NCBI GenBank assembly: GCA_003140895.1
Contig: PLLH01000069.1
Span: forward strand, 13,189 to 49,755
Source of the DNA: Elusimicrobiota bacterium
Lineage (GTDB): Bacteria; Elusimicrobiota; Elusimicrobia; F11
DNA length: 36,567 bases
Reading direction: 5' to 3'
How positions within the stretch are numbered: the stretch's first letter is position 1; each line of letters starts with the position of its first letter. Positions 1 through 36,567 of the stretch are shown here, one piece after another. The translations under genes and the position numbers were made by a program. A model generated the notes under the pieces. It ran no database searches. It saw only the letters and a program-made list of their open reading frames with translations, and had not been told where the DNA came from.

Positions 1-627
1 AATGTGGACGTGATGTTTGGGCTTCCTCATCAAACGTCGACTGATTTTGAAGAGACGCTGAAGGAACTCATCGCGCTTTCGCCGGAGCATATCTCTGCCT
101 ACGCGCTCAAGGTGGAAGAGGAGACGCCCTTGGGGCGCGCCGGGTTTCGTCCGGATGACGAAATGGAAGCGGACCTTTATCTCTTGGCTTCGGATCTCCT
201 ATCCCGAAACGGTTATCATCACTATGAAATTTCCAATTTTGCCAAGCCTGGAACCGAATGCCTCCATAATGTGGCGTATTGGGACAATGGGCCGACATTG
301 GGGATCGGATTGGGGGCGGCGAGCCACCGGTCTCCGAGACGTTGGAAAAACACCTCCGATTTGGATTCGTATATGTCCGGAGGAAAAGAGGACGGGCCGG
401 TGTTGGAGGAAGACGTCGTTTTGGATGAACAGAAGGAAGCCAATGAAAAGATCATGCTCGGCCTTCGCTTGAGTCGCGGCGTGGCCGCCGATTCGCTTCA
501 TAAAATGAAACTCCCCGTTGTGGAAAATTTTTTGACGGAAGGCCTGGCGGTTGAGACGAAAGGAATGTATCGTTTGACTCCGAAAGGCTGGCTTTTGTCC
601 AATCAATTGTTTCACCATTTGGTTTAA
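1..627 (+). CDS. hemW: HemW-like radical SAM heme chaperone, 3' part only
   Basis: The first 208 codons in the window continue an open frame that enters from the left edge, so the start and the radical-SAM CxxxCxxC motif are missing. The visible part opens with NVDVMFGLPHQT, the strand typical of HemW/HemN-like proteins (E. coli has a NLDLMHGLP-type segment). It continues with AYWDNGPTLGIGLGAASHR, which is the conserved substrate/SAM-side region, and ends in a HemN_C-like domain (LGLRLSRGV...). HemW is a cytoplasmic heme-binding chaperone related to oxygen-independent coproporphyrinogen oxidase, and is often misannotated as HemN. The complete family length is about 380 residues, so about 45% of the gene is upstream. 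It is followed after 2 bases by the methyltransferase gene, suggesting cotranscription. Confidence 0.88.
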   Translation, partial: NVDVMFGLPHQTSTDFEETLKELIALSPEHISAYALKVEEETPLGRAGFRPDDEMEADLYLLASDLLSRNGYHHYEISNFAKPGTECLHNVAYWDNGPTLGIGLGAASHRSPRRWKNTSDLDSYMSGGKEDGPVLEEDVVLDEQKEANEKIMLGLRLSRGVAADSLHKMKLPVVENFLTEGLAVETKGMYRLTPKGWLLSNQLFHHLV

Positions 628-629
628 CT

Positions 630-1223
630 ATGTCTTCTATTTATCGGCAACACACGGGAATCCTTTCTCCGTTGGTGGATCAATTACGGGTGTCCAAAGT
701 GGCCCGGACCATTCCATCCGGGTCGCGCATCCTCGATATCGGATGCGGGTCTGGACTCCTGATCTCGGTTTTGCCGCCGCGTTCGTCCTACACCGGGGTG
801 GATCGGGATACGGCGGTGGTGGAAGCCGATAAACGCCGGTTTCCGTATTTTGATTTTCATTGTTTGGATGCCGTGACGTCTCTCTTCCCATTTCACGACG
901 AACAGTTTGACGTTGTTGTGATGGCCGCTTTTCTTGAACATGTCGATCAACCGAAGGTGATGTTCACGGAGATTAAGCGGGTACTCAAGCCCGGCGGACG
1001 CGTCTTGGTGACGACTCCCTCTCGATGGGGGGGGGCTGTCCACGCGGTGCTTTCCAAATTGGGTTTTTTGAGCGCGGAGGCGGCGGAGGAACACCAGGGG
1101 TATTGGAATAAAAAGAAGATGGACGAGTGTTTGAAGCTGACGGGATTGCATTTAAAATGGTATGAACCATTTCAATTCGGATTGAATCAACTATTCATCC
1201 TTACGAGGGGTCATCATGAGTGA
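630..1223 (+). CDS. Class I SAM-dependent methyltransferase
   Basis: This 197-residue protein has a Rossmann-type methyltransferase fold. Motif I is ILDIGCGSGLL (about residues 34-44), followed by the acidic motif II residue in YTGVDRD and the motif IV region FDVVVMAAFLEHV near 93-105. The segment RVLKPGGRVLVTTPSRWGG is typical of the Methyltransf_11 group. The substrate cannot be read from the sequence. The gene begins 2 bases after hemW, and its stop overlaps the ATG of the next gene by 8 bases. Because a DPM1-like glycosyltransferase and a membrane glycosyltransferase follow, a role in modifying a lipid-linked sugar or surface glycan is a reasonable inference. Quinone or small-molecule methylation remains possible. 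Confidence 0.82.
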   Translation: MSSIYRQHTGILSPLVDQLRVSKVARTIPSGSRILDIGCGSGLLISVLPPRSSYTGVDRDTAVVEADKRRFPYFDFHCLDAVTSLFPFHDEQFDVVVMAAFLEHVDQPKVMFTEIKRVLKPGGRVLVTTPSRWGGAVHAVLSKLGFLSAEAAEEHQGYWNKKKMDECLKLTGLHLKWYEPFQFGLNQLFILTRGHHE

Positions 1224-2109
1224 TTTATTGAGCGTCATTTTGCCGGCGTACAACGAGGCCGATTGCATCAGTTCCACGATCGACGATGTTGAAAAGGCTC
1301 TGCGTCAAGCCAACGTGCCCTATGAAATTATTGTCGTGGACGACGGGTCGACGGATGACACGGGCCGGCTCGCGGCGGCCAAAAACGTCAAGGTGATCCG
1401 GCACAAACGGAACTTGGGCGTGGGCGCGGCGCGCAAGCGCGGCATTCTTGAAGCGAAAGGGACGATTGTCGTCACGACCGATGTGGACGGGACCTATCCC
1501 AACGATCAAATCCCCGTTCTCCATGAGACCTTGGTTAAGAACAATAGCGACATGGTTATTGGAGCCCGCGTCGGGAAGAATGTGGCCTTTGAATGGCCGC
1601 ATCGATATATCCCCAAACTGCTCATTCGGTGGCTGGCCTCGTACTTATGCTCCCATAAAATTCCCGATTTAAATTCCGGGCTTCGGGTGATTCGGCGCGA
1701 GGTGGCGTTGAAATATTTTTATCTTCTTCCCGACGGCCACTCCTGGGAAAGCACCATCACGCTGGCCGTCCTCTGCAATCATCATGAGGTGATTTTTCAT
1801 CCGATCGATTATTTTAAACGAAAGGGCGGGAAGTCCACCTTCGCTCCGTTCAAGGACACGTACAACTATATTTCTCTCGTCATCCGGACCATTATGTATT
1901 TCTTCCCGCTTCGGGTGTTTATCCCCGTCAGTTTTATAATTATGCTGGGAGGGGGAATTAAGATCGTTTATGACTGGAATGTCCATGGATGGATCGGCAG
2001 TTTGGATGTCATCATCTTTTTGGGCGGCATTTTGGTGATCCTCGTCGGTCTATTGGCGGATTTGATTGTGGTTGTGGGGCGCCGCCAAGCGTATGCGAAT
2101 CTGAAGTAG
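1216..2109 (+). CDS. GT2 glycosyltransferase, DPM1/GtrB-like, with C-terminal membrane helices
   Basis: The 297-residue protein starts with a GT-A fold: SVILPAYNEAD (residues 6-16), VDDGSTDDTGR near 41-51, and TDVDGTYPND, which holds the metal-binding DxD, near 93-102. GARVGKN and SGLRVIRREVA follow. The last about 80 residues hold two hydrophobic segments (around residues 232-252 and 263-288). This is the layout of polyisoprenyl-phosphate glycosyltransferases, which charge undecaprenyl or dolichyl phosphate with one sugar at the cytoplasmic face. The sugar is unknown. The next gene is a polytopic GT39-like protein, which would be the natural user of such a lipid-linked sugar on the far side of the membrane; that pairing is inference. 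Confidence 0.85.
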   Translation: MSDLLSVILPAYNEADCISSTIDDVEKALRQANVPYEIIVVDDGSTDDTGRLAAAKNVKVIRHKRNLGVGAARKRGILEAKGTIVVTTDVDGTYPNDQIPVLHETLVKNNSDMVIGARVGKNVAFEWPHRYIPKLLIRWLASYLCSHKIPDLNSGLRVIRREVALKYFYLLPDGHSWESTITLAVLCNHHEVIFHPIDYFKRKGGKSTFAPFKDTYNYISLVIRTIMYFFPLRVFIPVSFIIMLGGGIKIVYDWNVHGWIGSLDVIIFLGGILVILVGLLADLIVVVGRRQAYANLK

Positions 2110-2131
2110 AAATAAGTGAGGGGACGGCGGC

Positions 2132-4498
2132 ATGAGTCATAAAGACAAGCGTCGGTTGGCGGCGGCTCCGTCGGCTGGTTCCAGCTCCAACGAAACGGTT
2201 TTGTGGGTGGTTTGGGGAGCCGGCTTGTTTTGGGCCGTTGTCGTATGCCTTCAGTTCTACAAACAGTCTCCCTTTCCTCTCCTCGCGATTCTCGACACTC
2301 TCCTCCCGGATCAATTTTCTCTTCTTCCTCGCCTCGCCACGTTGTTGACGTATGCCTGGGGGCTGGCCGCCGCTCTTTTAATGGCGGCTTCAGCGGCTTT
2401 CTTGGGACGGCTTCTTCTGTCTCAATTCATGAAGAAGTCGGGATCTTCTCTTGAGGCGTTTGTTTTGTCGACTGCGCTCGGATACGGCCTTTTGGCTTAT
2501 CTCGTGTTTTTGCTCGGCGTCAGCCGATGTCTCTATCCCATCGCCTTGAAAGGAATGGTGGCCGTTTTGGGCGTGCTGGCGATCGCGTGGTTCTATCAGA
2601 GAGAAGAGCGTGAATTCCTTCGCAGCGCGTTGAGAGAGCTTTTCTCGTCCGTTTTCCCCGGCGGCGCCGGGTCCTTTTTCGGAGTTGTCTTCCTTTTTAT
2701 CCTGGCCACGGATTTCGTCATGGCGTTCACTCCCGAACTTTTTTATGACGCCTTGGTATATCACCTGGGAGCGCCCAATTATTATCTTCATGAACACCGG
2801 TTGGCGCCGCTCGATCTCATGCCGGCCAAATTCCCGTTTACCATTCAAATGATCAACCTTTTGGGGTTGGCTTTGAAGGATGAAATGGTGACGAAGCTCA
2901 CCCATTTTTTCATGTTGGTCCTCGTGTCATCTGGCATGCTGGCGTTGGGGATGCGGTTCAGACGGCGTCTTTTCGGGATCATTTCTGCTGTGGCGTTTTG
3001 TTCCATCCCAACCGTTCAATTGAACGTGTGGACGAGCGGCGTGGACATGGGAGTGTCTCTGTTCGGCTTTCTAGCGGCGTTTTGTTTCTTTGCCTCGGTT
3101 GAAGAGGAAGGAGCTTTTCGCCGGTGGTTTTTCTTGTCCGGTGTTTTCTCCGGACTGGCGATGGCGTCAAAATACACGGCCGCTTATATCCCGACGGTGA
3201 TTGTTCTTTCAACCGTGGTTCTCATTTTTTCGAAGAAAGTGTCCCTTAAAGAGGCCTTGGTTCCTCTCCTCTCGTTCTGCGCCATTGTGTTGGCCGTGAT
3301 GCTTCCCTGGCTCATCAAAAACGGTATCGAAACGGGGAATCCCGTCTATCCGTTTCTTTCTCAGGTGTTCGGGGGGACGGCGCTGGAACCGTGGCGATAC
3401 ACCATTCTGAAAAATGAAAACCGCGGGCTTCCGGTGGATTCGCTGATGAAAGGCGTCCATCTTTTATGGGACTTGACCATGAAAGAACGGTCGTCTCTCT
3501 CGTTCCAGGGGCCGATGTTTCTGGCGTGCCTCCCCTTTTTGATCGTGGGGTTGATCAAAGAAAGGCCTTCATGGCTCCGGCCGCTCCTCATTTTCGGGGG
3601 GTTGGTTTTGGTCGTGGGGCTCTCCATGACCCGGCTCACGCGGTATCTTCTCCCCGGTTTCACCGTTCTGGCTTGTCTTTTGGCGTTTGGGCTGGAATCC
3701 GTGATGCTTGACCCCTCTCGGATTCGCAGAGGGGGCGTCGTCTTGATATTTATTCTGGCCGCTTTTTTTCAGATGTCGTGGGCGTATGTGTTGATTGGAA
3801 GTTCCATGCAGCCCCAGAATGTTCTTCTGGGGCGAGAGAGCCGAGCTGATTATGTGAAGCGGTATCATTCCGGAATGAATCCCAACCCGCCCAATCAGAT
3901 GTACCGCTATCTTGAGGAAAATTTTCCCAAAGAGAAAAAAGTGCTGTTGGTGGGGGAGGAAATGGCGTATCCCATCCATGTTCGACATTCGTATTCCGGC
4001 GTTTACGACCGGGGGCCGCTCATCCGTCTTTGCGAAGAGAGCCAGACGCCGGCTGAGTTGGCCCAGAAACTGGTTGATTCAGGGATCACGCATCTCATGG
4101 TGAATTTAGCGGAATCCCATCGTCTCGGTGGGTATGGGATTTTTGCCTGGTCTCCCCGGGCTTTTGGCGTTTTTTGCGCCTTCTGGGAAAACCATCTGGC
4201 GATAAGCCACATGGAGGTGACGGAGCCGTATCCGCAGCAGCGAAATCCGATTCTCCTCATGGAAATTCATCCGGATGGCGCTGTCCCGCAGGATAAAAAG
4301 ATCCAAAACATTATCGGGCCTGTTTATGAAGAAAGCGAATTTCCTCGCATGAAAATTGAATCAGATCAAGACAAACTTCGATTTTATGAGGCGCGACTCC
4401 AAGAGTGGCCCAATATCTATTTTTTAAATCTACGAGTTCAAGAGCTTCGGTCAAAACTACGCTCTTTGAGGCCTTTCCCCGCAGCTGCCCAAAAGTAG
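2132..4498 (+). CDS. Polytopic membrane protein, GT39/PMT-like glycosyltransferase
   Basis: The 788-residue protein has about a dozen hydrophobic segments between residues 25 and 560, then a soluble C-terminal part of about 220 residues. An early luminal-loop motif, PELFYDALVYHLGAPNYYL (about residues 202-220), resembles the conserved Asp-containing first loop of the GT39/ArnT/PMT-type GT-C enzymes, which take sugars from polyprenyl-phosphate donors. Basic loops and Pro/Trp-rich turns (MLPWLIKNGIETGNPVYPFL) are also typical of this group. The acceptor is unknown; protein O-glycosylation or glycan decoration are both possible. It is preceded by a GT2 gene that could make the donor. The start ATG at 2132 follows GAGGGGACGG, a usable Shine-Dalgarno. 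Family assignment is by motif only. Confidence 0.7.
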   Translation: MSHKDKRRLAAAPSAGSSSNETVLWVVWGAGLFWAVVVCLQFYKQSPFPLLAILDTLLPDQFSLLPRLATLLTYAWGLAAALLMAASAAFLGRLLLSQFMKKSGSSLEAFVLSTALGYGLLAYLVFLLGVSRCLYPIALKGMVAVLGVLAIAWFYQREEREFLRSALRELFSSVFPGGAGSFFGVVFLFILATDFVMAFTPELFYDALVYHLGAPNYYLHEHRLAPLDLMPAKFPFTIQMINLLGLALKDEMVTKLTHFFMLVLVSSGMLALGMRFRRRLFGIISAVAFCSIPTVQLNVWTSGVDMGVSLFGFLAAFCFFASVEEEGAFRRWFFLSGVFSGLAMASKYTAAYIPTVIVLSTVVLIFSKKVSLKEALVPLLSFCAIVLAVMLPWLIKNGIETGNPVYPFLSQVFGGTALEPWRYTILKNENRGLPVDSLMKGVHLLWDLTMKERSSLSFQGPMFLACLPFLIVGLIKERPSWLRPLLIFGGLVLVVGLSMTRLTRYLLPGFTVLACLLAFGLESVMLDPSRIRRGGVVLIFILAAFFQMSWAYVLIGSSMQPQNVLLGRESRADYVKRYHSGMNPNPPNQMYRYLEENFPKEKKVLLVGEEMAYPIHVRHSYSGVYDRGPLIRLCEESQTPAELAQKLVDSGITHLMVNLAESHRLGGYGIFAWSPRAFGVFCAFWENHLAISHMEVTEPYPQQRNPILLMEIHPDGAVPQDKKIQNIIGPVYEESEFPRMKIESDQDKLRFYEARLQEWPNIYFLNLRVQELRSKLRSLRPFPAAAQK

Positions 4499-4515
4499 CA
4501 ATCACCCCCACTCGC

Positions 4516-4544
4516 TTGACAAGAATAATGCGGCCTGCTATACT
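4516..4544 (+). promoter_or_regulatory. Sigma-70 promoter of the hrcA operon
   Basis: A perfect -35 hexamer TTGACA (4516-4521) and a near-perfect -10 hexamer TATACT (4539-4544) are separated by exactly 17 bases. The -10 is extended (TGCTATACT). The predicted transcription start near 4551 falls inside the CIRCE element. Confidence 0.88.
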
Positions 4545-4545
4545 G

Positions 4546-4572
4546 CTAGCACTCAGAATAAATGAGTGCTAA
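4546..4572 (+). promoter_or_regulatory. CIRCE operator (HrcA binding site)
   Basis: Inverted repeat CTAGCACTC (4546-4554), a 9-base spacer, then GAGTGCTAA (4564-4572). It differs from the canonical TTAGCACTC-N9-GAGTGCTAA by one base, the first. It starts one base after the -10 box and covers the expected transcription start, so HrcA bound here would block initiation. The hrcA gene begins 22 bases downstream, so repression is autoregulatory and should be relieved by heat. Confidence 0.96.
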
Positions 4573-4594
4573 CTCTAAGTGAAGGGGAAAAGCG

Positions 4595-5683
4595 ATGCGA
4601 GTCCTTCCATCAAATGAACATCAGCAGCGTAAGGAGAAGATCCTTCAGGCCGTTGTTCACATTTTTATAAGGACGGGAAAGCCGGTCGGGTCTTCCACGA
4701 TCGTTGAAAATTACGATTTGAGTTTGTCTCCCGCCAGCATTCGCAATGTGTTGGCTGAACTGGAGAGAGAAGAATTTCTCTCGCATCCGCACACCTCCGC
4801 CGGCCGTGTTCCAACGGATAAAGGATATCGGTTTTACGTGAATGCCATCGTCAATATTCAGCGTTTGGCGGTGGAAGAGGAAACGCGGATTCGAGAAGAA
4901 TACTCCAGCCGGATGCGGGAAATTGAGAATTTGATGCTTTCCACCACGCGCGTGTTGTCCGCGTTATCTCATTGCACCGGATTTGTTATGACGCCTTTGT
5001 TGGAGGCGGAACGGCTGAGGCGAGTGGAACTGATCCCGGTTAACTCAACCCAAGTGCTGGGTGTTTTGGTGTCCGAGTCCGGGATGATTCGCAATCAAAC
5101 CATTATGGTGGATCAAACGCCTGATGAGGAATCGCTTCACGCGGCGTCACGTTTTCTGAATGAACGGTTGTCAGGACTGAGTTTCCCAGAAGCCCAGGCC
5201 CGGTTTATCTCCGAATTGGAACAGTTTCACGCCCAACACGTGATTCGCCGGGAATTCTTGGACACGTTGTCCCATCGGTTGTTCCATATGCCGGTCAAGA
5301 GCGATCTTTATGTCGAAGGGGCGAGCAATATTTTTCAGTTTCCCGAATTTCAGGACTATGAAAGCATGCGAAACTTCTCTCATCTCGTGGACGAGAAAAA
5401 AGCGTTGGGCGAGCTTTTCAACAAAGAACTCAACAAGCGGGGGCTTCAGGTCAAAATCGGTTCGGAGACCTCTCCGGAACTCAAGAATTTTAGCGTCGTG
5501 TCTTCCGGTTACGAGGTGAACGGCCGTCCCGTGGGAGTTTTGGGGATTTTGGGGCCTAAACGGATGGAGTATTCTCGCATGATGTCCATCGTCAACACCG
5601 TGGCGGGCCTTGTGAACCGGATTTTAGAAGGACACGAAGTCGATCTTATGGAGGAACAGGCACCCTATGACACACATCGCTGA
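4595..5683 (+). CDS. hrcA: Heat-inducible transcription repressor HrcA
   Basis: HrcA dimers bind CIRCE and repress heat-shock operons; GroEL typically keeps HrcA active. The 362 residues are near the family's usual 340-360. The N-terminal winged helix spans about residues 10-85 and contains GKPVGSSTIVENYDLSLSPASIRNVLAELE in outline, then HPHTSAGRVPTDKGYRFYV, a hallmark of HrcA. The remainder is the GAF-like dimerisation domain, ending in a GPKRMEYSRMMSIV segment typical of the C-terminus. The start is set by GAAGGGG about 8 bases upstream and by the CIRCE/promoter placement. The 3' end overlaps grpE by 17 bases. Confidence 0.96.
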   Translation: MRVLPSNEHQQRKEKILQAVVHIFIRTGKPVGSSTIVENYDLSLSPASIRNVLAELEREEFLSHPHTSAGRVPTDKGYRFYVNAIVNIQRLAVEEETRIREEYSSRMREIENLMLSTTRVLSALSHCTGFVMTPLLEAERLRRVELIPVNSTQVLGVLVSESGMIRNQTIMVDQTPDEESLHAASRFLNERLSGLSFPEAQARFISELEQFHAQHVIRREFLDTLSHRLFHMPVKSDLYVEGASNIFQFPEFQDYESMRNFSHLVDEKKALGELFNKELNKRGLQVKIGSETSPELKNFSVVSSGYEVNGRPVGVLGILGPKRMEYSRMMSIVNTVAGLVNRILEGHEVDLMEEQAPYDTHR

Positions 5684-6260
5684 AGAACGCCCGGAGGACG
5701 AACGCCCGGAGGACGAACGTCCTGAGCTGGACCAGAAGTTGTCTGAGCTTGAGATTCTCCGGCAATCTCTCGAAGAGTCTCACGCCAAGGAGAAGGACCT
5801 GTATGATCAACTCCTTCGTCTTGGAGCCGAATTTGAGAACTACCGGAAGCGGAGCGAGACCCGTCTGGCTGAATCGCGGCAATACGGACGGGAAGACGTT
5901 CTCATTCAAGTCGTGACGTTGTTTGACGCGTTGATTCAGGCTGAGAGCGCCTGCGATCAAGCCAAGGACCTTAAATCGGTCAAAAAGGGGCTCACGCTCC
6001 TCAATCAGTTATTTGAAAAATTTATGAAGGCACAAGGGCTGGTTCCCATCAAAGCCAAAGGGGAAAAATTGGATCCGCACGTGCATGAAGTGATTTCGCA
6101 GAAGGCGTTGCCGGATCAAGAAGAAGGAACCATTCTTGAGGAAGTTCAACGAGGATATAAATTATCAGACCGCGTTCTTCGCCCTTCCCGGGTGATTGTT
6201 TCAACGACACCGAAGGAAGCCGCGAAAGAACAGGACACACAGGAGGAGAAACATGTCTAA
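5667..6260 (+). CDS. grpE: GrpE nucleotide exchange factor
   Basis: GrpE releases ADP from DnaK. The 197-residue protein has an acidic N-terminal tail, a long coiled coil (about residues 20-65), the segment [19 protein letters not shown], and the C-terminal beta-domain with [25 protein letters not shown]. It ends with [17 protein letters not shown], the usual GrpE signature region. The ATG at 5667 lies inside the end of hrcA and is preceded by GGAGGAACAGG, so coupled translation is likely. The N-terminus carries a short tandem repeat (ERPED twice, then ERPE). The 3' end overlaps dnaK by 8 bases. Confidence 0.95.
5685..5726 (+). repeat. 15-bp tandem repeat in the 5' end of grpE
   Basis: The unit GAACGCCCGGAGGAC is present twice exactly (5685-5714), followed by a diverged partial third copy. 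It is in frame and encodes [14 protein letters not shown] in the acidic, probably disordered GrpE N-terminus. Confidence 0.85.
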
Positions 6261-8136
6261 AATAATCGGAATTGATCTTGGAACATCGAACTCGGCCGCG
6301 GCGGTGATGGAGGGCGGAAAACCCACCATTATTCCATCGGCGGAGGGGACGACGTTGGGAGGGAAAGCGTTCCCGTCCTATGTCGCCTTTACCAAAGGAA
6401 ATGATTCGCAGCTTTTGGTAGGTGAGCCGGCGCGTCGCCAGGCCATCTCCAACCCCGAAGGCACCATCACCACCTTCAAACGGAAGATGGGAACCGACCA
6501 CAAATACAAGGTTGTCGGGAAGGAATTCACGCCGCAGCAATTGTCGGCCTTTATCCTTCAGAAAGTGAAACGGGACGCGGAAGCGTACCTGGGGACGAAA
6601 GTGGAGAAAGCCGTCATCACCGTGCCCGCTTATTTTGATGATAACCAGCGCCAAGCCACCAAAGATGCCGGCACCATCGCCGGCCTTGAAGTGGTCCGCA
6701 TTATCAACGAACCGACGGCGGCCTGCCTTGCTTACGGGATCGACAAGAAAGGCAAGGATGAAAAAATCATGGTGTTCGATTTGGGAGGCGGAACCTTGGA
6801 CGTCACCGTCATGGATTTCGGCGGCGGCGTGTTCCAGGTGATTTCAACGTCCGGCGACACGCAGCTCGGCGGAAGCGATATGGACAAGATTCTGGTTGAT
6901 TTCATCGCCGATGAATTCAAAAAGGAGTCCGGCCTTGATGTTCGAAACGACGCCATGGCCACTCAGCGCCTGAAAGACGCGGCGGAAAAGGCCAAAATCG
7001 AACTTTCCACGACGATGGAGACGGATATCAACCTGCCCTTTATCACGGCGGACGCGTCCGGCCCCAAGCATTTGACGATGAAGCTGACGCGAACCAAGCT
7101 CGAACAATTGATTAAACCGATTGTGGACCGTTGCCGAGGCCCCATCAAGCAGGCGATGGGAGATTCGAAGTTGGATCCCAATCAAATCACGAAGATCATT
7201 CTGGTCGGAGGCCCCACCCGGATGCCGGTTATCCAGAAATTCGTGGAGGACACGGTGGCCCGGAAGGTGGAGCGTGGAATCGACCCGATGGAATGCGTGG
7301 CGATGGGAGCGGCGGTTCAAGCGGCTGTTCTCACTGGTGAAGTGAAGGACGTTCTTCTCTTGGATGTGACGCCCCTCTCTCTCGGAATTGAGACGTTGGG
7401 CGGCGTTTGCACCAAACTCATCGAGCGGAATACGACCATTCCCGTCCGGAAATCCCAGATCTTCTCGACAGCCGCCGACAATCAGCCGGCGGTGACCGTT
7501 CATATTCTTCAGGGAGAACGGCCCCTGTCCAAAGACAATATTTCCCTTGGGAATTTTGATTTGACGGGAATTCCTCCCGCTTCTCGCGGCATTCCTCAGA
7601 TCGAAGTGTCTTTTGACATCGACGCGAACGGAATCTTAAGCGTGAGCGCGAAAGATCTGGCGACCGGAAAATCTCAGAACATCACCGTGAGCGCCTCGAC
7701 AAAAATGAACAAGGCGGACGTGGAAAAAGCCGTTAAGCAGGCCGAGCAATACGCCGACGAAGATAAGAAGACGAAGGAGAAAATCGAAGTCAGGAACGAG
7801 GCCGACAGCGTCGTCTACAACATTGAGAACATGTTGAAGGAGTCCGGCGACAAAATCTCCACAGAGGAAAAGGAAACGATTGAAAAGGCCGCCGCGGCTG
7901 TGAAAGACGCCCTCAAAACCGATGACGTCGAAAAGATTAAGTCCACGAAGGACGATCTCTTGAAGGCCTCGCATAAATTGGCGGAGCACATGTACAAGGC
8001 CGCGGCCGAAAAACAGGCCCAAGAGAAAGCCGCCGCGGGCGGCAACGGCCAGCCGGCCGGTGAGGCGCCCCAAGAGCCGGGCAAAGGCGGCGACAATGTG
8101 GTGGATGCCGAAATTGTGGATGAGGAGAAAAAGTAA
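6253..8136 (+). CDS. dnaK: Chaperone DnaK (Hsp70)
   Basis: ATP-dependent Hsp70 chaperone working with the adjacent DnaJ and GrpE. I place the start at ATG 6253 ([16 protein letters not shown]), with AGGAGGAG at 6241-6248, although an in-frame upstream ATG exists at 6196 inside grpE. The product is then 627 residues. Visible motifs: phosphate loop DLGTSNS (8-14), [41 protein letters not shown] and the linker/substrate domain start [19 protein letters not shown]. The C-terminus is [10 protein letters not shown], matching the usual acidic tail. Between FKRKMG and TPQQLSA there are only about a dozen residues, so the roughly 20-residue insert of proteobacterial DnaK is absent. Confidence 0.97.
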
Positions 8137-8145
8137 GAACCCACC

Positions 8146-9264
8146 ATGTCCAAACGAGATTACTACGAGATATTGGGAGTTTCTCGGGGCGCTTCCGTCG
8201 ATGAAATAAAGGGGGCGTACAGGAACCAGGCTATTAAGTTTCACCCCGACAAGAACCAGGGCAATAAAGACGCCGAAGAAAAGTTCAAGGAATTGAACGA
8301 AGCCTATTCTATCCTGAGCGACCCCGATAAACGGCGGACGTACGACCAATTCGGTCACGCCGGCGTGTCGGGGTACGGAGGACCGGGGGCGGCTGGCGCG
8401 CCCGGCGGGTTTGATTTCGGCGGTATTGGCGACGTGTTCGCCGACTTGTTTGGAGACGCGTTCGGCGGCGGCCGAACAAAGCGTGGAACCGGAGGACAAC
8501 CCGGACGGGATATCCGGGTGGATCACGAAATCAATCTTCGGGATGTGATGGCGGGGATCGATGTGTCGTTGGACGTTCCCACGCGCATGGCCTGCGATCA
8601 GTGCAGCGGATCGGGCGGGGCGCCGGGGAGCTCGAAGAAAAAATGCCCCGACTGCCGGGGATCCGGGCAGCTTCGGATCTCTCATGGATTTTTCACGATG
8701 GCGCAAACCTGCGGGCGTTGCCGCGGCGCAGGCGAGATCATCGATCGTCCCTGCTCGACGTGCAGCGGATCGGGGCGCGTCAACCGGAATCGCAAAGTCA
8801 AAGTCCGCATTCCGCCGGGTGTTGAAAGCGGAACCACTCTCCGGATTTCCGACACGGGAGAAGCCGGCGAGCGGGGAGCCGCCCCAGGCGACTTGTACGT
8901 GGTTGTTCACGTGCGTGATGAGCGCGGATTTGACCGGGAGGGGGCCAATCTTTTTACCGATGTCGGCATTTCCGTCCCCTTGGCGGCTCTCGGAGGCGAA
9001 ATTGACATTCCTTCTTTGGATGGCCGGGTTCGGTTGAAAATTCCCGCCGGAACCCAGCCGGGCGTTCATTTTCGCGTGGCCGAACATGGGCTTCCTCACT
9101 TAAAGTCCCGTAATCGCGGGGATCTTTTTGTTCGCGTTCAGGTGGACATTCCAAAGAAACTCTCCAAAGAAGAGAAGAAAATTCTCCTTGATTTGGCGTC
9201 TAAAATGGGGGAAACCCGCATCTCGAAAGACGAAGGCGTTTTCAGGAAAGTCTTCGGAAGCTGA
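8146..9264 (+). CDS. dnaJ: Chaperone DnaJ (Hsp40)
   Basis: DnaJ stimulates DnaK ATPase activity and delivers substrates. The 372 residues show the complete type I layout. The J-domain at 4-70 has the HPD motif at 33-35. The Gly/Phe-rich linker covers about 75-115. The zinc domain has four CxxCxGxG-type motifs between about 150 and 215 ([32 protein letters not shown]). The C-terminal substrate domains start at [11 protein letters not shown]. It begins 9 bases after dnaK. No strong Shine-Dalgarno lies directly ahead of the ATG, so translation may depend on coupling to dnaK. Confidence 0.97.
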
Positions 9265-9278
9265 TCAATTCGGCGCGC

Positions 9279-10019
9279 ATGTCGCAATTTATCATCCCAT
9301 CGTCTGAGCTCCAGAAAGAACAGTTCTGCCTTCGCGGAGCGGAAGCTCATCATCTCATCCACGTTCTTCGCGTCCAACCCAACGACGCCATTGATTTGTT
9401 CGACGGGAGGGGGCGTCAGGCTCGGGGGGTGGTCTTGTCGGTTGAAAAAACAAACAATGTCGTGACCGGTCGTATCTCGGAGACAGGGTCTGCTTCCATC
9501 CGGCCTGCGCAGGTTCACCTTTTTCAGGGGTTGCCTCGAGGATCCAAATTCGATTACGTGATCGAGAAGGCGACGGAGCTTGGCGTCGATGCCATCATTC
9601 CTTTTTTGAGTCAAAAAAACAGCGTTCGACTTTCGCCGGAGCAGGCTCAGGCCAAATTGCCTCGGTGGGAAAATGTGATTCGGGCCTCCGCCAAGCAATG
9701 CGAGCGCGCCACTCTTCCTCTGATCGAAACTCCTCGTTCCTTCGACGATTTGGAAGGGCGGTTAAAAGCCGGGCTGTCTCTGGTCGGCTCGCAGGAAGCG
9801 ACGGGGCCCTCGTTGAAAGACTCGTTAAAACAAAAACCGCCTCAGCTGAAACTCGTCAATATTGTTATTGGGCCGGAGTCCGGTTTTTCCAAGAATGAAA
9901 TGACGCGGATGCGGGAGTGGGGCGTTCAGGCGGTGTCGTTGGGCGGGCGGGTTCTTCGGTCCGAAACGGCCGGCCCCGCGTTTCTCTCCATTCTCAATTA
10001 TGAATGGGAGTTGGATTAG
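9279..10019 (+). CDS. rsmE: 16S rRNA (uracil-1498-N3)-methyltransferase RsmE
   Basis: RsmE methylates N3 of U1498 in 16S rRNA of the 30S subunit. The 246 residues fit the family length. The N-terminal PUA-like domain contains LRGAEAHHLIHVLRVQPNDAIDLFDG. The SPOUT domain carries QGLPRGSKFDYVIEKATELGVDAIIPF and the SAM-binding knot GPESGFSKNEMTRMREWG...SLGGRVLRSETAG near residues 197-235. It sits 14 bases after dnaJ, a common neighbour order (dnaJ, optional prmA, rsmE, mtaB) in many bacteria, so it belongs to the heat-shock transcript. Confidence 0.95.
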   Translation: MSQFIIPSSELQKEQFCLRGAEAHHLIHVLRVQPNDAIDLFDGRGRQARGVVLSVEKTNNVVTGRISETGSASIRPAQVHLFQGLPRGSKFDYVIEKATELGVDAIIPFLSQKNSVRLSPEQAQAKLPRWENVIRASAKQCERATLPLIETPRSFDDLEGRLKAGLSLVGSQEATGPSLKDSLKQKPPQLKLVNIVIGPESGFSKNEMTRMREWGVQAVSLGGRVLRSETAGPAFLSILNYEWELD

Positions 10020-10028
10020 GAATCTCGA

Positions 10029-11294
10029 ATGAAAATTTGGTCCGCCACGTTTGGATGCAAGGTCAATCAATACGAGACGGAACTCCTGCGCCAGAGGATG
10101 TCGAACGGCGGCAATCAATTTGTTCCATCGCCGATTGACGCCGATCTGTGCTTGATTAATTCCTGTTCCGTCACGGCGTTCGCGGATAAAGAATGCCGGC
10201 AGATGATTCGCATGGTGCTTCGGTCGAACCCCCACGCCCGGGTTATTGTGACGGGGTGCTATGCCACGCGGTCTCCTCAGGAATTGAAAACGATTTCCGA
10301 CCGGGTCGAAGTGTATTCAAACGCGGAGAAAGACAGCCTTCCCTCCTGCCTCGGCTTTGAAATCTCCGATCAACCGTTGGGGATTCATCAATTTTCCGGG
10401 CGAACGCGCGCCTTCTTAAAAATTCAAGATGGATGCCAGGCGCCGTGCCGCTATTGCATCATTCCCACGGTGCGTTCCACTCTCTGGAGCAAACCTGTTC
10501 GGGATGTCACGGCTGAATTTCAAGCGCTTCTCGCCAACGGCTATCAGGAAATTGTGTTAACAGGCATTCGCCTGGGCCTCTACCGCGGCAACGGTCAAGA
10601 GAAGGTTGATTTGGTGGGACTCCTGCGACTCCTTGTGGCGCTTCCCGGCACTTTCCGAATTCGTCTCTCCTCACTTGAGGTGACGGAAGTGAGCGCGGCC
10701 CTGGTTTCATTCGTGAAGGACAACCCTAAAATATGCCGCCATTTTCACATTCCGCTTCAATCCGGGGATGATCAGGTTTTGCGATCCATGGGGCGTTGGT
10801 ACGGCTCCGCCGCTTATCGGAAACGAGTGGATTTGATTAAGGGCGCGTTGCCCGATGCAGGAATCACAGCGGATGTGATGGTGGGCTACCCCACAGAAAC
10901 AGACGATCTGTTTGAAAACACATATCGGTTTATCGACGAAATAGACCTTTCCGGGCTTCACGTGTTCCGGTTTTCCGCTCGGGCCGGAACGAAAGCCGCT
11001 TCGCTTGAGCCCCTTGATCCTCGCGTGGTGAGCCGCCGGGCCGCCCGGCTGGGGGCTCTGGATCAAGCGTTGAAAAGCCGTTTCTATCAACGTTTTCAGG
11101 GGACGCTGCGGGAAGCGATCTTAGAGCCGACGGGGGAGGGGTGGACGGACAATTACATCCGAATCCAAGCTCCGGAGGGGATGACGAAGACAGGGTTGGC
11201 CCTTGTGCCGGTGTGGTCGGCGTCCGAGGAACGCGGGGAGGGGGCTTTGAAACCTCATCGGATGAAATCAACTCAGTCAACCGCCGCTGAATAA
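10029..11294 (+). CDS. mtaB: tRNA (N6-threonylcarbamoyladenosine37-C2)-methylthiotransferase MtaB
   Basis: A radical-SAM methylthiotransferase that converts t6A37 to ms2t6A37 in tRNAs decoding ANN codons. The 421 residues show the UPF0004 N-terminal domain with the three auxiliary-cluster cysteines C10, C46 and C77 (FGCKVNQYETE, INSCSVT, VTGCYA). The radical-SAM cluster is C136-x3-C140-x2-C143 (DGCQAPCRYC). A TRAM-like region closes the protein after about 350. The FGCKVNQYET start favours MtaB over MiaB or RimO. It begins 9 bases after rsmE with TAGGA as a Shine-Dalgarno. Confidence 0.92.
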   Translation: MKIWSATFGCKVNQYETELLRQRMSNGGNQFVPSPIDADLCLINSCSVTAFADKECRQMIRMVLRSNPHARVIVTGCYATRSPQELKTISDRVEVYSNAEKDSLPSCLGFEISDQPLGIHQFSGRTRAFLKIQDGCQAPCRYCIIPTVRSTLWSKPVRDVTAEFQALLANGYQEIVLTGIRLGLYRGNGQEKVDLVGLLRLLVALPGTFRIRLSSLEVTEVSAALVSFVKDNPKICRHFHIPLQSGDDQVLRSMGRWYGSAAYRKRVDLIKGALPDAGITADVMVGYPTETDDLFENTYRFIDEIDLSGLHVFRFSARAGTKAASLEPLDPRVVSRRAARLGALDQALKSRFYQRFQGTLREAILEPTGEGWTDNYIRIQAPEGMTKTGLALVPVWSASEERGEGALKPHRMKSTQSTAAE

Positions 11295-11296
11295 TT

Positions 11297-11302
11297 TATA
11301 AT
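11297..11302 (+). promoter_or_regulatory. Possible -10 box (TATAAT) upstream of hinT
   Basis: A perfect TATAAT lies 8 bases before the hinT ATG, just after the mtaB stop. No -35 match is seen 16-18 bases upstream. If used, the transcript would start at or next to the ATG, i.e. be leaderless; no Shine-Dalgarno precedes this ATG. Weak evidence because a 6-mer match in an AT-rich junction can be chance. Confidence 0.35.
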
Positions 11303-11310
11303 ACGCCTCC

Positions 11311-11655
11311 ATGGATGACTGTATTTTTTGTAAAATCGTCGCCGGAAAAATCAGCGCTCAGATTGTCCATCAAGACAAAAGCGTTTTGGCGTTCAGGGAC
11401 CTAAATCCCCAGGCTCCAGTCCATATCCTGATTATCCCCAGAAAACATATTGATCAAATTTCATCGATGGAAGAGGCGGATTTGCCTCTTCTTGGAGATA
11501 TTTATGGGGCGGTGAAAACAATCGCCCTTCAGGAAGGGATCTCCGAAACCGGTTTCCGGGTTGTGGCCAACAACGGGCCGGACGGCGGGCAGACGGTGGG
11601 TCATCTCCATTTGCATTTGTTGGGCGGACGTTTGATGCATTGGCCTCCCGGTTAA
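11311..11655 (+). CDS. hinT: HIT-family purine nucleoside phosphoramidase HinT
   Basis: HIT proteins hydrolyse adenosine phosphoramidates and related nucleotidyl adducts. The 114 residues include the catalytic histidine triad HLHLHLLGG (H98, H100, H102), the N-terminal CIFC zinc-type pair (C4, C7), the [19 protein letters not shown] core and [12 protein letters not shown]. Length and ending (MHWPPG) match bacterial HinT. It lies 16 bases after mtaB and 38 bases before rpsU. Confidence 0.95.
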
Positions 11656-11693
11656 ACGATTTTACTCCACAAGAAAAAGGCGGTGTTTACATA

Positions 11694-11894
11694 GTGGTTT
11701 TAGTGAAAGTCAGAGAAGGTGAAGCCATTGAGGAAGTGTTGCGCAGATTTAAGCGCGAATGCGAACGCAATGGAATACTCCAGGAAATCAAACGACGCGA
11801 GTTTTTTGAGTCTCCTGCGGTCCGAAAAAAGAGAAAAGCGGCCGAAGCTCGGCGCAAAATGAAGCGTCGTCTTCATCGCCAAAAGCGGCGATAA
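11694..11894 (+). CDS. rpsU: 30S ribosomal protein bS21
   Basis: bS21 is a small basic 30S protein near the anti-Shine-Dalgarno region. I start it at GTG 11694, giving 66 residues beginning [21 protein letters not shown]. That aligns with the family start (e.g. MPVIKVRENE...) and has AAGGCGG at 11677-11683 upstream. The longer in-frame ATG at 11640 would add 18 non-conserved residues and overlap hinT, so I reject it. GTG 11703 is the alternative. The [22 protein letters not shown] core and the Lys/Arg-rich tail are diagnostic. Position just ahead of dnaG-rpoD matches the classical macromolecular-synthesis operon. Confidence 0.95.
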
Positions 11895-11948
11895 GCTCGC
11901 TCCTAGGCGCCCGCCCCACGGTTCCAACATCATTGAAATATTCTTGGC

Positions 11949-11988
11949 GGACTCGTTTCCCATTACTTTATTGGACGCGAGTCCTTTT
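11949..11988 (+). terminator. Terminator/attenuator-like hairpin between rpsU and dnaG
   Basis: GGACTCG (11949-11955) and CGAGTCC (11978-11984) can form a 7-bp stem with a 22-base loop, followed directly by TTTT. The long loop and short U-tract make it a weak or partial terminator, which would suit uncoupling high rpsU from low dnaG expression, as known in the E. coli rpsU-dnaG-rpoD operon. Confidence 0.5.
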
Positions 11989-12007
11989 ATCTTGATGGGA
12001 AGCAGTC

Positions 12008-13804
12008 ATGTTTAGCAGGGAACAATTAGACCAAGTCCGATCGGCGGTTGACATCGTCGGAATCGTCAAGGAATACGTCCCTTCGCTCAAACTGACGGGC
12101 CGGTCGGCTCGCGGGTTGTGTCCCTTTCACAGCGAGCGGACGCCGTCCTTCCACGTGCTGCCGGAGAAGGGAATTTTCAAGTGTTTCGGTTGCGGGGAAG
12201 GCGGCGATGTTTTCTCTTTTCTATCGAAGATTGAAAACATTCCTTTTGGAGAAGCGGTTGAGCGATTGGGCGCTCAGGCGGGCATTGTTCTTCGGCCCGT
12301 CAAAGACGTTGAGTTTCAGGAAAAAGACAATCTACGCGATCAGATTCTCCGGGTTCTTGAAGCGGCGGCTCAGATGTATGAGGAGCAGTTGTGGGGAAGC
12401 CGGATCGGAGAAGCGGCTCTTTCTTATCTTCGGGAGCGGTCCATCACGGACGAAACGGCACGAGCCTTTCGTTTGGGGGTGGCGCCGAATCAAGGAACTC
12501 CTGTTTTCGAGGTGTTGCTCAAGAAAGGGTTCACGATCGAGGTATGTCAAAAAAGCGGACTTGTCACAAAATCGTCTGAAGGCCGGTTTTACGATCCGCT
12601 CTATGGCCGGTTGATATTTCCGATTTTTGATCCCACCAGTCGCGTGGTGGGTTTTGGCGGACGGCTACTGCCGGTGGCGAAGCGTAAAACGTTGGGCTTA
12701 TCGGAGGATGAGACGAAGGATCAGGGGCCCAAGTACATCAACTCTCCTGAGACGCCCGTTTTTTCAAAAGGGAAGTTGCTCTACGGTCTGTTTCAAGCCA
12801 AAGGAGCCATCCTTTCTTCCCGTCGAGCGATGGTGTTGGAAGGCTATATGGACGTGGTGGGGGTTCATCAGGGCGGAATTCCCCTGGGAGTGGCGACGCT
12901 GGGAACCGCTCTCACGCGTGACCATGCGAAACTGTTGAAGCGATACGCCGATGAAGTGGTGGCGTTTTTTGACCCGGATGAAGCGGGGCGGAAAGCGGCG
13001 ATGCGGGGGTTGGAGCCGCTTCTCCAGGAAGAGTTGTTTCCGCGGGTTGTGATGGAATCCTCAACGCTTGATCCGGATGAGTTGATTTTGGAAAAGGGAA
13101 AAGAGTACGTTTTAGGTCTCATCAAAGACGCCCCTGATTTCGTCGACTATATTTTGAAAACGTCCTCTTCGGATCGGATGGGACCCAGGGAAAAGTCGGA
13201 TTTGGCCGCTCTTCTCGCGTCCGTGATCGCTTATTCTCCGAATGAGGTGCTTAAATCGGAGTGGACGAAGCGGGTCGGGTTTCAGTTGGGGATCAAGCCG
13301 GAGCTGCTGGATGAGATGGTGAAAAAGGGGGGGCGGGCGCCGGAGGCGTCTCTAGTCAACGCGCGCGTTGATAAGAAGCCGAAGCGCCATCTTCCGTCGG
13401 CGGAAGAAGAATTTTTGCAACTGTGTCTTAATGTTCCGGGGTTGCCGCTCGAAGCGGACTTGGGGCCGGAGGATTTTGGGGACGAGCGGTGCCGGCGTCT
13501 CTTTGAGTTGGTTCAGCAGCGGACGCACGAGAACGGCGCCGTGACCGTCGCTTCCTTGTTGAACGAGGTTCCTGATTCAGACAAAGAGTGGTTTATGTCG
13601 CTCTCTCTTGAAGAAAAAGAATTTTTGGAACCCATGGAGAGAAGGGAACAATTGGTTCGCAATATCCGTTTAAGAAAAGACCAGGCTCGCTTGGCGGATC
13701 TGAGCCGGAGTTTATCCAGCAGCCAGGGCGATCCGGCGTTGATGAACGAGTACAAAGAATTGCTGAAACGTCTTAAAGGGACGGCGCGGCCGCCGTCGGC
13801 GTAG
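12008..13804 (+). CDS. dnaG: DNA primase DnaG
   Basis: DnaG makes RNA primers for the replisome. The 598-residue protein has the CHC2-type zinc finger C38-x2-H41...C59-x2-C62 ([18 protein letters not shown]) and the RNA-polymerase core with [16 protein letters not shown] and [13 protein letters not shown]. The Toprim region has [16 protein letters not shown] near 275-290 and [12 protein letters not shown] near 319-330. The C-terminal helicase-interacting region has EEEFLQLCL at its start. It is preceded by a 113-base spacer holding a hairpin, and followed by rpoD after 31 bases. Confidence 0.97.
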
Positions 13805-13835
13805 GTTTTATAAATCTATAGGGATAGGTGTTTAT

Positions 13836-15575
13836 ATGATTCAGGAGCATAACAAGTCCATCATCGACAATAACACCCTCATTCAAGGGCTGGTCAAGCA
13901 GGGGAAAGAGGCGGGGTACATCACGTATGAGGAAATCATGCGACGCCTCCCGGAAAACACGACCCCGGAAGATCTGGATAATTTCTTCGGCACATTGGAA
14001 GAAATGGGCATTCAGGTTTTGGAGTCGGAAGAGACGGCTCGGGCCAAGGTGGAACCGTCGGAAGGAACCCCCGCTCCTGAAGTGGAGTTGGATACCCAGA
14101 ATTCCATCCGGATGTATTTGTCTGAAATGGGCCGCGTTCCGCTTCTCACGCGAGAAGAAGAAGTCACGTTGTCCCGGAATATCAAAGAGCACGAGAAAGA
14201 GCTTCGGCTCCTGGTCCTTCAATCTCCGATCACGTTACGGGAAATCAGCAATTGGGAAACGCTTCTCGAGCAACAGGAGATGACGCCGAAAGAGCTCATG
14301 CCTCGGGGGCGTAAAACCGCGGTTGAGCTGAGCCGGATGCGGCAGAAGGTGAAGGTGGTGGCGAGATCCATCATCAAAAGCGAAAAAGTCATCAAGTCCT
14401 TGGAAGACAAGATCAACAAGCCGACTATTTCTCTGAAGGCCAAAGCCAAGCTTCAACTTCAAGCGGATCACGAGAAAAAAGAAATCGTCGCTCGCATCGT
14501 CAGTCTGAATTTGAATCAGGACAAGATCAAGCGCCTCACCAATAAAATTAAAACTCTGGCCTTTAAAATCCGCGAATGTGAAGAAGAGCTTTTTCGGTAT
14601 GAAAAACGCCTCAACATGCCGTACTTGGAGCTTCAGGGGGTCTACAATAAAGTCCTGTCCAAAAAAATCACTCCAGGGGCGTTCAAAAAATTAACCGGAT
14701 ACACCATGACCGGCATCGAAGCCACCATGGCCAACCTTCAGAACGTGGAGAGCCGGCGGCTTCGAATTCTTCAGGTGCTTCCGGTGACACGGGACAGCTT
14801 GATGGATTTGGACCGCAAAATCCGTCAGTTGGAAGAAGCGATTTTGAAGGACAAACTTAAGTTGATTCGAGCCAATCTTCGATTGGTTGTTTCTATTGCT
14901 AAAAAACATGTCGGTGCGTCTAACTTGGAACTTCCCGATTTGATTCAGGAAGGCGGTTTGGGGCTCATTAAAGCGGTGGAAAAATTTGAATGGCGCCGCG
15001 GGTTTAAATTCTCGACGTACGCCACCTGGTGGATTCGCCAATCCATCAACCGGGCTATCGCCGATCAAGCCAGAACAATCCGTATCCCCGTCCACATGAA
15101 GGAAATTATTTCCAAGTTGACCAAGGTGGCGCGCCGCTCACGGCAGGAATTGGGCCGGGATCCGACGTTGGATGAATACGCGAAGGCGCTTCACCTCTCG
15201 ATCGACAAAGTGCGGGGGATTCTGCGCATCATGCAGGATCCTGTTTCCCTGGCCACGCCGGTCGGAGAAGATGAAGACTCTTTCCTTGAAGATTTTATTG
15301 AGGATGGGTCCGGACCGGAACCGTCTGAAGGAGCGCAGGATTTTCTTCGTCACCGGGAAGTGGAACGGGCGCTCTCGACGTTAAGCGAGCGGGAAGCGCA
15401 GATTATCCGGCTTCGGTTCGGCATCGGAACGGGATATCCCCGGACCTTGGAAGAGCTGGGCCGCATCTTTAACGTCACGCGCGAGCGCGTCCGGCAGATT
15501 GAAGCCAAAGCCATTCGGAAATTGCGGCATCCGTCCCGGAGCCGCGTGCTCAAAGAGTATTTGGAAAACGGTTAA
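13836..15575 (+). CDS. rpoD: RNA polymerase primary sigma factor RpoD (sigma-70)
   Basis: The housekeeping sigma factor, 579 residues. Region 1.1 is present at about residues 10-70 ([16 protein letters not shown]...). Region 1.2 begins with [23 protein letters not shown] long helical non-conserved stretch covers about 150-330. Regions 2.1-2.4 run from [15 protein letters not shown] through [19 protein letters not shown] to [19 protein letters not shown] (about 344-405). Region 3 and region 4 follow, with [23 protein letters not shown] near 537-560 for -35 recognition. Its presence fits the TTGACA/TATACT promoters seen in this window. Confidence 0.97.
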
Positions 15576-15615
15576 TCTCTGAAGCGGGGGAGGTCCCGAA
15601 GGCGGCGGTCAGATT

Positions 15616-15632
15616 TGCTAGACTACCCGCCG
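15616..15632 (+). promoter_or_regulatory. Possible extended -10 promoter of the tRNA pair
   Basis: TGC-TAGACT (15616-15624) is an extended -10 element followed by a GC-rich stretch (ACCCGCCG), placing transcription start about 8 bases before the first tRNA. No -35 consensus is visible. A GC-rich discriminator is typical of stable-RNA promoters under stringent control. Confidence 0.45.
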
Positions 15633-15638
15633 AACAGT

Positions 15639-15712
15639 GGGCCCTTAGCTCAGGTGGTTAGAGCACTCCGCTCATAACGGATTGGTCGTAGGTTCAAGTC
15701 CTACAGGGCCCA
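15639..15712 (+). tRNA. tRNA-Ile2 (CAU, lysidine-type); tRNA-Met possible
   Basis: A 74-nt cloverleaf: acceptor GGGCCCT (15639-15645) pairs perfectly with AGGGCCC (15705-15711), discriminator A at 15712. D stem GCTC/GAGC, T arm GTAGG-TTCAAGT-CCTAC. The anticodon loop CTCATAA gives CAU at 15673-15675. The TTGGTCG variable-region context and TTAGCTCAG start resemble bacterial tRNA-Ile2, whose C34 is changed to lysidine by TilS so that it reads AUA; elongator Met is the alternative. Pair 27-43 is a C-U mismatch. No CCA is encoded. Confidence 0.9.
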
Positions 15713-15733
15713 TAAATTTTCCGGCCTTTTTTC

Positions 15734-15805
15734 GGGCAGTTAGCTCAGCGGGAGAGCATTCGCCTCACACGCGAAGGGTCACAGGTTCAATCCCTGTACT
15801 GCCCA
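15734..15805 (+). tRNA. tRNA-Val (CAC)
   Basis: A 72-nt cloverleaf: acceptor GGGCAGT (15734-15740) pairs with ACTGCCC (15798-15804), discriminator A. D stem GCTC/GAGC, anticodon stem TTCGC/GCGAA, loop CTCACAC with anticodon CAC at 15766-15768 reading GUG, T arm ACAGG-TTCAATC-CCTGT. No encoded CCA. It lies 21 bases after the previous tRNA, so the two are probably processed from one transcript. Confidence 0.96.
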
Positions 15806-15935
15806 ATATCCTTAAAATTTATAATGAAAAATTGAGGCGGCCCTCCGCGCCTCACAGCGGTGGGGCTGCCCAGTATTGGCGCAACCGCAAATCTTCACAA
15901 AATACTCATTCAATAAATATTGGATAATCTAACCC
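15806..15935. other. Intergenic region after tRNA-Val with two GC-rich dyads
   Basis: No ORF of note. TGAGGCG (15833-15839) pairs with CGCCTCA (15848-15854), and GCGGT (15857-15861) with ACCGC (15884-15888). Neither is followed by a T-run. The 3' end is AT-rich with a GGATAAT just ahead of the next gene. It may hold tRNA 3' processing structure or a promoter; nothing firmer can be said. Confidence 0.4.
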
Positions 15936-16751
15936 ATGCAAAATGAACTTTCGTTTTTACTGAAACTCCAGGAATTGGACGTCGTTCTCGACGATCTCGC
16001 CGAGAAATCGGAGGCGGTGGCTCAGCGTATTCAGTCCAAGAATCAAGAAATTGATTCGCTCAAATCCTCTCTCAAATCCGCCAAGGAAGCCTTGTCCATC
16101 CACCTCGTTAAGAAAAAACAGTTGGAGGGGGAGGCTGAAGCCAAGGAACAAGTCCTCAAAAAACATCAGGCAGCGCTAAACGCCCTCAAAAGCAACGACG
16201 CCTATAAAGCGATGCTAGGAGAAATTGAAGCGGCGAAAAACGCCGTCCATGCCATTGAAGATGAAATTTTGATTATGATGGAACAAGTTGAAGCGGACGA
16301 CCGGGATCATAAAGTCAAAGAACAAAGAGTGAAAGCCGAAGAAGGAATCATGAGGGCCGCCGTCCAAGAGCTGGAGAACCAAAAAACACAGATTTTGGCT
16401 GAGAAACAAACGAAGCAAGCCGCGCGTGACGCGTATGTGGCGAACGTCCCGGCCCATCTTAAAAATCAGTACGAGGTTATCCGAAAAAAACGTGGCGGCA
16501 TGGTTGTCGTTCAATTGGTTCATGGTTGTTGCGGGGGGTGTCAGATGACGCTCACGCCCAACAAGGCGAACGAAGTCAAAAAGGCCAAGAACATGGTGGT
16601 CTGCGAATCATGCTCTCGGATTATTTATCTCGCTGTTTCCGATTCGAATCCTGAGGCTGCCGCTCCGCCGATTCCGGTGGCCTCCGCTCCGGCGCCCGGG
16701 CCCGCTCCGGTTCCTTCCGTCGATCCTTCTCCTTCAACCTCCGTTAGCTAA
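15936..16751 (+). CDS. Coiled-coil protein with C4-type zinc ribbon (CT398/zf-RING_7-like)
   Basis: The 271-residue protein starts with a long charged coiled coil (about residues 1-175) and then a zinc ribbon. The ribbon is made by CCGGC near 198-202 and CESC near 224-227, separated by QMTLTPNKANEVKKAKNMVV. This is the architecture of the DUF164/zf-RING_7 family (chlamydial CT398 and relatives), of which some members have been linked to RpoN and secretion components; the function in most bacteria is unknown. The last about 40 residues are a Pro/Ala-rich, probably disordered tail that lengthens the protein beyond the usual about 240. It is flanked by tRNAs and by the division cluster promoter, so it looks monocistronic. 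Confidence 0.85.
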   Translation: MQNELSFLLKLQELDVVLDDLAEKSEAVAQRIQSKNQEIDSLKSSLKSAKEALSIHLVKKKQLEGEAEAKEQVLKKHQAALNALKSNDAYKAMLGEIEAAKNAVHAIEDEILIMMEQVEADDRDHKVKEQRVKAEEGIMRAAVQELENQKTQILAEKQTKQAARDAYVANVPAHLKNQYEVIRKKRGGMVVVQLVHGCCGGCQMTLTPNKANEVKKAKNMVVCESCSRIIYLAVSDSNPEAAAPPIPVASAPAPGPAPVPSVDPSPSTSVS

Positions 16752-16770
16752 TCATTCTTTTCTTCGGAAT

Positions 16771-16794
16771 CGTCATCCGCCGCGGCGGATGACG
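16771..16794. repeat. 24-bp perfect palindrome downstream of the zinc-ribbon gene
   Basis: The 12-base arm CGTCATCCGCCG is followed directly by its exact reverse complement with no spacer. No T-run follows, so a classical terminator is doubtful. It could be a protein-binding dyad, or in RNA a stem closed by a small loop acting with Rho or protecting the 3' end. Confidence 0.75.
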
Positions 16795-16847
16795 CTGATA
16801 TCTTCTCCTCCCTATTTAAAAAATAAATCTCCAGCTTCAATTATTTA

Positions 16848-16876
16848 TTGACACCGCATTGTTGCGGTATTAGACT
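16848..16876 (+). promoter_or_regulatory. Sigma-70 promoter of the mraZ-dcw cluster
   Basis: TTGACA (16848-16853) and TAGACT (16871-16876) with a 17-base spacer. The spacer contains a perfect dyad ACCGCA-TTGT-TGCGGT (16853-16868), which could be a chance feature or an operator. Transcription should start near 16883, leaving a leader of about 60 bases that contains the repeat array. Confidence 0.85.
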
Positions 16877-16926
16877 TGTGGAGCTTTGTGGATAAAAGTG
16901 GTGGAAAGTGTGGATAAAAGTGTGGA
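16875..16926 (+). promoter_or_regulatory. Phased GTG repeat array, probable MraZ operator
   Basis: The trinucleotide GTG followed by G or T recurs at exactly 10-base steps at 16878, 16888, 16898 and 16908, then again at 16920. The inner copies read AAAGTGG (16895), AAAGTGT (16905) and AAAGTGT (16917). MraZ is known to autoregulate through direct repeats with a 10-bp period: TGGG-type boxes in E. coli and AAAGTG(T/G)-N3 repeats in mycoplasmas. The array lies between the -10 box and mraZ, where bound protein would repress the whole cluster. Confidence 0.72.
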
Positions 16927-16929
16927 TAA
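16887..16929 (-). promoter_or_regulatory. Three perfect DnaA-box 9-mers in the mraZ leader
   Basis: TGTGGATAA occurs at 16887-16895, 16909-16917 and 16921-16929; its complement TTATCCACA is the consensus high-affinity DnaA box. The first two belong to an exact 14-base direct repeat (TGTGGATAAAAGTG) spaced by 22 bases. A degenerate fourth copy (TGTGGA) is at 16877. Sequence match is certain; DnaA binding is inference and the same bases overlap the MraZ-type array. Confidence 0.6.
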
Positions 16930-16944
16930 CCAGCACGAGGGACC

Positions 16945-17382
16945 ATGTACCTAGGAACGTTTGAACATACGATCGACCCCAAGGGGCGTCTCTTCATTCC
17001 CGCCAAACTACGGGAACAAAATGCGAAGGGGGACGGGAAATTTATTTTGACCCAGGGACTCGAAGCCTGCCTCTATCTTTTCGATCACGATACCTTCCAC
17101 AGCAATTTAGCGTCCAAGCTGGACACGCTTCCCGTGAAGAACCAGCAAGACGCGCGGGCCTTTAAGCGGCTTCTCTTGGCCGGCGCTCGAGACGCGACGC
17201 TGGACGACATGGGCCGGATTTTGATTTCGAAGTCCATGATTGAATTCGCCAATTTGAAAAAAGACGTGTCGATCCTTGGAGTGGGGCAGAGGATCGAGTT
17301 GTGGTCGACGTCTCAATGGCTTAAATACAACAAGCGCGCTTTGACCACATTCCAGAGGTTGGGGAAGCATTTAGAGATTTAG
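16945..17382 (+). CDS. mraZ: Transcriptional regulator MraZ
   Basis: MraZ is a DNA-binding ring-forming protein that controls the dcw cluster, usually its own first gene. The 145 residues carry two SpoVT/AbrB-like half-domains: MYLGTFEHTIDPKGRLFIPAKLRE at 1-24 in outline, and DDMGRILISKSMIEFANLKKDVSILGVGQRIELWS near 90-124. The start ATG follows GAGGGACC and conforms to the family start. It is first in the cluster, 8 bases before rsmH, and its leader holds candidate autoregulatory boxes. Confidence 0.95.
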   Translation: MYLGTFEHTIDPKGRLFIPAKLREQNAKGDGKFILTQGLEACLYLFDHDTFHSNLASKLDTLPVKNQQDARAFKRLLLAGARDATLDDMGRILISKSMIEFANLKKDVSILGVGQRIELWSTSQWLKYNKRALTTFQRLGKHLEI

Positions 17383-17390
17383 GAACTTCC

Positions 17391-18305
17391 ATGAATGAAG
17401 AGGCTCACCCTGGCGGGATGCATGAACCGGTCCTTTTAGGCGAGGTTGTGGATCTTTTACATATTCGCCCAGAGGGTCTCTATGTCGACGGGACTCTTGG
17501 TTTGGGGGGGCACGCGGAAGCCATCGTGTCCCGCTTGAGCGGACAAGGGAAATTGTTGGGCTTGGACGTGGATCCCACGAATTTGGTTCGGGCGGAGAGT
17601 CGCTTGCAACCCTTTGGAAATCGGACGACAACTCGGCGTGCGAATTTTCGGGGGTTGCAAGGGGTTCTTCGCGGCCTCGGATGGAACGCGGTTGATGGAA
17701 TGCTTTTTGATTTGGGTGTTTCCAGCCCGCATTTGGACGAAGCGGAACGTGGTTTTTCTTTTCAGAAATGCGGACCCTTGGACATGCGGATGGATCCGCA
17801 GGGGAAGAAAACAGCGTTGTCTCTCCTGCGGGAGATGAGCGAAGACGATTTGATTAAGGTTCTTATCGAATTTGGGGAAGGGCGGTTTGCCAGGAAGCTA
17901 AGCCGGGCCATACTTCATGACGTGAGACAGGACCTCATAAAAACGACTCGCGACTTGGCGGATCTCTGCCAACGAATCGTGAGAAAAAGAGGAAAGACAC
18001 ATGGCGCCACTCGAGTTTTCTTGGCTCTTCGGAATTTGGTCAATGATGAATTAGGAGCGTTGCAGGAGCTGCTTAACACGGCACCACCCTTGTTGTCGGT
18101 GGGAGGGCGGATGGGGATCATCGCTTTCCATTCGCTGGAAGATCGGTTGGTGAAGGTGACGTTCAAAACTCTGGAACAGGAGGGGCTTATGGGCATGGCA
18201 TTTAGGCGAGTCACGAAAAAGCCGGTGCAGGCGTCTCAAACGGAAACGGATCGGAATCCGCGGGCCAGAAGCGCCAAATTGCGGGTCTTGGAGAGACTCC
18301 GATGA
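17391..18305 (+). CDS. rsmH: 16S rRNA (cytosine-1402-N4)-methyltransferase RsmH
   Basis: RsmH (formerly MraW) N4-methylates C1402 in the 30S decoding centre. The 304 residues include MHEPVLLGEVVDLL, the SAM loop YVDGTLGLGGHAEAI (near 32-46), DGMLFDLGVSSPHLDEAERGFSF and GPLDMRMD, then the C-terminal segment IIAFHSLEDRLVK. The length is typical. The final TGA overlaps the next ATG as ATGA at 18302, implying translational coupling with the small ORF. Confidence 0.96.
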   Translation: MNEEAHPGGMHEPVLLGEVVDLLHIRPEGLYVDGTLGLGGHAEAIVSRLSGQGKLLGLDVDPTNLVRAESRLQPFGNRTTTRRANFRGLQGVLRGLGWNAVDGMLFDLGVSSPHLDEAERGFSFQKCGPLDMRMDPQGKKTALSLLREMSEDDLIKVLIEFGEGRFARKLSRAILHDVRQDLIKTTRDLADLCQRIVRKRGKTHGATRVFLALRNLVNDELGALQELLNTAPPLLSVGGRMGIIAFHSLEDRLVKVTFKTLEQEGLMGMAFRRVTKKPVQASQTETDRNPRARSAKLRVLERLR

Positions 18306-18514
18306 GGGGCGCTTATCACCGGTCTCAATCGTCGGCCTCTCCTTCGAAGACGTCTTCGCGAAAATATTCCGCTTCCCATGCCGAGACCACTCATTTCCGA
18401 TCGGTCATGGGCGTGATGCTCGGGCTTTGCGAGGAACACGCCGTCCCTCTTGAAGAGGGAAAGACAACGACCCCGAAAACCGCTTCCTCTCATTGGGAGG
18501 TGAGCGGCGGATGA
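18302..18514 (+). CDS. Small unrecognised protein between rsmH and ftsL
   Basis: A 70-codon ORF joined by ATGA overlaps at both ends: to rsmH at 18302-18305 and to ftsL at 18511-18514. This double coupling is the main argument that it is translated. The product is rich in Ser, Thr and His at the N-terminus (SQSSASPSKTSSRKYSASH), has a central FRSVMGVMLGLCEEHAVPLEEG segment with one Cys, and ends SSHWEVSGG. No transmembrane helix, signal peptide or known motif is apparent. It could be a small division accessory protein or a spacer peptide that maintains coupling; I do not recognise it. Confidence 0.6.
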   Translation: MRGAYHRSQSSASPSKTSSRKYSASHAETTHFRSVMGVMLGLCEEHAVPLEEGKTTTPKTASSHWEVSGG

Positions 18515-18819
18515 CGCCGCTTCGACTGGGAGATCGAGGGGTTCAACCCTCACTTCGGTTCGGGTTCTCCGTCGTTGGAGGGGTTCTCGCGATGGGGGGA
18601 GTCCTGTTTTTTTATGTTTGGTGGCCGATTCAGGCGGAGCGGGCCTTGATCACTCTCAAACGCGTGGAAAAAGAAGTCTCCCAGAAGAAACAAGAAATCA
18701 ATGAGCTGAATTCGAAATACGCTTCATTAACCTCTCTCTCTAATTTGGATGCGTGGGCCAAGAAAAACGGCCCCTGGAAATCTCCGAGTGCCAATGATAT
18801 TTTCACGATCGAATACTGA
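18511..18819 (+). CDS. ftsL: FtsL-like division protein
   Basis: FtsL is a bitopic membrane protein that with FtsB and FtsQ activates FtsW-FtsI. From ATG 18511 the product is 102 residues: a short basic cytoplasmic tail, one transmembrane helix near 18-40 (FGFSVVGGVLAMGGVLFFYVW), a coiled coil near 43-75 (LKRVEKEVSQKKQEINELNSK) and a short tail. FtsL diverges too much for firm sequence identity, so the call rests on topology and position between rsmH and ftsI. An in-frame ATG at 18493 would give six more residues, but 18511 forms an ATGA junction with the preceding ORF. Confidence 0.82.
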   Translation: MTPLRLGDRGVQPSLRFGFSVVGGVLAMGGVLFFYVWWPIQAERALITLKRVEKEVSQKKQEINELNSKYASLTSLSNLDAWAKKNGPWKSPSANDIFTIEY

Positions 18820-20479
18820 GTTCGAGAATTATTATTCCACATCCGCCCGACTCTCCTTTATCCGTTTCTCCAGCGCCCTGCTCTTCGCGGTCGTCGCCGT
18901 TCGCCTGATCTATGTCCAGGGTATTTTAAGGACCGATCTTCGGGAAAAAGCGGAGCGTCAGCTTCCTTCTGAGATGACCTATAAAGCGCCTCGCTGGCGG
19001 ATCCTGGACCGCCGCCGGCTCTCACTGGCCGAGTCCGTGCAGGTCCAATCCTGCTATGTCGATCCGACCATGCTGGGGAATAAGCCAAAAACCGCTGACA
19101 TCCTGGCTCAAACATTTGATTTGAACTCTCATGACCTCTTAAAAAAGATCCGTGAGACCAAGGGGTCTTTTTTATGGATCAAAAGGGATGTGCCGCTTTT
19201 GGCGGTCAATGCGCTGAAAGCGAAGAAAATTCTGGGGGTCGGGTTTAAATCTGAATCGAGACGCCATTATCCCCTGGGTCCATTGGCTTCGCATGCCATG
19301 GGCTTGGTGGGGTTCGACGGCCGCGGACTCTCCGGCGTCGAAGCGTCGTTTGATTCCAGCCTCTCCATTAAAAAAGCCTTGGTGCCGTCGTCAAAGCCGC
19401 TTCCGCCGGGCGATGTGGTGCTGACGATCGACAGCGGGATCCAGCAAATTGTTGAAAGAGAGCTCCAATGGGGAGTGAATAAAACCGGAGCCAAAAAAGG
19501 CATGGCGATCGTTCAGGATCCATGGACCGGAGAAATTCTGGCCATGGCGAGCGTGCCGTCGTTGTCTCTGGATCCGGATAAGCCTCCCTTGGCCGATGAA
19601 TTGCGGATTCCTCCGGTGGTTGACGTGTTTGAGCCCGGGTCCACGTTTAAAATAGTGGCCGCAGCCGGAGCGATTGAAGAGAAGCTTGTCGTTCCCGGAG
19701 AACAGTTCAGCGGTGAAAAGGGCGCCATGAAATTGGCGGGGGGACTAACGATTCACGATCATGAACCGAGACAAAGCATGACGTTCGATGATATTTGGAC
19801 ATACTCGTCCAACATCGGCGCGTCCAAAATTGGCGAGCGGTTGGGCTCTGGCCGTCTTTATCAATACGCGCGTCTTTTTGGTTTCGGCGTGTTTCCCGGT
19901 TCAGGTCTTCCCGGAGAAGCCAAAGGTTTTTTACGGCCGTTGTCCCAATGGAGCGGGGTCTCGAAGAATGTGGTTTCCTTCGGGCAAGAGGTCAGCGTGA
20001 CGGCCCTTCAATTGGTGGGGGCGTATTCGACCATCGCGAACGGGGGACGGTTGATGGAACCCACTCTGGTCAAAGGGATTGTGTCGGAAACGGGCGATTT
20101 CCTCTGGAAAGACAACCCGACCGAGGTGCGTCGCGTGATTACCAAATCCACCGCCGACCGGCTCACGCAGATTCTCGTCCGCGTCGTCGAGAAAGGGACG
20201 GGCCAGTACGCTCAACTCAGGTGGGGAAATCAAAAGGTGGCCGGCAAAACAGGAACGGCCCAGAAATTTGACAACAAGGACCGCCGCTATCATTCTGAAT
20301 TGACGCTGGTTTCGTTCTGCGGTTTTTTTCCGGCGGATAAGCCCGCGTACACGATGCTCATTGTGTTGGACGAACCGGAAGGCCAGAGGTGGGGAGGGGT
20401 CGACGCGGCGCCCATTTTTAGACGTATCGCCGAACAAATTCTCCCGGCGAAGGCGTCGCCTGGCAAGGGTGAACATTAA
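18794..20479 (+). CDS. ftsI: Septal peptidoglycan transpeptidase FtsI (PBP3, class B PBP)
   Basis: FtsI cross-links septal peptidoglycan together with FtsW. I choose ATG 18794 (MIFSRSNTEFENYYS), giving 561 residues and a 26-base overlap with ftsL; an upstream in-frame ATG at 18749 would overlap ftsL by 71 bases. One N-terminal transmembrane anchor (ARLSFIRFSSALLFAVVAVRLIYV) precedes the pedestal domain with APRWRILDRRRLSLAESV. Transpeptidase motifs are complete: SxxK in EPGSTFK near 282, SSN in YSSNIGASK near 338, and KTG in VAGKTGTAQ near 484. No PASTA domain. The stop TAA shares its last A with the murE ATG. Confidence 0.95.
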   Translation: MIFSRSNTEFENYYSTSARLSFIRFSSALLFAVVAVRLIYVQGILRTDLREKAERQLPSEMTYKAPRWRILDRRRLSLAESVQVQSCYVDPTMLGNKPKTADILAQTFDLNSHDLLKKIRETKGSFLWIKRDVPLLAVNALKAKKILGVGFKSESRRHYPLGPLASHAMGLVGFDGRGLSGVEASFDSSLSIKKALVPSSKPLPPGDVVLTIDSGIQQIVERELQWGVNKTGAKKGMAIVQDPWTGEILAMASVPSLSLDPDKPPLADELRIPPVVDVFEPGSTFKIVAAAGAIEEKLVVPGEQFSGEKGAMKLAGGLTIHDHEPRQSMTFDDIWTYSSNIGASKIGERLGSGRLYQYARLFGFGVFPGSGLPGEAKGFLRPLSQWSGVSKNVVSFGQEVSVTALQLVGAYSTIANGGRLMEPTLVKGIVSETGDFLWKDNPTEVRRVITKSTADRLTQILVRVVEKGTGQYAQLRWGNQKVAGKTGTAQKFDNKDRRYHSELTLVSFCGFFPADKPAYTMLIVLDEPEGQRWGGVDAAPIFRRIAEQILPAKASPGKGEH

Positions 20480-21945
20480 TGCCCTCGGTGTCTCTGAGCG
20501 ATTTATTGCTGACCTGCGGTCTCACCCCTCCGGATATGAAGACGACGCTCATTTCCGGGTTGGCGTATGACTCCCGCCTTGTCAAAAAAGGGGATTTGTT
20601 CTTCGCGATGAAAGGCCACCATGTTGATGGGCACCTGTTTATTCGTGAGGTTGAGAAGAAAGGAGCGGCGGCGGCGCTGGTGGAGCGACCCGTTCCCGCG
20701 GGGATTCCGTGTTTTCCCGTGCCGTCTGTTTTGGCGGCGATGTCAAAAGTGTCCACCGCCTTCTTTGGAAATCCATGCGAGCGGATTCCCGTGATTGGCA
20801 TCACCGGGACCAACGGGAAGACCACGATCACCTATCTCATCGAAGATCTTCTTCAGGCGGCGGGGAAAACGTGCGGCGTCATGGGGACGGTTAATTATCG
20901 AATCGGATCCCGGTCAGTTCCCGCTCCCAACACGACGCCGATGTCATTGGACGTGCAGGCGTTTTTGGCGGATCTCGTGGAGGCCAACGCCTCCGCGGCC
21001 GTGATGGAGGTGTCGTCCCACGCGTTGGAACTGAATCGAGTTGAAGATGTCACGTACGCGGTGGGCGTTTTCACGAATTTGACGCAAGATCATCTGGATT
21101 TCCATAAGGACATGGAAACGTATTTCAAAGCCAAGATGAAACTGTTCCAGCATGGGAAAAGCAAAAAGATCGTCGTTAACGCGGATGATCCGTATGGGGT
21201 CCGGTTGCTGGACCAGTTTCCGGAGGCGCTGGGTTTTGGATTTTCAGAGCGGGCGTCGCTCCGGGCGTCGCGCCACTCCCTTAATTTAAAGGGGATTGAA
21301 TTCGATTTGACGTTTCCGTCAAAGAAGACCCATCGCATTAAGACGAATTTGATGGGTCTTCATAATATCTCCAATGGTCTGGCAGCCGCCGGCGCCATGC
21401 TGGCTTTTGGTCTTTCGGAAGAGCAGATTGTCGGGGGGCTTAATCGAAATCATGCCGTTCCCGGGCGGCTGGAGCGGGTGGAGCAAGGACAACATTTCGT
21501 TGTCGTGGTGGATTACGCGCACACGCACGACGCGTTGGAAAAAGTGTTGACGGCGCTTCGCGTCACGGGGCCGAAGCATATTCGGTGCGTGTTCGGAGCC
21601 GGAGGAGACCGGGACCGGACCAAGCGTCCGCGGATGGGTCGCGTCGCCGTTCTTCTAGCTGATTTTGTATACGTGACGTCGGATAACCCTCGTTCCGAAG
21701 ATCCACTGTTGATCATGCGTGAGATTGAAGAGGGCATTAAACAGGCGAACCGGTCGAACTATTGTCTGGAAGTGGACCGCGAAAAGGCCATTGAGAAAGC
21801 CATTTCGGACGCCGTTGACGGAGACATCGTTTTATTGGCCGGGAAAGGGCATGAGACGGTTCAGATTTTTAACGATAAGAGAGTCCATTTCTCCGATCAG
21901 GAAACAGCGGTCAAGGCCATCAAAAGGAAATTAAATCGCTTATGA
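20479..21945 (+). CDS. murE: UDP-MurNAc-tripeptide synthetase MurE (meso-DAP adding)
   Basis: MurE adds the third stem residue to UDP-MurNAc-L-Ala-D-Glu. The 488 residues include the P-loop GITGTNGKTT near 108-117, NTTPMSLDVQ, MEVSSHALELNRV, NLTQDHLDFHKDMETY and KGHE near 455. The specificity motif DNPR (in TSDNPRSEDP, near 402) is the one that in the family selects meso-diaminopimelate rather than L-lysine. The gene starts on the last base of the ftsI stop and ends in an ATGA overlap with murF. Confidence 0.96.
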   Translation: MPSVSLSDLLLTCGLTPPDMKTTLISGLAYDSRLVKKGDLFFAMKGHHVDGHLFIREVEKKGAAAALVERPVPAGIPCFPVPSVLAAMSKVSTAFFGNPCERIPVIGITGTNGKTTITYLIEDLLQAAGKTCGVMGTVNYRIGSRSVPAPNTTPMSLDVQAFLADLVEANASAAVMEVSSHALELNRVEDVTYAVGVFTNLTQDHLDFHKDMETYFKAKMKLFQHGKSKKIVVNADDPYGVRLLDQFPEALGFGFSERASLRASRHSLNLKGIEFDLTFPSKKTHRIKTNLMGLHNISNGLAAAGAMLAFGLSEEQIVGGLNRNHAVPGRLERVEQGQHFVVVVDYAHTHDALEKVLTALRVTGPKHIRCVFGAGGDRDRTKRPRMGRVAVLLADFVYVTSDNPRSEDPLLIMREIEEGIKQANRSNYCLEVDREKAIEKAISDAVDGDIVLLAGKGHETVQIFNDKRVHFSDQETAVKAIKRKLNRL

Positions 21946-23339
21946 AAGTGATGATTCGTGATTTGGTCCGCGTGTTTAAAGGACAGCTGATTTTGGGCGA
22001 TCCCAAAACGGTCGTGACGCGGGCCTCCATTGATTCCAGAACGGTTGAACCCGGCGTTTTGTTTTTCGCCCTCAAAGGGGCGCGCGCGGATGGCCATGCG
22101 TATGCGATGGCCGCCTGCCGGCAGGGAGTCGCGGCTGTCGTGGTGTCTCATTTGGATTGGATGGGGCCCGTTCAAAACTTATCGTCCGCTGTGATTCGAG
22201 TTGAGAATCCTCAAGAGGCCCTTCAACAGTTGGGGACTTATCTCAGGGGACAATTCAAAGGGGCGGTGGTCGGCATCACCGGATCCAATGGGAAAACCAC
22301 CACCAAACAAATGACCGCCAGTGTTTTGCAGGCGCTTGGGAAGGGGCTCTCGACAAAGGGAAATTACAACAGTCAGTTGGGCCTGCCGCTGGTCTTGAGT
22401 GAATTGGCTGAAGATCACTCCTGGATCGTGTTGGAACTGGGGGCGTCCGAGCCCGGTCATATTCTTAAATTGGCCGAGATCGCTCACCCGAAAATCGGCG
22501 TCATCACGAGCATCGGCCCGGCCCATTTGGCGAGCTTCGGTTCCGTTGCTATGATTGCCCAGTCCAAATGGGAATTGATGGAATCGCTTCCATCGGACGG
22601 GATGGCGGTGGTGCCCTGGGGAGAACCGACGTTGGAGCCGCTCATCCGTTCCTTTACAAAACGGCTGGTTTTCTTCGGAGAAGATTCGTCGTGCGCGGTC
22701 AGGGCCTCCGCCATTGAGTCCAAAGACGACACCCGTTTTATTCTGCATATCGGATCGATGAGCGCGAAAGTCCAACTCCCGGTGCCTGGACGGTTTAACG
22801 TGAAGAACGCGCTGGCGAGCGCCGCCGTTGGATGGCTCCTGGGGATTTCCGTGGACCGCATCGCCGAGGGGTTGAGATCGTTTGTGCCGCCTCCCATGCG
22901 AATGCAAACGATCAAACATTCCTCGGGCGCCATTTTCGTGAACGATGCCTATAACGCCAATCCGGCATCCATGGTTCAATCCATTTGGTCGTTTATGGAA
23001 AACTATTCGGATAAAGAGCGCGTGGTTGTTTTGGGGTCGATGGCGGAGTTGGGAGAAGAAAGCCCCAAATTACATTTCCATATTGGGACGGAAGTCGGCA
23101 AATGCACGATCAATAAAATATTCCTGTTCGGCGAGGAAACGAAAATGGTGCTGGACGGGCTCATGGCCGTGGGGCGAAACCAACGCGATATCGTTCATAC
23201 GAATAAAATTGAAGAGTTGATCGAGCAGGTGAGGAAACAGCTGAAACCCAACGTCGCCATCCTCTTTAAGGGATCGAGGGTCATGCAGTTGGAGCGGGTG
23301 ATCGAGGCGTTGCAAAAAAACGCGGAGGTAAACGTCTAG
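21942..23339 (+). CDS. murF: UDP-MurNAc-tripeptide--D-Ala-D-Ala ligase MurF
   Basis: MurF completes the UDP-MurNAc-pentapeptide by adding D-Ala-D-Ala. The 465 residues show an N-terminal uridine-binding domain with IDSRTVEPGVLFFALKGARADGH, the P-loop GITGSNGKTTTKQMT near 109-123, the KGNYNSQLGLPLVL segment characteristic of MurF, ELGASEPGHI and FVNDAYNANPASM. The ATGA overlap with murE and the shared G with the following GTG start point to tight coupling. No ddl gene for D-Ala-D-Ala synthesis is nearby. Confidence 0.96.
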   Translation: MKVMIRDLVRVFKGQLILGDPKTVVTRASIDSRTVEPGVLFFALKGARADGHAYAMAACRQGVAAVVVSHLDWMGPVQNLSSAVIRVENPQEALQQLGTYLRGQFKGAVVGITGSNGKTTTKQMTASVLQALGKGLSTKGNYNSQLGLPLVLSELAEDHSWIVLELGASEPGHILKLAEIAHPKIGVITSIGPAHLASFGSVAMIAQSKWELMESLPSDGMAVVPWGEPTLEPLIRSFTKRLVFFGEDSSCAVRASAIESKDDTRFILHIGSMSAKVQLPVPGRFNVKNALASAAVGWLLGISVDRIAEGLRSFVPPPMRMQTIKHSSGAIFVNDAYNANPASMVQSIWSFMENYSDKERVVVLGSMAELGEESPKLHFHIGTEVGKCTINKIFLFGEETKMVLDGLMAVGRNQRDIVHTNKIEELIEQVRKQLKPNVAILFKGSRVMQLERVIEALQKNAEVNV

Positions 23340-24424
23340 TGCTTTATTTTTTGAATCAATACAGGGAATTCTGGGGACCGCTCAACGTGTTTCAATACAT
23401 CACGTTCCGGACGGGCGGCGCTTTTTTAACCGCGCTCATCATTATGCTGGCCTTCGGAGGGCGGTTTTTACGGCTCATCAAGGCTCATCAGATCACGCAA
23501 ACCGTTCGCGAAGACGGGCCGCAAAGCCATCTTCCGAAATCGGGAACCCCCACCATGGGGGGGCTTCTCATCCTGGTCGCTCTCGTTGTCTCGACGGTTC
23601 TTTGGGCCCGTCTTAATAATCGGTTTATCTTAATCACGCTGGGGTCGGCGGTTTTTCTGGGGGTCCTCGGTTTTTTTGACGATTATCGAAAGCTCGTTCG
23701 AAAGCAATCGTCCAAAGGATTGTCTCAGGCCTCCAAAATGACGTTTCAAATGATATGGGCGTTGCTCGTCATCGGCTATCTCTATTTTGATCCGCCCAAT
23801 TCGCAATTCCACACCCTGGTTCAAGTGCCGTATCTGAAAAACGCGTTTATCAACGTGGGTTCCTTCATCATCCTTTTCGGAATGATCGTCGTGATCGGCG
23901 CCTCCAACGCCGTCAACCTGACCGACGGGTTGGACGGTTTGGCGTGCGGGACGCTTTTGATCAGCGCTCTCACGTTCGGAATTTTCGCCTATCTGGCAGG
24001 GAATATGAAATTGTCTGGTTATCTTCGATTGATCCCTGTCCCCGGCGCGGGAGAGTTGACGATCTATTTGGCGGCCATGGCCGGCGCCTGTTTGGGGTTT
24101 CTTTGGTTCAACGGGTACCCGGCGTCGATTTTTATGGGAGACACGGGGTCATTGTTTCTGGGAGGCACCATCGGGCTCGTGGCGGTGGCCATTCGAATGG
24201 AACTCATTATGGTGATCGTGGGCGGCATCTTTGTGGCGGAAACCTCGTCGGTCTTGCTTCAAGTGGCTTCGTTCCGGTTCTTCGGCCGGCGGATTTTCCG
24301 CATGGCGCCGCTTCACCATCATTTTGAGCTCATGGGGTGGCCTGAAACAAAAGTCACGCTTCGTTTCTGGATCGTCGCCGTCGTGTTGGCTTTGATCGCG
24401 ATGACCTCTCTCAAATTGAGATGA
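23339..24424 (+). CDS. mraY: Phospho-MurNAc-pentapeptide transferase MraY
   Basis: MraY transfers phospho-MurNAc-pentapeptide to undecaprenyl phosphate, making lipid I. The 361-residue, about ten-helix protein has the family motifs: GTPTMGGLLIL, FFDDYRKLVRKQSSKGL with the catalytic Asp pair near 114-115, NAVNLTDGLDGLA near 193, FNGYPASIFMGDTGSLFLGG near 255-275, and the C-terminal HHHFELMGWPETKVTLRFW. The start is GTG, sharing its G with the murF TAG stop, which is consistent with the family N-terminus (MLYFLNQYRE). It ends in an ATGA overlap with murD. Confidence 0.96.
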   Translation: MLYFLNQYREFWGPLNVFQYITFRTGGAFLTALIIMLAFGGRFLRLIKAHQITQTVREDGPQSHLPKSGTPTMGGLLILVALVVSTVLWARLNNRFILITLGSAVFLGVLGFFDDYRKLVRKQSSKGLSQASKMTFQMIWALLVIGYLYFDPPNSQFHTLVQVPYLKNAFINVGSFIILFGMIVVIGASNAVNLTDGLDGLACGTLLISALTFGIFAYLAGNMKLSGYLRLIPVPGAGELTIYLAAMAGACLGFLWFNGYPASIFMGDTGSLFLGGTIGLVAVAIRMELIMVIVGGIFVAETSSVLLQVASFRFFGRRIFRMAPLHHHFELMGWPETKVTLRFWIVAVVLALIAMTSLKLR

Positions 24425-25704
24425 TGTTTAACGGAAAAAAAGTTCTTGTGGTGGGCCTGGGGAAATCCGGGTTGGCCGCGGCGCGACTCCTTAGAAAACG
24501 AGGAGCCCGGGTTTTTCTCACGGAGCAAAAACTGCGAAGCGCCGTTAAAGACCTCATCAAAAAAATCCCGGCTGGCGTTTCCTGCGAGATGGGATCCCAC
24601 CGTTTCTTCCGTTCCGCCTTTGATCTGATTGTCGTGAGTCCGGGCGTTCCCTGGGATCAGCCGGATCTGGTTCGCGCTCGAAAAAAAGGCATTCCCGTGT
24701 GGCCGGAGCTGGAACTGGGATGGCGATGCGTGAGCCCGGCTCAAACGATCGCGATCACGGGAACCAATGGAAAAACGACGACAACCGCTTTGATCGGCCA
24801 CGTTCTTGAAAAAGCCGGGCGTCCGGTGGCGGTGGGAGGAAATATCGGGCGGCCTCTTTGTGAATTTTCGGATCAAGTAACGTCGAAGACGTTTTTGGTG
24901 CTTGAAGTGTCCAGCTATCAGCTGGAAGGACATGAGACGTTTCATCCCAACGTGGGTCTCGTGTTGAACGTCACGCCGGATCATCTGAAACGGCACGGAA
25001 CCATGTCTCGTTACACCGCGGCCAAGGGACGCGTTTTTGCCAACGCCACGCCCAACGACGTCGCCGTTTTGAATCGGAACGACGCGTGGTGCCGCAAAAT
25101 TGGTAAACGCACAAAGGCCCGGAAAGTGTGGTTTCCATCGAGTTCGCTCAAGCGGTTGGCTCAACACATCCGGCTTCCCGGCCAACATAATTTGGAAAAC
25201 GCCATGGCGGCGGTGGGGGCTCTCAAAGCCGTCGGCTTGAGCGACGCTGAAATCAAATCCGGGTTGGTGTCGTTTAAGGGCGTCAAGCACCGCATTCAAT
25301 TCATCGCCACGAAAAAAGGCGTTCACTATTTCAACGATTCGAAAGGAACCAACGTGGATTCGACGGTGGTCGCGCTCAAAGCGCTTACAAAGCCCGTCAT
25401 CCTTATTCTGGGGGGACAGGACAAGGGGTCGCCGTATAAGCCGCTCATTCCCTTGATCAAGAAAAAAGTCAGGGATATTTTGACGATCGGCGAAGCTCAT
25501 CCTCTGATCGCGCGGGATTTAAAAGGCTCCGCTCCCATCACGTCGTGCCGGACGCTGGAAAACGCCATTCGAACGGCGTCCGAGGTGGCCCGGAAGGGAG
25601 ATTCGGTGCTTCTTTCGCCCGCCTGCGCGTCGTTTGATCAATACAAGAATTTTGAAGAACGGGGAGACCATTTTATTAAACTGGTTCAACGGTTGAAAAA
25701 GTAA
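24421..25704 (+). CDS. murD: UDP-MurNAc-L-alanine--D-glutamate ligase MurD
   Basis: MurD adds D-Glu to UDP-MurNAc-L-Ala. The 427 residues include an N-terminal Rossmann-like domain (KVLVVGLGKSGLAAARLL), the P-loop ITGTNGKTTTTALIGH near 112-127, EVSSYQLEG, NVTPDHLKRH, and the C-terminal FNDSKGTNVDSTVVALKAL and LILGGQDKGSPY, which distinguish MurD from other Mur ligases. Two adjacent ATG codons (24421 and 24424) can start it; the first makes an ATGA overlap with mraY. It ends 10 bases before ftsW. Confidence 0.96.
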   Translation: MMFNGKKVLVVGLGKSGLAAARLLRKRGARVFLTEQKLRSAVKDLIKKIPAGVSCEMGSHRFFRSAFDLIVVSPGVPWDQPDLVRARKKGIPVWPELELGWRCVSPAQTIAITGTNGKTTTTALIGHVLEKAGRPVAVGGNIGRPLCEFSDQVTSKTFLVLEVSSYQLEGHETFHPNVGLVLNVTPDHLKRHGTMSRYTAAKGRVFANATPNDVAVLNRNDAWCRKIGKRTKARKVWFPSSSLKRLAQHIRLPGQHNLENAMAAVGALKAVGLSDAEIKSGLVSFKGVKHRIQFIATKKGVHYFNDSKGTNVDSTVVALKALTKPVILILGGQDKGSPYKPLIPLIKKKVRDILTIGEAHPLIARDLKGSAPITSCRTLENAIRTASEVARKGDSVLLSPACASFDQYKNFEERGDHFIKLVQRLKK

Positions 25705-25714
25705 GGTCACCCAT

Positions 25715-26905
25715 ATGAATGTTCGTTATATCCCGAGCCGAAGCCGAATCCCGCCGGGGATTTTGTCCGTGAAGCGAATGGCGTCGCTGCTGCGGACATC
25801 GATTCCCGACGCGGGGCTTTTGATCTGCGTGTTGGGGCTTTTGGTGTTTGGCTGGGTGATGGTGTATTCCTCCAGCGCGCTGGCGGCAGAAATCCGTTAC
25901 CACGATCAATATTTTTTTCTCAAGCGGCAGATGATCTGGTCTTTCATCGGCTTGGTGGTCTACCTTGTGGCCGCCAACGTTCCCTTGCAGGTTTGGCAGA
26001 GCAAAACCTTCGCCCTCTATTTTTTTACGATCGGAGCGCTTATCGCCGTTCTTCTGGTCGGCCCCTCCATCGCCGGGGCCCGCCGGTGGATCCGGCTGGG
26101 TGGCTTTAGTTTTCAGCCGTCGGAAATCGCCAAAGTCGCCATGGTGTTTGTCGTGGCCGACTATATGGACCGGCGTCAGAGCCGGCTCAAACAATTCAGC
26201 AAGGGGCTTCTTCCTCTGCTTTTTTTGGTGGGCGTTTTGTTCGCCCTGATTTTGGTCGAGCCGGATTTGGGAACCCCGGTTTTGATGGGGCTCGTTTTAT
26301 TGGCTCTTCTCATTTTGGGCGGAGCTCGGTGGCGGCATTTGTTGTCGATGGGGATCGCCGTATTGCCGGTGTTGATTTTGGCGATCATCAAGGTGCGCTA
26401 TCGCCTGAAACGTCTCTTCGCGTATGTCGACCCCTGGTCCGATCCTCAAGGGACCGGATATCAGTTGGTTCAATCCCTTTTGGCGATGGGCTCCGGCGGC
26501 ATTTTTGGCCGCGGGCTGGGCGGATCCCGGATCAAAATTTCCAATCTTCCTGACGCGCACACGGATTTTGTTTTTTCCGTTATCGGAGAGGAGTTGGGCC
26601 TTCTGGGAACGCTCACCTGCGTCGCCCTTTTCCTCTTCTTGTGCATGTGGGGTCTTCAGGTGGCGAAGCGCGCGCCCACGTGCTTCTCCCGCCTGGTGGC
26701 GGCGGGCCTCAGTTTGACGATCGGCATTCAAGCCGTTATTAATATGGGAGTGGCCTCCGGGCTTTTTCCCACCAAAGGGATGCCGCTGCCCTTTCTCTCA
26801 TTCGGAGGTTCATCCCTCGTGATTATTATGATGTCGATCGGGCTTCTGGCTAATATTTCTCGTCAAGGCAAAAAGGAGCTTTCTCTCAAGGCGGTGGCGC
26901 TATGA
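25715..26905 (+). CDS. ftsW: Septal peptidoglycan polymerase FtsW
   Basis: FtsW is the SEDS-family glycosyltransferase that polymerises lipid II at the septum with FtsI. The 396 residues have about ten transmembrane segments. SEDS signatures: GARRWIRLGGFSFQPSEIAK near 120-140, EPDLGTPVLM near 186-195, and the LPDAHTDFVFSVIGEELG loop near 275-292 that carries the catalytic Asp. The end GMPLPFLSFGGSSLV is diagnostic. RodA is the main alternative, but the position between murD and murG fixes FtsW. The N-terminus has about 35 mostly polar residues before the first helix. An in-frame internal ATG at codon 22 is possible. It overlaps murG by ATGA. Confidence 0.95.
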   Translation: MNVRYIPSRSRIPPGILSVKRMASLLRTSIPDAGLLICVLGLLVFGWVMVYSSSALAAEIRYHDQYFFLKRQMIWSFIGLVVYLVAANVPLQVWQSKTFALYFFTIGALIAVLLVGPSIAGARRWIRLGGFSFQPSEIAKVAMVFVVADYMDRRQSRLKQFSKGLLPLLFLVGVLFALILVEPDLGTPVLMGLVLLALLILGGARWRHLLSMGIAVLPVLILAIIKVRYRLKRLFAYVDPWSDPQGTGYQLVQSLLAMGSGGIFGRGLGGSRIKISNLPDAHTDFVFSVIGEELGLLGTLTCVALFLFLCMWGLQVAKRAPTCFSRLVAAGLSLTIGIQAVINMGVASGLFPTKGMPLPFLSFGGSSLVIIMMSIGLLANISRQGKKELSLKAVAL

Positions 26906-27987
26906 AGATTTTGATCGCGGCCGGAGGCACTGGAGGTCATTTTTATCCGGGGTTGGCCCTGTATCATGAACTTAAAAAACGGGGAGACGCCGTCCGCTTT
27001 GTCATTCGCCGCCGCGACTTCGTGACGCCGCTCCTCAACCGCGAAAAAATCTCGTATGGGACCATTTCAGCGGGAGGATTTGAGCGCCGGCTGTGTGTCC
27101 AAAATTTTGTTTCCCTTTTTAAACTCATTCTGGGGTTCGCGCAATCGTTTTTTCTCTTGATTCGATTCCGGCCGGACCGGGTCGTTGTGATGGGCGGATA
27201 TTTATCGGTTCCGGTGGCCTTGGCGGCCAGAATTTTGTCCGTTCCTGTGATTCTTCATGAGCAGAACTTGAAGCCCGGCTTGGCCAACCGATGCCTGGAC
27301 CGGTTGGCCTCACAGGTGGCCGTGAGTTTTGACGATAGCCGGCGTTTTTTTAAGACGCCTTCTGTTGTGACGGGAAATCCCGTTCGCGCCGACTTTGAAC
27401 AGCTGCCGGACCGGACCGAGGTGTGCGCCGCCTGGAATCTCGATCCCCGAAAGAAAACCATCCTTGTTTTTGGGGGGAGTCTGGGAGCGCATCGTCTCAA
27501 CGAGTTGATGGTTCAGGCCGTCCAGGGCCTTTCTCACCGAAAAGAATCGTTCCAAGTCTGCCATTGGACGGGACCTCAAGACGAGGAGATGGTTCGCGGC
27601 GCTTATGAATCGTTTGGGGTTCAGTGCAACGTGGAATCGTATTGCCATGAGATGCCGAAGGCCTTCAGCGTTTGTGACCTGGTGGTATGCCGGTCGGGCG
27701 CCAGCACCATTTCGGAACTGGTGGCGGTCAAACGCCCCGCCATCCTCATCCCCTATCCGCTCGCGACGGAGGCCCATCAATTGGCGAACGCGAACCTCCT
27801 GGCCGCGTGGGGAGTGGCGCATGTTTATGAAGAAAGTTCCTTGCGGAACGGTGAGCTGCAGGGGATTCTCTCCGCCTTTTTATTGAACGGCGTTGCGCTG
27901 GAGGAGATGAAACGGCGGTATTCGGAGATTCATCTGAAACCATTTTTATCGGCGGGCTTGATCGCCGATCTGGTTCATCACGTGTGA
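26902..27987 (+). CDS. murG: UDP-GlcNAc--undecaprenyl-PP-MurNAc-pentapeptide transferase MurG
   Basis: MurG converts lipid I to lipid II on the cytoplasmic face. The 361-residue GT28 enzyme has the Gly-rich donor/acceptor loop AAGGTGGHFYPGLAL near 6-20, VVMGGYLSVPVALAAR, LHEQNLKPGLANR, TGNPVRADF, FGGSLGAHRLNEL near 189-201, and the UDP-GlcNAc site CRSGASTISELVAVKRPAILIPYPLATEAHQLANA near 260-290. It ends the plus-strand division cluster: the next gene is convergent after 22 bases, and murC, murB, ftsQ, ftsA and ftsZ do not follow. Confidence 0.96.
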   Translation: MKILIAAGGTGGHFYPGLALYHELKKRGDAVRFVIRRRDFVTPLLNREKISYGTISAGGFERRLCVQNFVSLFKLILGFAQSFFLLIRFRPDRVVVMGGYLSVPVALAARILSVPVILHEQNLKPGLANRCLDRLASQVAVSFDDSRRFFKTPSVVTGNPVRADFEQLPDRTEVCAAWNLDPRKKTILVFGGSLGAHRLNELMVQAVQGLSHRKESFQVCHWTGPQDEEMVRGAYESFGVQCNVESYCHEMPKAFSVCDLVVCRSGASTISELVAVKRPAILIPYPLATEAHQLANANLLAAWGVAHVYEESSLRNGELQGILSAFLLNGVALEEMKRRYSEIHLKPFLSAGLIADLVHHV

Positions 27988-28009
27988 TTTCATCACGCGT
28001 AAGGCGAGG

Positions 28010-28705
28010 TTATTTTTGGGGAATCGACGCCACTTGGTTGCTGAGAAAATACTGGCTTAATCCATTGGCGAGCGCTTTGGCGATTTTGGCTTGATAGGCG
28101 GGATCCGCCAATTTTTTGGCTTCTTTCCGATTGCTGAGAAACCCGGATTCCACGAGGACGGCCGGCACCTCGGCGGTTTCTAAAATCGTATAGGTGTCGT
28201 TCACGAGTTTCCTGTTTTTCGTCTGAAGCGTCTTAACCAAATTTCGTTGGATATATTTTCCCAGCTTGTGGCTGTTTTTCTTCGCGTAGTACGTTCCCAC
28301 GCCTCGGATGGAGCTTCGCGGGTCGTAGTCGCAATGAATGGAAATAAGCGCTTCGGCGTCCAGGTCGTTGGCGTAGGTGGCCCGGTTGCGGTTGTCTTCA
28401 GAGGCGCTGTACGATCGGCGCCATCCGTTGGCCGGCGTTCGCGTCATGTAGACTTTGGCGCCCTCTCTTCTTAAGAGCTCCGCCACTTTGGCCGCGATTT
28501 GAAGCGTCAGTTTGTATTCGGGGAGCCGGCCTTTCATTCGTCGGCCGGCGTTGATCACTTTCCCCTGAAAATTCAACGTGCCGTGGCCGGCGTCGATCAC
28601 GATGACATGGCCTTTCAGGGCCGAATCCGCGTTGGAAAGGAGGGGGAGAAATAAAAAGACGAGAAAGAGCCCCAGCGTCCTCCCGCGCGTCGTTTGATGG
28701 ATCAC
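28010..28705 (-). CDS. N-acetylmuramoyl-L-alanine amidase (Amidase_3), secreted
   Basis: Cleaves the amide bond between MurNAc and the stem peptide in the periplasm. I choose GTG at 28705 because AGGAGG sits five bases upstream; an in-frame TTG at 28735 is weaker and would overlap the upstream gene. The 231 residues begin with a signal peptide (RGRTLGLFLVFLFLPLLSNADSA). Zinc-site motifs of Amidase_3 follow: VIDAGHG with the first His, Glu near KLTLQIAAKVAELLR, SIHCDYD with the second His, and VPAVLVESGFLSN with the catalytic Glu. No AMIN, SPOR or LysM domain is present. It faces murG tail to tail and may serve daughter-cell separation; that role is inference. Confidence 0.92.
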   Translation of the reverse strand: MIHQTTRGRTLGLFLVFLFLPLLSNADSALKGHVIVIDAGHGTLNFQGKVINAGRRMKGRLPEYKLTLQIAAKVAELLRREGAKVYMTRTPANGWRRSYSASEDNRNRATYANDLDAEALISIHCDYDPRSSIRGVGTYYAKKNSHKLGKYIQRNLVKTLQTKNRKLVNDTYTILETAEVPAVLVESGFLSNRKEAKKLADPAYQAKIAKALANGLSQYFLSNQVASIPQK

Positions 28706-28731
28706 ATCATCCTCCTCATTCCAAATTCCCC

Positions 28732-29820
28732 TCAACTGTTTAAATAATCGATCAGCTGCCGGAGCCGGCCGTTGTTGACGCGGTTGAATTTGAAGATCAG
28801 CCGCGGCAGATGCTGAAGTTCCGGTTGATTGTCCTCTTCTTTCAAGGCGCTGCCGGCTTCAAACCGTCCCGATTCCAATAAGTTCGTGTAGTTTTTATTG
28901 AGATAGGCCAATTGCTTCTCGTCGACCGGGTTTTGCAGGCGCATGACAAGCCGGTCTCCAACGTATCGTTGCGAGTGATAATTCGAATAGAATTTAAAAA
29001 GTTCGTCGCAGGCCGCCTGGGGGGAGGTCACGATTTTGAAGATGCTCATGTCTTCTTTGGAGATCCGCTTGGCGGACAAGAGATGTCCCGCGATGAATTT
29101 TTTGAAGCTTTTCCAGAAGGCGCCGCCGGGAACGTCCACCAAAATAATCGGGATCGGCTCGCACTTTCCAGTCTGAACCAGCGTTAATATTTCAAAGGCT
29201 TCATCCAGGGTTCCAAAGCCGCCTGGAAAGAAGACGGCGCCGCTCGCTTCTTTGACGAATATCAGTTTTCGGGTGAAGAAGTACCGGCAATCAATGTAGG
29301 TCGGCTGGTCGGCGATGAATTTGTTCGGATGCTGCTCATACGGCAGGCGGATGTTCACGCCGAAACTGGCGGCGGGCCCCGCGCCTTCGTTTCCGGCCAT
29401 CATAATGCCGGGGCCGGCCCCGGTGATCACCATGTAGCCGTTCTTGGCCAATTTGGAAGCGAAGAGTTTGGCGGATTTATACGCCGGATGGCTGGGTTTG
29501 GTTCGGGCCGAGCCGAAAATCGTGACCTTCCGGATTCCTCTGTAGGATTTAAATATTTTAAACGCGTAGCGGAGCTCCCGGATAGATCTGCTGAGGAGCT
29601 TTAAGTCGCCCCGGGTGATTTGGGATTGAACGGCTTTAAGGGCCGTGACCATGATTTCCGTGACGACGTCCGAGTGTTCAAACGGCTGGCCGGGAGAAAT
29701 TTGTTCGATCAATTTATGGATGGAATTTTGGATTTTCGGGTCCCACGGCCCCACCTGTTCAAAATGAGATTGTCCGTTATGTCCGGGATGGTTGTTTTCT
29801 TCTGTTGGCTTGAATTTCAT
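28732..29820 (-). CDS. LOG-family protein (TIGR00730-like) with N- and C-terminal extensions
   Basis: LOG proteins hydrolyse the N-glycosidic bond of nucleoside 5'-monophosphates (cytokinin-activating or general nucleotide hydrolases) and were formerly called lysine decarboxylases. I choose ATG 29820, preceded by AAGGA, giving 362 residues; an in-frame TTG at 29886 lacks support. The Rossmann core holds VTIFGSARTKPSHPAYKSA, ITGAGPGIMMAGNEGA and the catalytic PGGFGTLDEAFE motif. About 95 residues precede the core and about 90 follow it (VGDRLVMRLQNPVDEKQLAYLN...), longer than the minimal about 190-residue LOG. It ends 26 bases before the amidase start, so the two are probably cotranscribed. 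The physiological substrate is unknown. Confidence 0.85.
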   Translation of the reverse strand: MKFKPTEENNHPGHNGQSHFEQVGPWDPKIQNSIHKLIEQISPGQPFEHSDVVTEIMVTALKAVQSQITRGDLKLLSRSIRELRYAFKIFKSYRGIRKVTIFGSARTKPSHPAYKSAKLFASKLAKNGYMVITGAGPGIMMAGNEGAGPAASFGVNIRLPYEQHPNKFIADQPTYIDCRYFFTRKLIFVKEASGAVFFPGGFGTLDEAFEILTLVQTGKCEPIPIILVDVPGGAFWKSFKKFIAGHLLSAKRISKEDMSIFKIVTSPQAACDELFKFYSNYHSQRYVGDRLVMRLQNPVDEKQLAYLNKNYTNLLESGRFEAGSALKEEDNQPELQHLPRLIFKFNRVNNGRLRQLIDYLNS

Positions 29821-29913
29821 AGGTTCCTTGTTTGTTAAATTGGGTTGCTTTCTCTGACTGTTTTGTGAGTTATATGACACCTTCAACCCCCAATGAATTA
29901 TTATTGTTCCTCA
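29821..29913. other. Divergent intergenic region between the LOG gene and uvrB
   Basis: It should hold promoters in both directions. AT-rich segments such as TTATAT near 29870 could be part of a -10 box, but I see no hexamer pair with 16-18 base spacing that I would defend, and no LexA-type dyad. Confidence 0.3.
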
Positions 29914-31920
29914 ATGAGCAAATTTCAAATTGTTTCTACATTTAAACCCGCGGGAGACCAAACCGCCGCCATCGAAGAACTGACGCGCGGTTTGTCCGAG
30001 AACAAACCGAACCAGGTGTTGCTGGGGGTGACGGGGTCAGGTAAGACCTTCAGCATCGCCAACACCATAGCTCATTATGGGAAACCGACGCTGGTGATTT
30101 CTCCCAATAAAACGCTGGCCGCCCAGCTGTACGCCGAGTTTAAATCATTCTTCCCGAACAACGCCGTCGAATATTTCATCTCCTATTATGATTATTACCA
30201 GCCGGAGGCGTATGTTCCTCAATCCGACACCTACATCGAAAAAGACGCCAGCATCAACGACCATATCGACCGGTTGAGGTTGAAGGCCACCTCCAGCCTC
30301 ATGGAGCGCGACGACGTCATTATCGTGGCCAGCGTCTCCTGCATATACGGATTGGGGTCGCCCGGCGACTATAAAAACATGTGCGTTTCGTTGGAGAGAG
30401 GCGCCGTGAAGCCGCGAAAAGACATTTTGCGGGAACTGGTCGCCACTCACTATGAGCGGAACGAAGTTGAGTTTACGCCCGGCCGGTTCCGGGTGCGGGG
30501 GGAATCCATTGAGATTTTCCCGGCGTATCTTGAGACGGCGATCCGGGTGGAGCTCTTTGGCGATGAGATCGAAAAAATCCGGGAAATCCATCCGCTCACG
30601 GGGGCGGTGATCTCGGAGAAAGACCGCGTGTTCATCTATCCGGCCCGGCATTTTGTCACGACGCAACCGACGATCGAGCGCGCGTTGGGGAGCATTCGGG
30701 CGGAGCTAAAAGGGCAATTGGATCTGTTTAATCAAAAAGGGAAGTTGCTGGAAGCCCAGCGCTTGGAACAGCGGACCCGTTACGATCTGGAGATGCTCAA
30801 AGAAATGGGGTTTTGCAACGGGATTGAAAATTACTCGCGCCATTTGGCCGGACGAGCGCCGGGCGAGCGCCCAGCCTGCCTCATCGATTATTTCCCCAAG
30901 GATTTTCTGACCATTGTGGACGAGTCCCATGTCACCCTTCCCCAAATTCGCGGGATGTACGAGGGAGACCGTTCCCGGAAGAAAACGCTGGTTGATTTCG
31001 GCTTTCGACTGCCCTCCGCGTTGGATAACCGGCCCCTCAAATTTAACGAGTTTGAGTCGCTGGTTCCTCGTTTGATTTGTGTCTCCGCCACGCCCGGCCC
31101 GGTTGAGCTTGAAAAAACGAAGGGTGTCGTGGTTGAGCAGGTGATCCGGCCTACCGGCCTTATTGACCCGGAGGTCGACATTCATCCCCTGGAGGGCCAA
31201 ATCGACGATCTGATGAGGCGGATCGCTGAACGAGTGTCCCGGCACGAGCGCGTGCTCGTGACCACGCTCACGAAGCGGATGGCGGAGGATTTAACGGAAT
31301 TTCTGACCGATAAAAAGTTTAAGGTTCGTTATTTGCACTCGGATATCGACGCGTTGGATCGCATTGAGATCATTCAAGGTCTGAGGAAAGGGGAGTTTGA
31401 CGTGCTGGTCGGGATCAACCTCCTCCGGGAGGGCTTGGATTTGCCGGAGGTGTCCCTTGTGGCGGTCATGGACGCCGACAAGGAAGGGTTTCTTCGCTCG
31501 GAAACGTCGTTGATTCAGGTATGCGGCCGGGCGGCCCGCCACGTGGAAGGAAGCGTCGTTCTCTACGCCGATCAGATGACGGGGTCCATGAAACGGGCGT
31601 TGGACGAAATGAGCCGCCGCCGGAAAAAACAGACGGAATACAACCGGGTCCACCGCATCACGCCTCGTTCCGTGGTTAAGGCCGTGCAGGATTTGGAGGA
31701 ATTTCAATCGCGCGCGAAGGTGGAGGGGTTGTCGCGCCTGGTGAATGATTTCTCCCAAACGTGGGACCCGGGGAAGGATTTGTCCCAACTCATTAAGGAA
31801 CTGGAGAAACAAATGCGCTCCGCCGCTGACGTGTTGGATTTTGAATTGGCCGCCGCGTTACGGGACAAAATACGCGAGTGCCGTCAGATGAGCGTGGTGT
31901 CCAAGAAAAAGAGCCGTTAG
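29914..31920 (+). CDS. uvrB: Excinuclease ABC subunit UvrB
   Basis: UvrB is the damage-verifying helicase-like subunit of nucleotide excision repair. From ATG 29914 ([16 protein letters not shown], the family start) it has 668 residues; an in-frame ATG at 29893 would add seven. Motifs: Walker [11 protein letters not shown] near 37-46, the beta-hairpin [25 protein letters not shown], the helicase Walker B-type [21 protein letters not shown], and helicase motifs V/VI ([29 protein letters not shown]). The C-terminal UVR domain that contacts UvrC is [25 protein letters not shown]. It stands alone, divergent from the LOG gene and convergent with pilT. Confidence 0.97.
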
Positions 31921-31928
31921 GGAGGCTT

Positions 31929-33095
31929 TTACGGGGCTTTTTTGGCTTGCGGGCGTTCCCGAGGCAGTTCGAGCTCGCCCCCGCCTGCGGTGTTGGGTTT
32001 GGGCGTTTCGGCGCCGTTCGTCGTGATGCCTCTATCCACCCCTCTTAGCTTCAGCGCCAGATCTTCCAGATTGGTGGCATGGTTGAGCGCTTCCTGCGTT
32101 GAAATCAGATTTTGGGCGTGGAGATGCTCCAGGTCTTGATCAAAGGTGTGCATTCCATAATAGGTGTCTTGCGCCATAAGCCGCGTGATCTCTTCCGTTC
32201 GTCCTTCCGCCAGGAGTCTCTTCATAAATGTCGTCCCCAGCAGAATTTCCGTGGCGGGATATCGGGCGTTTCCATCGGCGGAACGAACCAACCGCTGCGC
32301 CACGACGCCGCTGATGACCCCGGCCACTTGCTGGCGCACCGACCCTTGTTCGTGGGGAGGGTAGGCGTCCACGATCCGGTTCACCGCGTGGACCGCGTCG
32401 ATCGTATGAACGGTGGACAGGACCAGATGTCCTGATTCGGCGGCGGAAATGGCGGCCGTCATGGTTTCCAAATCTCTCATTTCTCCGATGGCGATGACGT
32501 CCGGGCTTTGGCGGAGAACGTTTCGGAGCGCTTCTTTAAAGGAGGTTGTGTCTTGTCCCACTTCCCGCTGGGAGATCGATGATTTGACGTCGGTGTGGAG
32601 ATATTCGATCGGATCTTCGATGGTAATGATGTTGTAGGTGTAGTTTTGATTTAAAAAATTGATGATGGCGTTCATGGTGGTTGTTTTTCCGGCGCCTGTG
32701 ACGCCGGCGAAGAGGATGAGGCCGCGCCCCTGGGAAACAAGTTTTTTCAGGGTTTGCGTGGGAAGATGCAAATCTTCAAATCCTTTGAGTGTGAGAGGAA
32801 TGGTCCGCAGTGCCACGGCCACGGTTCCTTTTTGACGATACAGATTGGCTCGGAACCGGCTCACGCCGTCCACGGTGCAGGCGACATCCATTTCGTTTCG
32901 TTCGGAAAAGACTTTTTGCTGGGCGGGGGAGATGAGGCTGCGCGCGATTTCTTCGGTTTGGGCCGCGGTCAGGGGTTCCAAGTTGGTTTGAACCAGTTGG
33001 CCGTTCACTCGAATCAGCGGACAGGAACCGGCTTTGAAGAGAATATCCGATATGCCGTCTCTTAACATCAACTCAATCAGCCGTTTGTATTCCAT
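31929..33095 (-). CDS. pilT: Type IV pilus retraction ATPase PilT
   Basis: PilT powers pilus retraction for twitching motility, DNA uptake or adhesion. The 388-residue ATPase has Walker A GVTGAGKTTTMN at 131-142, the Asp box, the atypical Walker B with IAIGEMRDLETM near 197-209, and the His box GHLVLSTVHT near 221-230. The C-terminal AIRNLIRE-like helix of classic PilT is not obvious; instead the last about 30 residues are Pro/Gly-rich (PKPNTAGGGELELPRERP) and probably disordered, so PilU-type retraction is possible. AGAGGA precedes the ATG. No other pilus genes are nearby. It ends 8 bases from uvrB, tail to tail. Confidence 0.9.
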   Translation of the reverse strand: MEYKRLIELMLRDGISDILFKAGSCPLIRVNGQLVQTNLEPLTAAQTEEIARSLISPAQQKVFSERNEMDVACTVDGVSRFRANLYRQKGTVAVALRTIPLTLKGFEDLHLPTQTLKKLVSQGRGLILFAGVTGAGKTTTMNAIINFLNQNYTYNIITIEDPIEYLHTDVKSSISQREVGQDTTSFKEALRNVLRQSPDVIAIGEMRDLETMTAAISAAESGHLVLSTVHTIDAVHAVNRIVDAYPPHEQGSVRQQVAGVISGVVAQRLVRSADGNARYPATEILLGTTFMKRLLAEGRTEEITRLMAQDTYYGMHTFDQDLEHLHAQNLISTQEALNHATNLEDLALKLRGVDRGITTNGAETPKPNTAGGGELELPRERPQAKKAP

Positions 33096-33218
33096 AAAGG
33101 TCCTCTGTCCCTCAGCGTTTCAAATTTCTTACGTCACGTTTTTCAGGGGGTTCACTGCCACCACTCACCCATAATCAAACTTACTAATCAACCGGATTTT
33201 TTCAATGGTTTTTTATAA
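33096..33218 (-). other. Spacer between the HD-GYP gene and pilT
   Basis: A 123-base region upstream of pilT on the minus strand. It has an AT-rich part next to the HD-GYP stop with A- and T-runs and only a weak 4-bp dyad. I see no convincing terminator, promoter pair or c-di-GMP riboswitch fold. Confidence 0.3.
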
Positions 33219-34481
33219 TTAGCAGGTGGGGAGTTGAACGGATTCAGCTTGGTTGGGGTTGTCGGCGTACATTTTCATGACCTCGATAATTTTGGGAAGG
33301 CACCGGTGGAAGGCCGCCACCACGTCCGGATCAAAATGTGAACCGCACTCTTTGTCGAGGATGCCAACGGTTTCTTCCAAAGAAAAGGACGGTTTGTAGA
33401 TTCGTTTCGAAGTGAGCGCGTCAAATACGTCCGCCACAGCGGCGATACGGGCTTCAATGGGGATGTCCGTCCCTTTGATGCTTTGAGGGTAGCCGGAACC
33501 GTCCCATTTTTCGTGATGATACAAGGCCACGATGGCCGACATTTTCATCAGTTCATTATCAGAGTCTTTGAGAATTTCAGCGCCGTGTCGCGGGTGTTTT
33601 TTCATTTCAACCCATTCTTCCGGCGTCAACTTCCCGGGTTTGTGCAAAATGGCGTCCGGCACGCCGATTTTCCCGATGTCGTGCATCGGCATCGCCAACC
33701 GCAGGTTTTCAATCCATTCTTTGGCGAAGTCCATTTCACGGGCGATGAAGGCGGCGTATTGACTCACGCGGGTCAGATGCGCCCGGGTGTCTTGGTCTTT
33801 GTATTCCACCGCCGCGGCCAGGCGGATAATGGTTTCCTGGGTGACCTTTCGAATTTCCTGATAAAGCTGGGCGTTTTCAACGTGAGCGGAGGCCTGTTCG
33901 GATAAGAGGGTGAGGAGTTCTTCATCCTGCTGATCGAAGTTTCCGCCGACTTTCCGGTTCAACACCTGAAAAACGCCGATCACGTCATTTTTCGCGCTGA
34001 ACATGGGGGCCGTGAGAACGGACCGGGTCCGGTAGCCGGTCTTTTTGTCGACGTCGGGATTAAAGCGGGGATCGTTGTAGACGTCCCGGATGTTCAAAAG
34101 ATGTCCTGAGACGGCGACGGCGCCGGCGATGCCTTTGTCCAGCGGAACGCGGATGGTTTGCGTTCCCGTGGCCACTTTCGACCAGAGTTCCTGGTTCTTT
34201 TTGTCGACGATGAAAACGGTGGCGCGTTCGGCGTTGAGTACCGTTTTGGCTTGATCGGCCAAAAGAAGAAGGAGGTCGTCCAAATTGGTCATGACGGCGG
34301 CTTGTTTCCCGTATTTTAGAAGGGCCGCCAAACGCCTGCGCCACTCGTTGAGACGGGCGATTTTTTTCTCCATCGTGGCGATCACATGCGTTTGTTGAGA
34401 GAGGGAACGTGGTTTTTTTGACAAGCGTGAGGAGCGCTTTTGGGGAACCGCGGTTTGACTCTTTTTTGATTTGACCTTCAT
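33219..34481 (-). CDS. GAF/HD-GYP domain protein, probable cyclic-di-GMP phosphodiesterase
   Basis: HD-GYP proteins hydrolyse c-di-GMP to GMP, which typically promotes motility. The 420 residues begin with a basic, Ser/Lys-rich tail (about 1-30) and a short coiled coil, then a GAF domain (about 55-205; ANLDDLLLLLADQAK, VSGHLLNIRDVYNDPRF, GVFQVLNRKVGG), then the HD-GYP domain (about 215-400). Metal ligands look complete: H in HLTRVSQYA, HD in MPMHDIGKIG, H in HPRHGAEIL, HH in ALYHHEKWDG, and D in VADVFDALTS; the GYP signature is GSGYP. No membrane segment, so it is a cytosolic sensor of unknown ligand. It lies upstream of pilT on the same strand, which suggests but does not prove a pilus link. 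Confidence 0.9.
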   Translation of the reverse strand: MKVKSKKSQTAVPQKRSSRLSKKPRSLSQQTHVIATMEKKIARLNEWRRRLAALLKYGKQAAVMTNLDDLLLLLADQAKTVLNAERATVFIVDKKNQELWSKVATGTQTIRVPLDKGIAGAVAVSGHLLNIRDVYNDPRFNPDVDKKTGYRTRSVLTAPMFSAKNDVIGVFQVLNRKVGGNFDQQDEELLTLLSEQASAHVENAQLYQEIRKVTQETIIRLAAAVEYKDQDTRAHLTRVSQYAAFIAREMDFAKEWIENLRLAMPMHDIGKIGVPDAILHKPGKLTPEEWVEMKKHPRHGAEILKDSDNELMKMSAIVALYHHEKWDGSGYPQSIKGTDIPIEARIAAVADVFDALTSKRIYKPSFSLEETVGILDKECGSHFDPDVVAAFHRCLPKIIEVMKMYADNPNQAESVQLPTC

Positions 34482-34543
34482 GCTGCCCCTTCCCTCATTC
34501 CGGACGATTCGATGTTGTCAGAAATCGGTGAAATCCAGGGTGC

Positions 34544-34572
34544 AGTCTATCGAATGGCCGACGGGGCGTCAA
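34544..34572 (-). promoter_or_regulatory. Sigma-70 promoter of the HD-GYP gene
   Basis: Read on the minus strand, TTGACG (34572-34567) and TAGACT (34549-34544) are separated by exactly 17 bases. Transcription would start near 34537, leaving about 55 bases of leader with AAGGGG ahead of the ATG at 34481. Confidence 0.75.
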
Positions 34573-34614
34573 CTTTTCTCATCAAAGACTCTCCTAATAT
34601 CGGATGATGTCAAA

Positions 34615-35019
34615 ATGGCACTTTTCGACTGGAACGCGCTGGATAAACGGCTTCAGCTCCTTAATATTTTTGAGCGGGATCTGGTTGAACGCTTTGTACG
34701 GTCTTCCGGTAAAGGGGGGCAGAACGTCAACAAGGTGTCCACCTGCGTCATATTGACCCATTCGCCCTCCGGTCTCACGGTTCGCTGCGAAGAGGAACGT
34801 TCCCAGGCTCGGAACCGGTTTCTCGCCCGGCAACGGTTGGCGGACAGGTTGGAGGCGCTGGAGCGGTCCCGGGTGGCGCAGGAACGAAGCGCGGCGGAAC
34901 GGCGGCGTCGCCAGAAACGACGGCGCAGCAAGGGCGCCAAAGAGCGGATGCTTAAAAATAAACATCACCGAGCGGCCATCAAGAAGAATAGAATCGTGCG
35001 GTATCAGGAGGACGTTTGA
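34615..35019 (+). CDS. RF-1 domain protein, ArfB/MTRFR-type ribosome-rescue factor
   Basis: Such proteins release peptides from stalled ribosomes or split peptidyl-tRNA through a GGQ loop, without a stop-codon recognition domain. The likely start is ATG 34615 (MALFDWNALDKRL); longer frames back to 34471 would overlap the HD-GYP gene and look non-coding. The 134 residues hold FVRSSGKGGQNVNKVSTCVIL with the catalytic GGQ, then HSPSGLTVRCEEERSQARNR and a highly basic tail (RRRRQKRRRSKGAKERMLKNK). The core resembles the release-factor-like proteins related to mitochondrial MTRFR more than E. coli ArfB. It overlaps engB by 4 bases (TTGA). Confidence 0.85.
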   Translation: MALFDWNALDKRLQLLNIFERDLVERFVRSSGKGGQNVNKVSTCVILTHSPSGLTVRCEEERSQARNRFLARQRLADRLEALERSRVAQERSAAERRRRQKRRRSKGAKERMLKNKHHRAAIKKNRIVRYQEDV

Positions 35020-35657
35020 AAAACCATTTGAAACAAGCCCGCTATATCATCACGGAAACCGACCCCAAGCTGTTGCCTCTGTCGTTGGCCGAGGTCACGT
35101 TTGTCGGGCGGTCCAATGTGGGGAAGAGTTCGCTGATCTGCGCCCTCTGTGAAAACAAAAAATTGGCCCGCGTCTCCAAAACACCGGGGCGAACGCGGGG
35201 CATCAACGTGTTTGAAGTCCGTCACGACCGGTGGCTGGTGGATCTCCCGGGGTTCGGGTTCTCGGTGGCGCCGCAAAAACAAAGGGAGTATTGGCCGAAA
35301 ATGATCAGTGGGTATCTCACCTCCCGGCCGCAGCTTCCCCTGGTGCTGGTTCTCATTGAGGCCGAGCGCGGACCCAGCCAACTTGATTTCTCTTTTCTCC
35401 AGTGGATGAGTGAGAAAAAAATCCCCTGCGCCTTCGTCGCCACCAAAGTGGACCGCCTGAGCCCCGCGCATCAGATTGAGCAGCGGGCCCGGATGGCGTC
35501 GGCCTTGGGGATAACCCCAGCGGAAATGTATTGGGTGAGCGCCCAGAAAGGATATGGAATGAACGAGCTGCGGCTGGATGTGGCGAAGGCTCTTGGTCTC
35601 ATCAAGCTATCGCCGGGTGAGAAGCGAGAGAGTGAGGAGCAGGAGATTAGCTGTTGA
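35016..35657 (+). CDS. engB: Ribosome biogenesis GTPase EngB/YsxC/YihA
   Basis: EngB is an essential GTPase needed for late 50S assembly. The 213 residues have G1 GRSNVGKS near 30-37, G2 at TPGRTRGIN, G3 DLPGFG near 73-78 and G4 TKVD near 146-149. The start is TTG at 35016, overlapping the upstream stop as TTGA, with AGGAGG at 35006-35011; the N-terminus KNHLKQARYIITETD fits the family. The C-terminal about 15 residues are Glu/Ser-rich. It overlaps the convergent methyltransferase gene by 11 bases at its 3' end. Confidence 0.93.
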   Translation: MKNHLKQARYIITETDPKLLPLSLAEVTFVGRSNVGKSSLICALCENKKLARVSKTPGRTRGINVFEVRHDRWLVDLPGFGFSVAPQKQREYWPKMISGYLTSRPQLPLVLVLIEAERGPSQLDFSFLQWMSEKKIPCAFVATKVDRLSPAHQIEQRARMASALGITPAEMYWVSAQKGYGMNELRLDVAKALGLIKLSPGEKRESEEQEISC

Positions 35658-36399
35658 GATTTTTTCTTTTCGAATTTTTTAAGACCCAGCGGAAGAGGCC
35701 ATGCAGCATGGCGATATCCACTTTGGTTAGATTCCACTGATAAAACGCCCGCCGAAGCCGCCCTTCGCTCCGAGCCAAATCCCATCCTTTCAGAAGCCCC
35801 GCGCGGTCAAACGCCTCAAGCCCTTGCGCAATGAGCCGCTCCACTCCTTCCACGGGGGCTGGTTTTTTCGTGACCGGCGTCGCCGGTTTTTCTTCAACAG
35901 ATTCCCACTTTGGCTGATCGGGACGAAGGGTGTAGGCCACAACGGCCACGGCCTGCGCCAAATTCATTGACGGGCATTCGCTGGAGGTGGGGATTCTCAC
36001 CACATAATGGCAAAAGGTGAGATCTTCATTGGAGAGCCCGGATTTTTCCGATCCAAAGAGAAGCGCCACAGACCTTTGGGCTTGGGTTGACTCCCGCACG
36101 AGAGCGTGAAGTTCCTCCAAGCCGATCCAATGGGGGCCCGTGCTACGCCGGCTTCCGGCGGAGGTCCCGATCACCACATGAGAGGACTTAAGCGCCGCCT
36201 TCAAGCTGGGAAACTTTTTGGCGTGTTCCACCACCGCGTGCGCGTGAACGGCTGCCCGCACCTCTCGCCAGGCCACGGCGTAAGGTTCCACCACCGCCAA
36301 ATCGCGAAACCCGAAATTAGCCATTCCTCTGGCCGCCGCCCCGATGTTGCTCGGGTTCCGAGGGCGATTCAAAATAAACCGGACGTTAGGTTTCTTCAT
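35647..36399 (-). CDS. SPOUT RNA methyltransferase, TrmJ-like
   Basis: A SpoU-family 2'-O-methyltransferase, most like TrmJ, which methylates position 32 of certain tRNAs. The 250 residues begin RFILNRPRNPSNIGAAARGMANFGF with the conserved N-P-x-N-I-G-A-x-A-R segment. SPOUT motif 2 is LLFGSEKSGLSNEDL and motif 3 is VRIPTSSECPSMNLAQAVAVVAY. About 90 C-terminal residues (from about 165) form an extension, Pro/Lys-rich then helical, as in TrmJ. I leave the symbol empty because other SpoU clades cannot be excluded. Confidence 0.85.
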   Translation of the reverse strand: MKKPNVRFILNRPRNPSNIGAAARGMANFGFRDLAVVEPYAVAWREVRAAVHAHAVVEHAKKFPSLKAALKSSHVVIGTSAGSRRSTGPHWIGLEELHALVRESTQAQRSVALLFGSEKSGLSNEDLTFCHYVVRIPTSSECPSMNLAQAVAVVAYTLRPDQPKWESVEEKPATPVTKKPAPVEGVERLIAQGLEAFDRAGLLKGWDLARSEGRLRRAFYQWNLTKVDIAMLHGLFRWVLKNSKRKNLNS

Positions 36400-36567
36400 G
36401 AAGCGCTTACGCTAGGAAATTAGGAGCTCGTTGTCTTATTCGTTGATCCCGCCCGCCTTCGTTTTTTTCTGATTTTAAATTGTAAATTGTTAACGATAAA
36501 GAGAAACTGACCACTGTTAATAACTAATTGAAGATAAAGATAGAGTTGGACACTTGGGAGGTGTCAT
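36400..36567. other. AT-rich intergenic right edge
   Basis: No gene is visible. It should contain the minus-strand promoter of the TrmJ-like gene. The last bases, GGGAGGTGTCAT, include a possible Shine-Dalgarno for a plus-strand gene beyond the edge. GACAC (36549-36553) can pair with GTGTC (36561-36565) around it. Confidence 0.35.

Follow-up and report, generated by a model that had tools for sequence, protein, structure and literature searches.

The MraZ operators of Escherichia coli, Burkholderia cenocepacia and Mollicutes, as described in PMC7761207 and PMC8475190 (the latter citing Eraso 2014 and Fisunov 2016), consist of GTG-core repeats at 10-bp steps just after the -10 element of the first dcw promoter, followed by genes in the order mraZ-rsmH-ftsL-ftsI. 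The repeats of the E. coli mraZ leader are of the GTGGG type, follow the -10 element immediately and recur every 10 bp; no DnaA box was found in that leader. ChIP-seq and mutation showed that, in vivo, E. coli DnaA mainly occupies double DnaA boxes whose spacer is 2 or 3 bp long, and that binding drops sharply when 1 bp is inserted (Stringer, Fitzgerald and Wade 2024, PMC11317965). The targets of that regulon serve nucleotide synthesis, replication, repair and RNA metabolism, and mraZ is not mentioned (PMC11317965). The presence of DnaA at dcw genes already has precedent, the nearest being Bacillus subtilis, where DnaA occupies the ftsL promoter in vivo (Goranov 2005, as cited in the available portions of PMC8203912 and PMC11019786); those portions describe no composite MraZ/DnaA operator there and do not present an effect on division timing as established. 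In Caulobacter, DnaA controls ftsZ, gcrA and mipZ (PMC8203912). How bacterial division is linked to replication initiation is an open question.

The mraZ leader described here, from the phylum Elusimicrobiota, resembles the E. coli, B. cenocepacia and Mollicutes operators in its GTG cores, their 10-bp phase, their place just after the -10 element and the order of the genes that follow, and differs from them in that three of its five half-sites lie under DnaA boxes and its last step is 12 bp. As in the E. coli DnaA regulon, two TTATCCACA-like boxes with a 3-bp spacer stand at a promoter; unlike in that regulon, the double box overlaps the predicted operator of a second repressor. The division genes concerned are the same as those of the B. 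subtilis rsmH-ftsL-pbpB operon, DnaA binding being a prediction in the present case. As in Caulobacter, the replication initiator would act as a transcription factor for division genes, whereas the Caulobacter case involves activation, another gene and no MraZ sites (PMC8203912). The literature searched, with most subscription journals lying outside it, yielded no account of a composite MraZ/DnaA operator.

The window, the 36.6-kb stretch of DNA analysed, belongs to a 2.53-Mb genome (G000) whose family, f1, is represented by four genomes from four genera (G000, G001, G002 and G003). A search of genome contigs with MraZ as the only query gave a single relative (66% identity), from an Elusimicrobia MAG, which places the window in Elusimicrobiota; it brought no further member of f1. 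The locus is summarized in Table 1. The mraZ promoter has 10/12 consensus matches (0.3 such promoters expected), and its -35 and -10 elements are invariant or nearly so across the four f1 genera. The -10 element occupies 16871-16876 and the GTG array begins at 16878; from the promoter position, transcription is predicted to start at about 16883. GAGG from 16937, likely the ribosome-binding site, precedes the mraZ ATG at 16945. The genes then run mraZ-rsmH-(ftsL)-ftsI-murE-murF-mraY-murD-ftsW-murG, the names from murE onward resting on a reading of their sequences, with a CT398-type zinc-ribbon gene on the other side of the leader. A Pfam search gave no family match for the candidate ftsL, and an Rfam scan of the whole window returned two tRNAs only and no RNA element in the leader. 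Immediately before tRNA-Met, tRNA-Val, the zinc-ribbon gene and mraZ comes the macromolecular synthesis operon rpsU-dnaG-rpoD (11640-15575), so that the genes for primase and the main sigma factor neighbour the division genes in the window.

Table 1 Features of the mraZ leader, the genes behind it and the other double-box loci of the same genome. Positions are those of the window unless a contig is named.
Feature	Location	Strand	Description
Sigma-70-like promoter of mraZ/dcw	16848..16876	+	TTGACA, 17-nt spacer, TAGACT
MraZ operator (predicted)	16878..16923	+	GTGG 16878, 16888, 16898; GTGT 16908; fifth, GTGT 16920
DnaA box 1 (predicted)	16887..16895	-	TTATCCACA, perfect match, lone box, overlaps MraZ site 16888
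Double DnaA box (boxes 2+3, predicted)	16909..16929	-	TTATCCACA-CTT-TTATCCACA, 0 mismatches, 3-bp spacer
mraZ, first dcw cluster gene	16945..17382	+	PF02381, E 4.5e-28
rsmH (mraW)	17391..18305	+	PF01795, E 2e-95
Candidate ftsL	18493..18819	+	Short protein, hydrophobic stretch, between rsmH and ftsI
ftsI/pbp transpeptidase	18749..20479	+	PF00905, PF03717
Double box, glycosyltransferase locus	C39:2007-2027 (L003)		Counterparts G001 C2, G003 C60
Double box upstream of squalene/phytoene synthase	C65:51903-51923 (L055)		Counterpart G001 C7
Two double boxes upstream of 7TM membrane protein/nucleotide-cyclase gene	C87:10587-10607, 10662-10682 (L065)		Counterparts G002 C51, G001 C17

The first four GTG cores of the array are 10 bp apart and the fifth follows after 12 bp (16908 to 16920); AAAGTG occurs at 16895, 16905 and 16917, and the whole array spans about -5 to +41 relative to the predicted start. 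We compared 147 mraZ leaders from the phylum, the four of f1 and 143 others. Most of them share the 10-bp GTG phasing in the same layout, and no other GTG-GTG distance comes close to 10 bp in frequency (259 instances in the 143 leaders outside f1), while shuffled leaders rarely contain even two GTG in phase. A pattern search of G000 for the four-GTG array gave a single match, at mraZ, and no further MraZ arrays elsewhere. The preliminary description of this leader had recognized MraZ boxes in it, and this holds: the position after the -10 element, the 10-bp phase, the near phylum-wide conservation and the uniqueness of the array in the genome support reading 16878-16923 as an ordinary, predicted MraZ operator.

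Superimposed on the array is TGTGGATAA, which is TTATCCACA on the opposite strand, at 16887, 16909 and 16921, or +5 to +13, +27 to +35 and +39 to +47 from the predicted start. The coordinates first given for these words, and for GTGG/GTGT and AAAGTG, were all correct when re-checked. Of the five MraZ half-sites, the one at 16888 is overlapped by box 1 and those at 16908 and 16920 by the double box (16909-16929); no box touches 16878 or 16898. All three perfect TTATCCACA matches of the window lie in the mraZ leader. By pattern search, the basis of all our genome-wide statements, G000 shows no enrichment of the word (13 perfect matches, 3 of them in the mraZ leader, against 20 for the reversed control). 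The double box of the mraZ leader is the only one with 0 mismatches in this 2.5-Mb genome; with up to 3 mismatches allowed there are six matches in total versus four in the control, and double-box loci also exist away from mraZ.

Could such words simply coincide by chance in a GTGG/AT-rich leader? The common GTGG core and the small number of genomes would favour this, and the initial argument that three boxes in 43 bases cannot be accidental left out of account that the MraZ sites themselves dictate GTGG. Its conclusion nevertheless stands on a stricter footing. When every GTG/GTGG was held in place and the remaining leader letters were shuffled, three perfect boxes arose in 0/100,000 shuffles of the G000 leader and two boxes in 0.1% of shuffles of the G003 leader; a double box (for G000, two perfect boxes 2-3 bp apart) arose in 0.09% and 0.2%, respectively. 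The clustering thus exceeds a by-product of MraZ sites, and with the double box found again in a second genus (G003), a chance origin is highly improbable.

The boxes are largely a property of the family. In the four f1 leaders, TGTGGATAA accounts for 6/18 words of the form NGTGGNNNN, whereas outside f1 it occurs in 2 of 143 leaders (2/468 such words, 0.9 being expected by base frequencies). Its number per leader is three in G000, two in G003, one in G001 and none in G002; a double box stands at mraZ in two of the four genera, a single box in the third and none in the fourth. The G003 pair has one mismatch (ATATCCACA), and the partner of the perfect G001 box in the 12-bp register has three. 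G002, the closest relative by MraZ (76% identity), has the phased GTG array without the boxes and either lost them or never had them; this genome is a MAG, 71% complete and 14% contaminated. Together these comparisons support a separate, predicted layer of DnaA boxes over the MraZ operator, largely confined to f1. Outside the family, the leader of G008 contains one perfect box and, 12 bp away, a partner with 2 mismatches, possibly an independent gain. A single perfect TGTGGATAA without a partner in the leader of G161 (f14; L109) is likely due to chance.

It had been proposed that relatives keeping the phasing and losing the TTATCCACA matches would point to MraZ alone. G002 and nearly all other families do show that pattern, and two other f1 genera have TTATCCACA. 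The corresponding explanation is that TGTGGATAA represents f1-specific MraZ half-sites with a GTGGNTAA spacer preference that happen to match the DnaA consensus, DnaA being inactive here. It draws on the persistence of the GTG array in all relatives, including G002 with its lack of boxes, and on the tendency of f1 half-sites toward GTGGNTAA (GTGGTTAA, GTGGGTAA); MraZ spacer preference could thereby account for a lone box in phase, box 1 for example. Against it, (i) the MraZ operators of the 143 other leaders tolerate TGTGGTTAA but almost never contain TGTGGATAA. (ii) The 12-bp step departs from the MraZ phase and matches the double-box register, which would account for the last step of the array; GTG-GTG distances of 12 and 10 bp stand at 6:11 in f1 leaders and 13:259 in the others. 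(iii) The pair is present in two genera, and the same double box recurs at non-MraZ loci of the same genomes. Weakened by word enrichment, shuffles and GTG spacing, this explanation is unlikely overall; there is room for it at box 1 and less easily at the pair. The claim of three DnaA boxes accordingly holds at the level of the family and can be put more sharply, with boxes 2 and 3 as a double box, and box 1 as a lone box that may be irrelevant.

Double boxes were also sought across the phylum. In 341 Elusimicrobiota genomes, TTATCCACA-N3-TTATCCACA with at most one mismatch gave 71 matches, compared with 2 for the reversed control, and the 12-bp double box is therefore a real signal of the phylum. 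Such boxes adjoin dnaA in G008 (dnaA identified by PF08299) and in G028, G236 and G242 (identified by N-terminal sequence). Pairs are preferentially spaced by 12 bp in f1 and several other families, by 11 bp in f14 and by 11 and 20 bp in f10. The 11-bp pair of f14 has a nearly invariant TTATCCACAAGTTATCCACA; in f10 the 11-bp and 20-bp pairs are often about 95 bp apart, and that family has lost mraZ almost entirely (match in 3 genomes), yet keeps strong DnaA pairs. Another conserved site away from dnaA is found in f6/f7 genomes (L062:4351, L063:5973, L103:1056), where a double box separates the gene for a predicted secreted protein from the next gene; a pantothenate-kinase-like gene, malate dehydrogenase or both are close by. 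All four double-box loci of G000, mraZ and the three others in Table 1, have a counterpart in another f1 genus, and those other loci could possibly be a DnaA regulon or a set of control sites.

G000 encodes one protein with a DnaA DNA-binding domain. Its domain IV is identical to that of E. coli at 36/72 aligned positions and retains R399, R407, D433, H434, T435, T436 and H439 (E. coli numbering). Taking the residue roles to be those of E. coli DnaA, we presume that it should read TTATCCACA. The assembly interrupts the dnaA gene itself with undetermined bases (N).

Two further explanations grant binding by DnaA and assign it another role. In one, the site would serve DnaA titration or nucleotide exchange, like datA or DARS, and would merely be located in the mraZ leader, controlling DnaA and not dcw transcription. 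Dedicated DnaA control loci of this kind, datA and DARS, are described for E. coli (PMC4585315), DARS2 contains a double box (PMC11317965), and the leader holds the sole perfect double box of G000; the placement between +5 and +47 from the dcw start, over an operator and in more than one genus, makes this quite improbable. In the other, the leader would be part of the replication origin. Three perfect boxes in 43 bp would fit, as would the lack of perfect DnaA boxes around dnaA-dnaN-recF of G000 (L054; C115:22000-33000), but the cluster is single, compact and inside a leader, and we regard an origin here as scarcely credible. As a candidate oriC the leader was rejected, GC skew staying positive throughout the 81 kb of the contig; there was no clear change in GC skew at the C87 locus with two double boxes either, which is kept as a candidate for the same role.

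We favour, with a probability of roughly 0.6, the explanation that DnaA is a second, lineage-specific repressor whose sites overlap the MraZ operator in a composite leader. As in other bacteria, MraZ would bind the 10-bp-phased GTG array just after the -10 element and repress the dcw operon; in f1, DnaA would also bind the same stretch, cooperatively on the double box at about +27 to +47, with or without assistance from the lone box at about +5 to +13. Bound DnaA would repress by blocking promoter escape or elongation, a role suggested by the position of its sites downstream of the transcription start, and since the predicted sites of MraZ and DnaA lie past +1 or span it, repression is the likeliest action of either protein. 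Because three of the five half-sites are overlapped, MraZ and DnaA should not jointly fill the whole operator. Division-gene expression would follow free or ATP-bound DnaA and hence the replication cycle. Competition between the two proteins and coupling to replication initiation, as originally suggested, are plausible from the overlap of the sites. We infer the binding of MraZ and DnaA, the sign of regulation, the competition (or a joint complex) and the cell-cycle coupling from sequence. DnaA boxes upstream of ftsZ in E. coli are irrelevant to ftsZ transcription (PMC8203912), a case that calls for caution, as function should not be read from boxes alone.

A broader proposal, which we advance tentatively and from a comparison of four f1 genomes, is that the family recruited DnaA as a direct repressor of its whole division/cell-wall cluster through a double box built into an ancestral MraZ operator. 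The initiator and the dcw autorepressor would then compete for the same 50 bp, and together with the glycosyltransferase, squalene/phytoene synthase and membrane cyclase loci the cluster would belong to a DnaA regulon for envelope and division. A predicted DnaA site that physically overlaps the operator of the dcw autorepressor within one natural promoter would make a compact case open to direct testing, with the 12-bp register as a clean mutational handle for separating DnaA from MraZ.
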